A stretch of 64,000 nucleotides of DNA from Parietichytrium sp. I65-24A (lineage: Eukaryota; Sar; Bigyra; Thraustochytrida; Thraustochytriidae): assembly GCA_012862575.1 (NCBI GenBank), contig BLSF01000003.1:372001-436000 (forward strand), read 5' to 3'. The position numbers and the translations under genes were made by a program. Shown piece after piece: positions 1 through 64,000 of this stretch (positions are counted from its first letter, which is position 1; every line of letters starts with the position of its first letter). The notes under the pieces were generated by a model. It did no database searches. It was not told the DNA's origin and saw nothing but the letters and a program-made list of their open reading frames with translations.

Positions 1-876
1 AACGGAAGATTTTCTGCGGACCAGGCCCGGTTTCACGCCGCGGAGATTCTTCTTGGAATCTGCCATCTGCATGAGCATGGGTACGTGTACCGCGACTTAA
101 AGCCAGACAACGTTTTGCTAAACGACCAAGGTCACTGCAAAATATCGGACCTTGGTTTGGCAATACCCAGGGATAAGGTTCTTGCAGGGACCGCGGGTAC
201 ACTGGGATACATGCCTCCTGAGATGTTTCGGAGAAACGATATGGGAGAATACGATCCCTACGGGAAAAAAGTCACCTACGACCATAGCGTCGATTGGTGG
301 TCATATGGCTGTGTTGTCTTTGAAATGTTGGTCGGCAAATGCCCGTTCCGAACGTCTGGAGCGAAGCAGTACTACGAAAAGCTCTTCAATAAGCCATGCC
401 CCGGCGGAAACAGCCTTTCATACCGTTACGCCACATGCAGTATGGAAGTAGAGTATACCTCCAGTGTTTTTCAAAACCAAGAGGGCCAGCACGCCTCGGA
501 TCTCATCAAAGGTTGTCTGAATCGGGATCCGATGCAGCGTCTTGGGGCCACAGAATTCTTGCTCCACGATCTCAAAACGCACCCTTGGTTTTCGGAATAT
601 ATTGACCTAAATATGGTGGCCCGAAAGCAGCTCCAGCCGCCATTTATTCCGAAGAAAACAGAAATCAACGCAGAGAGCATAAGGGAAATTAAAAAGGAGA
701 GTGCCAAGCGAGAGATGAGCAAATTGACCTCACAGGACCAAGAAAGGTGGACATCGTGGTACTACATGTCGCAAGATGCATTTCAAGGCGAGGTCGTCGA
801 GCTCATGGAGTACGAAGAGATGAACGGCAAGATCGAGTTCCAGAGCGAAGACTTCAAGTTTTGCTCCATCATGTAA
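1..876 (+). CDS. AGC-family protein kinase, GRK-like (5' partial) with CaaX end
   Basis: The reading frame is open from the first base, so the N-terminus lies outside the window. Visible kinase motifs in order are the catalytic loop YRDLKPDN, the metal-binding motif as DLGLA rather than DFG, an activation segment with GYMPPE, the DWWSYGCVVFEML block, and the HPWF end of the C-lobe. An AGC-type C-terminal tail follows. DLGLA plus this tail is typical of G-protein-coupled receptor kinases, which phosphorylate activated receptors at the membrane. The last four residues, CSIM, form a CaaX box, so farnesylation and membrane anchoring are likely (inference), as in GRK1. The first part of the catalytic domain and any RGS-homology domain cannot be seen, so GRK is a subfamily guess and another AGC kinase is possible. 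The stop overlaps the convergent neighbour by 8 bp. Confidence 0.88.
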   Translation, partial: NGRFSADQARFHAAEILLGICHLHEHGYVYRDLKPDNVLLNDQGHCKISDLGLAIPRDKVLAGTAGTLGYMPPEMFRRNDMGEYDPYGKKVTYDHSVDWWSYGCVVFEMLVGKCPFRTSGAKQYYEKLFNKPCPGGNSLSYRYATCSMEVEYTSSVFQNQEGQHASDLIKGCLNRDPMQRLGATEFLLHDLKTHPWFSEYIDLNMVARKQLQPPFIPKKTEINAESIREIKKESAKREMSKLTSQDQERWTSWYYMSQDAFQGEVVELMEYEEMNGKIEFQSEDFKFCSIM

Positions 877-2286
877 CGGACACTTCCTCACAAGACTTTT
901 CTTGTTCTTCGTCTCCCAAATCAAGCTCCCGATACGCTTGATGGAATTCCACGGAAAAGCTTACTGCTCCCCTTCGCGCAATGGGGACGTGTCCCTCCGG
1001 ACAGCACTTGGCGGAGGATCTCCAATCAGGAACCGCGCGCCGAATCCCGCTCGGGCTACACAGTTCAGCAACGACTAGATGATGACCGGGACCGAGGCCA
1101 GATATTTTCACCTCTGGATCGCCGGGCCTAACACACCCTACGCAACCCTCTTGATTTGACTGTCCATTAACTTCGAAACATATTTGAGCGCCTTCTAATT
1201 GGCGCCAACCTCCAGACTCAACTTTGTCTTGTGGGATGGTAACCTGAACAACTACCGGAACGCCATTGTCCACTCCGTAGAGCTGCTCTCCGCTTCGAGG
1301 GCTCTGAAATGTCAATTTTGAGCCCCCATGCTCGGCCATTCCTGCTCCCACCTGAAGTCCCTTGGAGTACGTTGTGGGGCAGTACTTTTGGAATAGCTTG
1401 CCCACGAGGCTATTCTCCGCCGTGTAATCTCTCCCAATCAGGGCAAGCTGAGCCTTGATCTGGCTGTGCCAAAGGTGTACTCCCACCGTGTCCTCGCCTA
1501 CCACGTCTGCCAGCTGCAACTCCGCGTCGAAAAACTTCCACGTTTCGGACCACCCTACCGGGTAAAACACCGTCTGCGGGACCTTCTGCAAGGTCCTTCG
1601 CACCTCTTCGCTCGCCTTTTCCCACGCACGTTCAAGCACGCGCGGGCCATTCCACCCGAACGGCGCTTTCGCGTCAAAGCCCGTTGCAAACTCCTCGATA
1701 ATCATTGCCAACATCTCATCCCGCTTGTTGGGAAACACCAGCGCCGCGTTGCACAGTCTGCCGTCTTGGTCCTCCACGCCGACGGCATTGCCCATCCTCG
1801 CGACCTTGGAGATGGGCCGCACGCTCACTACATCCGCGTCCAGGTACGCGCCACCTTCCGCGTACACTGCGCCAAGTCTCACGCCGTCCGCGAGGTGGTG
1901 GTGACGGTATCCACTCCGCCACGTCCCGCTCGCGGCCCACTCTCGCAGCTCTTCCGGCGCGTGCTCCAGCGCACGTTCCACGTCCAGCTCGCGCGCTGGC
2001 GTCCCCACGTGCTCCGGCAGCTCCGTCCATCCCAGCGCCACCGGCTGGAACCGCACCTCCGACGCTGCTGCAGATGCAGATGCAGATGCAGATGCTGCGT
2101 CCTTTGGCTCCCGCTTCCGTTCCGCGCGTTCCGCGAACGCTTCCTCGGCTGGGACGACGGTTCCGGGAACGTTCGACGACCAGGCGCTCTCCAGCGCGCA
2201 CAGCTCGGTGGCAGTGGCGGCGCCGGGGGACGTGCGCAGGAAGAACAGCGCCTTGGGTTCAGCCACAACAGATGCGCCTCCTTCGA

Positions 2287-2320
<34 letters not shown>

Positions 2321-2371
2321 GAGGAGGAATTGGACCACGAGCGCGGGCAAGAGACGCCTGCGGCGCGCCAT
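869..2371 (-). CDS. type II membrane glycosyltransferase with DXD motif (Gly_transf_sug-like)
   Basis: About 500 aa. The chosen start is the first ATG, coding MARRRR; the frame stays open upstream but offers only TTG. A basic N-terminus is followed by a hydrophobic anchor rich in leucine and a run of ten valines, suggesting a Golgi type II membrane protein with a lumenal catalytic domain. Near residue 176 is GGAYLDADVVSV, the DXD motif of sugar transferases of the Gly_transf_sug / alpha-1,4-glycosyltransferase type, which bind a nucleotide sugar through a divalent metal. About 250 residues follow, with cysteines and no domain I recognise. The donor and acceptor sugars cannot be told. The valine run is coded by a pure trinucleotide repeat, and an Ala/Ser run near residue 95 by a hexanucleotide repeat. 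Confidence 0.85.
2288..2317. repeat. (GAC)10 trinucleotide microsatellite inside coding sequence
   Basis: Ten perfect GAC units on the + strand read as GTC (Val) codons on the minus strand and build the hydrophobic anchor of the glycosyltransferase. Confidence 0.95.
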
Positions 2372-2477
2372 CTCGGAGCCTGGCACACGGCACACGTGGA
2401 GGATGCCAGCCAATTTTCAGGTTAGGTTAGTTTGCCACTCGGAGGAGCAGACGGCCAAGTTGCAAACGAAAGTGACC

Positions 2478-2533
2478 ATGCCAAAGCAATAATGCCAAAG
2501 CAATAATGCCAAAGCAACAATGCCAAAGCACCA
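2478..2533. repeat. 14-bp tandem repeat, four copies, upstream of the glycosyltransferase
   Basis: Four near-identical units of ATGCCAAAGCAAYA lie about 100 bp upstream of the glycosyltransferase start. The rest of the 2372-2961 spacer is purine-rich and I see no gene in it. The repeat could be promoter or 5' leader sequence; no known element is recognised. Confidence 0.8.
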
Positions 2534-2961
2534 ATGCGAGAGCAAAGCGCAGAGGTATTGTGCCAAAGGGAAGGAACAAAAAAACAAAGCAGGATCATCA
2601 TGATGGCAATGCAAAGCAAGCAAAGGAAGTGGCAAGGCTAATAATCATTGAAAGATAAAAAGGAAATGGAGATGGAGAGAGGTAGAGAGATGGCGGAATG
2701 GAAAGTCCTGGTCGGTGGACAAACAAACGATTCTGCCTACTCGATGAGCATGCGGAGAAGACGCTACTCGCGTTGATTGGCGCGAGTAAGACAATAAGAC
2801 CTCGCTGCGAAGAAAAGATGGCTCATGTGCACGAAAAGATGTGTGACCCAAAGTGAAGTGGTTCATTTATCGGGTTCGGGGCTCACTACGTTGTCGACGT
2901 CCTGCGCTCACCTTAGTTCCCACTTGCAAAGCGTGGACGGGATGTGTGATTGGGAATTAGC

Positions 2962-4687
2962 TCAGTGGAAGGCGAGGGCGACACTGGAGAAGGTTTGCGA
3001 GATTGGCAAAAAGCGATCTGGGTGGTCGGAATTGGCCTGGACGAGAAGGTCTGCGGGAAAGAGCCCGCGCTCGTGCCAAGTGCGCATGCGATCCTGAGGG
3101 AACGGGCCCTGAATGGCGTTCGCTGCATCGACGTAGTACCAATTCGTGTCGGCCTGGAAGCCAGAGCTTGGAGCACCAGGTGAGACATATTGCTGGCCAA
3201 CACTATTCTGGTAGAGAGGGGAAGAAACGACAGGGCCGGGGCCCGAAGGCCGCATTGCCACAAATGGGAGCTGGTGTTGCGGCGGGTTTTGGTGTTCAGG
3301 GCCAGCACGAGCATGCTGCGGTATAACTGGAAACGGGTCTCGAAAGTGCTGTGAAGTCTGAGGAGAGTGCAATGCCGGGTTCTCATCGTACTGGTGGGTG
3401 GCCTCTCCCAGTGCGGAGTCCATGTATGGCTGCAGTTGCTGATGGCGGCGCTGGCTGTAGCTTCCAAAGGAGTAGATTGGCTGCGTTAGTTGTGACGCTG
3501 CCTGGGAATAGCCAGTGCGCGAAGAGAGGTTTGACGGTGCTCGAGCAGGAGAAGGCTCCGGCTCGTCAGCATAATCTTCAGCAATAAATGCGTCCAGGTC
3601 ATCCAGCTCTTCAAGGCTCTGAATATCATCTTCGGTTCCGCGATCCTCGTGTTTATCGTAATATTCTCCACCGTCTCTGCTAGCTTGTGCTTTTCTCGCC
3701 ATTTGTGAGGCATATCCTCCCCGAGGTGACGCTTTTCCGGTGTCGAGACCAAGGCGCTCTCTCTCCAATAAGTACTTTTGCTCGCGATACGATCGGCGCA
3801 ACTCTTCCCGTCGCCTTGCTAGGTAGTCTAGCCTCTCTTCCTCTCTTCTTACCTTTTTCTCGATATTTGCGCGAACCTTCCTTTCGCTCTCTTGGCACTT
3901 ATGCATGGCCACTTCGTGTTTCAGTCTTCTGTAGCTCGACCTATCCGAAACGCGGTCTTGAGCTTCGAGCTTTTGCTTGGCGCGCTTTCGAACGTACTGC
4001 AGAGCTGTAGCCTCATGACGAAAAAGCTTTTCCCTCGCCTCTTCGCGCAGAATATCGTCCAAGCGCTGCTGCGCAATTACCTCTCTCTCGCGGTTCTTTT
4101 GCCGCTTATCTACATTATCGAGCTCCCGCATCATAATTGCACGACCAGCTTGCAGCAATTCCTAGTTGCAGATCCCGGAAGAGTCAGTGCGCCAAAAAAT
4201 CTCAGATCTACCAATTGATTCGTCTGGAGTCTGTGCGACAGAAACTTACACGATTGCTTCTCTCTTTATGCTGTCTCCGCCGCACCTCGGCCTCGTGTCT
4301 CTCAGAGTATTCACGACTCTGTCTAGCTTGCCTCGCCCTTTCATTCTCCAAGAGAAGTTTATCAAGCCGAGCTGCGTCACATCCAAACACGCGCTCGTCA
4401 GCATCGGGTCGGGATAGACTTTCTAGCGGCTGAAGATCCAACTTACCTTCTTCTCTTTCTACCATCAGCTCCAGAGCGCCAAGACTCGACTTTTGAGCAG
4501 GCCGTTTCCACGGCTTGCTCGCATTGCGCTTCTTTGGCTTCAGAACGCCATCCGGATTGTAGTTGAGCCCGTCAAACCTCGAGTCGATGAGATCTGCACT
4601 CAGCACCTCTATCCCCGCCGATGCATCAGCCTGTGCGTCGTCATTTGCCAGGCTTTCCAGCAGGTTTTGATCGTACACCGTCACCAT
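2962..4687 (-). CDS. GYF-domain coiled-coil protein (two exons)
   Basis: Exon 1 is 4250-4687 and exon 2 is 2962-4161. The 88-bp intron has donor GTAAGT and an acceptor ending CTAG; both junctions are phase 0 and the frames join cleanly. The product is about 545 aa. The middle is highly charged (long Glu/Arg/Lys stretches such as RRREELRRSYREQKYLLER) and should form coiled coil. The C-terminal 60 residues are a GYF domain: WYYVDAANAIQGPF, then an M..W...GLF pattern. GYF domains bind proline-rich ligands, often in splicing or translational control. A Pro/Gln/Ser-rich linker precedes it. The exact family is unknown; the domain sits at the very C-terminus. A partner or pathway cannot be named from sequence. 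Confidence 0.82.
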
Positions 4688-5814
4688 CTCACCATGCCCA
4701 CTGCGCGGCTCAACCCTCCGAACGTCACAGTCTCCGAAGGATCCTCTCTCTCACCCAGTCACCAAGTCACCTAGCTATGCCTTCCTTGCCAAATTTCTTC
4801 TCCTGCGGCCGCGCTCTTGGCATATGCGCGTACACCTTTGTGTCTCTGTGCTTTTTGCGCTCTCCCACTCTCTCAAAAACCTTCTTTCTCTCTTTCTCTC
4901 TCTCTCTTTTGCTCTCTCTTGCTCTCTCTTTTGCTTCCCTTTCCCATGACAAACATTGACAAACACACACTCTTCCCCGTGGCCTACCAGAAACCATAGC
5001 ACTAGCTTCCGCGCCAAAGGTTGTTCACACTTTTGCTGTCTTCTCTTGAGAATACTTGAAATTCAGGATTGGGTAGGAGGGTAGTAGATAGTTCTATGTG
5101 GCCCTGGCGCGGTGAATGGCGCGAGCCCATTCGTCCTATTCTGACTGCGAATGATGATAATGATAATGAATGCGCGTGGGCGACGGCGAAAGCGGGATGT
5201 GATGGCCACGCAAGAGGATGCGGGGAGCGAAGAGGTCTTGTTCGGGACTGTATTGTCTTGAATTTTGAAAGAACAGCATAGCTTCTGTGCAATTGATGAC
5301 CACCACGATCATGGCATGATCTTCCATCAGTTCCATCGCCATTGCCATTCTCTTCGTCATTCTAAACCCAAACCTCATACGACTGACCTTGTATCGAGCA
5401 CGACCACGAAGGCACAAGGCGAGGGGCGGGAACTCCTCACTTTCCCAAGCCTGCATAACCTGAACGGCCGTACCATCCGTGCCAACTTGAACTGTCTCTA
5501 ACATCAGCAGGCAGAGCAGGCAGACGACGGACTTGAGCGAAAGAACGAAAGAGTACTAGTACCATTCGCGTTTCACGCAAGACCATGCAAGATCGATGCA
5601 CATTGTTTCAGTGTTCTGTTCATGAATGCTAAACTCTAAATATAAATCTGACGGCAAGGTCTCCTTGCGTGATTTCTGGACCCTTGAGATAGGAGCTCTG
5701 TAGCGGAATGAATGTACGAAGGGCACGAGAAGGAGGCGTAGAAAGGACGGAGGCGAAAGGAAGGAGAGAGAGAGAGGCGAGAAGCAAGCAGAGGAGCGGA
5801 AGGCGGCGAGGAGA
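4688..5814. other. divergent intergenic spacer with pyrimidine tract
   Basis: This spacer separates the divergent starts of the GYF and LYR genes. It holds a CT-rich tract at about 4870-4940, AT/GC-neutral sequence, and an AGTACT-type palindrome at 5552-5562. A 122-codon ATG-started frame runs on the minus strand at 5136-5504. Its first 40 residues look protein-like, but its end is His/Tyr repeat from a TGATAA-rich stretch. I do not recognise it and consider it a gene at only about 0.2. Confidence 0.5.
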
Positions 5815-6399
5815 ATGCATCCCTCCCGGAAGGAGGTGCTGCGGCTGTTGCACAAGGCTGTGAGAGTGGCCAAAGCGTGCCCTGACCCAAAGCAGAGAGC
5901 GATCGTGCGCAGCTCCATAAGGCTCCGCTTTGACCGCGAGCGGAGGTATTACGCCGGGTCGAATGAAGCCAAACTTGCATTTCGCGAGGGGGTGCAGGAC
6001 ATTGAAGATCTGGTAAGTTGGACGGTTGACGAAAGGGCCTTCCGGGCTACGCGTGCTGACTGACGCCTTGGCTCACTGAGCTCGTAGGATAGACTCATAC
6101 AACAGAAGAAGAGGGAGCAAGCGGCTTCATCTGCGAAGATGCAAAAGAGCCTAGAGTCACTTTCTTCTCCTCACGAAAGCGCTATTGGCGGAAATGATGC
6201 GGCAAGCCAGAATCTGGCCTTGGTGCGACTTAAGGTGCCAAGATCGTCCAGGCTCCCATTGTCTAAAATCGCTGCAATGCTCGAGAATTTCGGTGAAGTC
6301 AGTTCGGTGACTAGACCCCAAGAGGATGTGTACGAAGTTTTATTCTCATCCGCTACAGACGCTGAGGCTTGCAAACAGGGATTTCCAAGTATCTTGTGA
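5815..6399 (+). CDS. LYR-motif (Complex1_LYR) protein with RRM-like tail, two exons
   Basis: Exon 1 is 5815-6012 and exon 2 is 6088-6399. The 75-bp intron has GTAAGT and CTCGTAG borders, phase 0. The product is 169 aa. Residues 1-80 match the LYRM pattern: Leu-His-Lys in place of Leu-Tyr-Arg, a following helix with ACPDPKQR, an IRLRF segment (usually a conserved Phe), and a final basic helix DRLIQQKKRE. LYRM proteins act in mitochondria with the acyl carrier protein in Fe-S cluster delivery or complex I and ribosome assembly. Residues 115-165 form a beta-alpha-beta-beta-like pattern ending YEVLFSSATDAEAC, resembling part of an RNA-recognition motif. That second domain is a weak call. The divergence of the LYR triplet makes subfamily assignment unsafe. 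Confidence 0.72.
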
Positions 6400-6707
6400 C
6401 ATTCTGAAAGTACATGGAGACTGGGGCGTTTTTTTAGGTTAGCACATTGAACATATTACGTTGTATTTTGTCTTACAAACACATCTGTTCCATTTTACAA
6501 GTTGTCAGGGAAATAGGAACTGCTCAGTCGTATTCCACAGCTGCGACTGCGAGGAATATATTGTACAGCATGCAAGGAAAAGCCGTTCAATTGTACAACA
6601 TTGCTGCGAAAAAAAAAAGTCCAGAGAAGTTGAAAATTTGCAGGGGAAATTATGTGTATCGAGAAAAGACATGCGCCAATCTAGCTAGCGTGCGGGATGT
6701 ATTGAGC

Positions 6708-7262
6708 CTATATCGTGTTGGAAAGCCCGCCTACCAATTCTTGTGATTGTCTTGTTTGCAGCAGCGATATCCAATCAGAGCTTTGCAGCGGGATGAGACC
6801 CATCAGCGACAATTTGTACACACCGAAAGCAAGACCAACGCCATTCAAAAGGACGAACATGAACTTCGCCTGCAGCAAGCCGTCGAGACCTTTGAATTGC
6901 TCAAATGCAGCACCGACTGACATGATACTCTTGATCGGATTCCAGACAGCCATCCCGGTCATCATGATGGAGAAGATGTTGAGGCCGGTTCCACTCATCC
7001 AAAGCATAAAAGCGGTCATGAAAAGCTGCTTTCCTGGCGCCTGTCCGGCGGCCATCATCCTCTTCTTGCGCATCGCCATGACGGTCTGCATTGCCTGCGG
7101 GTCAGAAGCGCTCAGCTCTCTCAGCTTCTCCAGCGGCAGATTCGGCGCGTACCCTGGCGGCAGCGTCACGTCCTTATCCACCTTCGTCTTCGCCACCAGC
7201 GCTGTTATATTCGCCGAGCAGTCAGCGCCCAACTCGAAGCCCCACAGCGACTCTTCCGACAT
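6708..7262 (-). CDS. EMC4: ER membrane protein complex subunit 4
   Basis: 184 aa, the usual length of EMC4 (DUF1077). Family features seen are the PPGY motif, a cytosolic helix with MAMRKKRMMAAGQ, then two membrane segments: LFMTAFMLWMSGTGLNIFSI and a later one around MFVLLNGVGLAFGVYKL. EMC4 is a subunit of the ER membrane complex that inserts tail-anchored and some multi-pass proteins into the ER. It is intronless with a clean ATG. It converges on the LYR gene with about 300 bp between stops; that spacer (6400-6707) is AT-rich with an A9 tract and no gene. Confidence 0.92.
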   Translation of the reverse strand: MSEESLWGFELGADCSANITALVAKTKVDKDVTLPPGYAPNLPLEKLRELSASDPQAMQTVMAMRKKRMMAAGQAPGKQLFMTAFMLWMSGTGLNIFSIMMTGMAVWNPIKSIMSVGAAFEQFKGLDGLLQAKFMFVLLNGVGLAFGVYKLSLMGLIPLQSSDWISLLQTRQSQELVGGLSNTI

Positions 7263-7846
7263 CCTTCCTGCTGACTCTGCCGACTCCTTCTCCGCTTATT
7301 ACCCAGCTCTCTGATCGCGGACCTGTCCCTCTGCAGACTTGACTTGCGCTCTCAAGGTGAAAAATGTGCCAATTTGTCGCGCGACGTCTTCGTCTCTGCG
7401 CACTCCCAACACTCCTAACACAACGCCTCACACCTGCTACGAAAGCTGCCCCGGTGGCAATTGTTCCTTTCTGTTCTCCAGTCTGCTTTTATCACTAAAA
7501 TCACCATGTCGGGGAAAGGTTAGAGGCTTCGATGTTTTCGACTTTTCGACGCTACATATGCTACATGCACTTTCTATGAGAGTCTGCATGGTGATGGTAG
7601 CAGTTATTACCACTTATTGGATGCTTTACATGTGATAGAGACAGCTGAACGAGGAGCTGTTTGTGATTCAAGATGTAATCAACAATGAAAGTATCTGGTC
7701 TGGAGAAGAAAACGATGCAAAAAAAAAGTTTAGTTTTCAGGCGACGAGATCTAAAGAGCTTGTCGCGAATAGTTTTCATGATTCTCATGGGTGGTTTGTG
7801 CTCTCTGGGGAAAGGTGAGAGAGCATGCCGCCGAGAGTTCAATACA
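7263..7846. other. spacer between EMC4 start and sodium/proton exchanger stop
   Basis: This 584-bp stretch is the EMC4 5' flank and the exchanger 3' flank. I see no coding sequence, RNA gene or notable repeat in it. Confidence 0.5.
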
Positions 7847-10800
7847 TTACAGGTTGTACTTGTCTGCATGAGGGTTGTGGTCATCATCATCGTCGTCATT
7901 GACATCAAACTCCTCGAAAATGGACCCGGACCCTGATTCGCTGCGGAAGGAGACGCTTCCACCGTACGGGCGAGCAGACTTGCCCCTCTGTCCCGAGAGC
8001 TTTGACGGCTGGTGGGCGTCTCGAGACTCCTCAAAAGCGTCATACTCTTCGATTCGAGCGAGAGCGTCTGCGTTGACATGAATTAGCACACTGTTGTCTT
8101 CCAAGCACAGTGGCTGTTCAGGATGATATGGCTCAAGGAGCGGAATTGTCTTGGCGGTTCCTGCAATGCGAACCTCGCCTTTTAAAACGAGGATGACGCC
8201 GCCACGAAAGAACATCGGTCGATCAACCGATATCACCGATTCGCGCCGTCTAGGGTTTGTCGGCCTATTCGTCGAATTTCTTTTGTGGCGATGCTGCTTG
8301 CCTCGGAGCACACGAACAAACGGAAGCACTGACTTTAAGAGGTTGAATGTCGCGTACTGGAACTGAGGGTAGAAGGACTCCAAAAGAAGCAGCCCGGCCT
8401 CGCGGTAGATATTGTGTGCGATTTCCTTGCATTGAGGGAAGACGTCGTTTAGGATTCGGAAGGAGATATGCAAAACTTCCACATTTGTGACGCAAGTTGC
8501 ATTGTAAGCGAACTCCCTCTTGGTGACGTACTCTAGAGGCCCGAGCACATCGCCGGCCGTTCTCTCCACCTCAACTCCGCCCGGGAAGGTACACAACACC
8601 TTGCCCTTGACAATAACGGCAATATGCTCGGGCTTTTGGCCTACCGAGAAGAGGTTCTCTCTTGCAGCCAGCGTGGACGAGAGCGAAAGAGCGCAGAGCA
8701 TGTCGACAATCTCCTCGCCAACGTCGAGGAGTAAAGAGCTGTTTCGGAGCACCTGAAATTTGTCTTGCTTCTTTGGAGACTTTAGCGCTCGCAGGTCTTT
8801 GCGCGACTCCTCGAGAGCGTGCAGAATGGTCTCCAAATCCCGCTCGTCAATTTCTGCACGATCCAGCATTTTGTTGGCGTAGTGTTCCATTTCGCGAAGA
8901 AGGCGCTGCACAGCTACGTTTGTCTTTACTGCAGACGCAATCTCGGAATGCTCGCGCTCGATAAACTCCGTGTAGTTGATTGCGAGCTCCGTGTTACGCT
9001 GGTTCTCCTCCAAAACCGTATTGATGACATCGACATCAGCCTCGTGCGAGAGCGTCTTGAATTGGGACGCCACTGATTTGTGCGCGCGGACGAAAGACGC
9101 TGCAACGTTGTAGGATTGAGCCAGTCGCAAGGACTTGTAGTTCATCTTGCAGAAAAGTAAGCTGAACCGGCGCGTGGAGTCCACGTAGGATTTGATGTGG
9201 GAGTTCCACTCTTCCATTGGTTGGTCCGCGCGATCTTGGCAACGCGATGCGGCTTCAATCAGAACCTGAAGCTCAGGCCAGGAGTGATTTGCGCCTTCGC
9301 TAAACTGACGCCTGTACGCCGCTTTGACAAGAGACAGAAAACGATACCGCGCCTCTCGCAGCTGCATTTCTGGCGTCACGGGAAGGGTCGCAGCGATACT
9401 GATCTCGTCTTCCTCGGTATCACTCATGGACTCTCGAGATTCCTTGCTGACCTTGGAGTCCCTCTTACTAACCCTGGAGTCAGGGTGCGCGATAATTGCG
9501 TCCTCGAAGCGATCCTTGGAAACCTTGTCGATCTGTCTCAAAAGAGTGAATGTCTCGCGCATATGAGGAACTCCCATACGCTTGCGTTCGTTGTAAACCT
9601 CGCGACTGAGAATCGGCATGTGTTTCCAAACTGTGTCCCAATCAGCATTTTTGTAGTGGGGGTGTCGCTTGAGTGACTCCACGACATAGTCCATGTGGTC
9701 ATGGACGTGGACTGTTGCCCTTTCGAAGAACGACTTGGCCGCGATGCTTTGCTTGTTGAGCCCCAATTTACTTACAAGCAGTTTGCTTGTGGTCCCATTA
9801 ATTGCAAGGGTCATCAACACAATTCCAGACATGTGGAAGACCATCTTTGTCTGCGTTGCAAACATGAGGCACACTTCGTCTTCTGCGCGCTCTTCGGACT
9901 CGCAGGTACACTCGTTGACGACCAGAAGAGCGGCGATGAGCCCGATGGCGCCGCGCAAACCCGCGTACGAGGTGATGAGATAGCGCTTCCAATTAAACCC
10001 GTAACCTAGCTTCGTCAGAGGCCAGTAGAGCATTCCAACAGCTATGAAGCGGACAATGTTGACCATAACAAACATGATGCACAAGTTGAGCAAGTCGCGA
10101 AGAGTCATGCTGTAGGTTCCGTCGGCTTTGAAAAGGACATCCATGATCACGATACCGGAGAAAGAGAAGAGTACCACATTGACGCAGTATTCGATCTTCT
10201 TCCAAAACCTCTTCAGACTCAGACTGACCTCGTGCTTGATATAGCCGTCCTCGTAGGCGGCGAAGACGAGACCAAGGCACACAGCGGAGATGACTCCGGA
10301 AACACCAAGTGATTCTGCGAGTAGAAAGCTTGCAAAGACAACCACGACGCTAATAGCAACGGCGATGATGGTGTCATCCCAAATCTGTTGAATGGCAAGT
10401 AGGCCGAGAAGGCCAAGACCAATCCCGATAAGGATACCGAAAAAAGATGAGCTGAGAACTTTGAGAATAATTTCACCAAAATTGTATGATGCGCGCCCAC
10501 TCAAGTTTTCGAAAAAGACGGAAAACAATACAAAACCCACTCCGTCGTTGAGCAGAGACTCTCCTTCGATGAGAACTGACAAAGTCTCTGGTGCTCCGAG
10601 CTCGTGGAGGAGAGCGACGACGGCTACGGGATCAGTTGCTCCGAACATTGCTCCGAACAGAAATCCCTCGGACCATCCCCACCCGTAGTCGAACATGCCA
10701 ACTGCCACGCACGCCAGCAGTACGGCACAAATTACCACCACGAGAACGGCGAGCAGCACTGCCTGCGACATGAGACGGCGAAAGACATGGTACTCGATCT

Positions 10801-11125
10801 CGAAAGCAGAGGTGAAAAGCAACGGAGGGATAAATATGAAGAGCAAGATATCGGGCTCCAGCAGTTTCCACTCGTTGATGGAGTGCGACAAGCTCCCCAT
10901 ACCACCAGTGGTAAACTCGTCGATGGCTCCGATGACCATTCCGAGCAAGAAGACAAGCAGCGTGAACGGAAGCGTCACATAGTGCCCGAACCTCGACTTG
11001 ATGATGCTAATAATCACACCGCTCGCAAGCGCCACGACCGTGAAAGTGCCGAGCTTGGTGACATCGTACTTTTCCGAAGACTCCACCACCACGCACTCGC
11101 CAGTGGAAGCCGTGCTGTTCGACAT
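7847..11125 (-). CDS. Na+/H+ exchanger (SLC9 / SOS1-type) with cyclic-nucleotide-binding-like domain
   Basis: 1092 aa from the ATG coding MSNSTASTG; the frame is open further upstream without a better start. The first 430 residues are a multi-pass CPA1 antiporter domain. It carries FGATDPVAVVALL near residue 160, EGESLLNDGVGFVLF near 190, and GLRGAIGLIAALLV in a later helix. The remaining 650 residues are cytosolic. Around residues 850-950 is a fold typical of cyclic-nucleotide-binding domains (ENLFSVGQKPEHIAVIVKGK, then GDVLGPLEY), as in plant SOS1 and sperm NHE. The phosphate-binding-cassette arginine expected after this point is not visible (FAYNATC instead), so cNMP binding is doubtful. 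The C-terminus has an aspartate run from a GAT repeat. The likely role is plasma-membrane sodium extrusion in exchange for protons. Confidence 0.93.
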   Translation of the reverse strand: MSNSTASTGECVVVESSEKYDVTKLGTFTVVALASGVIISIIKSRFGHYVTLPFTLLVFLLGMVIGAIDEFTTGGMGSLSHSINEWKLLEPDILLFIFIPPLLFTSAFEIEYHVFRRLMSQAVLLAVLVVVICAVLLACVAVGMFDYGWGWSEGFLFGAMFGATDPVAVVALLHELGAPETLSVLIEGESLLNDGVGFVLFSVFFENLSGRASYNFGEIILKVLSSSFFGILIGIGLGLLGLLAIQQIWDDTIIAVAISVVVVFASFLLAESLGVSGVISAVCLGLVFAAYEDGYIKHEVSLSLKRFWKKIEYCVNVVLFSFSGIVIMDVLFKADGTYSMTLRDLLNLCIMFVMVNIVRFIAVGMLYWPLTKLGYGFNWKRYLITSYAGLRGAIGLIAALLVVNECTCESEERAEDEVCLMFATQTKMVFHMSGIVLMTLAINGTTSKLLVSKLGLNKQSIAAKSFFERATVHVHDHMDYVVESLKRHPHYKNADWDTVWKHMPILSREVYNERKRMGVPHMRETFTLLRQIDKVSKDRFEDAIIAHPDSRVSKRDSKVSKESRESMSDTEEDEISIAATLPVTPEMQLREARYRFLSLVKAAYRRQFSEGANHSWPELQVLIEAASRCQDRADQPMEEWNSHIKSYVDSTRRFSLLFCKMNYKSLRLAQSYNVAASFVRAHKSVASQFKTLSHEADVDVINTVLEENQRNTELAINYTEFIEREHSEIASAVKTNVAVQRLLREMEHYANKMLDRAEIDERDLETILHALEESRKDLRALKSPKKQDKFQVLRNSSLLLDVGEEIVDMLCALSLSSTLAARENLFSVGQKPEHIAVIVKGKVLCTFPGGVEVERTAGDVLGPLEYVTKREFAYNATCVTNVEVLHISFRILNDVFPQCKEIAHNIYREAGLLLLESFYPQFQYATFNLLKSVLPFVRVLRGKQHRHKRNSTNRPTNPRRRESVISVDRPMFFRGGVILVLKGEVRIAGTAKTIPLLEPYHPEQPLCLEDNSVLIHVNADALARIEEYDAFEESRDAHQPSKLSGQRGKSARPYGGSVSFRSESGSGSIFEEFDVNDDDDDDHNPHADKYNL

Positions 11126-12077
11126 CTTACCACGCTGCGGCCGCTCCAACACGCCAGCGCGCGCTTTTTCTGTCGGCCGGGATTCTTCCTGCCGCGAACG
11201 AGCACAAAGCGCCTGGAAAAGAGATTTGCTCGGCTCGCGGGATTGCTTGCTCCTCTTGCCTCTCTTGCCACAATATGGTGTGCTACACAATATTGTACAC
11301 AATGCGTCCCTTTTCTTCCTTTCCACATCGAGAGTGTCAATGCGACTCGTACAGACAGCGAAAACAAAACATTCACTCACAAATTTTCCCCTTTCCGTGA
11401 GTGACAGACAGTAGTTCACCGTTATGGCCAGCCACTGGCACTTCTCTTCCTAAATTTCCTCTCTCACTCACTCAGTCTTGGCTGTCTTGGCAATCTGCTC
11501 TCAGTCGGCGTCTACTCTCGCGGCAATCGAAAGCGTTTTTGCTTTCTTCAAACTCTTTCTTCCGAGCAGTTGAAAGTTGCGCCAAAACATGAGAGGATTG
11601 GAGGTCTCGGAGCGCGCCTGGGACCCCCTCCGAAGCATTGACAGAATGGCTTCAACCTGAGAGCGTAGCGTAGCCGTGCAGACGACGGTTGACTCATTGT
11701 GGCAGTGGCACTGCGGCACTTTTGTCATCTCCGGTGCTCCGGTCAGTAAGTTTATTCACGGAGTACTCAGTACTGCACTGCTGGACCCTCCGCTTTGTGA
11801 AGTGTAACTTGTGATGGTGAGATTGTGCAGTTGGCGCAGGAGAGAAATAAGTTCACCTCATTCACATCGTCCACATCGTGCACATCAAGCTATTGTTGGT
11901 GCGCGCTCACCTACCCTCGAACAGGCCAACTTGCTCTCTGACTTCGCGGCGCTTCCAATAGCTTGCGAATAGAAGAATTTATTGCAATGTCAGAAAGTCA
12001 GTGCCTCGCATCGAGCGACTTCAAAGTCCCAGATGTTTTGATTGTTTTTTACTTTGCTTTCCTACTGTACAAAAACA

Positions 12078-12112
12078 GAATTCAAAAATTCAGAATTCAG
12101 AATTCAGAATTC
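12078..12112. repeat. AATTCAG tandem repeat
   Basis: Four to five tandem units of AATTCAG, one with a small insert. Simple repeat with no evident function. Confidence 0.75.
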
Positions 12113-12569
12113 ATTTTAGAGACGGTATAGTAGGGCACTGGTAAAGAGTATTGTATACCAGGCGCACACCTCGCGAACTGTTTGTTTCTCATTTCGATGA
12201 ACATCTGCTCTGAGGTTTTTCATGCTTTCAACATTCAGAAGCTTATTGATTGAAACGCTGCAAATGTGCTCTTTCCTGACAGTGAATCAAGATCAATGTA
12301 GACATAGATGTAGCCGAGGCAGGAGAGGGACGGAGAGAGAGGGAGAGGAGAGAGAGCGTGGCAGAGACGGTGCAGAGTATCGAGTGCCGAGGGCACACAG
12401 TCAGCATCGGGACGCATAGAATTTAGACGCTCAGAAGTTCAGACGTTCAGAAGTTCACTGTGACAGCGAAAACGAAAACGAAAAAATCAAATCAAATCAA
12501 ATCAAAACCAAAATCAAAACATTTTAATTAACACCATTAAATGTTGGAGCAGTTGGAGCAAGCAGCTCC

Positions 12570-12704
12570 GGGTGTGCGCCTTGCACCTGTCGCCATGACG
12601 TCTTGGCGTCGTCATGGACTACCTCGAGCAGCACATACACTCAGTGCCCTGCTTACGCAAGCAGGAAGATCTTGCTGATGGTGTTGTGGCACAGGTGCAC
12701 ACCC
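12570..12704. ncRNA. candidate structured RNA or palindromic element
   Basis: An outer stem pairs 12570-12577 with 12697-12704 (8 bp, perfect) and continues with 12585-12590 against 12691-12696 (6 bp) after a 7-nt bulge. Inside are two perfect hairpins: 12593-12600 with 12610-12617 (8 bp, 9-nt loop) and 12648-12654 with 12659-12665 (7 bp, 4-nt loop). The result is a multi-branch fold in noncoding DNA. The palindrome ATTTATATAAAT directly beyond it (12711-12722) gives a TATA-like sequence on both strands. No known RNA family was recognised. A miniature inverted-repeat transposon is an alternative; I see no clear target duplication. Confidence 0.3.
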
Positions 12705-14444
12705 ACTCTCATTTATATAAATACGCACTATTACTAGGGCAATCCTTTTCTTCTTCTGCTCAGTATTCTCGCTACCGCACTAGTGACAGATAGGCGCAAA
12801 CCATAGCAGGGCTCGGCCGATTGTGTGCCAGGTCGGCGGGACTGACTAGACTGATGGTGCAGTTTGATTTTGATTGATCTATCTCAAGGTAGATAGATGA
12901 TGGCTGGTCGTGGGTTGTTGGCGGCAAATAACTTGAACTGGGGAAATGTTACAGTTAGCGAGAGCACGAGGAGAGGTGAGGTTTCGTGGCCCACAAAACA
13001 CACAAAGCCCACTCACATTACTCACAGCATCAAATCATCAAATCATCACATCATGGATCATGGATGAATGGGATTGGTTGAGTTAGTTGGTTGACTGTGA
13101 AAAGCCAATGGAGGAAAGAAAGGGGACAGACAAGATTCTGTCAATGGACACAATCAATGACTGTGAATGAATGAAAAGGAGGCGAAAAGCTCTCTGCGCA
13201 GTCCAAGCAAGGTGGTTCAACGCTGCACAGGTTGCACTGGCGGCACGACTTGAGTGGGGTGAGAACCACCGATCGATCCACTGACTACGTGATGTAGGAA
13301 AGCAATCTTGCCAGTGGCATTGCCAGCGCTCGGAAAGCTCGGAGCTCATCATAGCTCTCATCGCGGTGAGAGCTAGCTGGCCCGCTTGGCGTCTGGAAAG
13401 CTTTGCTTGCCAAATTGACAATTGACAATTACAGCGTTACTTTTGGTGTCCCTGCCGGAGCATGCCGGAGCTGTCAGAGCGGTCTGCGCAGAGCAATCTT
13501 TCACAATCTTCCCCTCGGAGAGAAGATCGGGTTCGGGATACCCGCCATTCACACCATGAAACCAATGAAAACGTCAGTTGCGAAAGGGCAACGAGAGCGA
13601 CTCCCGCACCGGAATGGCTCGAGCCCCCTGTTATCCCCTGTTCGTCCCTGCTCGACTCACTATGACAAACCGATGATGAAAGCATCTCTCCAATCTCTCC
13701 GACGTAGTCAATGCTGGAGACAGACCGACCGGAACGCGAGACGTGCGGCTCAGCTCCGAAACTGACGCCCGCTGCGTCGACTGATCTCTCGTCTCTCTCA
13801 TTTCTCTCATTTCTTTCATTGCCCCATTGCATGAGCGCTGTGGTGTGCTCCAACTTGGCCAAAAGAAAACAGCTTCGGAGCCTAGCCAGCCGATGCGAGT
13901 TTTGCAGCGCTTCGAGTCTTCGAGTCTCCAGTTCCGGTGAATGCCTCTTTGATCGCGTCCATTCCTCTGTTCGGGATCAAAAAATCGATCATTCGGAGAA
14001 ACATTCCCCGCCGCATTCCCCGCCTATGAAGCTGTGGTACCGGTACTAGCTAGCACTATTACCTTCTACTAGTGTAACCCGGAGCTTTTGTACAGTCTTC
14101 TCTTCCATTGTAGCGAAAGTGTAGCGAATTTCCTTCACGAAAGATATTTTACGAAAATCTTACCAACATCACTAAATCATTCTATAGCAGTATCCCATCT
14201 TCTACATCTTCACATTTCTTCACAGCCACCATCACTATCGTTAACAGTAAATGCATCCTACTCAGGAGCATAAATTTATAAATTCCATACGAGACCCGTG
14301 TGTGCACCTCAGTGACATACGCAGTGGCCAGAGCCGTTCATGCAAAAGTGTACGCGTTAGTAACGGAATTGTAGGGTTGATACTAGGGAGACGTAGAGGG
14401 GCAAAGAGTGTTGGGCGCGAGAGGAAGGCGAAGAGATAGAAAAG

Positions 14445-15781
14445 ATGGACTTTTTCAACAAAGCAGCGAAGGATTTGGGGCACGCGCTGGAAAAGGAGGT
14501 GAAAACAAAGGTGCGGGAACACGCGGACAGCGCGAAAGACCACGTGAAGGAGAAGCTCCACCTAGAGAAGCCGACGCCGCGTGTGAACGAAGACAATGAG
14601 AATGACCCGGAGTTCGACAGCAAGGTGGAGAAGGCCATCCCCGGCATTGTGAGGATGATCTCCGGCTGCGCCGACCACCAGACCAGCGCGGATGTGAGCA
14701 ACACATCATCTTTTGAGCTGCCTGAGGACGTGGGACCTGGTGGCGCTGGCGGTGCTTGCACCAACTCGATGCTCCGTGCGCTCACTACCAGCAACGACCT
14801 CACTTGGGTGGAGCTCTTGGATTCAATGAGGGAGTTTCTTGCCGCGAAGGGATATGAGCAAATTCCCCAGCTCAGCTCCAGCCGCAAGATGGAGATCCAC
14901 CAAAGCAAAGTGTCGCTCATCAATCCAAATGAGACATCTGGTTCGAAGCGCCGCGCAGTGCTCATCGGCATTAACTATACTGGCCAAAAAGGGGAGCTTC
15001 GAGGCTGCCACAACGACGCCATCGCCATGAAGCAGTACATCCAGTCACAAGGCTTTGATGAAAGCAACATTCAGATGCTCATGGATGATGGTCAGCACAC
15101 CAACCCAACGGGTCAAAACATTATGCAGGCGTTCGACTGGCTGACTGATGACGCCAACCCCGGCGATAGTCTCTTCTTGCACTACAGCGGGCACGGAGGT
15201 TATGTCGCCGATACCAGTGGTGACGAGAAAGACGGTCGTGACGAGACCATCGTTCCTGTGGACTTCAACCAAAGTGGCCAGATTATTGACGATTTGATCT
15301 ACAAGGAGCTAGTTCTTCCGGTTCCAGAGAACTGCCAACTCACTTGCGTGATGGATTGTTGCCATTCTGGAAGTAAGTTGTATGCACCGCATGATTCTTC
15401 TTATAGTAGCCGTTGCCATCGTTGTTACAATACTTGGCTCAATTGTGTGCTCACATTTCTTTTGTGCTAATCTTTTTTGGTTCTTTTACAACAGGTGTTT
15501 TTGACCTTCCGTACTCTATCAAGGCAAGCGAGTCTCTGTCTGGCAGCTCTGCGCAGATGGGAGCAAACCCTTCGTTTTCCTTCACTCAGTTATTGAATAT
15601 TGCCAAGAAGCTTTACACCCTCAAGAGCCAAGGCGCGAACAACACGCAACTCATGGCGCAGGCGGCCAAGGACGTGATGCCAATGTTGCTCAGCTCCAAA
15701 AAGCCAAGTGGGGGCCTCGCGAACCTCTTTTCAATGGTTGGAGGATCGAGCGGTGGCAAGCTGCCATCTTTGCCGTTTTAA
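14445..15781 (+). CDS. type I metacaspase (two exons)
   Basis: Exon 1 is 14445-15372 and exon 2 is 15495-15781. The 122-bp intron has GTAAGT and ACAACAG borders and splits a Ser codon. The product is 404 aa. Metacaspases are Ca2+-dependent cysteine proteases cleaving after Arg/Lys, linked to cell death and protein quality control. The p20-like domain begins near residue 165 (RRAVLIGINYTGQKGELRGC). It contains the catalytic histidine in HYSGHGG and the catalytic cysteine in DCCHSGSVFDLP; the intron lies directly after that catalytic motif. The N-terminal 160 residues are an unusual prodomain, with an amphipathic charged helix (AAKDLGHALEKEVKTKVREH) and no zinc finger. The p10 part is short and ends in a Gly/Ser-rich tail. 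Both catalytic residues are intact, so it should be active. Confidence 0.95.
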
Positions 15782-16094
15782 GAACGCCACCTTCAACTCT
15801 CAAGCTGCTTTTGAGCATGCCTGGCGCAACCCAGCCCCTTCCAATTTCGACTCCGGTTGCGCGTGAAACTTGTCACTGTTGCAAGAACGAGTCTTGGCAC
15901 GATGAATTTATACATAACGTCTGCAAGAACAACAAGTTTCATACTTAGCCAAAGTTACACCATATTGCGAAATGCGTTGCGTTTTAAGCCTCTTTTCTGG
16001 AGCTTGCTCGCCTCTGGTACTCTTTCAAAGGTAAAGAGATGAGACCTACACCAGCCCGCGGATGCCAAACTCGAAGTCTATGGGAAGATTTGAT
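15782..16094. other. convergent 3' spacer
   Basis: This 313-bp stretch lies between the stops of the metacaspase and MFS genes. I see no gene or notable repeat in it. Confidence 0.5.
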
Positions 16095-17832
16095 CTACTT
16101 TAGGGTTTTCGATTCTAGAGCAGATCTGTTGAGTACAGGTGCACGAAGAAAGGTCAGCAGATTGACCAAAATGCTCACTATTGACAAGAAAAATAACACC
16201 AGGATATCTTCTCGGTAGCTGTCGCTGTAGTCTCGCACAACACCAAACGCAATATGTCCGATGCTGCCACCGAGACTCTCAAACATCGAGTAGACACCAA
16301 ACGCAGTGCCAAGCGCCTCACTGGACACGACCATCGGAACTGCACTCTTCACCAGAGTAGGCGTTGTTGCGGTGGATAGAGACATGAGAACCATGGCAAA
16401 CGCCGCGGACGTTGTCGTCAGGTCGTCCTGCAGAAAAATGAAAAACGCGGACATGCACATTATAGACGCCATCGTGCAAATAAATAGTCTTCCGCCGTAC
16501 CTGTCCACCACCATGCCGACAAAGGGGGCAGCAAAAATTGGAAGCACCGAATCTAAACTAGCCACCAGCCCGGCGTAAAATGGCGTCATCTCGATAGTTT
16601 CATGCAAAAAATCCGCTGCAAACCCACCGAAGAGGTTGTGCAAGTTGGAAAATAAAAAATGCATGGTTCCAACCAACCAAAATCCGACAGGAAGCATGCG
16701 AATTCGCTCCTTCTGAGCGCGTATATAATAATGCGGAGTGTGCCGCGCACTACTTCCAAAACTGCCATTCGCGCTTCGAGGGGGAGAGTCAGACGAGTGG
16801 GCGTTGCCATTACGCCTTGGCGAACGAGAACCGTCTCCATTCGGCAACATCACCGCGCCGTACCAAGACACTACCGAGGCAGTGCGCGTCTTCTCTTCGT
16901 CTTCCTCGCCGATCTCCGATATCGAGGCCAACAACTCGCCCCTCTCTGCGCTAGATTCCGTTTGCTGGATTTTGGAGGGTTGAAGCAACGAATTGTTCTC
17001 TCGCGAATTTGAGCGACTCAGTGCAAACGTAAAGTTGTCGGTGTGTTCCTTGGAATAGATCATGTAGAGGAACGCCACCACCACACTAAAGAATAAAAAT
17101 AACGTGCCAAACCAAAGTGCCCCGAGCGGCCCGCCAAAATATCCAGCGAAGGCAGCAGGCAGCGCTTTGCCAAGCCAATTTGCAAAGTAATGGATACTCT
17201 CTGTGAAACCGATAGAAAAGGCCACACTGTCCCCTTCGAACCATGTCCCGATAATGGCGCCTTGCACAATACCGGTTCCACCTGCATGTGAGTCGATATT
17301 GGCGATGGGAAAATATGTTAACCACAGGCGTACATTCGAAGAATCACAAGAGATGGTACGCTACATATCACTCACCTTCACCGAAGCCGTACAGCACTCT
17401 GCCGACCAGGGCTGGGAAAAAGCTCGTTAGCTTCGGGGTCAAAAAGAGGCAGAATACCAAGTGTCCCACCATCGCCACTGACGTAAATAGCAACGCGCTG
17501 AACTCATGCCCCTTCTCGTCCACAACCATCCCTGACACAAACGGCAAGACGAGGTTCGGCCAGCTAACCGCGCCAAGAAAGGCTCCAAATTCGGCATGGG
17601 AGAATCGAGCACCGGCACTTTTCTTCTTCCCCTTCACTTCCGACGCATCTCCTCCAACATCTGCCTTGGGCGAGTCCAAAGCCGCGGCTCCATCGTGCGA
17701 GCTTATATCTACTGGCGCATTTTCCACGAGAAACGGTTTTAATGGCGCGAGAGAATGTTTCAAGTAGTGGGACCCGAACGGGATTAGGGCCGCGCACAAA
17801 AGCACAAACAGCCGCGACGAGTATGCAACCAT
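16095..17832 (-). CDS. major facilitator superfamily transporter, MFSD1-like (two exons)
   Basis: Exon 1 is 17376-17832 and exon 2 is 16095-17281. The 94-bp intron has GTGAGT and ACATGCAG borders and splits a Gly codon in the GEGGTG motif. The product is 547 aa with about twelve membrane helices. MFS marks include GMVVDEKG after TM2, GRVLYGFGEGGTG in TM4, and GMVVDRYGGR in the second half after the long cytosolic loop. That loop carries the RSPRR and SDSPPRS stretches. The residue pattern ALGTAFGVYSMFESLGGSIG in a late helix resembles MFSD1, a lysosomal dipeptide exporter, but the substrate is not proven by sequence. A lumenal Lys/Asp-rich insert sits between TM1 and TM2, as in that family. 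Confidence 0.85.
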
Positions 17833-18844
17833 TCCCGTCGCATTCCAGCCCGCCCCGCCACCGTTTCAGAAGCTCTTTTCCCCAGCTCCGGCCTTGCAGC
17901 AGTTCCACACAGCTCTCCCTCTTGCAAACTACCGAGACTCCGACTCGAACTTGTCGCTGTCGGTGAGTGAGTGACTGAGTGAGTGATATGAGTGAGTGAG
18001 TGACGACGACTTTCTCTCGTACACTATGCCTGATCGGTACTCAGCACCACGTCGCGCAGCACTCACTGACCTTCCGCCCCAGCTGCGTCCCGTAATTGTA
18101 TGGCTCTTGTGCGCCGCGAGGGTCCGCGAGAGTCCGCCTTCTCGGCTCAAATTGCGGAGGTTCGCAACATCCGCACTGGATCACATCCGCAGCATCTATC
18201 AGCATTATCAGCATCCGCAGAATCCGCAGCCATAGAAGTTAGGTCTTGCGTCACGCTAGTGTCCTTGCGACGTGCCATCCCAACCTCATTCCCGTGCCAG
18301 GAGCGTCTCGCGTCAGTAATGGACCAAAGTGACGTGACTGAGCCGAATGATGACGTGACGAGGGGGCCAAAAAAGACAATTAACAAAAAAGACAATTAAC
18401 AGTAAGTCAATTAACATGTAAGTGACGCTTCCTTGTAAGCTCGCAATACTCGCAATACTCGCAATAGGTAATAGATAGGTGACCGTTGAAGAGCATTGAA
18501 CTTACACTTACAGGTTAAGAAGTTGGTCTTTTTTAACTAAAACATTAACTTGAACTTTGCAATGCATTGTACGCTGTCACAGTGGACAGTGAGAGAGAGG
18601 CGAGGCCCAAAAACACACACAATATAGAAGGCCGCGTGGAAGCACGAGTTACCTGTGCGTCCGTCTGTGCGTGCGTGGGTACGTGCGTGCGTAAGGCAGT
18701 GGCAAGGCAGAGGCTGGCAGAGCGCGAAAGCGAAAGGGAAGCCGGCTTCTGTTGTTTATGTTGCAGTGGTCTTGAGAGCAGTGGCGGACATAGTTGGAGT
18801 GCGGCAGCGTGGCGGGGCGGCGGGCGAGCAGGACTTGGGCAGCG
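17833..18844. other. divergent spacer upstream of MFS and MKS1 genes
   Basis: About 1 kb between two divergent starts. It contains a GAGT-type simple repeat at about 17963-18003 and CA/GT-rich sequence near 18615-18700. No gene is recognised. Confidence 0.5.
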
Positions 18845-21163
18845 ATGGATGTGCCGGTGTTCTACAGGATCAAAGATCCCATCCAGAACTTCAAGCTTCG
18901 CGTGAGCATTAAATGCGTCCTGGAAGGGAAGCGAGGCAGGGACGGGCAAGACGATGATGAGGATGAGGACGCCGGGGATTTCCATCGCGCTGAAGAGGAA
19001 GACGAAGAAGACGACGACCTCGATGAGGAGAATGACGGCCGAGACGATCATTCCGATGATGAAGACAGTAGCGACGATGATGAGGATTTAGGGGGTGAGA
19101 AGAAGAAAAAGAAAAAGAATGCTTCCAAAAAATCACTGCGGAAGGAGAGGAAGCAGGGCAGGAAATCAAAAGACAACGCAAGAGTTGGTCAGGGCAGGAA
19201 CAAGGATGGCACTGTTGCAACGACGGAGTGGTCAGAATGCTTTACGTGGCAAGAGAAAAAGTTTGGGCCTCGCGAAATGATCAAGTATTTGTCGGACGAC
19301 AACTCTGGTGGCGGTCTTGGGAAGACTGCCATTGAGGCAGAGTATCGCGAGCAAATTCAGCGTCGGTTGAAGTATGGCGAGAATCTGCTGCGAGATGTTT
19401 CTTCAGTAATGATCTTCACTTACACGGATAAGGATGGGTTTGTTCCAAAGAATGAACTCACCAAGTTTATTACAACTTCGGACGAGTTTGTCCTCAATTC
19501 TGTTGCAGAGAGTATAGTAACCATCCCAGAAACAGGAGGCTATGTCGACAGCTCAGGCGCCGCAATTGGGGAAAACCAAGAAGACGAGCACAAAGGAGAG
19601 GGCGGCGGGGTGTACGGAGGTGACGATGGGGACTTTGAGAGCTTGTCAAGCCAAGGCAGGAAACGGAGAGGTGACACAAGCGCTGGCCAGCGGATATTCC
19701 GCGAAAGCCCATTCAAAATCTTTTACGTTATGGCCGCTGTGGATGTTGAGACTGGCGCTTTAAAATCTTTGCGAAGGCAAAAATTTGGAAAAAGTGGGGG
19801 TCAAGAGGAAGGCGAAGAGCAACGACCATTCCTCACCAGCGCTTTTGAGGAGTCTGGGCGGAGGTTTTACGAAGTCGTTTTATGCACCATTAAAGTAAAT
19901 CGAGAAGGCAGTCTTGTGGAGATGAAGCCTGGCTTTTCCAAGAGCCGATATCTTGCTAGCTCGCATGCAATTCAGCAGAACACGGTAGATGGAGTTACCT
20001 GGTATAGGTTCAAGACTCCGTGCGGAAGTATTTACGAATATTCTCTGCTGAACGAAGCTGATACACTCGACCCGCTTTTGGAAACGGAAATCAACACCAT
20101 TCAAAGGGAGAATACAGAGAGAGCAATTGCCGCCCTAGAAGGACGCATCAACACTGCGCTCCAGCTAGGACCTTCGGAGGAGAAATATGTGATCTATCAC
20201 ATCAACATGGAGATTGTATCTGTGTCTGGCTTTGTAGACGCCGCTTCTGATCAACTTTACGTGCAATACGAGGTTGTTCTTCCTGCAAACAAGAAGTGGG
20301 CGTGGGTCTCCACCTCTAACAAATCGCACAAGTCTACAACCTCAGATCTAGACGTAAATTATCCACTTCGCGGGGTCACACAAACAGCAAGATGTAGATA
20401 TATGAACAGGCCGAACCGCAAATCATTCAGTGATCGATTGCGCGGCGCAAAAACTGGGCAAGTCGTGGAAGAGCACCCAGAATACATAGGTCATTACTGT
20501 TTCCCGGTGGAAATGCAGCTTCGCTATAGTTTAGATGGTCGCGACGAAATTGGACTTGGGTGCCATCAGATGCCAACAATCTATTTTCAAGTCCGGAGTC
20601 GAGACCGGTGGGAGAGGCATCGAGCGGAAGGCTATGCCCAGATCTCCTTGCCTTGCGAAGGAAGTTTTGCAGACCATGAATTATCAAGCTGGAAAGTTGC
20701 AGGTTCTATTCGCCAGCGAGCCGCTGAGTATTTTGTCGGAGGAGCTCTCCAGCTCGATTCGGCAGCGTATTCTGGGATCCCTTCTGCGCACCAGGGACCC
20801 TTTTTGAATCGGTATGGATTCCGAAGCGAGTCGTCCGGAACCGTGCGTGTGAGGCTACACGCCGCAGCTCACTATTTCGTTTCGCCATCCGTAACGGCCC
20901 AGCTCGACAAAGCCGACCGAGAAACTCGCAAGAGTGGTACCAATGCTGTTTTGTCAACCATTGACAACGGCAGGACGCAGATCTCTTCGCAAACGCGGAG
21001 AAGAACCGTCTCAGAAATTCTAAATAGCCTGAAGTTTGGACGTGGCTTGAGCAAAACTACAGAAAAGTCTGCTCACGAGAGATCTTCAGATCTACTTGCG
21101 TCGTTGAACAAAGTGAAAAGGAAGGCTGAGGACGACAAGAATCAAGCTAGCCGTGACGAGTAG
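18845..21163 (+). CDS. MKS1: Meckel syndrome type 1 homologue (B9 domain, ciliary transition zone)
   Basis: 772 aa from the ATG coding MDVPVFYRIKDPI; an in-frame ATG 51 bp upstream codes a poor leader. MKS1 is part of the B9 complex at the ciliary transition zone that gates entry into the cilium. The B9-type C2 domain spans about residues 450-680. It opens with a beta strand MEIVSVSGFVDAASDQLYV, then VVLPANKKW, RGVTQTARCRY, HYCFPVEMQL and the characteristic EGYAQISLP. Residues about 35-85 form a long Asp/Glu run followed by a Lys run, which accounts for much of the excess over the 559-aa human protein. It implies that the organism makes a cilium or flagellum at some stage. Intronless. Confidence 0.88.
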   Translation: MDVPVFYRIKDPIQNFKLRVSIKCVLEGKRGRDGQDDDEDEDAGDFHRAEEEDEEDDDLDEENDGRDDHSDDEDSSDDDEDLGGEKKKKKKNASKKSLRKERKQGRKSKDNARVGQGRNKDGTVATTEWSECFTWQEKKFGPREMIKYLSDDNSGGGLGKTAIEAEYREQIQRRLKYGENLLRDVSSVMIFTYTDKDGFVPKNELTKFITTSDEFVLNSVAESIVTIPETGGYVDSSGAAIGENQEDEHKGEGGGVYGGDDGDFESLSSQGRKRRGDTSAGQRIFRESPFKIFYVMAAVDVETGALKSLRRQKFGKSGGQEEGEEQRPFLTSAFEESGRRFYEVVLCTIKVNREGSLVEMKPGFSKSRYLASSHAIQQNTVDGVTWYRFKTPCGSIYEYSLLNEADTLDPLLETEINTIQRENTERAIAALEGRINTALQLGPSEEKYVIYHINMEIVSVSGFVDAASDQLYVQYEVVLPANKKWAWVSTSNKSHKSTTSDLDVNYPLRGVTQTARCRYMNRPNRKSFSDRLRGAKTGQVVEEHPEYIGHYCFPVEMQLRYSLDGRDEIGLGCHQMPTIYFQVRSRDRWERHRAEGYAQISLPCEGSFADHELSSWKVAGSIRQRAAEYFVGGALQLDSAAYSGIPSAHQGPFLNRYGFRSESSGTVRVRLHAAAHYFVSPSVTAQLDKADRETRKSGTNAVLSTIDNGRTQISSQTRRRTVSEILNSLKFGRGLSKTTEKSAHERSSDLLASLNKVKRKAEDDKNQASRDE

Positions 21164-21460
21164 CGACGCTTGCTATGGCGTTTAAAAATTGTACACTCAG
21201 AATGCGAAAAGACTGTGCACGCAAGTACCACCTTTGGTGACCGAATGCGAATTTCGTAGAAACCTCTTACCCAGCATTTGGTCCTTTGTCAGCGTTCGTT
21301 TACCTCAGAGCAAACCTATTTTGAAAAATGAATGTTGGAAACACAAGATTCATCCATAATATAACATTGAGAGTAAAAATACAACTGCATCAAGTTTCAG
21401 GTCGGGTAGGCTCACAAGAAGCTACGATGAAAAATTTCGTGGGAGAGACAGAGACAAACT

Positions 21461-22759
21461 TCAGACGTACTCGCTCTCCGACGCTGTTGAGCCCGCTTCG
21501 GCTTCCAATTTATCGTGATAAGACACCACCGACTCTTGAAAGCCCTTGGCTAGCTTCAACTGCGGTGAGTGGAACGATACCGAAGCGGGCTCTGCATCTG
21601 CTGAAGGATTCCAAGAAAATGAGTTGTCGCCCGAGTCGTTGTCCTTTTTGGAGGAAGAAAGCGCACCATCTTTTGTGTCCGGCGTTTTGGGTTGCGAGCC
21701 TGTGCCAGAAGTCGTACTTGACCCACTCGCAATCGTGGTGAAGGCCAATCTTTTTCCCATGAGAGGATAGGCCATCCAGCTCACAGGAAAGAAATAGGCA
21801 TGCTTGTTCATGAGGAACGGCCACAAAGCAAACCCATAGAAAATCACGCCTTGGACTACCGCCTGCGAGAGACTTGTATTTTGGGCGTCGGCGATTGCTT
21901 TCCTCATTTGATGTATGCGTTCCGAGTGATTGATGCTCAAGCTTTTATTCAAAACCCGTAAAACCTTTCTCTTCACGAAGAATGCATGGCATCCCATTAG
22001 GGTCACCTGAATTGCTGTGCCGAGAACGACTACGTAGAAGACAGCTGTCGCGGTACTCCCGGTCCCGTCCGTGGCAATTAACGTTATGAACGGTACCCAT
22101 CCCAGGCAGGCTCCGGCGGAGCATAGGAGCATCGAGCCAATGTCGTTCACTTTGACGAGGTGCAGCGTCGCACGTTTGCCCCTTAGAATTGCAGAGAGGA
22201 GAGCCGGTTGGAAGAAGTAGAAGGCGAGGTAGAAACCCGTCTTCCCGATTGCGAAGAAAAAGGTGATCCCGAAGTCTAGCCCCACGCGCTGGTTTGGATC
22301 AATTTGCATGAGGATGCCACTCCCAATCAGGGCGGGGACACAGAATATCAGGTACATCATGCATGCCACCATTCCACGATTGTCCAGCACTGAAACCTTT
22401 TGCCCGCGCTGTCGTTTCAATTTGCTGGCCTCTTGCCATTGTCTCCACCTCAATAGTATGCGCGGCAAGCTCAAAGGCACGTAGATGAGAGTTATCAAGG
22501 TGTTTAGTCCCCAGAGAACTCGGATGGCGGCTTCGCTCATTTGGCAATCCTGTCCCTCAAAGTTGACAAGATCCGAGCGTCCTGTGAAACCTGGGTCGCA
22601 TTGGCAAGAACCGTCAATGCATTCTCCATTTTCCGAGCATACTCCGTTCGTATTCCTCACTTCGCCAAGCGGAGTATCCAGCGTGTCGCACGTGTCCTGC
22701 GCAGCCACAACTGCGAGCAGGGCCGCCAGCGTGGCCGCGGTCTTCCAAGCCTTCCACAT
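21461..22759 (-). CDS. EGF-like multi-pass membrane protein, tandem paralogue A
   Basis: 432 aa. A signal peptide (TAATLAALLAVVAAQ) precedes a short lumenal or extracellular part with six cysteines in an EGF-like pattern (CSENGECIDGSCQCDPGFTG). About seven hydrophobic segments follow, the first around IRVLWGLNTLITLIYVPLSL. A cytosolic loop with HSERIHQMRKAI lies between later segments, and a Ser/Thr-rich tail ends in SESEYV. I do not recognise the family. Its closest relative in the window is the next gene, with the same order of features and blocks such as FEGQDCQMS, ATLHLVKVNDIGS and MNKHAYF shared. An EGF module on a seven-helix body recalls adhesion receptors, but no GPCR motif is seen. 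It converges on MKS1. Confidence 0.8.
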   Translation of the reverse strand: MWKAWKTAATLAALLAVVAAQDTCDTLDTPLGEVRNTNGVCSENGECIDGSCQCDPGFTGRSDLVNFEGQDCQMSEAAIRVLWGLNTLITLIYVPLSLPRILLRWRQWQEASKLKRQRGQKVSVLDNRGMVACMMYLIFCVPALIGSGILMQIDPNQRVGLDFGITFFFAIGKTGFYLAFYFFQPALLSAILRGKRATLHLVKVNDIGSMLLCSAGACLGWVPFITLIATDGTGSTATAVFYVVVLGTAIQVTLMGCHAFFVKRKVLRVLNKSLSINHSERIHQMRKAIADAQNTSLSQAVVQGVIFYGFALWPFLMNKHAYFFPVSWMAYPLMGKRLAFTTIASGSSTTSGTGSQPKTPDTKDGALSSSKKDNDSGDNSFSWNPSADAEPASVSFHSPQLKLAKGFQESVVSYHDKLEAEAGSTASESEYV

Positions 22760-23886
22760 CTTTTGCTATGCACCACGCAATTGCACGGGTTTCGGGTCTG
22801 TGCTTCCAACATCTCCTCCGGTTGCAGACTTTCACCGACAAATGTCCCATTTCCCATTTTCCAACCTAAACGCCTAAGAGCTTGCACAGTGCACACAACA
22901 TCTTTTTTTTTTCTTTTATAATAATATCTGGAGCTAATGCTAGGTACGGGTACTTTACTCCTGCAAGTAGTGCTCGCTGCTAGCAAGTCCATTTGGTTGA
23001 GTGTGGCGTGGGAGGGTGTCGGGTGGTCTTGGCTGACTAATGAAGAGGTCTTGTTTGGGCGCAAATTGTGAACGCGAACTTTTCAGGTGTTGATTGGTTG
23101 GTAGCAGACAGAGCTGGCATTGGCGGGCAATCTGAAATCATTCCAAGTCCCGACTGGCGGGCGTTTGGCATCTCACTTTGCATCGCCGTTTACAGACTTT
23201 AAACGATACAGCACTCATACTCCCGACTATCGCCTGGCAAAACAGCTCTTGCGTTTGCGAGACCAAGATTTGTTTGCACACACGATTGCAATCGCCGGAT
23301 GTAGAATGATGCAGGTGTCAATTCTGCTCCGGAAAGCGCCACCCATCGAGTAAGCACACAAAGCACACTGCACTTTCGAGAGCGTGGGTATGTGGGATTT
23401 AGTTGTGTGCAGTAGTAGTTTCTAGTGGGGTGAGTGGCACGATGACAAGGAAAACGTTCCAAATCATACCAGGGTTGGACAGCATGTGGAGTTTCAAGAA
23501 ACGCTCATCCATCTGGGAGGGATGCCCAAAAGCAGGCGATACGTTATTTTGGAGGTTCCGGAGTCAGTAATTCATAACAGAAGCGCAAAGTCAATCAAGG
23601 GAATCTAAGTGGTGTACGTGGGCGATGCAATCAGAACGGAGGAAGGAATGCACAATGTTAGCCAACATCTTTTGGTTCGGACGAAGAATTGTGCCGGAGC
23701 TGCTTTGTGTGACAAGAGCCCTGGAAACGGAGAGCGGGAAAGTAAATGTGCAAACATCGAAAGTTACTTTTACTGTTTTCAAAATGAACAAATACATAAA
23801 AGAGTGGGGCACAACTAGATGGCTCGTGCAACAGGAACAAATTTGTGGTGGCTATGAAAACATCCTCCGCTCAAGCTCTCTAGTAG
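22760..23886. other. spacer between tandem paralogues
   Basis: About 1.1 kb holding the 5' flank of paralogue A and 3' flank of paralogue B. It has a T10 tract near 22901 and some AT-rich sequence. Short open frames on both strands lack any recognised motif. Confidence 0.5.
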
Positions 23887-25164
23887 CTAAACATACTCGT
23901 TTTCGGAGCATTGCGATCGCGCCTCCTCATCAAGTTTTTCATGATAGGAGAAGACCGACTCTTGGAAACTCTTCGCTAATTTCGTTTCCGGAGAGTGAAA
24001 AGAGGTGGAGATTGTTTGCATGCTTCCAGGATCTTTGGAGAAGGAGACCTCCTCTTTCTCTTTGCTGTTGAAAGAAGACCCCTTCGTGTGTGTGCCCGAC
24101 TTGGAAGTCGCACCACTTCCTGTTGAGACGGTAGTAAAAGCTAGTTTCTTGCCGATAAGCGGGTATGCAAGCCAGCTAATTGGGAGAAAGTATGCGTGTT
24201 TATTCATAAAGAACGGCCACAGAGCAAAGAGAAAGAATACCAGACTCTGAATCGTCGCTTGAATCAGGTTTTCATTCTGGATGGCCACCAGTGCTTTCTT
24301 TATTTTCTGCGTTCGCTCAGAATGCGTGAGGCTCAAGCTCTGGTTCAGAACACGTACGACCTTGTGCTTCACATACACGGCTTGCAGTCCGAGACAGAGC
24401 ACTTGAATTGCGGTACCGAGAACAACAAGGTAAAATACCGCGGTGGCGACGACCCCGGTGCCATCTGATGCAAATAGGGTAATGAATGGCGTCCATGACA
24501 AGGCACCGCCGAGAAAGCAAAGGATGAAGGACCCGATGTCATTGACTTTGACGAGATGCAGCGTCGATCGCTTTCCTTTAAGAATTGAAGAGAGCAGGGC
24601 AGGTTGGAAAAGCCAGACTGACAGGTAAAACCCTGTCTTCCCGATTGCGAAGAAAAAGGTGATTGCGAAGTCCAGCCCCAAGCGCTGGGTTGGTTGTACT
24701 TGCATCAGTATCCCGTTTCCGATCAGCGCGGGTACACACAGAGAAACGAAGGAAATGCACGCTAGCAAACCCCGGTTATTTTTGAACGAATATGACAGGC
24801 CTTGCTCGCTCTTGAGTAATTTTGTCTCCTGATGTTGCCTCCACCGAAGAAGAACTCGCGGCATACTCCAAGGTACATAGATAAGAGTAACAAGCGAGTT
24901 AATCCCCCATAAGATGCGAATAGCAAGCGTGCTCATCTGGCAGTCCTGGCCCTCAAAATTAATCAGATCCGAGCGTCCAGTCCAGCCCGCTTCGCACAGG
25001 CATGTCCCATTTAAGCACTCCCCGCGCCCCGAACATGGCCCGTTGATGTTCCTTACTTCCCCGAACAGCTGTGGTGCGATCTCCAGAGTCTCGCAGGTAT
25101 CCTGTGCGCTAGCCGCCGCAAACGCTGCTCCCAGCAGCGCTGCAACCTTCCACGCGGTCCTCAT
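23887..25164 (-). CDS. EGF-like multi-pass membrane protein, tandem paralogue B
   Basis: 425 aa from the ATG coding MRTAWKVAALL; the upstream in-frame extension reads into leader sequence without signal-peptide character. Features mirror paralogue A: signal peptide ending ASAQDTC, EGF-like module CSGRGECLNGTCLCEAGWTG, FEGQDCQMS, about seven membrane helices, and a Ser/Lys-rich tail ending SENEYV. The insert EIAPQLFGEVRN is slightly longer than in A. The pair arose by tandem duplication in the same orientation. Divergence is greatest in the cytosolic tails, while helices and the MNKHAYF..ISWLAYPL block are held, which suggests both genes are functional. The function is unknown. Confidence 0.8.
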   Translation of the reverse strand: MRTAWKVAALLGAAFAAASAQDTCETLEIAPQLFGEVRNINGPCSGRGECLNGTCLCEAGWTGRSDLINFEGQDCQMSTLAIRILWGINSLVTLIYVPWSMPRVLLRWRQHQETKLLKSEQGLSYSFKNNRGLLACISFVSLCVPALIGNGILMQVQPTQRLGLDFAITFFFAIGKTGFYLSVWLFQPALLSSILKGKRSTLHLVKVNDIGSFILCFLGGALSWTPFITLFASDGTGVVATAVFYLVVLGTAIQVLCLGLQAVYVKHKVVRVLNQSLSLTHSERTQKIKKALVAIQNENLIQATIQSLVFFLFALWPFFMNKHAYFLPISWLAYPLIGKKLAFTTVSTGSGATSKSGTHTKGSSFNSKEKEEVSFSKDPGSMQTISTSFHSPETKLAKSFQESVFSYHEKLDEEARSQCSENEYV

Positions 25165-25291
25165 CTTTGCCGCTTCGCGCTCCCAACCAGGCCAGATCGA
25201 GCCCTGATGTTCTCTGCCGTGCTCTTCAACACACCACAAGGGAACTGCAGTCTTTCCTGACGTTCTTGCTCCGGTCCACGATTGGCAGTCT

Positions 25292-25420
25292 GCTCTCTCT
25301 CTCTCTATCTATCTATCTCTCTCTCTCTCTCCCTCGCCCTCTATTTGTGCACTAGCTAGCTACTAGTACGTGTGTGTATCTCTCTCTCTCTCTCTCTCTT
25401 TTTTTTTCTCTCTCTGTGTG
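25292..25420. repeat. CT-rich microsatellite cluster
   Basis: CT runs with short CTAT interruptions at about 25292-25336 and a second CT run plus a T9 tract and GT run at about 25378-25425. Located upstream of paralogue B. Confidence 0.85.
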
Positions 25421-25630
25421 TGTCAATCTATCTAACTTAGTACTTATCCCTATTTCTATTTCTCCAAAGTAAAAATGAATGTTGGGCGAGCTGTGTGTGA
25501 GCTTGGTGGGTGCTTGCTTTTCCTAAGCCCGACTGCTTATAGGTGAATAACGAATACTCTACTACCTGGCGTACACAAAAGTGCGAGGCTGAACGCTGGC
25601 TGATTGAAGGTGAGAGATAAGCGTGCTACA

Positions 25631-25656
25631 GATAGATAGATAGATAGATAGATAGA
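25631..25656. repeat. (GATA)n microsatellite
   Basis: Six tandem GATA units. Simple repeat. Confidence 0.9.
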
Positions 25657-25675
25657 TGGAGGGATCTCCTTGTGT

Positions 25676-25705
25676 CTCTGCTCTGCTCTGCTCTGCTCTG
25701 CTCTG
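25676..25705. repeat. (CTCTG)6 pentanucleotide repeat
   Basis: Six tandem CTCTG units just after the GATA array. Confidence 0.9.
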
Positions 25706-26102
25706 ACGGCGGGATAATTTACAGAACAATTAAAACGCTCTTGAGCTTGTTAAGCTGCGAAACTCTGCTTCCTGAGAGGCTCTCTCGCACTGTTACTGGG
25801 CACAATCTCTACCTTTTTTGGAGTTGAAGTGCTTTCAACCTCTTCATACACATTCCCTACACACTCGCCCTCTTCCAATCCAATGATTTTAAAAAAGTTA
25901 CCACTCGCCCTCTCTCTCTCTCACTCTCTCTCTGCCAAAAGGGTGGTGGCCCCACGCTACGCAGTCATTATTTCCTTGTAGTACGGATACTCTATCGGAG
26001 GTGCACAACCTTCGGGATCCTAGGCTACAGCTGCACTCTCGGACCAACCCTGATGCTCAAACAAACTGCCAAACGAACGATTTAGAGTAGTGCCACGAAT
26101 AA

Positions 26103-26148
26103 GCACCCCACCTTCCGATAGGGTTTGTTTACGCACTCACTTCGTGGC
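26103..26148 (-). repeat. dispersed repeat shared with the piggyBac-type element 3' flank
   Basis: The reverse complement of this 46-bp block matches 58189-58232, 176 bp downstream of the transposase stop. About 43 positions agree, including a perfect run around GTAAACAAACCCTATCGGAA. In this copy the block is bracketed by an 8-bp inverted repeat (GCCACGAA at 26092-26099, TTCGTGGC at 26141-26148). The likely explanation is a remnant of the same transposon family. Confidence 0.6.
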
Positions 26149-26520
26149 TTCACTTTCTTCACTTACGAATAAGATGTGGGAGTAGTCGTGTAACTTTGGA
26201 GCTGGAAAGGAAAGAAGAAAAGAAGGAGCGTAACAGTCTTCTGCGAGACGCCTTCTTTCTGACTGTTGAGGAGGGAAGACGTGTGAGGGAGAAAGAAAGA
26301 CTCACTCACCCAGAGTCAATTGACTGTATGCCCTTTTCTCCAAGGCATCCTGCTTAGATAAAAAACAATTTCACATCTTGAGTTGATCAAACTTCACACT
26401 CTCAACACTCCCCGAAGAATTGCTCTTCAGCACCTTACCAGTTCTACAGCGATATAGTAGCGCACACCTTCGCTGGCGAAAGAACGCCGTTCTTGTAACT
26501 ATTGATTGCGGGGTAGGGTC

Positions 26521-26553
26521 ATGTCAAGAATTGGCTTCGTAGGACTTGGGATG
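26521..26553 (+). pseudogene. N-terminal fragment of a 3-hydroxyisobutyrate-dehydrogenase-like protein
   Basis: An ATG opens MSRIGFVGLGMV, which is the dinucleotide-binding start (GxGxxG region) of the 6-phosphogluconate/3-hydroxyisobutyrate dehydrogenase superfamily, with the start codon where the family has it. The match stops after about 11 residues. No later motif of the family (such as DAPVSGG) is visible in the 1.7 kb downstream. It may be a truncated gene copy, or a chance match. A first exon with distant later exons is unlikely, because the candidate donor GTGCGG does not fit the donors of this genome. Confidence 0.3.
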
Positions 26554-26794
26554 GTGCGGTACTCACTGTCAGTACTAGGTACTAGTAATCCCAACTGTGA
26601 CTTCTGAACTGACCGAACAAGTTGTGGACCGCGAAACCGACGGTACTAGTGCTGAGTAGAACACATCCAGTCGAGGAAAAGTAAATTTATCGGTCTCAGT
26701 ATCCCCTGACGGGTGAGACGAGACATGCGAAGAATGAGATGTGCACTAAGGCACATATGAAATAATAGTTCGATAGGATAATAAATGCCTAGTC

Positions 26795-26822
26795 CTGGCG
26801 CTGACAGTGAGAACAGCGCCAG
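26795..26822. other. perfect 9-bp inverted repeat
   Basis: CTGGCGCTG and CAGCGCCAG are separated by 10 nt in noncoding DNA. No role is known. Confidence 0.6.
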
Positions 26823-28153
26823 AAGTCCTACAAGGTTCATTCGAAGTTGGCGTCTGATACGCAATGACCAAAAGCGAGTCATAAGCTGTCATAGCCGGCC
26901 ATGACTCATCGCAAGTTGGCCCAATGACGGAAAACCTGTTCACTCTATTAGCTCTAGCTAGCTAGTAGCAGCATCCTTTCGTCTGGCCAGGTCATGCCAG
27001 GTCTCTTGCCAAGGCGTGAAACAGTCGGAGCACGTCCACCCGACTAGTTGGTCAGGCAGGCGGTACAGTCGGTCGGTACTCACAGTACTAGAACAGTTTC
27101 ACCAAACGTATTTTCGACGCCGAACACAAACTGCGATCACTGAATGGATTTCGCGTTGACAGTGAAAAAGTATGCAAAACCAAGAACGTTTGAGAACCCT
27201 GGGTTGAGTTTGGAAGTTGAAAATAAGCCAGGTCAAAGTTTTGAACCCGTGAGTGAATACACTACCGGAAAGAATTAGATACGATTAATACACACATTCA
27301 GGACTACCCTATGAGAACTCCGGACAAGATCTGGAAGTCCTACAATATCCCATATTCTGCGATTAAGACAAACAATAATTAGTAGTATATATATCCGCGG
27401 CGTTTGGCTTGAGTTGCGGAGTTCGCTGCGAGTGAAAAGAGGGAAAACAATTTGAACGTGTACGTAGTACAAACTCATTTTCGCACCAATTGAGACATAT
27501 TTCAAGCGTTGTCAAAAATTCGAGTTGCAGATGCTGCCGAAAAAGAGTTTGTGTGCTCCGTCCGCCCTAGTCAAGGGATTGCGCGCCAACAGCGACGTGA
27601 GGTCTTGAATCTTTCAACGTCACGGCACAGCGAGTCGCTGATCGATTAGCAACCGGCTCTGGTCAGCCGAAAGTAGCAAACGTGGAACACAACAAGCGTG
27701 TCCACTAATCCACAGCGCTCGGGAACTGAATCGCCAAAGTGATTTCACAGACAAGAATTCGCGGGTCAAGAGGGTCAAGAACATCGCACGTATCTTTGAA
27801 ATGAAACTGTCAACCAAGAGCTAGGTATCGGTCCATGGACAATTCCTTGATCCTGGTTACTACGTGCAAGTCGAGCCACTATGTGACAGTTCCAGCGGGA
27901 GGCGAACGACAGTGAGCAGCTGTGTAACCCCTTCTATAGTGGGGTGACTATGTGAAGGGAGCGTACTTGTGCATTGCACATCCAACTGCACCGTTTACTC
28001 TGATAAATAGAGGTGGAAAGTAGGCCTATGGAATGATAAAATCGACTGCTGAATAAAAGGGGTTTTCTACACAATAGGAGGAGACTTTTCTTCGGGTCGT
28101 TCGCAAAATCCGATGGCCGTGACTCCTGAAAGGGCCAAAGGTTTCATAGAAAG

Positions 28154-28192
28154 AGCAAGTGCAAGTGTAAGTGCAAGTGCAAGTGCAAGTGC
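28154..28192. repeat. (GCAAGT)n hexanucleotide array
   Basis: Six tandem hexamers with one base change, 80 bp past the FabI stop. Simple repeat. Confidence 0.85.
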
Positions 28193-28275
28193 ACACGATT
28201 TCTTCTTTTCCCGCTACTTCATCGACTCTTTCAATTGAATCAGAATAACAACTCAAATCTCGCAGCACAAACTTC

Positions 28276-29165
28276 TCAACGGGTGATACTGTATCCGCAA
28301 TCCACGACGAGGGTTTGCCCGGTCACGCTCCGTGAGTGATTACTAGCCAAGAACGAGGCCATCTCGCCGACATCGTCAGGTTGTAGGGGTCCTTTAAGCG
28401 GGCTTTGCAACTCAGCTGTTTTTCTCAGAAAAGTAAAGTTTGGTATGCCACGTGCCGCAAGAGTGTTCAACGGTCCAGCACTAATAGCATTCACTCGAAT
28501 GTTTTGCGGGCCAAGCTCGCTGGCCATATATCTTGCACAGGATTCTAGAGCGCCTTTGGCAGGGCCCATTATGTTGTATCCTGGAACTACGCGCGCAGAG
28601 CCATCGAATGTGAGTGTCATCAAGCTACTAGGCTCTTCGAGCTCCATGGCGCCCTGAGCCAACATTCCGGAGAATTCCCTGCTCAGAGCGATGAAACTGT
28701 ACACGCTCGTCTCCATTGTAGCCAAAAACTCTTGTCGCCCAGTGTGCAAAAACGGGCCTCCAATTGCGTGTTGCGTTCCGTCGCCATGCAAGCATTCGCG
28801 CGGAGCATATGCCACTGCATGGCACAGCATACCTAGCTGGTTTTGAGACCAATCGCTCACCTCCTTACGGCATCGAGCTATACTGGAATCGTCGTTCGCC
28901 TCACACTGAACCAGCAGCACGCGATCTTCCCCAACCTCTTCGTCCTTGACAAGCTTTTCCAGCCCGCTTTTGAACCTGTCGCTCTGGTACGCAATCGCAA
29001 CCTAGACATCGCGGGTCCAATCAGCTCCTTCCCACCTTTATGCCAAACACTCAAGACAAGACAACTTACCTTCGCGCCGTTTCGCAGGAAGCTCCGAGCC
29101 ACCGCCCATCCAATCGATCTACCGTTCGAAACGCCCACCACAAGTCCAGTCTTTCCCGCCAGCAT
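28276..29165 (-). CDS. fabI: enoyl-[acyl-carrier-protein] reductase, FabI type (two exons)
   Basis: Exon 1 is 29070-29165 and exon 2 is 28276-29001. The 68-bp intron has GTAAGT and GTCTAG borders, phase 0. The product is 273 aa, normal for FabI. FabI performs the last, NADH-dependent reduction of each type II fatty-acid elongation cycle. Seen are the Rossmann start GVSNGRSIGWAVA, the catalytic Tyr and Lys in GYNIMGPAK (spacing YxxxxxxK), and the family block SAGPLNTLAARGI. The second tyrosine of bacterial FabI, ten residues before the catalytic one, is Phe here (MTLTFDG). No transit peptide is seen from this ATG, so the compartment (mitochondrion, plastid, cytosol) is open; an upstream targeting exon cannot be excluded. 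Confidence 0.92.
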
Positions 29166-29907
29166 CTTGTGCGCTTAATTTAAAAACTAGTCAAGCCGCC
29201 CTCCCTTTTCTCTTTCCTGTTCTCCTCTTTCCCGCTCTGTCACGAGGGCGGGCCTTCACGATCGCCTGTCTTTCCTTCTCCTCACTGACTGCGGCGAGAG
29301 AGGTACAGTACTAGGGTACTCGCGTACTGTACTCGCCCACAAGTACGAGTATCATAAACAGAGTCTACAAGATATAATTATGAGCTAGTGGAAAACCTGA
29401 CGCACTTATCGTACCTCTCCAGTGAATACATTCCTATCGAACATAAGTACCAGTAACCAACCTTTTCTCGAACTTGACATCGCAGAACCATACTATTAGT
29501 TGTACCATATTATTGTATCTAATCAATTGTGCATCTCATAATGATATTAACGCCGTACTTAATAGTGTCGTAGGCAATTCCTGGCTCCCGACCACAGGCT
29601 CTACTAGCTCGCGGGGATAGCGATGCACTAGCGAGCCATAGGACCTCCAAGTAATTGTATCGACAGCGAGTAAATAACACAGCGAGTACGTAGAGTCCAT
29701 GAGTACAGCAAGAGCAGTGAGAGTTTGTGAGAGGTCCGAGAAAAAGAGAAAGGTACTCGGTGAGGACAGGAGGAGCCAGAGGGACGGCAAGAGGAAGTCT
29801 AACCAAAGGAGCAGGAGGGCAATAAAGGGAAGTAGACAGGTGGAGGTGTCAGACACAAGTCGTATTTGTTAGTCAAGGAGGCGGATCGAGGTTGTAACCG
29901 GGGTGGC
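29166..29907. other. divergent promoter region of FabI and zinc transporter
   Basis: 742 bp. It contains a dense cluster of GTAC-centred motifs at 29303-29347 (AGTACT, GGTACT, GTACTGTACT, AGTACG). It also holds AT-rich sequence with TATAAT/ATTATTG near 29490-29520. No gene is recognised; low-complexity frames occur in both directions. Confidence 0.5.
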
Positions 29908-31458
29908 ATGGCTGTAGCGCTGCTATTTCGCGCTGGTAGCGCGACAAAGGTCGCATCCCGGGCTTTGCCGTTGGCCGCACGTGGGTGTGGCGCTCGCCCG
30001 CATTTTGATAATGCGGGGTTGCGGCGCAGGTCGGTCGGGGCAGGTTTCGTGCGGGCGAGAGATATGCACGTCGGTCACGGCAAGGAGCACGGCGAGATCG
30101 ATTGGAGCGCGCCGAATGTGGATGCGATCTCGCCGCAGGATAGAGAAAAGCAGGAGCGCATCACCTGGGTTGGACTTTGGAGCAACGTGGGTCTGTCCGC
30201 GATCAAGCTCTTTGTTGGGGTGGAGTCCGGGTCTGTATCACTCGTGGCGGACGCGTTTCACTCCGCCAGCGATCTTTGCGGAGACTTTGTTGCCTTAGCA
30301 GCTCTCAATCTAGCAAAAAGACCGCCAGACGAGGTCCATCCGTTTGGGTACGGCCACTACGAATCGCTCGGCACTCTGCTCGTGTCCGCGATGCTGGTGG
30401 TGGGTGGTGGTGGCATTGGGTACCATGCCTTCCAGCAGCTATTCACGGTGGCCGAGAGTGGCGGAGAAGGACTCATCCAGATGTACCCTGCGGCCCTTGG
30501 GATCATCGCCGTCTCCGTCGGCGTGAAGGAGTGGCTGTACCGCGTGACCGTCGATATAGGCAACAAGACCAGGTCTCCCGTCCTTGTCGCCAATGCCTGG
30601 CATCATCGAACAGACGCTTTTTCTTCATTTGTGGCACTGATTGGAATTGCTGGTGCAGGACTTGGAATGCCATACTTGGATCCGGTCGCGGGCCTACTGG
30701 TTTCGGGTATGGTTCTCAAGGCTGGTGCTGATGTTGGCTGGGAAGCTGTTCAAGACCTCACGGATCGCCGCCGGGACTCTGACGGAACATTGGTGCGTGG
30801 GGTGTATAAAATCGCCCGCGAATTGTCCCAGCAGGACGGGTCCGGAATCATAGACGTCCACGAGGTGCGTCTTCGTCGCCTCGGCCACTACGTGCTGCTC
30901 GACTTTCACTTGCGTGTGGACCCTACTCTTAGTGTAACAGGCGGGTATTTCGAGAAGAACCGCATTAAGCGCAAAATTTACCGCGCGTTCCCTGCGGTGA
31001 GCGAGATTTTCGTACACGTGCAGGCGCACCCTTCCCGGACGCAGCCGTACACAAGCAGCAACTTTGACCTGCAAGACTCCAAGTACAGCATCAAATCGCG
31101 ACGTATGAGCGGGCTCGGCAAGGAGCTCGTGTCCCAACCCGAGGCCCACAATCCCGCGCGCGATCCGGCCCGGTCCACGCGGTCACCATTCATGATCCAG
31201 CAGGACGTAGCTCTGGCCGTGGAGCGCTGCATGGAGCTGGACACCACCGTGCTGGGCCTGTCCCACTCGCTCGTCCATTACAACATCGCCGACGTCCCGC
31301 ACCCCGTCGTCAATGTGGAGGTCAACCTGCGCATGAACAAGGACATCACGCTGCGCCGCGCCGACAAAGCCGCCAGCCTCGTCCGCGAGCACATCCTGCG
31401 TCTGCCCGACGTGGACATGGTCGACATTCACGTTGAGCTCCTCGACAACTCCAACTAG
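29908..31458 (+). CDS. cation diffusion facilitator zinc transporter, probably mitochondrial
   Basis: 516 aa from the first ATG (MAVALLFRAGSATKVASRAL). The Arg/Ala-rich, acid-free first 60 residues look like a mitochondrial presequence (inference). The CDF core has six helices with the two metal-site motifs: HSASD in TM2 (ADAFHSASDLCGD) and HHRTD in TM5 (NAWHHRTDAFSS), both HxxxD, the zinc-type pattern. KRPPDEVHPFGYGHYE after TM2 is the usual CDF loop. A cytoplasmic-type C-terminal domain continues to about residue 380 (RAFPAVSEIFVHVQAHP). A second copy-like segment, VEVNLRMNKDITLRRADK, ends the protein. The role is proton-coupled zinc (or iron/manganese) export. Closest by look to the plant MTP6 / SLC30A9 side of the family. 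Confidence 0.9.
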   Translation: MAVALLFRAGSATKVASRALPLAARGCGARPHFDNAGLRRRSVGAGFVRARDMHVGHGKEHGEIDWSAPNVDAISPQDREKQERITWVGLWSNVGLSAIKLFVGVESGSVSLVADAFHSASDLCGDFVALAALNLAKRPPDEVHPFGYGHYESLGTLLVSAMLVVGGGGIGYHAFQQLFTVAESGGEGLIQMYPAALGIIAVSVGVKEWLYRVTVDIGNKTRSPVLVANAWHHRTDAFSSFVALIGIAGAGLGMPYLDPVAGLLVSGMVLKAGADVGWEAVQDLTDRRRDSDGTLVRGVYKIARELSQQDGSGIIDVHEVRLRRLGHYVLLDFHLRVDPTLSVTGGYFEKNRIKRKIYRAFPAVSEIFVHVQAHPSRTQPYTSSNFDLQDSKYSIKSRRMSGLGKELVSQPEAHNPARDPARSTRSPFMIQQDVALAVERCMELDTTVLGLSHSLVHYNIADVPHPVVNVEVNLRMNKDITLRRADKAASLVREHILRLPDVDMVDIHVELLDNSN

Positions 31459-31558
31459 CCCGCTCTCCCACCTCTCGAACCGTCTTCATCGCGACGCCTG
31501 CCTTTCCGGAGCGTCTCCGCGCCTCTCCCTTCACACGTCTACGTCCATCTGCCACCAA

Positions 31559-31592
31559 ACAACCAACCAACCAACCAAACAAACAAACAAAC
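31559..31592. repeat. (CAAC/CAAA)n tetranucleotide repeat
   Basis: Tandem CCAA then CAAA units in the short spacer between the zinc transporter and the ankyrin gene. Confidence 0.85.
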
Positions 31593-31692
31593 ACCTTGTA
31601 CTCCACCCGCACGCACTACTTTCCATCAACGCCACAATGACATTGACTCCGCGCAAGCAGTCAATCAATGAATCAACCAATCACTCAATCAA

Positions 31693-34600
31693 ATGAGTGT
31701 GCGAGTACCTCTCCGGACTGCAAAGCTTCTCGTTGCCCGCATCTCGCGGAGCGCAAGGTCTTGTCGAAGCCTCTCACGAGGCTCGTGCTCCTCCTCCCGT
31801 CACCAGCAGTCCCCGAACTCGGGCGCCCATCTCGCCGAGATGCCCCGTCGCTCTCAGCCTCAGCGGAGGCGTCGCGTACGCGGACACGTACGCGGCGGGG
31901 ACGCTCCCCCACAGCAAGCCCTCTCCCCGCGTTTATCAAACTCGGCGCAGTCGCCGCAGTCCTGGCAGCAGCCGCGCCCGAGTCTGCGCGCATCGGCACC
32001 GGCATGGGAGCCGGGCACGGGCTTTGACTCGTACGCGACGCGCCTCTCGCGCCTCTCGCGCGCCGCGGACCCGGAGTCCGCGCGTACCCCTGCTGCTGCG
32101 GGGACACCCCAGCAGCAGGAGGAGGAAGGGTCCGCGGCCGGTGAAGAACAAGACGGGTTCCTTCGACTGTCGGGCCTGCCCGTCCTCGCGCCGCGGCGAG
32201 CACCGCTGGGACCGCTGGGACCGCTGGGACCGCTGGGACCGTTGGGACGACTGGGACGGCTGTCCCACGCCGCGGACTGGGACTGGGACGCGAAAGAAGA
32301 GAAGCGCGAGGACTGGGACGCGAGGACCGCGGAGATAAGGAGGCAAGCGGCGGCGGCGGTGGAGGAATGGCTGAGGCTCGGGGAAGCAGCGGCGAGGAGA
32401 GAGCTGGCCGCGAGGAACAGGGCTGCGGGAAGGCAGCGGATGGCGAGGCTCGTGCGAAGATGGAGGACGCACTGCGCGGAGGTCAAGGCTGGCGAGCAGG
32501 AGATTCAGAGGCTGAAAAACGCGGAATGTGCGAAGGAACGCGCCGCCAAGACGCAGATGGAAGCTGCACAAGACTCCCAAAGGGTGGAGACTGAGACTGA
32601 GACTCAGACTGAGACTCAGACTGAGCGGGACGGAAGTGGTGCTGGTGCCGGTGGCGGAGGAATCGATCAGACGCAAGAAGAGGGCAGGATCGGATTTAAT
32701 GCGATGCTGGAAGCATGCAGACGCGGTGACACGAAGGTGCTGATGGAATGGGCGAACCAGCAGCTGGCAAAAGGGATGCACCTGAGCTCGGTGCTGGCGC
32801 GGTCGTCGCAAGATGTGGAAAACTCTCCTCTGGGCTTGGCGCTCAAGAATGGGAAATACGAAGCCACAGCACTTTTGCTGGACTGGGACCCCAACGCCTT
32901 ACGCCGAAAGCTGCACGAAGAAGGCGGAGCCACGACGCTGCTGCACGTGGCGTGCGGCTCAGGCATTGAAATGCTTGTTCAGGTCGTCCTGGATCGCATG
33001 AAGCGGTCTGGCACACTGGGGCGAGTCAATCAGAAGGATGGCAAGGGCCGCACGCCACTGCACGTCGCCGCGCTGCATAGCTTTGCGAAGTGCTGTCGGG
33101 TGCTCGTCCACGAAGGTGCATCTCTGGCAGAGAAGGATAAAGAAGGAAATACTGCACATCATTACGCAGCCTTGTCGCCAACCGGCGAGACCACGGAGCT
33201 ACTTTCCAGATCAACGGGAACGCATTGTGCCACAATCAACCTCCGCAACAAGAAGGGGGAGACCGCGCTCCACAGCGCCGCTCAGTGCGGCAATGAGGAG
33301 GCTATCGGGAGCCTCATCTCGCACGGTGCGTTAGTCAATATTGTCGACCGGGAGAGCCTGACGCCACTATGCCACGCAATTCTCGCTGGCCAATGTGGGG
33401 CAATCGAGGCTCTGATTGCGCGCGGAAGTCGCCTATTCTTTAGTTTGGACGATGATCTCGCCGAAAGAGACCTAGGAGACGGGAATTCTTCGCTTGCCTT
33501 TGTCCCTAGTGCGCTGAATCTGGCAGCTTCCCGTGGCAACAAGAAAACCATTGACTCTCTTTTTTCCTTTTCGTGCGCGGGCAATGTCGGCTCTCAAGAA
33601 TTTGACGTAGACACCCCAGAGAGAGACTGGCCAGGCGACACCATGCTTATGAGCGCCTGTCGAAATGGGAACTGGGAAAACGCCAGCTACTTGCTGGACA
33701 AGTTTGGCGCCAAGGTTGATCTCATCAACAAGAACAACCACGCGGCTTTGCATCTGGCGTTGGACGCCATGAACATTCAAGGCGGCACCCAAATCCCGCT
33801 GCGCCTTATTGAGCGTCTATGCACTCCAATGGTGGTAAAATCCGATCGTGAGCTCCTAGAATGGCGGGAACGTCGCCACGCAAGTAGTATTCTTGAAACC
33901 GCCACCAATGCTCTGCTGTCCCGTGCGACTGCCCTTTCGGCCATGGTTGACTCTCAACCACAGACGCGGACCTCCCACATAGTAGACGCGAGTGTACTGG
34001 AGCTCCACGAGCTGCAAGTTGTGCGGCAGCTATTATTACTTTGCGCGCCCCTTTCCTGGCAAGCAACACAAAATATCGACCGCTTTCTGCAGATCGCATT
34101 TAAGCTTAAAGCAAAGTCTCTGGGTGCGCGGACCTGGTTCGAGCGATGGCGGGAAGAGAATCCAGATGTGGAGTCCATCCCAGCAATTCAGTGTGCCAAT
34201 GACGTACAGTTGAGCAGTAGCGCCAATGGCATGTCGCTACAGACAGAAACCTCTTTCTCGGAAAGCAACCCAAGTGTCACGGAGAGGCACACTTGGGCTG
34301 TGATAGACCCAGATTTCAGCGGCGGTATTCTTCGGTTGTTTTCGGAGGGAATTTCACCTGACGCCGAGCTATATTTGAACGATGGCACCATTCTCGCCGT
34401 CCATCGATTTGTCCTGTCTTCGAGGTGCCCCTTTTTCGCGGGCATTTTCAGCACCCAAGCCCACGTGGGGCGTCGTTCTCCGGTGGATATGGCCGGTCAC
34501 CCTGCCGCTATCGTCCGCTCGTTCGTGGAGTACTTGTACACCGGGAGCCCGCTCGGCTTGCACTTTGTGAGGTTCGCTCGTCGTGTTGAGACGCCTCGCG

Positions 34601-35946
34601 CGATTCTAAAAGGCAAGGCGAGTTCTGAATCAGAACTTTTGGACGGGGACTCCGTCGTGGCTGTCCTTCAGGACGCTGTGGACATGCTCCTCTTGGCAAA
34701 CGAAATGTTAGTTGAAGACTTGGAAAAACTTTGCAGCGCGGTTATCACGATCGTTATTCGAGCACATGTACTCGCCACCCGGGCAGACCCGCACCGGCCG
34801 AAATCCAGCCGCAAATCTATGCGTTTACAGCGGCAACATATTGAGGACATCTTGGCTTGTGCGGTTGAATTAGAGCTGGGCGACCTTCTCAAAGTGTGCA
34901 CAGACCTTCTCGAATTCTTAGAACACAAAACATTGGCGCCTAGCCTAGGCATTAACACCCGCGACCATCTGGTGCAGTGTCTCTGTCCGAGGGATTTTTT
35001 GGAGTCGAGCGGTTTGCGATTTTGCATTTTGGACGGTGTGGGTGTTGTGGACGTTCTTTCAATGACGAGAAGTCTTAAGATGACGTTGGAGGATCTCTTG
35101 GCTTGCAACTCGCAGAGTTTTTGGGGTCTTCTGCGAAGCTTGGGTGCATCACAACTCAGCTCGCGATTCGAGGACTCTTGCGATGCGATGCCCCCAAACC
35201 TTTACATTTCGAAACTGTCAGAAGAGAGAGCCAAGTATTGCACCTCGTTTCCGTCTCCGGTCCGGGTCTCAACGGAGCTTGGTGTTGTCTTGGAGGAGTG
35301 TCTCAAGTTTGATTCGCTTCAAGCCGCAATCTCGTCTACCAACCTTGGCCATGCTGTGACACCGTGCAAAGCTTTCGGGCCAGATCTCGAACTGATCATT
35401 GACGACTCTGGCCAAAGGCTGGTCGCACATCGCTCGCTGCTCTCCGTGCGCTCCTCTAAGATTGCTGAAATGCTTGCGGCCGATGAGAACCTAGAGGAGT
35501 TGTCTTTGACTTCGGTAGCAAGAACCAAGCAGGGCGAGTTCTTTCCGCGAGAGATCTGGGTTCTTATTCTGTACTTTTGTTACACTGGCTGTATTCCAGA
35601 GACTAGGCTCCCGACAAGTATCACGGAAGTGATCAACGCCGTGGATTTGGCAGAGTTGCTTGGTATCCCGTCCATCAGCTCGTACCTGTACTCGGCAATG
35701 TCCCTTCTGGACCCTTCAAACACAGATGGCGCAGATTTGTTTGTGTACTTCATCAGTGACTTGGCTCGCCCGGCGCTATGGAAATCTGAACTCAAATATC
35801 GCTCAATACTGCTCAATATAGGGCCGGAGGTCCCAGCACATCTTGTCGCAAAACTGGCGGAGTTTCAGGATAGGCTGCATATTTCAAAAGAATCCAACCT
35901 TCCCACTTCAAATCTCCTCGCCTATGTCGCGTTGTACTTCAGATAG
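31693..35946 (+). CDS. ankyrin-repeat protein with two BTB/POZ domains
   Basis: 1417 aa, intronless. Residues 1-330 are low complexity: Arg/Pro/Ser-rich, a tandem GPL repeat (GPLGPLGPLGPLGRLGRL), coiled coil and a Glu/Thr/Gln repeat coded by GAGACT units. Ankyrin repeats run from about 335 to 700 (for example DGKGRTPLHVAALHSFAKCC and KGETALHSAAQCGNEEAI). A first BTB domain starts near 890 (DAELYLNDGTILAVHRFVLS) and a second near 1230 (DLELIIDDSGQRLVAHRSLL). This ANK-BTB-BTB plan resembles the ABTB1/BPOZ group, adaptors for cullin-3 ubiquitin ligases, but this protein is much larger. A later ATG at 31840 is an alternative start. Substrates cannot be inferred. Confidence 0.88.
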   Translation: MSVRVPLRTAKLLVARISRSARSCRSLSRGSCSSSRHQQSPNSGAHLAEMPRRSQPQRRRRVRGHVRGGDAPPQQALSPRLSNSAQSPQSWQQPRPSLRASAPAWEPGTGFDSYATRLSRLSRAADPESARTPAAAGTPQQQEEEGSAAGEEQDGFLRLSGLPVLAPRRAPLGPLGPLGPLGPLGRLGRLSHAADWDWDAKEEKREDWDARTAEIRRQAAAAVEEWLRLGEAAARRELAARNRAAGRQRMARLVRRWRTHCAEVKAGEQEIQRLKNAECAKERAAKTQMEAAQDSQRVETETETQTETQTERDGSGAGAGGGGIDQTQEEGRIGFNAMLEACRRGDTKVLMEWANQQLAKGMHLSSVLARSSQDVENSPLGLALKNGKYEATALLLDWDPNALRRKLHEEGGATTLLHVACGSGIEMLVQVVLDRMKRSGTLGRVNQKDGKGRTPLHVAALHSFAKCCRVLVHEGASLAEKDKEGNTAHHYAALSPTGETTELLSRSTGTHCATINLRNKKGETALHSAAQCGNEEAIGSLISHGALVNIVDRESLTPLCHAILAGQCGAIEALIARGSRLFFSLDDDLAERDLGDGNSSLAFVPSALNLAASRGNKKTIDSLFSFSCAGNVGSQEFDVDTPERDWPGDTMLMSACRNGNWENASYLLDKFGAKVDLINKNNHAALHLALDAMNIQGGTQIPLRLIERLCTPMVVKSDRELLEWRERRHASSILETATNALLSRATALSAMVDSQPQTRTSHIVDASVLELHELQVVRQLLLLCAPLSWQATQNIDRFLQIAFKLKAKSLGARTWFERWREENPDVESIPAIQCANDVQLSSSANGMSLQTETSFSESNPSVTERHTWAVIDPDFSGGILRLFSEGISPDAELYLNDGTILAVHRFVLSSRCPFFAGIFSTQAHVGRRSPVDMAGHPAAIVRSFVEYLYTGSPLGLHFVRFARRVETPRAILKGKASSESELLDGDSVVAVLQDAVDMLLLANEMLVEDLEKLCSAVITIVIRAHVLATRADPHRPKSSRKSMRLQRQHIEDILACAVELELGDLLKVCTDLLEFLEHKTLAPSLGINTRDHLVQCLCPRDFLESSGLRFCILDGVGVVDVLSMTRSLKMTLEDLLACNSQSFWGLLRSLGASQLSSRFEDSCDAMPPNLYISKLSEERAKYCTSFPSPVRVSTELGVVLEECLKFDSLQAAISSTNLGHAVTPCKAFGPDLELIIDDSGQRLVAHRSLLSVRSSKIAEMLAADENLEELSLTSVARTKQGEFFPREIWVLILYFCYTGCIPETRLPTSITEVINAVDLAELLGIPSISSYLYSAMSLLDPSNTDGADLFVYFISDLARPALWKSELKYRSILLNIGPEVPAHLVAKLAEFQDRLHISKESNLPTSNLLAYVALYFR

Positions 35947-36086
35947 AGCGTAAAAGTCTTCTGGGCTGCAGACGCTTTGGAAGAGCTGATTTCAATTGAC
36001 AGGCTTTGATTATATTATGTTCTGGGAAATTAGTCTTCATTTTTTTTGACATTCAGAGACTTTGCCAATGGCAGAGTAGCCCATGG

Positions 36087-37091
36087 TTACGATTTCTGAT
36101 TCTCCACAAGAGCCCTGACCCTCTCAAGATTTGGGTACGACTCTTGGCAGCCCTTAGCTTGAATGCTCAACGATGCAGCGCCGCATCCCCACAGCACTGC
36201 TTCGTGCAGGGAGTCGTCGTTCTCCCGGTTTTTGAAGGCGTCGAAGGAATCAAAGGTGTTGCAGAGCTTCCACGCAAATGCTCCAATAAGCGAGTCTCCA
36301 GCACCTGTTGTGTCGACTACTGGTCCTTGTAAAGGCAGAGGACGAATCCACACTGGCTTCTCCGGTTCGACCTTTGAAACCAACACTGCCCCGCGGGCGC
36401 CGGCAGTGATGATGACAGTATCCAAGCTCGTAAAAGTCTTTTTAAGACTGTGCGCAGCCTCTTCAAAGTCCTTTTCGGACTCGAAAGTCATGGAAGGCGC
36501 CCTCAGGAGCTGCGCCGCCTCGGTCTCATTCGGAACGAGGATGTCCACCGAGGACATCAGCAAATCGGGTGCGTGTGCTAGCGCAGGAGCAGGATTAAGC
36601 ACCACCAGCTTACCATACTTTTTCGCAGTCACAGCGGCTAGTGTGCTGGTCTCCAAAAGGATTTCGTTCTGACAGACCACTACCTTGGCATCTCGAAACA
36701 GTGCATCTGCCTGAAGCAGATCCTCCACCTTGAGCTCGTAATTTGCTCCAGGAAACAGAATAATATTATTCTCGCCACTCTTGTCAACTGTGATTGTGGC
36801 TACTCCAGTGGCTACCCCGGCGCAGCGTTTCACGGACTGCGTCTGTACTCCAGAGCTCTCGAGTTTGTTTAGAACATTCGCTCCGAACGCGTCGTCACCA
36901 ACGCAACCTAGCATGGCCACTTGCCCAGCTTTCGAGAGGAGCCCTGCCATGGCCGCCTGATTTGATCCCTTCCCCCCCACTGATGTGTGGAAAGACACGC
37001 CGGTCAGTGTCTCCCCAGGTGCGGGAAACCTATTCACGTAGTTGAACACGTCCAGGTTCAGGCTTCCTACGAAGAGCAAGTCGCTGCCCAT
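36087..37091 (-). CDS. rbsK: ribokinase (PfkB family)
   Basis: 334 aa from the ATG coding MGSDLLFVGSLNLDV; the upstream extension has only TTG. PfkB signature 1 is GGKGSNQAAMAGLLSKAG; the anion hole and catalytic base are in DTTGAGDSLIGAFAW near residue 262. The NxxE motif is seen as NETEAAQLL. The N-terminal SLNLD and FPAPGETLTG match the sugar-contacting strands of ribokinase. It phosphorylates D-ribose to ribose 5-phosphate with ATP, feeding the pentose phosphate pathway; it needs K+ in known members. It converges on the ankyrin-BTB gene with about 140 bp between stops. Confidence 0.93.
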   Translation of the reverse strand: MGSDLLFVGSLNLDVFNYVNRFPAPGETLTGVSFHTSVGGKGSNQAAMAGLLSKAGQVAMLGCVGDDAFGANVLNKLESSGVQTQSVKRCAGVATGVATITVDKSGENNIILFPGANYELKVEDLLQADALFRDAKVVVCQNEILLETSTLAAVTAKKYGKLVVLNPAPALAHAPDLLMSSVDILVPNETEAAQLLRAPSMTFESEKDFEEAAHSLKKTFTSLDTVIITAGARGAVLVSKVEPEKPVWIRPLPLQGPVVDTTGAGDSLIGAFAWKLCNTFDSFDAFKNRENDDSLHEAVLWGCGAASLSIQAKGCQESYPNLERVRALVENQKS

Positions 37092-38390
37092 CTCTCCTGT
37101 TTGGGACTGCCAGTTTCTTCTCAACCTCTTGGCTAGCCACGAAGCCGCCCCTCAATCCAACTATCGCTCCGGAGTTGGCTCCCAAATTGATTCGCCAGCG
37201 TCTATTCCCCCTTTCTGCAGAGCTCAAGCTGTCCGCGAGTACCAAACTCTGACAATTCGTCTGTTGCGGCTCGTTGTCAGACCAACGAAAGCTTACAGAC
37301 GTCAGTTTCAGCACGGGACAATCTTTTCCAAAAGACGCAAAATTCCCAACCACAAGTCCCTCCAAACTGAAGGAGCACTTGGCGCAGAAAGTGAACGTCT
37401 GGTTAACTACACCTCTGTACCTCTGCACTTCTATACCTCGAACGCACTAGAGTACACCGACAGTTTGGCCTTCACACAACTGCACTGCGCGTACCTCCCA
37501 CAGTACTCGAGCGTTTCAGCCAATCTTGTTTTCTTCTGACCTCTGAACTCCGTTCAATGTCATAGTTTTCGACTCTGAACATTTCTGAACTCTGCAAACC
37601 TCTGCGGAACGCATTCTGATGTTCGCCTCGTACTACTCACAGATGGGTATACCGGTAATAGTGCTGGACTATGCCTCATACCTTGCGTACTAGTGTGGAC
37701 TGGCCCATGAGGCCCATGAGGCCCAAGTTGAGTAGCATTGACTGTGAATAGCCGTCGCTCGCTCCACACTGGATACGTATTCGGACATGGTTCTACTGGT
37801 CCAACCACCAAGTTCAGGCATCATCCGAGTGCAGTAGCATCCGCTACAAGTATCTACGCAATCATCATCGCGCTGTTGGTTACTCATTCAGCTCTCAGGA
37901 AGATACATAATAGACTGCATAGCCTAATCCCGTGTTCAGTAAACAGCCTACTAGAGCGTTCAACAGATACTACTACCAAGCTCTCGTTGTCAGCACATGT
38001 GTACGTCTAGTGAATGTCGCGAAAACATCAGCGTAAACTGTAGGAGTGGCGCAGTGTAACGAGAGAAGAGACCGAAAAGAGTGGCAAAACAAAGCAATGA
38101 GAATGAAGTGACGGAAGTGACAGTCAAACTACAACTCAACCCCAATCAAAGCCAACGGAGTTACAAAGTGAAGGCCGAAGAGAGAGAGAGAGAGAGAGAG
38201 ACAGAGGAGAGGGATCGCGAAGGGCAATAGGCTCGGCCGAAGGAAGACGACGTTGGGTATCTCGATATCTCGGCGTGTTGGTGTCTCGGTGTCTCGGTGT
38301 CTCGGTGGGAAAAGCCTGAGTTCCCCTCCGTGGTAGTTTGCAGGGGCGTTGTGGATTGTGCAAAAGGAGAGACGGAGAAGGAGTCCAGCG
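37092..38390. other. divergent spacer of ribokinase and DEP-C2-VASt genes
   Basis: 1.3 kb. It has a purine-rich leader before the downstream gene with a GA repeat at about 38178-38200 and GGTGTCTC-type repeats at about 38281-38307, plus GGTAATAGTGC/GTACTAG motifs near 37650-37692. No gene is recognised. Confidence 0.5.
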
Positions 38391-41300
38391 ATGTTTGCGG
38401 AATTGATGGGGAAAAATGCGAAAGGAGAGGAGTCGCAAGATGGTTCATCGGTGGCGTCCAAGGACAGCTGGGTGAAAGGGAAGAAGCTCAAGCTGGAAAA
38501 GGAGTCTTCTCTCAGGGCGCTGGTAGAAAACGATCCTTCGACGCTTCGGGCGCTGGACCGCATGCGGAAGAGAGCAACTTTGAACTTGGAAATCGACCGA
38601 CAAGAGCTTGATCAACTCGCGCTACTTTTGCGCGAGAAACTTTACCTTACCGTTCACCGCAGATTGATCCACTCTTACCCGAATTGTTTCAGAGGCTCGG
38701 AAGCGGTATCCTGGTTGGTGACTAATTCTGTGTGTACAGACCCCGAAGATTCTAAGAATCTGATGCGGCATCTTCTTTACAGACGCATCATCCTGCGAGT
38801 GGACCACACCAAACCAATGTTTAATAGCGTCATTCAGTCCGTCGCACCAGGGTTCGCGCACTGGCGGCGAAAGAAGCAGCTCGAGTGGTACCAGGACAAC
38901 GCAAGGCAGTACAATATGGCAGCCTTGTACACATTTAACATTTCTGCGTTTGCTCAGTACCGTCTGGTGGTGCACTTGATCGCCGCGAAAGGTTTAAGAT
39001 ATACAAAGCACAGCCACATAACTGGAAAGTGGGAAATGAAGCGCATTGCGCCACTTGCCAGCGTCACCTTAGGGGGGGTCACTGCCAACACGTCCGTGGA
39101 AGAAAAGACTGGCGAGCCGCGATGGGACGAGCATTTTTATTTTGACTTTGACAAGAACTTTAAACAGCACGAGGAGTTGTGGGTCAAGGTCTACGACTTT
39201 AGGGAAATTGGGGAGTCGTTCCCGCTTGGCGTGTGCTGCATTTCCACGCGCGAAATTCTTAAAATGGTTGGTGTGACTGGCGGTTCTCCTCCGCCCGTAG
39301 ACCTAGCGGACGCCAAAGCCTGGCTCTCATGGCACCCCCTGTTGCCCCCAGCTACGATGGCAGAGCCAGACGAAGTGAGAGGTGGGGAAATTCAATTACA
39401 ATTTCAAGTCATCACGAATGTGGTGGACAACCCAGACGAGACGGTACATGACGAATGCAGACCTTCATTCTATGACAGGTACCAGATGCAGGAAGAGCTT
39501 CACGTTTCGAATCGATCCAGAGGTCGGGAGACTCCAAGAGCAGTCCTTCGGTACCAACATCTGGACCGACGCAACTCGGAGGAAATCGCCGCCAAGAGAC
39601 CACGGAGCGCGCCGCAGGTGAGGACTACAGAAGCCAATGGCGGCATTGGAGCTAGTTCTTCGCATCAACCATTCTACGATGCTTGGGCCGTCACCATCAC
39701 CTCCCTGGAATTGCACGGGGTCACAGACATTCCGGCTGGAGCTGTCGTGTGGGTCGAAGTGTTGGCGAAATCGCCGCGAAAGAGCAAAAAGCAAAACAAG
39801 AAGAGGAGTGTCACGAACGATAATTCATGGGTCTGGCGGAAAAAATCTACCCCGTTTCTCTGGCCAAAAGATGGGCGCAAGGTCATCCCTGCTGGCGCCA
39901 TCACCATTCCAGTGCCTGATGACATTCTAAAGTACACCAGCCTGGAATTTCGCGTAATTCGTAAAGGAGATTTGTCAACGTCGACGGTCGGCAGGGGCAG
40001 GATTGCGGCGTACCTTCTTCGAAAGGCAGAAGAAGGGGAAGAGGACGAGGTAGCTTCGAAAGATTCCAGCGGGACGGTGATGGAGTCCGACGTCGAGGAG
40101 AAGGATATCGATGCGCGAGAAGGTCTCGGAACTAGGGCGAGCCTTAATGATGCCTCGGTGCTCTCTGTGGACTCGCATTCCGAGAGCGACGTCAGGGAGG
40201 ACGGGAACAAGAGCGGCGTACTGGAGGTCGATGAGCTTCCGTTTCAGCAGGCTGTGCTCACGTCGCATCGTGACGCCAAGATCGTCGTGCTTCGCAAACA
40301 AGCAGCTTTCAAACGGAATATTAAAATCAAGGCAGGGCAGGTTCTCTGCTATGCCAAGTTGCGTCCAATACTAGACGACGAGGAGCTGGATGAGTGCGAT
40401 AATTATTCTGTGGGAGACATGGAGGAAAATCCTAACGCAATAGACATGGAGCAGGCGCTAAGAGCTGTGGTCCCAGCAAGTGGCGAAACCCCCACGCCTA
40501 TAGATATGCCAGAGCCCTTCGGAAATGTTTATATCGAGGGAAATTTTGCTGGGTCCGTTCAGCGGATAGCGATGATGCTTTTGGGTTCGGACTCGAAATT
40601 CGCGGCGCAGTACGCGAAAGAGCGGAAGAACACCGAGGTCAAGGTCGGGCCATGGCAATTGCCAGACCTCAACGAAAGCTCGAGCGACGATGACGATGAT
40701 CGCAGCGAAAATGGGGAGGAGCCGAGATCAGCTCGCACGTCTTCGGATGCAAGCTTGAGCGGTATCCCCAGTTCAGGCTCTGTGCAAGTAGAGAGGGCGG
40801 CTAGTTTGCCTCCAGGCACTAGCCCTTCTTCAACTGAAGGAATGAGACCGGCAGGGAATCGCGCCAAGAGCGAAAAGTTTGTGTCCACGAATAAAATCGA
40901 CGCACCTGCGCCTCTGGCGATTAAAGCCAACGGTAAGAATGTCAGCGAGATTGGGTTTGAGTCTTCGCTGGACCTGAACGGCAACAGCGGCTCCATGTCT
41001 CCGGGTGTTAAGTCTTTCAGAGATGCCGGAGAGAACGTCGATCGATTTAGCAAACCGCGTCGAACAATAACTTTTATGCTCCCAGCAACAGCGCTGACCA
41101 AGGCATCGCGATGCACAGAAGTGCAAGAGATATTAAAGATGGAGCCTGGCGGCTTTGTGTATACCAGCACGAGTGAGACGCCAGACATGCCTTATGGCGA
41201 CAGATTTTACACCCATAGTCAATTTGTTGTCTCTTATGTGGGGCCGAACGAATGTAAAATTCGGATCAGTGGAGAGCCGGTTTGGACCGAGAAGGGACCG

Positions 41301-41723
41301 CCCGCCTTTCCTGTGAAAGGTTTTATCGTGAACGGCGTTAAGGGTGGACACACGGACGCCTACAACGCGCTTGCGGACATGTTGAAGGCTTGGCTTGCTC
41401 CCAAGCGCTCCACTTCCAAGAGCGTTAAGCTAAAGAAGAAGAAAGCTGAAGAGGGCGAGCTAAAACCAATTGTCGCTTCAAGGCCGCTGTGGAGCAAGGT
41501 TGCTCTGGTGCTCATCGTTCTCGCTTTTGCGCTCTTCACCGCGTGGTTATCACATGCCCTGTATCTCTCTGGAGGCGACCCGCTTCCCATTATAAGAGTT
41601 GCGAAAGAAGGCGCACTTCACATTCTGTCCAGCGCGAAAGAAATGATTTCTTTTGGCTCCAACGAGGGCGGCTCCAAAAGAGCCGTAATTCCAGTCCAGA
41701 AAGCGGATGTCGTTGAAGCGTGA
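38391..41723 (+). CDS. DEP-C2-VASt membrane-anchored protein, possible lipid-transfer protein
   Basis: 1110 aa from the first ATG; the frame extends upstream only with TTG. A DEP domain lies at about 75-163 (CFRGSEAVSWLV, then HLLYRRIILRVDH). A C2 domain at about 186-290 contains a strand VVHLIAAKGLRY and EPRWDEHFYFDF. A second C2-like region is near 431-540. Acidic and Ser-rich linkers follow. A VASt domain at about 706-1003 begins MPEPFGNVYIEGNFAG and ends near KGGHTDAYNALADMLKAWL. One transmembrane helix at about 1035-1056 is followed by a short tail. VASt domains of the Aster/LAM/VAD1 proteins move sterols at ER contact sites; here DEP and C2 may supply membrane targeting in place of GRAM (inference). 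Intronless. Confidence 0.82.
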   Translation: MFAELMGKNAKGEESQDGSSVASKDSWVKGKKLKLEKESSLRALVENDPSTLRALDRMRKRATLNLEIDRQELDQLALLLREKLYLTVHRRLIHSYPNCFRGSEAVSWLVTNSVCTDPEDSKNLMRHLLYRRIILRVDHTKPMFNSVIQSVAPGFAHWRRKKQLEWYQDNARQYNMAALYTFNISAFAQYRLVVHLIAAKGLRYTKHSHITGKWEMKRIAPLASVTLGGVTANTSVEEKTGEPRWDEHFYFDFDKNFKQHEELWVKVYDFREIGESFPLGVCCISTREILKMVGVTGGSPPPVDLADAKAWLSWHPLLPPATMAEPDEVRGGEIQLQFQVITNVVDNPDETVHDECRPSFYDRYQMQEELHVSNRSRGRETPRAVLRYQHLDRRNSEEIAAKRPRSAPQVRTTEANGGIGASSSHQPFYDAWAVTITSLELHGVTDIPAGAVVWVEVLAKSPRKSKKQNKKRSVTNDNSWVWRKKSTPFLWPKDGRKVIPAGAITIPVPDDILKYTSLEFRVIRKGDLSTSTVGRGRIAAYLLRKAEEGEEDEVASKDSSGTVMESDVEEKDIDAREGLGTRASLNDASVLSVDSHSESDVREDGNKSGVLEVDELPFQQAVLTSHRDAKIVVLRKQAAFKRNIKIKAGQVLCYAKLRPILDDEELDECDNYSVGDMEENPNAIDMEQALRAVVPASGETPTPIDMPEPFGNVYIEGNFAGSVQRIAMMLLGSDSKFAAQYAKERKNTEVKVGPWQLPDLNESSSDDDDDRSENGEEPRSARTSSDASLSGIPSSGSVQVERAASLPPGTSPSSTEGMRPAGNRAKSEKFVSTNKIDAPAPLAIKANGKNVSEIGFESSLDLNGNSGSMSPGVKSFRDAGENVDRFSKPRRTITFMLPATALTKASRCTEVQEILKMEPGGFVYTSTSETPDMPYGDRFYTHSQFVVSYVGPNECKIRISGEPVWTEKGPPAFPVKGFIVNGVKGGHTDAYNALADMLKAWLAPKRSTSKSVKLKKKKAEEGELKPIVASRPLWSKVALVLIVLAFALFTAWLSHALYLSGGDPLPIIRVAKEGALHILSSAKEMISFGSNEGGSKRAVIPVQKADVVEA

Positions 41724-42395
41724 AATTAAACTAAATTAAAGCGTCTCCCAGACAGAATAAACACGTATCATTATTCACGGCGCATTGTGACCAAAGCAAC
41801 CTTGTTTTTGTCTTTCATGAATGAACATGGGATACGTGCAACCCAGACACAGTCATGGAATGGAATCAGTAGATTTTATTGCAAGAAGAGGTGCGATGCC
41901 GACCAACAAATAGCCATGATTAGCCCAATTCACTTGACCTGAAACAAACGTATCACAATCAGAACTCAGACTATAGAATCCAGACTCCACAGTCAGAAGA
42001 ATTCGCATCGATCATCGTTTGCAATTGCATCACGATTGCGTCACGATCGACAAATCCACCCACACCTTTCCTGAGGCTATTTAGCCTAGCCTATTAGCGA
42101 GAGCTTCCAGTAGCGTCAAACCTGTCAAACCATGTCAAACCTCTTTTTTTTCTTCTTTGTTTGTGTTCATTCAGTGAACACAGTCAATCAATCTCAAAAC
42201 AGCGAACAGAAACACGGTCTTTGCGGAAAAGTCTATCAAACGCGACCACAAGTTGACCCAGCTGTGCAACTCGTCGCAAGAGCACAGGTCGTGCAGAAAG
42301 AGCAGAAACAGAGCAGCTGATTTGGGGTTTGGTAGTTGCAAGGGAGCAAGTGCGGCAAAGAGACAGGGTGTAAGGAGTGCGAAGGAGAAGCAGGG
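41724..42395. other. spacer between DEP-C2-VASt and SGF29-like genes
   Basis: 672 bp. It contains a short imperfect repeat of ATCACGATTGCG near 42028-42050. I see no gene. Confidence 0.5.
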
Positions 42396-43319
42396 ATGCT
42401 TACCCCGCAGCAAGCTGAGGGCTATGGCCTCTCCGGGGACGGCACGGGCAGCGTGCTGGAGGAGTACATGGACTCGCTGCTCGTGATGCCGGTGGAGGTG
42501 CGCAGGTACATCACGCTGCTGCGCGAGCTTGACGAGAAGTGCGAGTCCGAGATGGCACAGTTGCGGGAGAGGCAGACCAAGTTGGTGCAGGTTGCGACGG
42601 AGCGCACGGCGAAAGCGGCTTCGAATGCAGAACGCGCCAAGATGATCAAGCAACTTCAGGAGGAGGACGAATATCAGTCTGTGCAACAGTTGAGGGCCCA
42701 GCTTACCCAAAAGATCGCCGAGAAGAGGTCTATTGCAGACCAACTGTACGACATGTCAGAACTCAATATGAAACGGCTGAACGGGGATATCAAGTTCCTG
42801 GAGGAGCTGTTTCGGAACACAGGTGAGATGCCAGACCTGGAACTTGCTGTCGGCAAGCAGGTGGCCGCATGGCTTGACAAGGACCAGGTTTGGATTCTCG
42901 CAAAAGTCATTCGGTATAACCCTTCAGAACCAGATCGCGTTCTGGTTGCGGACGCGGAAGACAGCTCGAGTCAATTTGCTTTAAATTCTAAAAAGGTCGC
43001 TGTATTGCCTGAGAAGGAGACGCTGGGGGCTGCCAAGGTTCGACTCCCGTCTCGTGAACGGACTATCATGGCTATGTATCCGGACACCACCAGTTTTTAC
43101 AAAGGCTCCTTGGTCGGTCTTCCTTATAAAGAATCAAGCGGTAGCGGCGCCGCCTCAACGGCGAGAGGGGCGCCACTGGCATCTAATTCCACCTCGCATG
43201 CTTCGGGGACAATATTGTGCACCGTTCAGTTCGACGACGACACCGATCAAGCCACAGGTCTTACCCCGAAACACGCAATCCCCACGAAATACGTCTTCGT
43301 CGCCCCACCGCTCAACTGA
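42396..43319 (+). CDS. SGF29-like tandem Tudor protein (SAGA/ATAC coactivator subunit)
   Basis: 307 aa from the ATG coding MLTPQQAEGYG. Residues about 20-60 (EEYMDSLLVMPVEVRRYITLL then RELDEK) resemble the start of the ING-family N-terminal domain. A coiled coil covers 60-140. From about 148 to the end lies the SGF29 C-terminal domain: GKQVAAWLDKDQVWILAKV, VADAED, then LVGLPYK, VQFDDD, and the end HAIPTKYVFVAP. The tandem Tudor fold of SGF29 reads H3K4me2/3 and brings the Gcn5 acetyltransferase module to promoters. The C-terminal assignment is firm; the ING resemblance is suggestive and may reflect only a shared coiled-coil pattern. It converges on the acid phosphatase gene. Confidence 0.87.
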   Translation: MLTPQQAEGYGLSGDGTGSVLEEYMDSLLVMPVEVRRYITLLRELDEKCESEMAQLRERQTKLVQVATERTAKAASNAERAKMIKQLQEEDEYQSVQQLRAQLTQKIAEKRSIADQLYDMSELNMKRLNGDIKFLEELFRNTGEMPDLELAVGKQVAAWLDKDQVWILAKVIRYNPSEPDRVLVADAEDSSSQFALNSKKVAVLPEKETLGAAKVRLPSRERTIMAMYPDTTSFYKGSLVGLPYKESSGSGAASTARGAPLASNSTSHASGTILCTVQFDDDTDQATGLTPKHAIPTKYVFVAPPLN

Positions 43320-43480
43320 AGACCACCCCATAATGAGAAGCGGTGGTGTCGTGGTACAAACCAACGCTCAATGTATCCTGAAAGCTGCCAGTGGAAGGAC
43401 TCGGGTGGATCGAAAAATCATCACTCTGTTTCGAAAAATTTTATGCGCTTCGCTACTTTAGGGTTTTCGGAGACGAATTT

Positions 43481-45127
43481 TCAAATTTGCTGGTAGGACC
43501 CACGGCGGCCGCGGCGGTAAAGCACCAGCACAGCCGCAGCAACGACGAGCACCGTCAGCACAAGATATGGGAGTTTGGTGGAAGCCTCGTTTGTGTCGTC
43601 AGGCACTATAACTGGTTCGTCCATCTCTTGTTGCACGCTGTTTACCTCCTCCTGATTAATCACTGCAGAGGCGACGTTGTTCGCATCTTCTTCACCAGTC
43701 CACTCTGCGGTATCGTCAATGTGCTTTTTTGCAATCGTCTCTGGGTTTACAAAATTGTCATCAGGTTCATGGTGGTTCTGTTGGAGGTGGTCAGAGTCGC
43801 GCAAAGTCAGTGTTGCCGTTCATCCCAAACAACATCAACAAACAAATTCTTAAAGCTATTCCTTCGCTTCGCCCCGAAGCGCTGCCAGTGGCAAACTTAC
43901 GTGAAATGGGTTGTAGCTCTTTAAGTCGCAAAGTTCATCCCACGTGCCACCATGCTTCTTAGTGTATGCTTCGTACTGATCGTAAAACGTTTCCAATGCC
44001 ATATCTTCTTGAAGCCTTACGAGCTTTCCGAGCTGTGGTGTCCACCAGTATGCTCTGAGGATAAGGCCCGTTTCGTCAGGGTTGAAAATATCCCTTTCAC
44101 GATGCAGCTCCCAGATGAATGTAGTTCCTGAAGAAACTCTGCCGTTCGGCTGCCCAGGGATTTTCACTTCCCAGTCAAACATATGCTGCAGGCCATACAT
44201 GAGCTCGCGCGAGCAGGAGTACAGCCGAATTAGCGGGAGCTTTTTAGGTCTGTCGCTAGGGTTTTTGATTTTCTTCCACTTTTTAAAGGTGGAGTACAGG
44301 TTACGAGCAAAGTCACCCACGAAATAGATTGCACCTTTCGGATCGTCATAATGGCTATGTTGCTCGAGATCAAACGCCAGTTTGGTGATGTGGTCGTGAA
44401 GCTCTGGGGTCACCGTTGAAGGCAGATCCAAGCCCGTCGCGAAGGCAGAGTCAAGACTGTCTGAGATATCTCCGATCCAAGCGTGCGGATTTGGGCCACC
44501 AGGCTCGGCGTTTACAGGATTCTCTTTCAGTCCAGTAACATTGCAAATCTTTTCAATTGCCTTGATCTTATCCCATTTACTCTCGACCAACTTCTTGCCC
44601 TGCTTTTTGTGCCAGTCCACGATCATTTTAGCAGTGTAAGACCCACACGCTGGGGCAGGACCTCCGAGAACTGCGTCGCTCCTGCGAGGGAGGACAGTGA
44701 CGGGCACAGGTTCGTTGGGAAACACGCCAAGACTTATACCAGCCATGGAACGCTGCTGCCTATAACCTTCGCGAGCCACAAAGTCCCAGTCCAGGAGATG
44801 ATCTTGATATTCGCGGTGCAAAAACTTTTTATCAGCCGCGTTGATAGATCCCTTCTTCCAGTTCAGCCCCTCAATGTACCTCTGTCGCAGGAAAATGCCC
44901 ACATCGCGCATCCGCTGCACGCCAAGTGGCGTGAGTCGTCCCGGATAAGACTCGAATTGCTCGCTCAGGCTTTGGATGTCCGGAAACAGCTTGCCGCAGG
45001 ACTCGGTGATGATCCCGTCTGGAGCCCTTTCCCCGTGCCTCGTCAGCGTTTGCACCATCAGCAGCTCGGCGTTTGTCGCCAGCAGCACTGCGCCAACCAT
45101 CGCCACCACGAACTGCGTCCGCATCAT
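43481..45127 (-). CDS. histidine acid phosphatase, lysosomal type, with altered HD motif (two exons)
   Basis: Exon 1 is 43901-45127 and exon 2 is 43481-43777. The 123-bp intron has GTAAGT and CCAACAG borders, phase 0. The product is 507 aa: signal peptide (VVAMVGAVLLATNA), phosphatase domain with LTRHGERAP at 28-36 (catalytic His31), then an acidic stalk, a transmembrane helix at about 479-496 (LVLTVLVVAAAVLVLY) and an 11-residue tail ending SYQQI. YQQI fits the YxxPhi lysosomal sorting signal, as in human ACP2. The place of the usual His-Asp proton-donor pair (LYSAHD in the family) reads LYSCSR, so both residues are replaced. The enzyme may be weak, altered or inactive. Closest family is the lysosomal/prostatic acid phosphatases. 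Confidence 0.88.
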
Positions 45128-45506
45128 TTTCAGTAACTCTCCAATTCACCTGCTTCTCCTCTTTTACGCTATCAATATCAATCGAGAGAAGACTTCTTCC
45201 CAGTCCTCTCCCTCTCCCTCCCGCACTTCCCTCCCAGGCTCACTCTCTGACACGGTACTCGACTATACCCCTCAGTGCCTGCGACGGTGTGCTCTACCAC
45301 GCGGTACTGCCTGTGAGTACAACCCACAGCACAAGTCCCCCACAAGTCTATCACCGGTCCCACAGGTCCCCCACAACTGACACGACTGACACAACTGTTC
45401 GATCTGCTATGCACCAGGGTAGAAGCCGGCTAGGAATGAAGTATCTTTTCCTTCTTCCTCACATTGCTTTCCCACTACTAGTATAAACATTATACAACGA
45501 CTAGAC
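45128..45506. other. divergent promoter region of acid phosphatase and nucleotide-sugar transporter
   Basis: 379 bp between divergent starts. GGTACT motifs at about 45254 and 45301 and a GTCCCACAGGTCCC-like repeat near 45355. No gene. Confidence 0.5.
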
Positions 45507-47131
45507 ATGCTCGGCAGCCGCCCGATCCAACGCCTGCGTTTACTTATCATAAACTATAACCCTCTCCATAGCAAGGTCAACTTCGTTGGGCGTAGGAGTG
45601 GGATAGTCATGCACGTAAGGAAAGTAGCTGGGGAAAAGAAAGGAGAGAGGAAAGATTTTGCGAGGAAGCGGCAAATTAGTCGTTTTGCGAAGTACGTTCG
45701 GGAAAAAGGAAAAAGGAAAAAGGAAAAGATTGGGATGGGAGTGCCCGGAGAGGACGCCAGGCTACTCGGCGCGGAGAGGGGCGAAGAAGGAAGCAAGTAT
45801 GGGTCGGGGTCGAGTGTAGCTAGGACGCCAGGCGGGAATCGGCCAGAGCTGCGGCAGACTGTGTCGGAAAGGAGGCTGAGACCGATACACCCACGAGACG
45901 CGTCGTTCCGGGTTCCTATGGTGTTCTCGATTCCGTCCAGATCGTACGTAGATGTGAACGACCTTGGCCCCAGGGAGTTCAAGTATTTGAACACGAATGA
46001 CACCACGGTGCACCTGAGCGGACTGTACAAACACTCGAGACAACCTGAAGAAAATGATATGTCGAGCCTTGTGCCCACGCCCGAACCTGAAATTTCGAAC
46101 AGGTGGAAGCCGATCCTCGCTGGAGTGCTTGTCATCGTAGGCATATTTGTCGATGGCTTGAGACCAATCACACTAGTTTGGGCGAAAGACGGATTGCCAA
46201 AGTATCCTTTTATGTTTCCGGTGTGGGTTATGATTGTTAAGGCTATGGTAATCGCTTTCTCAGTCGCGTTATACTACCTTTCGCCGCGAGAGATTCGAGA
46301 GACGGATATGACGAAAGGTGAGGTTATGAAATGCTCGCTGTATCTCATGCCACCGACACTGCTGTACCTCACGAGTGATGTGCTGAACTTTTATATGTTT
46401 GAGTACATCTCTGCCTCTACGTTTTCGATCGTCAAGCAATCCCGCTTGGTGATTGTAGGGCTGCTGTTCCGCTTTGTTTTGGGCCGGTATTTGTCCCAGA
46501 TTCAGTGGATCGCGATCTTTCAGCTGTTGCTCTCTTCGCTGCTCTTTGAGGCAGATAAAATCTCTGCAGGAGCCTCGAGCGATGCGAATAAGAGCGAATG
46601 GATTGGCATTTCTATTCTCTTGATCAAGTGCTTGCTGGATTCCCTTGCCATCGTTTGGATGGACAAATACTTCAAACTATTGGAGACGACGGGTTTCCCG
46701 TACCCTCTCCAGCAAATTTTCTTCGCGGTGTACGGATTTCTTTTCGGTGCCCTCGTCTTTGTCGTGCAGGAGTCCGATTCCATCGGAAAGAGGCCAATGT
46801 TGGATGGATTCAACACAGGTGCATGGGCAAGCGCGATCCTTTCTGCCTTCTACGGGTTGCTCGTTTCGCTCGTATTAAGATGTAAGTTGTTTCATGGGCA
46901 ACTAAACTTGACGGCCCCAATGCTGACTATTGTAACAACCAAAACTCAGACTTGGACTCCCTCATCAAGATGCTTCAGAGTCTTCTTGCAGTGGTGGTAA
47001 CCATCATTTTTGACCAGTGGTTTTTCGGGGAAGAGCTCACATTTTCAAAGTGCATCGCCATTTGCTTTGTTCTACTTTCTGTCCTACTGTACAAACTCGG
47101 ACAGGTGAAGAAAGCTGCAATCAAGAAATGA
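45507..47131 (+). CDS. nucleotide-sugar transporter, SLC35A-like (two exons)
   Basis: Exon 1 is 45507-46881 and exon 2 is 46950-47131. The 68-bp intron has GTAAGT and AACTCAG borders and splits a Tyr codon. From the first ATG the product is 518 aa. The first 76 residues are Lys/Arg-rich and may be leader; a second ATG at 45735 (MGVPGEDARLLG) would give about 442 aa. The transporter core has about ten helices. Family marks are YMFEYISASTFSIVKQSRLV after the middle helix and, across the splice site, VLRYLDSLIKMLQSLLAVVV. These match the CMP-sialic acid/UDP-galactose transporter group that feeds Golgi glycosylation by antiport with nucleoside monophosphate. The substrate cannot be fixed from sequence. 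Confidence 0.9.
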
Positions 47132-47153
47132 AAGACAACATCGCGGGACACGC

Positions 47154-47684
47154 TCAAAAAGAGAGGGACTGAGCAGGAGCAGCCCCTTCGTCTTTACTCT
47201 TTTTGGCCGCAAGATCTGGCAAAATTTGCAAAACGCAGCCCATCCGCGCTTCGAGAACCTTGAACTTTGCACGTATCTTGAGAAAAATAGCTTGCGACTC
47301 TTCGTCCAGCCTCAAACTCGGCTGCGACACAACTCCGCCAACTTGCGTAATTAACTCGCTCAGTTCATTCACTATTTTCTCCACGCTGTCTTTCGACAAC
47401 TTTTCATGAATAGCCATGATCTCTGCTTTCCTCAATAGATCATCTTCCAAGTCATCAGCACTGGCAGTCCACGCCTTGCGTCTTTCCTCGCTCTCCATGA
47501 CGTTTTTCAAGAACATCACAACCCCAGCATAGTAACCCATTTCCAGCCCGATCTCGAGTCCCTTTTTCTTCCCTGCATCGCGACTCTCGTCGCAAGCTTT
47601 TTGCACACCGAAGGCCCTGCCTTCTTCACGACCTCTCTCCACCAGCTCTTCCTCCAGGTCCAAAACCGCGTCTAGGTCGCCCAT
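47154..47684 (-). CDS. LTO1: LTO1/ORAOV1-like protein (Yae1-type N domain)
   Basis: 176 aa from the ATG coding MGDLDAVLDLEEE. An ATG 183 bp upstream is in frame, but the extension has no family similarity. Residues 10-60 show the spaced-glycine helical pattern of Yae1/LTO1 (RGREEGRAFGVQKACDESRD, then GKKKGLEIGLEMGYYAG). In yeast and human, LTO1 with YAE1 is the adaptor that brings the ABCE1/Rli1 ATPase to the cytosolic Fe-S assembly machinery. A helical C-terminal half follows. The canonical C-terminal Trp of LTO1 is not seen; the end is AQSLSF. The stop lies 22 bp from the stop of the convergent transporter gene. Confidence 0.78.
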   Translation of the reverse strand: MGDLDAVLDLEEELVERGREEGRAFGVQKACDESRDAGKKKGLEIGLEMGYYAGVVMFLKNVMESEERRKAWTASADDLEDDLLRKAEIMAIHEKLSKDSVEKIVNELSELITQVGGVVSQPSLRLDEESQAIFLKIRAKFKVLEARMGCVLQILPDLAAKKSKDEGAAPAQSLSF

Positions 47685-49393
47685 CTTTGTGAGTGTGGAT
47701 CTGTCCGTTGTCTTTGAACAGACGTTTCGAGGACCAACCAACTTGAACAGGTATACTCGAGTACACCTTTCAACTCTTTCAACGCAGTTTTCGTTGTCAG
47801 GGAAAATGATAGGCTCCTGAGTCAAAAGAAGGCTTCGTTGTACGCGAGTGTTCTCACGTTCGCCCATGGCAAAGCTGATCCGCTTTTCACAAGTTTTTCG
47901 CCAGACATGTTCATTGAATGATCATGGATGACTGCAAACACGCTCTCTTTCATTTAAAACTCGCAGTATCATCCACAAAGTTTCCTGGCATTTGATAATT
48001 GGAGTTTTGATTGTGACCTTTGAATCATCTGATTCAAATTCTCAACTTCTGAAACTCTGTCGTGGTGAGTCCGGGCAAGCCAAGACTTTTGTCTGTTCGA
48101 TCCAGTCGACCGGTTTGAAACTATAGCAGGAGCGAGTTGGAGAGATGATTCAGGTACAGGCACAAGTGATGAGAGTGTGTCTACGAGTGGGTTCAGGTTC
48201 ACTATCCGAGTACTTCAAGCAATTGGGGCGGCAACGGCCGCATAATTTTGGGACAGGTCTGGAGAACTTGAAGGCTACCTGGTTACCGGTATAGTTCCGA
48301 ACTCAGATGCACATGTGCGAATCAGAGGATGCCAACTACTGGCAGCACGACGAGAAAGAGAAGCGGATTATACCCTCAAAATTCAAATTCATGGTCTTTT
48401 CAATTGGATCCAAAAGAAGCATTACAGTGGATCCTGAATTGATTATTCTGCTCTGTTCTAATCGCATCGTTCTTATCGAACAAGCGGCGGTGAATCGACA
48501 TCCAAACATCAAATGGCAAGTGATTCTTGTACCTGGTGTAAACGTACAGTACCGTCATCACCCATCCCCTCGCTGCTAGGTACTGAGTGTGCTGAGTACT
48601 GACTGTGAGTGCAGTCGCTTCTTCAAGTTCGCTTCAAAGTCATCTCATACTCCACTGACTCCAATCAATGCATATCACCAATCAGTCTATCTTGATTGAA
48701 ATCACATGACATCACAGTCAATCAACAATCTCCACGTTGTCAAAGTTTCACAACAGCGAATTCCCAACTAATTCCAGCGCTACGAGCGAAATGCTAAATT
48801 TTCTAACGAAAACCTGTCCCGCTTTCTATCCAAACTCCACACTTTCCACACACCTCCTATGAGCTCCGAGGAGTGTCCCACGGCATAGTGTTTCAGGCAT
48901 CACCTCGGTTAGCATTCCCCACCCCACCATCCCCATTCCCCTCTCGAAAATTTAAATGTAATTCTACCCGGCGGCTACGCGCCGAGCCTAAGCTTTTTAA
49001 ATGTCACCCTAACCGAAGGTCAGGGTTGTGCCCCACCCGAAAGGATCGAGTCAAATTGCAAACAGCAGAGAAACAAGACAAACACAACACAGAGAGAGCG
49101 AGGTGCGAGACACAGCAACGCACTTGGCTACTCGGCTACTTGGATACTTGGATACTTGGATACTTGGCCGCGTCTGAACAAGTCGACCACGTTGGACGCA
49201 CTCGGCAGGGTACAGAATACAGAATACGGAATACAGAATACAAGTTACAGGGCGCAGTTTGCACGGTAATCGCGGAGGAGATTGTGCAGGCGGAGTGGGC
49301 GGTGTGGGCGGTCCGCGCGAAGTGAACTCGTCGGTGCGAGGGATTGGTTGCAAGGTTGGAAGGTTGGAAAGGCGGGGAAGAAGGTTGCGGAAA
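47685..49393. other. spacer between LTO1 and SP-rich hypothetical gene
   Basis: 1.7 kb. GGTACT/AGTACT pair at 48579-48600. A 90-codon ATG frame at 48307-48579 (+) is unrecognised and doubtful (about 0.15). A TACTTGGA-type tandem repeat lies at 49137-49167 and an ACAGAAT repeat at 49211-49243, just upstream of the next gene. Confidence 0.5.
49137..49243. repeat. two short tandem repeats (TACTTGGA-type and ACAGAAT-type)
   Basis: Three to four units of each, in the 5' flank of the SP-rich hypothetical gene. Simple repeats. Confidence 0.8.
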
Positions 49394-50446
49394 ATGCAGG
49401 CGCCAAGAACGCCGGTGAAGCACAACCGGTCGAGCTCGTCGACGGCGTGCGTGACACCGACGCTGACGGCGACGATTCGCCCGTCGCCGGTGCGGATAAA
49501 GCATGTGCTGTCGCCATTCTCGTCGCTGTCAAGGAACTCGGACGGGGGCATGGTCGCGGATGTGTCTTTCTCGCCGTTCAAAATAAACTCAAGTCCCGTC
49601 TTGCATCGCATATGTGGTGCAGAAATTCATTCCAGCCCGATCTCCAACTCGCTGCTCTCGTGCGAAGAGGCAAATTGTTTGGTGGACGCCTTGAACGATC
49701 CATTGGCAAGTCCCCAGATTCCTCGCTTCGATGATTGGGAGCTCCCTTCAGAGTTCCAACGCGGGCACTTCGTTGAGGAAGACAACACCGATGGCACCGG
49801 GAGCGAGTCCTCCGATGATGGAGAGTACCAGGTGTTCGACCTCCCTCCATGTGCGGCGGCTACACACGGATTAAAACGCAGCGACGACAGCAACATCGAA
49901 GTTGAGCAGAACATTAATATTGTCGTAAGACCCTTCGATATGCTGGCCACGTCTCGCCGCTCGAGAGAGTTTGGCATGATTAATGAGAAGATTCGCAAGA
50001 CACACGCTGTGCAGCAATCCGGTGCTGCACATTCCCAGAGCCTCGATCTATTGGTGGCGAATCAAACTAGTATGAAGCGGAGGTTGTCCTACGACAGTGG
50101 CGAGTCCTCTGACGGCGAGTCAAGCTGGATTAAGCGACGCAGGAGTGGTGAAGTCCGCAGGGCAGAAAAGTCAAGCGCAAAGATACTTTTCCCACTGCGC
50201 AATCCCGTCCCAAAGAAAAAGTCGGGTTCTCGGCGTGCGCCTGGCTCCACTTCCTTTCCCCAGGCGTTTCTGGCAAATCCGTCCATGGCGCAGCCAGCTT
50301 CGTCTCGGTTCTCTCCCGTTAGCACTTCGAGTGGGAGCAGCAGCAGTAGGCACAATAGCCCGGTGGACTTTTCCTTGCCCAAAAAGATCATGCCAAGCGT
50401 GGTCAGGAGCAGCACCAATACCAGGCCTGTGACCCGCAGGAAGTAG
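49394..50446 (+). CDS. hypothetical Ser/Pro-rich protein with many SP/TP sites
   Basis: 350 aa from the first ATG (MQAPRTPVKHNRSSS). I do not recognise it. It is mostly predicted disorder: many proline-directed sites (TPVK, SPVR, SPFS, SPFK, SSPV), a Lys/Arg patch WIKRRRSGEVRR that could act as nuclear localisation signal, acidic DDGE stretches, and poly-Ser near the end. The repeated S/T-P-x-K/R sites suggest a cyclin-dependent kinase target or chromatin-associated regulator (inference only). Codon use and the ATG fit a real gene. No membrane segment or catalytic motif is seen. Confidence 0.6.
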   Translation: MQAPRTPVKHNRSSSSTACVTPTLTATIRPSPVRIKHVLSPFSSLSRNSDGGMVADVSFSPFKINSSPVLHRICGAEIHSSPISNSLLSCEEANCLVDALNDPLASPQIPRFDDWELPSEFQRGHFVEEDNTDGTGSESSDDGEYQVFDLPPCAAATHGLKRSDDSNIEVEQNINIVVRPFDMLATSRRSREFGMINEKIRKTHAVQQSGAAHSQSLDLLVANQTSMKRRLSYDSGESSDGESSWIKRRRSGEVRRAEKSSAKILFPLRNPVPKKKSGSRRAPGSTSFPQAFLANPSMAQPASSRFSPVSTSSGSSSSRHNSPVDFSLPKKIMPSVVRSSTNTRPVTRRK

Positions 50447-50932
50447 AAAACGCCAGCTCTCGATTGCCATCACTGAACCTGCCAATCCAAACACAAACTT
50501 GCAAAGCCCTCGCTATCTTGCCTGCCATCAACAACCGTTTTATAAATGAATTTGTATCTTGATTTTTACATATCTATATAGCGCCTTGTTTCACGCGTGA
50601 AACTTATATTCTGCCTAATTATCAATCATCTTGATCCACGCATTCCCTCCCAGCTCTCTCTCCCTTTATTCTTCGCCGAATCAGTGGCTTCGATGTTCTG
50701 ACATCTCCTGCACACTTCGATCTCAAGCCCGGACCTGTTGTTTGTTGGGCGGACTCGAATTCACACTGCACTTACGCTGGTTGATAGTGGATACTCTAAT
50801 CGGTCTTAGTTGTCATATTTTCTTGCAGGCCCAACTCTCATTTTGCGCACGAATGAGGTTGAGTCTGCAGAAACCGGCGGGCATAAAGCAAGGACCCACA
50901 GCCGCCGCACTGCTCGAGTTCTTCACTTCACT
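50447..50932. other. spacer before the lipase gene
   Basis: 486 bp, AT-rich around 50530-50600, with no gene recognised. Confidence 0.5.
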
Positions 50933-51877
50933 ATGCGTGGGCTGGTTGCGGTGCTAAGCATCCTGCTCGTGGCTTGCCAAGCGGGGGAGATCAAAGACCT
51001 TGAGGTAGAGAAGGGGGAGCAGTTGGAAGTCCTTTCGGAGTATGACGAAGGCGTTGCGCTTCAAATGGTTGGTTACGCGGGGATCGTGACGTGTAGCGAC
51101 CCAGAAATTTTGGAGCAGTGGAGCTGCAGGTTTTGTCAGCATGGTGGAGGCTCAATTAAAGCGCCTCCGAAACTGGAAAATGTGCGTGTGGTCAAATCGA
51201 ACGACAAAATCAACCAAGCGATCGTGGGCTATGATCCACAATCTCACAGGCTGGTATCGTCCTTTCGAGGGAGCGTGTCAGCGTCTCAGTGGATTTTCGA
51301 CCTGGATATTCATCTTGTTGAAAAGTACGAGAAATTTGGGTGCAAGAAATGTTTGGTTCATGAAGGGTTTTACGATGCATTCGACGAACTGGGGTCTCAA
51401 GTCTTGGAAGAAATTCGTACATTATCAGCCACATATGGTACGGAAGACATCTGGATCACGGGCCATAGCTTAGGGGCGGCGATGGCTTTGCACTCGGCCT
51501 TGCTTGTCAACCGTCTCGAGCCACAGCTAAGAATCACCGGCTATACCTTTGGTCAGCCACGTCTCGGGAACAAGCAGTTTAGCACTTGGGCATACAAAAT
51601 TCTTAAACAGTGGTTTCGGGTCGTGAACTACGAAGATCCCGTCGCGCAGTGTGTCAAGCTTCCGGGCTACTACCACATGCCCCAGGAAGTGTGGTACTTC
51701 GAAAAGCCAAAACCCGGCGCGAAACCAGGCAAGTACAGAGTGCTCGCTGCAGAAAACGGAGAAGACCCCAAAGGACAAAACAGCAAGTGCGGCGGATTCA
51801 AATTATGCTTGAATGGAGACTATCATGTGACCTATATGAACATCGAGGGCATTACAAATACCTCCTTGCTCTGCTGA
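50933..51877 (+). CDS. secreted class 3 lipase
   Basis: 314 aa from the ATG coding MRGLVAVLSILLVACQAGE, chosen because it begins a clear signal peptide; the frame runs upstream with poor sequence. It is a fungal-type triacylglycerol lipase (Lipase_3, alpha/beta hydrolase). Seen are the oxyanion strand SFRGSVSASQWIFDL, the nucleophile elbow GHSLG at about 177-181, the catalytic Asp in VNYEDPVAQ near 235 and His in GDYHVTYM near 297, so the triad is complete. FGQPRLGNKQF is the usual block after the elbow. Paired cysteines (CSD, CRFC, KKC, CGGFKLC) suggest disulfides and secretion. The role is extracellular or vacuolar lipid hydrolysis. Confidence 0.94.
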   Translation: MRGLVAVLSILLVACQAGEIKDLEVEKGEQLEVLSEYDEGVALQMVGYAGIVTCSDPEILEQWSCRFCQHGGGSIKAPPKLENVRVVKSNDKINQAIVGYDPQSHRLVSSFRGSVSASQWIFDLDIHLVEKYEKFGCKKCLVHEGFYDAFDELGSQVLEEIRTLSATYGTEDIWITGHSLGAAMALHSALLVNRLEPQLRITGYTFGQPRLGNKQFSTWAYKILKQWFRVVNYEDPVAQCVKLPGYYHMPQEVWYFEKPKPGAKPGKYRVLAAENGEDPKGQNSKCGGFKLCLNGDYHVTYMNIEGITNTSLLC

Positions 51878-52154
51878 GCGAGTGAAACTATTCAGGGGTA
51901 AGCGAGCCAAATACAACATTTTTTAAAATATCTTTCGACGCAGAGCTCACGTGACGCAACTCACAACATGAACCCGAAGCGTTTGCAGCGCAAGATCTTC
52001 CACCCCCCTGCGCAAGCGAGTATCTCTTTTCTCCGCCTTCAGACCCTCCTAGGTAGCTGATAGAGATACCCCCTTCACTGCGAGGTCGGATTTTGACTCC
52101 GAGCAGTTTTCCTAGCTCACGACAGCGGCCGGCTCGATTCGATTCGCACTTGCA

Positions 52155-53172
52155 TCAGGAGAGTGATTCTCCTGTCGTGCTATCGGTTTTTGCTGCAGAT
52201 GAAGCGGCAAAGAGGTTTTCTGGTATAGAGTGCTGCTTCAACCGAAGGAGGGAGTCTGTGAGGAAAATAGTCATGGAGATCGGCAGGGAGACAGCAATGA
52301 GATTGGAGCCTAATCCTCTCGCCGCCCAAGCCATGGACCTCACAAAGCTAATTTTGGATAAGTCGCCTTCTCCGGCGCGAAGAGCGCGGATTGTTTCGAA
52401 GAAACGCTTATCCGTCTTGAACATTTCGTTCCTAATCACATCCATCGGATTCGTCAGCGTAGCACCGGCAAGGCCGGCCAATACGGACTTTACGGTTGTA
52501 CGAAGCAAAAATTGGGCGTCATTTTGGGCTGGAGGGAGGTACATTTCGCATGCATCTTTAACAATCACCGAAGTGATGTATTTGGGCACGCTCTTCGCAA
52601 GTCCTGCACTTAGGCCGTGCCAGAGCTTGGAGACGCCCTTCGTCTCGGCAAGGTATTTCAAGGTTGAAATTGTGGTGCGATATTGAGGAAGGTTGAGGTT
52701 TGATGGATTCTGCATAGTGACTGACGCTCGAACGAGGGGCATGTTGACAATCTGCACTACCGAACTGAAAACCAAAGGAGGAAGGCCCATCGCAATGGCC
52801 GTTGGAGCTCCCGCATTTTTGAGCACAATGGTATAGTGGTCACTGCAATAGAAAATCATTGCCCTTGCCCAGGTCATTCCACCAATGACAGCAGGAACGC
52901 CTCTGTAAGGCGGCGCAACGGCGGCCGCGAACCCGCTCATCTTGGCTCGCCATCCTTGGCCATTCTGCTTTACAAATCCACTCTGGTGTATCGCCGATGC
53001 TTTCCACAGCCTGTCACAAGAACCACGACGGACGTCAGACTCGGTTCTCGCTACTTCCGAAAACAAAACCCCACACTCACACACACACTCCTGGGTCAAC
53101 TCACGGGTAGTTCACCAGCGCGGAGACTGCGCTTGCCAGCAGGTAGCAGTCGGGGTGGTCGTTCTTGCCCAT
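52155..53172 (-). CDS. mitochondrial carrier family protein (two exons)
   Basis: Exon 1 is 53105-53172 (68 bp) and exon 2 is 52155-53010. The 94-bp intron has GTGAGT and GTGACAG borders and splits a Pro codon. The product is 307 aa, the family length. Exon 1 codes MGKNDHPDCYLLASAVSALV and supplies helix 1. Only the third repeat has a standard signature (PMDVIR). The first two read PLWKAS and PLVRAS, with Trp or Val in place of the Asp/Glu, so the matrix salt-bridge network is altered. The protein is a divergent carrier of unknown substrate. The short exon is easy to miss, but without it helix 1 and the first signature proline are lost. Confidence 0.8.
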
Positions 53173-54360
53173 TCCCTTTTGCAGTACTCGTCTCGCACAC
53201 CCACTTCACGAAAAGACAATTCTCGCCAACTGCCCCAATCGCCTGCCCAGAATAACAGATCCTTCGGACAACCCGGCCTCGAGCCTTTCAGTTCACAAAC
53301 TAACCACACTTTCAAGGCGAGCTTCAAACTTTCTTCTTCGCCTCGCTCGCAAATCTACTGAGCTGAGAGATGGAAGATGAGAGATGAGAGATTCAAGTCT
53401 GCAACTATCACGCAAGCGTCTTTGCTCCTGGCCAGTCACCCACCATGCAAATCTCAAATCTCAAATCTCCCTTACAGCTTTCACATGCCACTTTACCCAG
53501 CTTTTGGTTAGGTTAGGTTAGCCGAGGACACCACTCTGTGTGTACGCGCTAAACTATTGTGTCTGCTACAGACGACTTTTTCTCTCTCCAACAATGTAAC
53601 AACTAACATAACTTATTCATAGCAGTCGATACAGCACCTGATAGGAGTAGTGTGCGGTCTAGGACGTTTCTAGGGAGGGGGGATGTGCGGAACGCAAAGT
53701 GATGACGATGAAGGAGGGTTCCTGGTGCAACTGGTGTATCCAGGTAATCCGGGTGCTGGTGGTTCGGTTCTCGAGTGGAGAACCGGACTGGATTGCGCAA
53801 TCGTCGAGGCGTAAGCGAGTAGAAAACTGTTCTGATGAATTAGTGTGATTAGTGTCTGGGTCCGCTTTGCATGAGCTTCTGCTCTTGTGCCGGTACCATT
53901 ATGGTACTGAGTACAGTCCATAATAGTACTGTGGTGTGTGTCGCCGAACTTCGATAGTTTTTACAGTTTTTACTGCTTTTCGTTCAAGTAAGGCTTTTCC
54001 ATCCTGGTGGGTCGAAAACGTAGTTACACTACGGTTTACGTTTCGGATGAAGTTTAATTATACCGGGGCGACATGTTAAGCAGTAGTCTGAATACGGGAA
54101 GAATGAAGTCCCAATTTAGAAACTAAATGAAGCGTCTGGCACTCCGTCTCGGGCAAACCCTCCCCCCGGGGAAAATGAGCCCTTGTCTGTTCCTTCGTTT
54201 TTTCAAAATCAAATTTTGAACTTGGCGAAGGACGCGTGGAGTCACGTCTCACCAAGTGTCGGGAGCCAAAATTTTAACGAATACAATTTCTGCGGTAGGT
54301 GCGTTTGAGTCACGCGCGGAGGTTGCTCGAAGTGGGGAGGGTGTTGGTCCCAATTTTACA
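53173..54360. other. spacer upstream of the transposon
   Basis: 1.2 kb. It contains GGTACT/AGTACT motifs at 53903-53930 and an inverted repeat at about 54013-54045 (CGAAAACGTA and TACGTTTCG around GTAGTTACACTAC). A TTAA lies at about 54053. The left end of the transposon must lie in here, but I could not fix it. No host gene is seen. Confidence 0.5.
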
Positions 54361-55890
54361 ATGCGATTTCCTCACCCTCGACCCGCAGACTGCGGAAACC
54401 TCGAGGACAGCTCATCATCTGACGAGTGTGCGGACGATTCGAGCGAATTCGACGTACACGAATACCAGGAAGACTTTGACCCTAAGATTCCGGTTGACCT
54501 CGGGCTGGGAGGCGGCTGGAAATTCAATTCGTTCAGCGAGGAGGGGGCAGAGTATCACTCTGGACTGCCGTCGACGGCGTATAGTCTTGACGCGATAAAG
54601 CTGGAGTACAACGCTTCGGATGAAAGCCTTTTGAACAAGTGGAGATCGGAGATGAAACACATCCTGTCTAATTTTCGCCAAGCAAATTATGACAGCGACT
54701 CAGAGTCTTCTGGTGGATCAAATGACATCGCGAAATTGCCGCTAACAGAGCTGGACTGCTTTGTAGCATGCATGCCTCACGAATACTTTTCGCAATTTGC
54801 CACGTGGATCAACAAAGATCTGGCAAACTCAAACAATCCGAGCATGTCTTTTTTGGACGTGGCAGCATATTTTCGAATTGAGCTAGCTCTTCGATATTAC
54901 AATTGCACTGAGTCGGACATGGAAACATTAGCGTGTGACTATAGAGTTGACATCCGCGAGCGACAGCGACATTCTGCTGTGCGAAAAGCTCTACAGCGAG
55001 CGGACACGCCTTTTCAAAAGCAGCCAGCTGTAGAGGGCCAGCACATCGCTCCATTTTCATTTGATCCAGTTCTGAAGAAAGTGGAGCATATCTTCAATAC
55101 CTTGTGGTCCGAGAAATTTTGTCTTCCAGGGACCACCTGGATCGATATTGACGACGAAAAGCTCCCATATAGCTCGAAGACCTGGGAGCAGTACGGAGTA
55201 CGGACGATCAGGACCAAAACGCGCAAGACAAAACCCGTGATGCACACAGTTGCTTCGGTAAGCACTGGTTTGCTGATACAGAGTCATCTTGAACGGCTTG
55301 ATTCATCAGCTACGAAGATCGTGTCAGAAATTTTGGAAATGCTCCTCCATAACAAGACCAGCAGCACCGCCTCGTCTCTGGTAGCTTTCATCGACAGAGA
55401 GTACCTAGCTCTTGCTGCTGCTCAGTCTCCCGATCGGAGGACAAACATCATGCAACTTTTACGTGAGAAAGGAGTCAGGTTCCTCGCCACTGCTAGTAAC
55501 ACTAGCCCATTTCCTTTTGTCGAGCATGCATCCAAAGAAGAGACTCGATCTAACATTGTGGTAAAGAAGTATGTTTCTGTCACTAAACGAGGAGCAAGGT
55601 CGGTTTTTTCGGCTAGTACTCCTGCGATCTCTGCTGTGATGATGCGACACGGCCGTGGCACATCCCGCGTTGCAAGTTTGATCACAAATGAACGCAGTTT
55701 TGGACTCAACACTTGGGTTTACGAGACTTCGTCTGGTCGCACGCGAGGTGCAAGTTCTCTTGGAGGTGTTTCACGTCTGCCACACTCGATCGAGCCGGAA
55801 TGTCTCACGCACACGAGCTTCAAAACACAGATCTTAAGACAATTTGCTCGCGAGCAATTCAGCAGATGGAGTCTGCGCTGTATCAGATGA
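54361..55890 (+). CDS. piggyBac-type transposase, N-terminal part
   Basis: About 509 codons from the first ATG (MRFPHPRPADCG); the frame extends upstream without ATG. Residues 1-60 are acidic and Ser-rich, as in piggyBac N-termini. The region around FLDVAAYFRIELALRYYNC resembles the helical domain before the catalytic core. The strand WIDIDDEKLP holds the first Asp, KTRKTKPVMHTVASVSTGL follows as the usual 'Kp..G' strand, and VAFIDREYLALAA holds the second Asp; oomycete piggyBac-like proteins have DRGY here. RFLATASNTSPFPF matches the next strand. The frame ends with a different, non-homologous tail after about 55750, overlapping the next frame. Confidence 0.7.
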   Translation: MRFPHPRPADCGNLEDSSSSDECADDSSEFDVHEYQEDFDPKIPVDLGLGGGWKFNSFSEEGAEYHSGLPSTAYSLDAIKLEYNASDESLLNKWRSEMKHILSNFRQANYDSDSESSGGSNDIAKLPLTELDCFVACMPHEYFSQFATWINKDLANSNNPSMSFLDVAAYFRIELALRYYNCTESDMETLACDYRVDIRERQRHSAVRKALQRADTPFQKQPAVEGQHIAPFSFDPVLKKVEHIFNTLWSEKFCLPGTTWIDIDDEKLPYSSKTWEQYGVRTIRTKTRKTKPVMHTVASVSTGLLIQSHLERLDSSATKIVSEILEMLLHNKTSSTASSLVAFIDREYLALAAAQSPDRRTNIMQLLREKGVRFLATASNTSPFPFVEHASKEETRSNIVVKKYVSVTKRGARSVFSASTPAISAVMMRHGRGTSRVASLITNERSFGLNTWVYETSSGRTRGASSLGGVSRLPHSIEPECLTHTSFKTQILRQFAREQFSRWSLRCIR

Positions 55891-58013
55891 CTCTATCTCA
55901 GGGTACACCGGATTGGTTTCTCGCTCGGATGTTTCGGAGCACGTCGACCACAACTCATGTTCTTATGCATTGCACGGAGGCAGCGTACTTGAACACTCAG
56001 GACATGCACAACTTGCATGAAGAGGTGAAGGAAATTGCTCAGCTGCGGCCGCGGCAAGCAATTGCGTTTGCCAAAGCGAGTGTCTGGAAAGACAACGACA
56101 TGGACAATGAAGTGCCGGCCTTGAACCCTGGGCTAGAGCTCAACTTTCACCGCAGTGCGTCGCATGAAACTCGGGGGGATCGCACAACGCCAAAATTTTG
56201 GGCAAACGGCCGATCTCAGGCTGATTTGATGAGGATTATCACGGAAGAAGCGCATTATGGCATACCACAGCCAGCTACCTTAAAGTCGATGTCAGAGCTG
56301 CTTGCCCGAATCGAGCAAGCGTCGCCGGGAATATCGCGGACATGGGAGATTCGTAAAGGAGGTTCAGCTCCAAGCGGGGCTCATTCGTCGCCCACCGATA
56401 CTTTGGATCTGTCAAAGAACCAAGGCTCGCCTTCTACCAACTACACAAACATGGCCCCAGCTGTTGAAGTGGAATCGTATCCGCGTTCAGGCTCTGATGT
56501 GAGCTCTGCTCTCTTGACAGATGACCCTCACGTAACGTTTCTTCAGGTGATGCTAAAGCGCTGGTTCAGGTCGCCTTTACACAAAGCAAGTGATGCAGTC
56601 AGAGCGTTTCGCGTGGGCGTTCTTGATGAGAACATGAAAATGAAAGAGTTGGGGAGCTTCATCGAACGCGTTACAGATGGCGATCTCAAGGTGTGTGTGC
56701 TGAAGGAGTATGGGTTGCTGGCTCGGAAGTCGATTCCGTTTGCAGCGGACTCGCCGGATGGTGTATGCGCGCTGTCTATCAGGCAATCAGGCAACGAGAA
56801 ATTTTTCGGACTTGCAGCGTTAGAGTACAAAATGTGCACCGATGTAAGCGCGATCCAAACTCTTGAGGAACAGGTGGCCATTCACGGCGAATGGATTAGA
56901 TGCAAGGCGGGTACAGAAGAGTTGCGCAAAGCGATTCCCAAGGCTTCGTACAGGACGCAAATTGTGCATCACGCTGCAGTCCTCGGCCTCAACTACACCC
57001 TCTTGATTTACGCAAGCCCTACTTCCATCATGCAAGGTATTCTTGTAGAAGTAACAGAGAAGCAACGCGAGACTTGGCTCCGGTTCCTAAAGCAGCTTGA
57101 GACCGCCTACATGGGTTTCGCATACAGCGAGAGGATCTGCAGCCCACCGCGAGTTGGCAGGGACCGAAGTGCAGTCTACGGATACGCCCGTGAACATCAC
57201 ACTGTTGAACAGTATCTTGGGCTTTGGCGAGCCCATTTTGAGGATGTGAAGAGGCACGGCACCCCCCCTCCTGCGACCCACATTCTTGCAAAAATTGCAA
57301 GCTCTTGGAACAAGCACAAGGGGGACGTTGACGCGAAAGGGGTGGAGAATAGTCGGAAGGTCATCGGGAGTAAGGTGCAACCGAGTACATTGATATGGCA
57401 GACTCATTTTGACTACGCTTTGTGGAACGCCTTCAGGTTGTGGCAAAATGCTGCTGTTTACAATTTCGCAAAGGAGACCGATAGCTTCGACGAGCTAGTG
57501 GAGAAAAGGGAAGAGGCAAGAACTTATATGGGCTTTTTGTCTGGATTGCGCAACGCCTTGGATCCCAACACAATGGCGTTTGCATACCCTGGCCTTGCGG
57601 AAAAGATTGACGGGTACGCCGTTTGTCCTCCCATCCCGAAATCGCCCGCTCTGCAGGAGCCCAACACAGAACGATCCGATGGCCCGAGCCGTAAGCGTCG
57701 CAAAATTGCACGCTCAATGTTGGAAAGTGAAACGTCCGAGCTGAACGTAGTCAGATTGTCAACTGCGGAACGGCATCGACCTGTACGCCAAAAGTTTAAG
57801 CGCACACAATGCGTTTTGTGCTGCCGCAGGTGTGAAGAGAACCGCGAGCACAGAGTACATGCTACTGGGACGCTCAGGCGAGAACCTCGAGAAACCAGAC
57901 AAGTTTGCTCCGTCTGTGACGTGCCTGTTTGCCAATCTTGTTGGGAGAAATGGCACAGCGTAGTAAAGCGCGAGGATCTACTTTCCCGCTGCGAACTTGC
58001 AAAGCTTGATTAG
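55692..58013 (+). CDS. piggyBac-type transposase, C-terminal part with YqaJ-like PD-(D/E)XK domain and cysteine cluster
   Basis: This frame is open from 55692 without a leading ATG, so it is a continuation rather than a separate gene. The YqaJ-like domain starts at TPDWFLARMFRSTSTTTH (about 55905-55960; YqaJ has W...R...T.S). It continues with RVGVLDENMKMKEL (the GxxxE helix), FAADSPDGV (56751-56762; the SPDG motif), ALEYKM (56823-56831; ExK) and SYRTQIVHHAAVLGL (the Q motif). All three expected acidic/lysine positions are present. The third transposase Asp follows in WNKHKGDVDAKG with YALWNAFRLW. The end has paired cysteines (CVLCCRRC, CSVCDVPVC, CWEKWH) as in the piggyBac cysteine-rich domain. 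An 83-nt GT-AG segment at 55748-55830 would put the two frames in register, but its donor is GTGCAA, unlike the host introns. Confidence 0.7.
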   Translation, partial: TQFWTQHLGLRDFVWSHARCKFSWRCFTSATLDRAGMSHAHELQNTDLKTICSRAIQQMESALYQMTLSQGTPDWFLARMFRSTSTTTHVLMHCTEAAYLNTQDMHNLHEEVKEIAQLRPRQAIAFAKASVWKDNDMDNEVPALNPGLELNFHRSASHETRGDRTTPKFWANGRSQADLMRIITEEAHYGIPQPATLKSMSELLARIEQASPGISRTWEIRKGGSAPSGAHSSPTDTLDLSKNQGSPSTNYTNMAPAVEVESYPRSGSDVSSALLTDDPHVTFLQVMLKRWFRSPLHKASDAVRAFRVGVLDENMKMKELGSFIERVTDGDLKVCVLKEYGLLARKSIPFAADSPDGVCALSIRQSGNEKFFGLAALEYKMCTDVSAIQTLEEQVAIHGEWIRCKAGTEELRKAIPKASYRTQIVHHAAVLGLNYTLLIYASPTSIMQGILVEVTEKQRETWLRFLKQLETAYMGFAYSERICSPPRVGRDRSAVYGYAREHHTVEQYLGLWRAHFEDVKRHGTPPPATHILAKIASSWNKHKGDVDAKGVENSRKVIGSKVQPSTLIWQTHFDYALWNAFRLWQNAAVYNFAKETDSFDELVEKREEARTYMGFLSGLRNALDPNTMAFAYPGLAEKIDGYAVCPPIPKSPALQEPNTERSDGPSRKRRKIARSMLESETSELNVVRLSTAERHRPVRQKFKRTQCVLCCRRCEENREHRVHATGTLRREPRETRQVCSVCDVPVCQSCWEKWHSVVKREDLLSRCELAKLD

Positions 58014-58188
58014 TTTTATTCGCCCGGTTCTCTTCGAGTTAGATTTTGCCTTTTTCGACAGTAAAACAATGGAATCGCTTTCTGAGAAACTCCGGCGACA
58101 CGAACATTTTTACCTGAATGGGATTGAATGGAATGACCGTTTAAACAATGGTTCCGCAATTGAGAAATATTATTGAATAAGTGGTGGA

Positions 58189-58232
58189 GCCACGAAGTGC
58201 AGAGTAAACAAACCCTATCGGAAGGTGGGGTG
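58189..58232 (+). repeat. 3' flank repeat shared with 26.1 kb
   Basis: Matches the reverse complement of 26103-26148 at about 43 of 46 positions. It lies 176 bp past the transposase stop and may mark the element's 3' noncoding end. Confidence 0.6.
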
Positions 58233-60004
58233 ATTGAAACTGAAAGTCTGAATTGGATGATGCATAACTTTGTCAAACACGCGTTTCATCAAAAATTAGT
58301 TTGCACAACACGCTCATTGACAGTGAGGACAAGAACATTGCAGGCACTTTAGTTTGCGCTATACGGATTACTATTGAGAACTCATTGTGTATTTACCTGT
58401 TAAACTATACTATACGATAGTACAGGCAGAGCGCGGGAAAACGGATTTGTCTGAAAGGTCTGAGAGCCACGCACTTTTGGGCCTGGAAAGGCCCAAACTG
58501 CTGCCGAAAAGAGAGCGCGGGAACAGAAAAGATACGAATGGCCCGATATCTCTTGCTCGGTCTCTTCAATGTCGTCGATTCTCCACCTTCGCGGGCCACC
58601 ACACGCGCTTTCATTGTTCAGCATTATCAGAATTCAGCATTCCAAAAAATTAGTCAGTTTCACTAATGTGGACCTGTGCCTCTACCAGTCACTAGGCTTA
58701 TGCGTACAGTCCACAGTCCGTTTGACAGAACACTCCTACTCCACGCCTCATCGGCCAAGCTACCAATCTCCCGGCACTCCACATTCGCAGGTCCTATCTG
58801 GCCAGTAGATGCGTACTATACCTTCCTACCTAGCCCCGCACACCCCTCGAATTAGCTCTGGAACGTAGGTCCGAATAGTCCGGTTGTAGTAAGCGCATCT
58901 CCGTTTAATGGAGAAAAAAGTTTCCATGCAAAGTTTTTGAAACTTAAAAAAGTTACCAGTGTTTTAAAATGAACAGCTCGCGAGCAGGACGATACCCAGA
59001 AAGATACGGGATGCAAAGAAAAGAAGAAATAGTTAACAGAGAAAGCAATTCCGTTGTCTAGTGATTAAAACTTAATCCCTAGGACCGATCCCATTTGGGC
59101 GATTTGGATGACTCGATCGAGATTTCCAGCGGATAGAAAGAAGCACTCAGCCATACTCCGCCCAAGGAATTGCAAGGGAGCTCCAGTCTCAGCTCATCCG
59201 CAGCTGTTTCCGATCTCTGCTGTTTTCTGCTTTGGCGATGTTTGTGTTTTCTCTCCACCAAAATGAATCCGTGAAAAATTAATGCGACCTCGCCAAATTG
59301 GGCCACTGCGAATCGAGCGAAGGCTTTTCTACCACCGACATATTCCTACCCGCTCCTACTCCTCAATTAGACACTGTTCAGCTGAACCCAATGATACTCA
59401 ATGCGTGTGGCACTCCCTCCCACAACCTACGCCTAGCGAGAGCTAATGACTCTTACCACGGAGTGCCAGTGCACATGCCAGGCCGGGCTGCATGGGCGGT
59501 CGGTCAAAGGAATTTCGGCGGTAGGACGCGCCGACTGCCCCCCATCTCCACATTCACCTACGAATAAGGTTATGCATAACTGTAGATATATCCGGCACCA
59601 CCCGTGCGTGGGGGGCGGTATGCGATAAAGAGCGCTGCGCCGTGGGTTTTCGGGAGGGAGGAATGAAAGGGAGCGCATCGGGAATTGGGAGGGACAGTGG
59701 ACAGTGGACAGTGGACAGTGGCAATGGAAAAAGAGGCAACAACAGAGCAAAATTAAGAAGGAGACAGACTCTATTCAAAGAACCGCCAACACGCCGCCTT
59801 CGTCACGGTGTAAAAGGACGAGGCAAAGAAGCAAAGAAGCAAAGAAGCAAAGACGTAAAGAGGCGAAGAGGCGCAGAGACTAGGGGAGAACGACGGAGAG
59901 GAAGGGTGATCGAATCAAGTGTTGAATAGGGGACACAGAACAGAGTGGTCGCAAGAGGATTTGGGAAAGTAAGGTCGCAAGACGAAAGGGAGTGGGAGAG
60001 GAAG
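58233..60004. other. spacer between transposon and Dispatched-like gene
   Basis: 1.8 kb. AT-rich at 58880-59080. It contains an ACAGTGG heptamer repeat at about 59694-59721 and an AAAGAAGC repeat at about 59824-59850 in the purine-rich leader of the next gene. Short frames here lack recognisable motifs. Confidence 0.5.
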
Positions 60005-63000
60005 ATGCACAGCGACGGGTATAAGAAGCCGAAGGAAGAGTACAATGGGGCGTTGTGGGAATGCTGCGAGCGGTGGCCGCTGGCGCTGCTCGGGTTGGCG
60101 TTCGTCTTGCTGGTTGCTCTGTGGACGCCGTTCTACTTTTTGACCCCGGTGCTGCCCTTGCAGCTGGAAACGGACTTTGAGGAATATCTCTCCAGTAATG
60201 AGGCAGCGTACGTAGATTATCAGTACGTGCAGTCTTTGGAGTCGGAGTTGGAGCTGAATGTCTTTTATTTAGATGAAAGCATAAATCTCATCACACGGAG
60301 CGTGGACTTGTCGAGCGAAGCAGAGCGGACCTTTGTCGAGTACCTGGAAGTCATTTATTATTGCGGGGATCGTGATTGCTCCACCATCTTCACAGAGGCC
60401 AACTTGGAGGCCATTAAAACCTTCGAGCGTGCTTTCGAAAGCGAAGTGTACACGCTCGACACCTGTAAATTAGACTCGTTAGTTTGTGCCGAGGCGGTTT
60501 CAATCTTAAACTACTTTTATCCATCGGTACTCAGCAACGGTGTAAGGAGGTTTGATGGCAACGGCGACGAGCTCATCGATATTGAGTCGGCTGTGCAGGC
60601 AATCATAGAGGACGGGGAGCTATGGTTTGCGTCCCGATCGTTTCTGTCGGAGGATGGTGATTCTGTGGTGGCGCGCTCTCGCTTTGCATTTGCTTTCGAG
60701 AACGAAGCAGCCTTCAGAACATTTACTCGAGAGACGCTGCTTCCATTCATGACCAAGTACCAATACCAGGAAAATTTCAGGATATTGTGGCACAATGACA
60801 TTGTGAACGAGATCGAGGTGGAGAAGATTGTCGTCCACGACGTTTTTTTCGCGATTGGGTCGCTGGCATTCGTCTTTTTCGTGATGTGGCTCCAGTGCCG
60901 CTCACTTTTTCTCACCTCTGTGGCTGTAATGTGCACGCTGTTGTGCTACCCAGCAACCTACGTCATATACCGACTTGCCGCGGGGTACGAGGTGATGATG
61001 ATATTCAACTTTACCAGCGTGTTCATCCTGGTAGGCATCGGCGCCGATGACTTCTTCATTTTTTCGGATCTTTGGACGCAGAGCCGCAACTTGAAGGAGT
61101 TTTCAATCGCACAGCGCTTGAATTGGACGTTCCGCAAAGCTGCGGGCTCTACATTGGTCACTTCCACCACAACCGCTGTGAGCTTCTTTGCCAATCTCGC
61201 GAGCCCTATTGAGCCCATTCGCGCGTTCGGGCTATTCATGGGAACAATCATCGTCGTCCTCTACTTGCACATTATCGTTGCCATGCCCCTCGCACTTGCT
61301 GCATATGACAAATACTTTTTGAATTCTTGCGGGTGCTGGAGTTTGCCGAAGGTATCGATCCCATTCGCGGATAAGAAGGCCAAGGCAGCCAAGCCTCCAA
61401 CTCCCTCGGAAGGCAAGGGCAGACAAAATCCCCGAGGCTCACGTTCATCGATGCCGATTCCAGTGTCCATGGATTTGAAATCTCCCAGGCGAGCGACGGA
61501 GGTCAGCGTCGGGTCCACAGGAACAAATATTACAAATGGTGAGTCCGATCATGTTTCCCTTGACATGGTGTCCTACACAGAGTTGGCCGGGTCTGCTCCC
61601 AGCGGCGACAAGAATATTGCCGAACCGGATGAGGACACCATCAGGGTGGGCACGCTGGGGAGAAGGATGTCTTCGGCGAGCATTTTTGGAAGCGCAGTGG
61701 ACATTCAGCTCGAAATTGAGAAGGACAACAAGGAGCTCATGGAGGACTACCCTGCCATTGTGCGATTCTTTCACGGCAGGCTGGCCCCGGCGGTGTACCG
61801 GTTCCGCTATGCTCTCGCCATCGGCTTTATAGCCCTTGTTGCTACTCTTGCAGTTCTGATGGGGCTGAGAGCGCAAATGTCTGATGAGGTTCCCGAAATC
61901 ATATCGCCCGAAGTCAACTTGGGGCTCTTGTTCGAGATTCGCAAGGACTACTTTTCGGATGGGACAACAGTGCCGACGGACCTGGAAAATTCCGTCTCTC
62001 TGGTGTGTGTAGGGCCAGACGGAGAGCAGGTTTTGTGCACAGCGGCCCCAACCTATGCTCCGACCGCCCCCGCGCCAACCAAAATGCCTACGACTCCCTC
62101 ACCAACAAATCCGCCGTCGACTGCCACTCAAACATCAGCTCCAACAACGTTGAATAGCGCACAGCTCACAGACTCGCCAACCGGCGCTCCGACATCCGCT
62201 CCGACGTTCGCTCCGACTCTACCCCCATCGTCCGGAATGACTCCTTATCCGACAGGATTTCCAACACGGAGCCCGACAACGTCGAGGCCGTCAAAATCAC
62301 CTACTACTGCTCAACCAAGTCGCTCGCCGACCATGGCTCCAATATCGCCATACCTCAGCAGCCTGGTAATTCGGGATGCGTCTACGAACGAGGTGTTGGA
62401 AATGGCTCCATCATTCAGCTCTGCCGTTTTCAACTACACGGTAAACTCAAGCCTCCCCGCAAGCGATTTGAGATTCACCGTGGTCCCCGAGTCTACCAAC
62501 TCCGACTTCACTGTCGAAGTGTCTTCGGAAGTTTTGGTTGAGATTTACATGGACTCAAGCCCAGACGTCGTGTACTGGATTAACCTGGCGTACTCCGAAC
62601 CCTTCGAGTGCGAATGCAGCGGAAATGGAGATTGTGCTTCCTCGGCCACAATTGAAAATCCGATCTGCGAGTGCTACACTGGGTACACTGCTGCGAGCAA
62701 TTGCTCTGAAATAGACGATTCCTTGGATCAGCTTGATGACAGCGATGTTGCAAAAGTTCAGATTTCGTGGCTCCGCTCCCGAGGAGTTACCGATTTCGTC
62801 GCTCTGCAGGAGGAGATGATCAACCTTTGCGACAAAATCGATGCTTTGGCGGATTCCGAAGAAGGAGAAGGGCTGTACATTCGCAGAACGAGTAGCTGTC
62901 TGATCCGAGAATTTCGCGATCTGTTCCAAGGACAAGAGGTAAACGGATACGTCATCGACGTACCCATGGATGTGACCGAGGAAATCTTCAGCCAAGCTCT

Positions 63001-63793
63001 CCAGTACTATATCACTCATGTGGACCCGAGCTCGAGATACTACGCGTTGTTTGACAGCTCGGGAACCATCCAATCGCTTTCAATTAATGTGCTGACCAAC
63101 CTGGACAAGTACTCCGGAGCGAAAGCTTCTGACGTTGTGTACAAAAATTGGGAGGCCTTTGTCGAGGAGAACGCTCCTTCTGCGATCGAGACCAGCTTTT
63201 TATGGGCTCGAACTCAGACGGAGATTGCAGTCGTTAAGGGGACCGCGATGAGCGCGGCAGTCTCGATCGCCAGCGCCTTCCTGGTCATCTTGATCTTTTC
63301 GAGGTTGAACGTCGTGCTTACTTTGATCACTACCGGGGCAATTGTTAGCGTCATAGCGCTCTTGCTCGGTACGATGGTGGTTTTCATGGGCAGGGACATC
63401 GGCGCGATCGAGAGTCTGAGCTGCATTGTACTCTTGGGTCTCGCAGTGGACTATAGCACCCACTTGGCCCACACGTTCAATCATTCCAAATGCAATACCT
63501 TGGAAAATCGAGCGCGCCACACCCTTGGTCAGACCGGAGTGTCGATTTTGTTTGGAGCAATAACGACAGCCGGTTCTGCTAGCCTCCTGTTATTTACGCA
63601 GGTGACACTCTTCCGTGACTTTGGCTTTTTTGTGATCCTGAACATGATCTACTCGCTCATTGTGGCCGTGTTTTTCCTGGTTCCGATGCTGATCATTGCC
63701 TACAACGTCATGAACAAACTTCGCAACTGGTGGCTCGATCGCAAAGAGGAGGTTGTGGTGGAGTACACTTCAGAGAGGCAACTTGACTTGTAA
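60005..63793 (+). CDS. Dispatched/Patched-like RND membrane protein with Pro-Thr stalk, cadherin-like and EGF-like inserts
   Basis: 1262 aa from the first ATG (MHSDGYKKPKEEY). Twelve-helix RND plan: TM1 at about 24-45; first lumenal domain; five-helix sterol-sensing-like block at about 279-432 with GIGADDFFIF (GxxDD, as in Dispatched proton-relay helix) and ASPIEPIRAFGLF. A cytosolic linker of about 150 residues follows, then TM7. The second extracellular domain has a PT-rich stalk at about 681-780 (repeated APTSAPTFAPT), a cadherin-like beta-sandwich at about 782-862 (LSSLVIRDAS, then SSAVFNYTV) and an EGF-like module at about 867-902 (CECSGNGDCASSA). The last block at about 1077-1238 has GLAVDYSTHLAHTF. 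The likely role is export or redistribution of a lipid or lipid-modified ligand (inference). The gene is intronless. Confidence 0.9.
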   Translation: MHSDGYKKPKEEYNGALWECCERWPLALLGLAFVLLVALWTPFYFLTPVLPLQLETDFEEYLSSNEAAYVDYQYVQSLESELELNVFYLDESINLITRSVDLSSEAERTFVEYLEVIYYCGDRDCSTIFTEANLEAIKTFERAFESEVYTLDTCKLDSLVCAEAVSILNYFYPSVLSNGVRRFDGNGDELIDIESAVQAIIEDGELWFASRSFLSEDGDSVVARSRFAFAFENEAAFRTFTRETLLPFMTKYQYQENFRILWHNDIVNEIEVEKIVVHDVFFAIGSLAFVFFVMWLQCRSLFLTSVAVMCTLLCYPATYVIYRLAAGYEVMMIFNFTSVFILVGIGADDFFIFSDLWTQSRNLKEFSIAQRLNWTFRKAAGSTLVTSTTTAVSFFANLASPIEPIRAFGLFMGTIIVVLYLHIIVAMPLALAAYDKYFLNSCGCWSLPKVSIPFADKKAKAAKPPTPSEGKGRQNPRGSRSSMPIPVSMDLKSPRRATEVSVGSTGTNITNGESDHVSLDMVSYTELAGSAPSGDKNIAEPDEDTIRVGTLGRRMSSASIFGSAVDIQLEIEKDNKELMEDYPAIVRFFHGRLAPAVYRFRYALAIGFIALVATLAVLMGLRAQMSDEVPEIISPEVNLGLLFEIRKDYFSDGTTVPTDLENSVSLVCVGPDGEQVLCTAAPTYAPTAPAPTKMPTTPSPTNPPSTATQTSAPTTLNSAQLTDSPTGAPTSAPTFAPTLPPSSGMTPYPTGFPTRSPTTSRPSKSPTTAQPSRSPTMAPISPYLSSLVIRDASTNEVLEMAPSFSSAVFNYTVNSSLPASDLRFTVVPESTNSDFTVEVSSEVLVEIYMDSSPDVVYWINLAYSEPFECECSGNGDCASSATIENPICECYTGYTAASNCSEIDDSLDQLDDSDVAKVQISWLRSRGVTDFVALQEEMINLCDKIDALADSEEGEGLYIRRTSSCLIREFRDLFQGQEVNGYVIDVPMDVTEEIFSQALQYYITHVDPSSRYYALFDSSGTIQSLSINVLTNLDKYSGAKASDVVYKNWEAFVEENAPSAIETSFLWARTQTEIAVVKGTAMSAAVSIASAFLVILIFSRLNVVLTLITTGAIVSVIALLLGTMVVFMGRDIGAIESLSCIVLLGLAVDYSTHLAHTFNHSKCNTLENRARHTLGQTGVSILFGAITTAGSASLLLFTQVTLFRDFGFFVILNMIYSLIVAVFFLVPMLIIAYNVMNKLRNWWLDRKEEVVVEYTSERQLDL

Positions 63794-64000
63794 ATTGTAG
63801 AAACTAGAATAGATCTCATGTATATTACTTTCTGACTGCTCATTGTTTCCCATGATCCATTCCTTTTCTGATTCAAAAAATGTCTAGCAGGTGCGCAGCC
63901 AAAACCCGCCTGGACTCCTTGGTTCAAGGGAGCAGAAGAGAAAGGCTGAATGGCTCCAATGGCTTTCGGAAGCCAACAGTGAGCCGCTTTTCCGACACTC

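Follow-up and report, generated by a model that had tools for sequence, protein, structure and literature searches.

The locus comprises two overlapping open reading frames on the forward strand, ORF1 and ORF2 (Table 1), within a window of 64 kb, which is the whole stretch of DNA analysed here. The two frames carry the motifs named in an earlier reading of this DNA (the original prediction), and all coordinates and motifs listed there were recovered in their places. The YqaJ-like nuclease, the D3 region and the Cys-rich domain share the single uninterrupted frame of ORF2.

Table 1 Features of the locus (positions in the window).
Feature	Position	Strand	Description
ORF1	54361..55890	+	509 aa counted from the first ATG; N-terminal half, holding the proposed D1 and D2; ORF call and codon usage
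Proposed D1	55150-55152	+	In IDIDDEKLPY; motif judged by eye only
Proposed D2	55393-55395	+	In AFIDREYLAL; 81 aa past D1; without the DN[FYW][FYW]xS of the references
Reading-frame change zone	55692..55890	+	Codon usage places the shift near 55,725
ORF2	55713..58013	+	766 aa, no internal stops; first in-frame ATG 55800; YqaJ-like nuclease, D3 and Cys-rich domain
Candidate intron, GT...AG	55748-55830	+	83 nt, one among many possible
YqaJ / lambda-exonuclease-like nuclease domain (predicted)	55887..57128	+	QGTPDWFLARMFRSTST, GVLDE, KEYGLL..SPDGVC, LEYKM, YRTQIVHH
YqaJ residues	W 55914, R 55926, G 56616, E 56628, D 56757, E 56823, K 56829, Q 56958	+	
D3 region	57306..57443	+	WNKHKGDVD (D3 57330-57332), then WNAFRLW
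C-terminal Cys-rich domain	57810..57956	+	CVLC...CSVCDVPVCQSCWEKWH, piggyBat-like

The ORF1 frame was preferred by codon usage up to about 55,700, and the ORF2 frame was the best over nearly the whole of ORF2. The single polypeptide of the original prediction is unconfirmed, because the reading frame shifts between 55692 and 55890, ahead of the nuclease. Dozens of GT-AG pairs around this change have lengths that would suit an intron. It is likely that ORF1 and ORF2 make one protein, either via an intron or, formerly, before a recent lesion, and the gene copy has perhaps decayed.

The nuclease domain of ORF2

Judged by its sequence, ORF2 contains a PD-(D/E)XK domain of the YqaJ, lambda-exonuclease and mimivirus R354 kind, a predicted exonuclease. 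A custom profile constructed from 58 phage YqaJ proteins matched ORF2 in three collinear segments with an E-value of 4e-5, and the 443-aa nuclease core with 1.1e-5 (single-sequence E-values). ORF2 ranked highest among 520 ORFs of the window (9.3 bits, runner-up 4.8), and none of 2000 shuffled versions of ORF2 reached its 9.4 bits (best shuffle 8.1). The placement in the YqaJ branch of PD-(D/E)XK nucleases, as originally proposed, thereby passed the profile, shuffle and whole-window controls. In hhalign the score against YqaJ was 27.3 compared to a shuffle maximum of 19.4 (n=150), with an alignment that covers the N-terminal motif only (30 columns) and a probability of 9.8%. The absence of a significant YqaJ match had been named as evidence against the prediction; the stock Pfam, PHROGs and NCBIfam models indeed gave no significant match to either ORF1 or ORF2, whereas the custom profile matched significantly.

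Of the 12 residues invariant in seven phage YqaJ proteins, nine are present in order (W, R, G, E, D, G, E, K, Q), where W, R, D, G and Q were placed by the profile and GxxxE and ExK by eye. The ordered W/R/GxxxE/SPDG/ExK/Q motif, with gap ranges chosen after the window had been inspected, was found in one of 182 window ORFs and in 7 of 20000 ORF2 shuffles, compared to 92 of 100 SPDG/EIKCP proteins and one of 1961 control ORFs lacking E[IVFL]K[CSF]. The best sequence match to the nuclease in the PDB was R354 (E 0.47), aligned at EYGLL..SPDG, and the D-to-E distance is 22 in the ORF2 nuclease, 21 in R354 (counted by eye) and 10 in lambda Exo. A single-sequence model of the nuclease was of low confidence, with an overall pLDDT of 41.2 and values of 70-92 only at about residues 381-443, except for 401-410 at 49; a fold search with this model yielded nothing at E <= 0.001, and the best 50 of its 385 matches include no member of this nuclease family. 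The 1.2-kb insert of the original prediction is about right for the nuclease itself (W to Q, 1.05 kb) but not for the gap between D2 and D3, which measures 1.94 kb.

Putative transposase regions on either side of the nuclease

A piggyBac-type Cys-rich end downstream of the nuclease and in the same frame is supported by several sequence comparisons. A piggyBac profile extending from D3 to the Cys-rich domain matched ORF2 with an E-value of 5.9e-7, and none of 2000 shuffles scored as high; nearly all of this score is supplied by the Cys-rich domain, which matched the piggyBac profile by itself with an E-value of 1e-6. In pairwise alignments covering piggyBac zinc fingers only, the domain reached z 6.2 with piggyBat and z 4.3 with L140 (0/300 shuffles each), and z 1.4 with L009. 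The hhalign probability to piggyBac was 74.9%, with no shuffle out of 150 as high. The C-terminal cysteine cluster that had been assigned to the transposase is thus piggyBac-like by profile, alignment and hhalign when measured against shuffles. Matches of the locus to DNA_photolyase, B-box, ANCHR, DUF4637, CpaD and tRNA-guanine transglycosylase (E 0.016-1.5) were regarded as chance.

The D3 motif, WNKHKGDVD, has two mismatches to YNxx[MK][GK]GVD, and the N of the following WNAFRLW lies 32 aa after D3, compared to 33-34 aa in five piggyBac references. The combination of a D3-like motif with N[AS][FYW] at roughly the distance known from piggyBac was found in none of 2114 control ORFs, at a tolerance fixed after the motif had been seen. 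The D3 piece alone matched the piggyBac profile weakly (E 0.0087; no fewer than 6 out of 2000 shuffles scored as high), and its best pairwise alignment to the piggyBac references gave a z of 1.1.

In ORF1, the likeness of IDIDDEKLPY to the D1 motifs of piggyBac references (ISIDESMIPY, LSLDEGIVPW, LTIDEQLLGF, VVIDESLVMF) is partial, and the D1-D2 spacing of 81 aa compares with 72-85 aa in four references. The D1-D2 half was indistinguishable from shuffles when compared to piggyBac by profile, profile-profile, local and semi-global alignment, and its single-sequence AlphaFold model was uninformative (mean pLDDT 32.8). From the spacing and the partial D1 motif, it is plausible that ORF1 represents the first half of an RNase H core with the first two transposase aspartates. 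Of the three aspartates originally assigned, D1 and D2 thus have a fitting spacing but no significant score, and the D3-like motif is weak alone.

The comparison with PF13843 (DDE_Tnp_1_7) suggested in the original prediction gave no match at E <= 10 for ORF1, ORF2 or pieces of them (HMMER, filters on), while the true piggyBacs L009 and L007 matched this model at 2e-71 and 5.2e-37. None of 30 TTAA pairs taken from the flanks at 53-54.4 kb and 58-60 kb bounded a convincing inverted repeat, and an inverted pair of 22 nt (54221 and 58738) is estimated to be at about chance level for 7.5 kb. No second copy of the gene was found in the 64-kb window.

Relatives and interpretation of the locus

No relatives were found in viral contigs scanned with ORF2, ORF1, the nuclease, the D3-Cys-rich part and a PDWF pattern, in genome contigs scanned with ORF2, or by tblastn of ORF2 against plasmids and of the nuclease against phages. 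The sole PDWF match (L001), in 36 aa between two stops on the strand opposite to a long ORF, was attributed to chance, and the 19 phage tblastn rows for the nuclease (E 0.8 and above) were PhoH-like or hypothetical proteins. A scan with the R354 fragment returned 21 stretches, none of which was confirmed. A piggyBac motif was found at four loci in viral contigs, none of them piggyBac by eye, and at five loci in genome contigs, including two true piggyBacs in bacterial bins that are presumably eukaryotic contamination. Across 398 genomes of one phylum, the only bin positive for PF13843 was one already known.

We consider the locus to be, with reasonable probability, a divergent and possibly decayed piggyBac-type transposase gene in which an exonuclease domain of the PD-(D/E)XK type, akin to YqaJ, lambda exonuclease and R354, is accommodated in the RNase H-like core between D2 and D3. 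Of the YqaJ nuclease inside a piggyBac-type transposase that had been predicted, the nuclease and the Cys-rich end are supported, but the N-terminal half has no significant score and the frame changes ahead of the nuclease.

The failure of ORF1 in all homology tests made, together with the frame shift between ORF1 and ORF2, could also be explained by a YqaJ-type nuclease that ends in a zinc finger and lies beside an unrelated upstream ORF, in which case the D1 and D2 motifs would be chance and nothing would be piggyBac. The zinc finger yields most of the piggyBac score, D3 is weak alone, and the best, insignificant, Pfam matches of the zinc finger are B-box models (E 0.016-0.66). We regard this explanation as improbable, as it has to contend with the D3-like motif and its accompanying N[AS][FYW] (0/2114 control ORFs, tolerance set afterwards), with the z of 6.2 and 4.3 over shuffles against two piggyBac zinc fingers, the only family compared in this way, and with the fitting D1-D2 spacing. 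The proximity of the frame change to the left boundary of the nuclease would likewise suit nested elements, in which a transposon carrying a YqaJ gene of its own, comparable to ISL2EU, had inserted into a copy of piggyBac and the fusion was never one protein; most candidate autonomous ISL2EU elements are described as having a separate YqaJ gene (PMC4482050). However, a random insertion would rarely preserve an unbroken 766-codon frame that spans the nuclease, D3 and the Cys-rich end, which makes such nesting very improbable.

Domestication of piggyBac is well known (PMC8086355), and the locus could be a piggyBac-derived host gene, like PiggyMac in Paramecium, that has lost its element ends and encodes a protein serving the cell, with the nuclease aiding end processing. 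The 30 TTAA pairs without bounded inverted repeats, the long open frames, whose codon usage is of the coding type, and the one copy in 64 kb would all agree with this. Against it, the frame change suggests decay unless it reflects an intron, the element ends may have eroded or lie beyond the searched stretch, and no relatives that would demonstrate conservation were found in the collections scanned; we consider domestication unlikely.

For the preferred reading of a nuclease accommodated in the transposase core, our best interpretation is that the nuclease would occupy the site where piggyBac and piggyBat have a small insertion domain, which in piggyBat is described to end just ahead of the hairpin 382-399, upstream of D413 (PMC11707139). 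The RNase H core would excise the element, and the nuclease, held close to the cut ends, would resect the 5' strand at the donor break. Repair would then copy a homologous template and restore the element at the donor, with a net gain of copies as the result. Donor-break resection leading to copy gain is the likeliest among several guesses, although rather doubtful by itself. It is tentatively suggested that the locus belongs to a piggyBac-type transposase lineage, perhaps spread across stramenopiles, with a virus- or phage-derived exonuclease as insertion domain of the RNase H core; such a single enzyme would combine two nuclease active sites and couple excision to donor-break resection and copy gain.

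Comparison with known systems

The combination of a transposase and an inserted nuclease is unusual, and our literature search found no description of a YqaJ-type nuclease inside a piggyBac-type transposase. With regard to possible oomycete relatives, none of the 12 papers listed, out of 7,144 from a taxon-wide search, mentions YqaJ. To our knowledge, none of the insertion domains of RNase H-fold transposases and RAG is a nuclease. These domains are described to shape DNA in cleavage and hairpin formation (PMC6900584), and a nuclease at this site, if true, would be a new way of coupling cutting with repair. The role of the YqaJ genes travelling with ISL2EU transposons has been called unknown (PMC4482050), and would become testable if the nuclease insert is real.

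Compared to the piggyBac superfamily (T. ni piggyBac, PDB 6x67/6x68; piggyBat, 9c0f), the locus is alike in the Cys-rich C-terminal domain, the D3-like motif with N[AS][FYW] at a similar distance and the spacing of the proposed D1 and D2. It differs in its degraded DE, GR and DN[FYW][FYW] motifs, in the TTAA ends, which were not found in the searched flanks, and in a D2-D3 distance of 1.94 kb with the nuclease in between, compared to 104 residues in piggyBat (PMC11707139). With the YqaJ / lambda exonuclease family (phage Exo; TIGR03033), the nuclease shares the order W, R, GxxxE, SPDG, ExK and Q and the match to the custom profile, but long inserts separate its N-terminal motif from GxxxE and its SPDG from ExK, it belongs to a larger frame that also has transposase-like parts, and it does not match the TIGR03033 model. 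Mimivirus R354 (PDB 5yet, 5yeu) is similar in the EYGLL..SPDG segment and the D-to-E distance (21, compared to 22 here), but is a stand-alone viral protein, and its match to ORF2 is not significant alone (E 0.47).

The ISL2EU transposons of the PHIS superfamily are likewise DDE transposons carrying a YqaJ domain (PMC4482050), although there it is encoded by a second ORF and not within the transposase, which is related to PIF/Harbinger; no Pfam domain of an ISL2EU-type DDE transposase with HTH and THAP was found in ORF1 or ORF2. In Teratorn, the piggyBac-herpesvirus fusions of fish, a piggyBac element is also joined to virus genes, but these are separate genes of the virus genome, and the available portion of that report does not describe a fusion inside the transposase chain (PMC5822658). 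The domesticated PiggyMac and PGBD transposases differ in that a nuclease insert is not mentioned in the accessible part of their description, but the Cys-rich domain of ORF2 appears, by eye, nearer to their variant type than to the T. ni type (PMC8086355).

The nuclease domain

The original prediction, a YqaJ-like nuclease inside a piggyBac-type transposase, had looked to stock profile models for confirmation; Pfam, PHROGs and NCBIfam models gave no significant match for the nuclease in either ORF1 or ORF2, and a custom YqaJ profile was therefore assembled from lambda Exo, six other phage YqaJ proteins and 105 proteins from at least 120 IMG/VR loci (pattern scan), retaining 58 non-redundant sequences out of 112. 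With filters off, this profile matched the 443-aa nuclease core of ORF2 at E 1.1e-5 (11.2 bits) and ORF2 itself at E 4e-5 (9.4 bits), both being single-sequence E-values. The highest of 2000 ORF2 shuffles reached 8.1 bits, and ORF2 ranked top among the 520 stop-to-stop ORFs of at least 60 aa in the window (9.3 bits, runner-up 4.8), which bears out the YqaJ assignment. The match consists of three collinear segments, QGTPDWFLARMFRSTST, KEYGLL..SPDGVC and YRTQIVHH, of which only the first is strong when taken alone (7.8 bits in the 443-aa piece; the other two -1.2 and -0.9). The hhalign score was 27.3, compared to at most 19.4 in 150 shuffles, with an alignment covering only the first segment and a probability of 9.8%.

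The seven phage proteins have 12 invariant residues in common. In ORF2, positions in matching order could be assigned to nine of these (W, R, G, E, D, G, E, K, Q), five from the profile alignment and those of GxxxE and ExK by eye. An ordered nuclease motif, its gap ranges fixed after the ORF2 sequence was seen, was found in a single one of the 182 window ORFs of at least 100 aa, namely ORF2, in 7 of 20000 ORF2 shuffles, and in 114 of 2114 control ORFs (92/100 for SPDG/EIKCP proteins, 1/1961 for ORFs without E[IVFL]K[CSF]). When lambda Exo was compared to the 443-aa piece by BLASTP, the top pair was ACSPDGLCS / ADSPDGVCA (E 0.17).

The probable transposase regions

The flanking regions were compared to piggyBat, T. 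ni piggyBac and three proteins from bacterial genome bins, of which L009 and L007 are real piggyBac proteins (Pfam E 2e-71 and 5.2e-37) and L140, from the same bin as L009, is a third, broken one. The bins are Rhodobacteraceae (L007) and Aquifex (L009 and L140), and all three proteins presumably represent eukaryotic contamination. Against a profile spanning D3 to the Cys-rich domain, with piggyBat and T. ni stretches drawn from alignments, the ORF2 end scored 15.9 bits (E 5.9e-7; highest of 2000 shuffles 7.4 bits), and ORF2 was the best window ORF (11.9 bits, runner-up 7.4). The margin over shuffles depends on the piggyBat and T. ni rows, as an earlier profile without them (12.3 bits) was nearly equalled by its best shuffle (11.2). 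Most of the score came from the Cys-rich domain (15.1 bits), for which pairwise comparison against shuffles gave z 6.2 with piggyBat, 4.3 with L140 and only 1.4 with L009, the T. ni and L007 rows stopping short of this domain. The D3 part alone scored 2.4 bits (E 0.0087), which 6 or more of the 2000 shuffles also attained, with pairwise z of at most 1.1. The D3 motif followed by N[AS][FYW] was absent from all 2114 control ORFs at up to two mismatches, a tolerance fixed after the ORF2 sequence was seen, and its D3-like part alone had 10 matches there.

In the D1-D2 region, piggyBac profiles did not score above shuffles, local alignments to six reference rows gave z -1.1 to 0.6, and the hhalign score was equalled by 42 of 150 shuffles. 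Semi-global alignment to L009 placed D1 and D2 in register, yet was equalled by 69 of 500 shuffles; the counts were 13/500 for T. ni (out of register), 301/500 for piggyBat and 64/500 for L140. The D1-D2 spacing is 81 aa vs 85, 72, 78 and 77 in the references, and the D1 motif bears a partial likeness to piggyBac. D1 and D2 are likely the piggyBac aspartates, given that the neighbouring frame carries a piggyBac-type end downstream of them. The proposal that transposase aspartates and a Cys cluster surround the insert thus stood at its Cys-rich end, while D3 by itself contributed little and D1 and D2 did no better than shuffles.

AlphaFold models predicted without relatives had a mean pLDDT of 41.2 for the nuclease and 32.8 for the D1-D2 part; nuclease residues 381-443, including the Q helix, were in blocks of 70-92 except for 401-410 at 49. 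A fold search returned 385 matches at E <= 10 and zero at E <= 0.001, with no YqaJ-family nuclease among the best 50 of 385. These predictions neither support nor refute the domain assignment.

Gene layout and genomic setting

Features of the locus and of the surrounding window
Feature	Position	Strand	Description
ORF1	54361 (first ATG)-55890	+	509 aa
ORF2	55713-58013	+	766 aa; overlaps ORF1
53-nt repeat, copy 1	26101-26153		
53-nt repeat, copy 2	58184-58235		
EGF-like gene 1	21461-22759	-	
EGF-like gene 2	23887-25239	-	
Short tandem repeats	59692-59872		

With six large window ORFs as reference, codon usage prefers the ORF1 frame to about 55,700 and the ORF2 frame from about 55,760 to about 57,800, which argues for coding-type sequence with one frame change. 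This change lies near 55,725, and the single polypeptide originally proposed was accordingly not recovered. An intron at the junction is possible, for example 55748-55830, one of dozens of GT-AG pairs there, and a simple lesion is likewise possible; this gene copy may be dead.

No convincing inverted repeats accompany any of 30 TTAA pairs flanking the gene, and no second copy was found elsewhere in the window. Relatives were absent from collections of viruses, bacteria and archaea, plasmids and phages, a composition that makes this absence uninformative on eukaryotes. Among 14 window ORFs analysed, neighbours matched a Na+/H+ exchanger carrying a cNMP domain, a ciliary B9 protein, a class 3 lipase, a mitochondrial carrier and a Patched-type protein, indicating an ordinary stretch from a eukaryote that has ciliary genes.

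The two copies of the 53-nt repeat, one of them about 170 bp past ORF2, lie in opposite orientation and match each other at 89%, including a core of 25 nt without mismatches (AAACAAACCCTATCGGAAGGTGGGG). Short direct repeats identified by eye border both (ATTGAA; CTTATTCGT), as a very small dispersed element that duplicates its target site would be. The window had no Rfam match at gathering level. The EGF-like genes, which adjoin each other and each have a match to an EGF-like domain, are a tandem duplication with 60% identity over 435 aligned columns, and the short tandem repeats (GGACAGT x 4.3; GCAAAGAA x 5.9) lie upstream of the Patched-type gene.

Comparison with known systems

The unusual domain combination is real on the nuclease side and at the Cys-rich end, and the RNase H core assignment is probable. 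None of the open-access titles and abstract openings listed described a piggyBac transposase with an internal YqaJ domain, though an earlier description may exist, for example in Repbase reports; among the papers listed on YqaJ with eukaryotic transposases, the relevant case is PHIS/ISL2EU (PMC4482050).

D2 and D3 are 1.94 kb apart with the nuclease between them, and the piggyBat insertion domain begins after the second aspartate. In piggyBat, the three aspartates correspond to D237, D309 and D413, and a hairpin at 382-399 directly follows the end of the insertion domain (PMC11707139). In RAG and Hermes, insertion domains assist in deforming DNA so that it can be cleaved and hairpins can form; in piggyBac a hairpin is made on the excised element (PMC6900584). 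A nuclease at this site could work on DNA ends held by the transposase, a mode of action that we infer.

The closest PDB sequence match to the nuclease was mimivirus R354 (E 0.47; 5yet, 5yeu), which we take to be the MIMIVIRE nuclease, aligned at EYGLL and SPDG. A later paper terms the MIMIVIRE nuclease Cas4-like, with R354 not named in the relevant passages (PMC6538805). The D-to-E distance of 22 in ORF2 is close to that of R354 (21, by eye), unlike lambda (10), and hints that the ORF2 nuclease may belong to the eukaryotic-virus branch.
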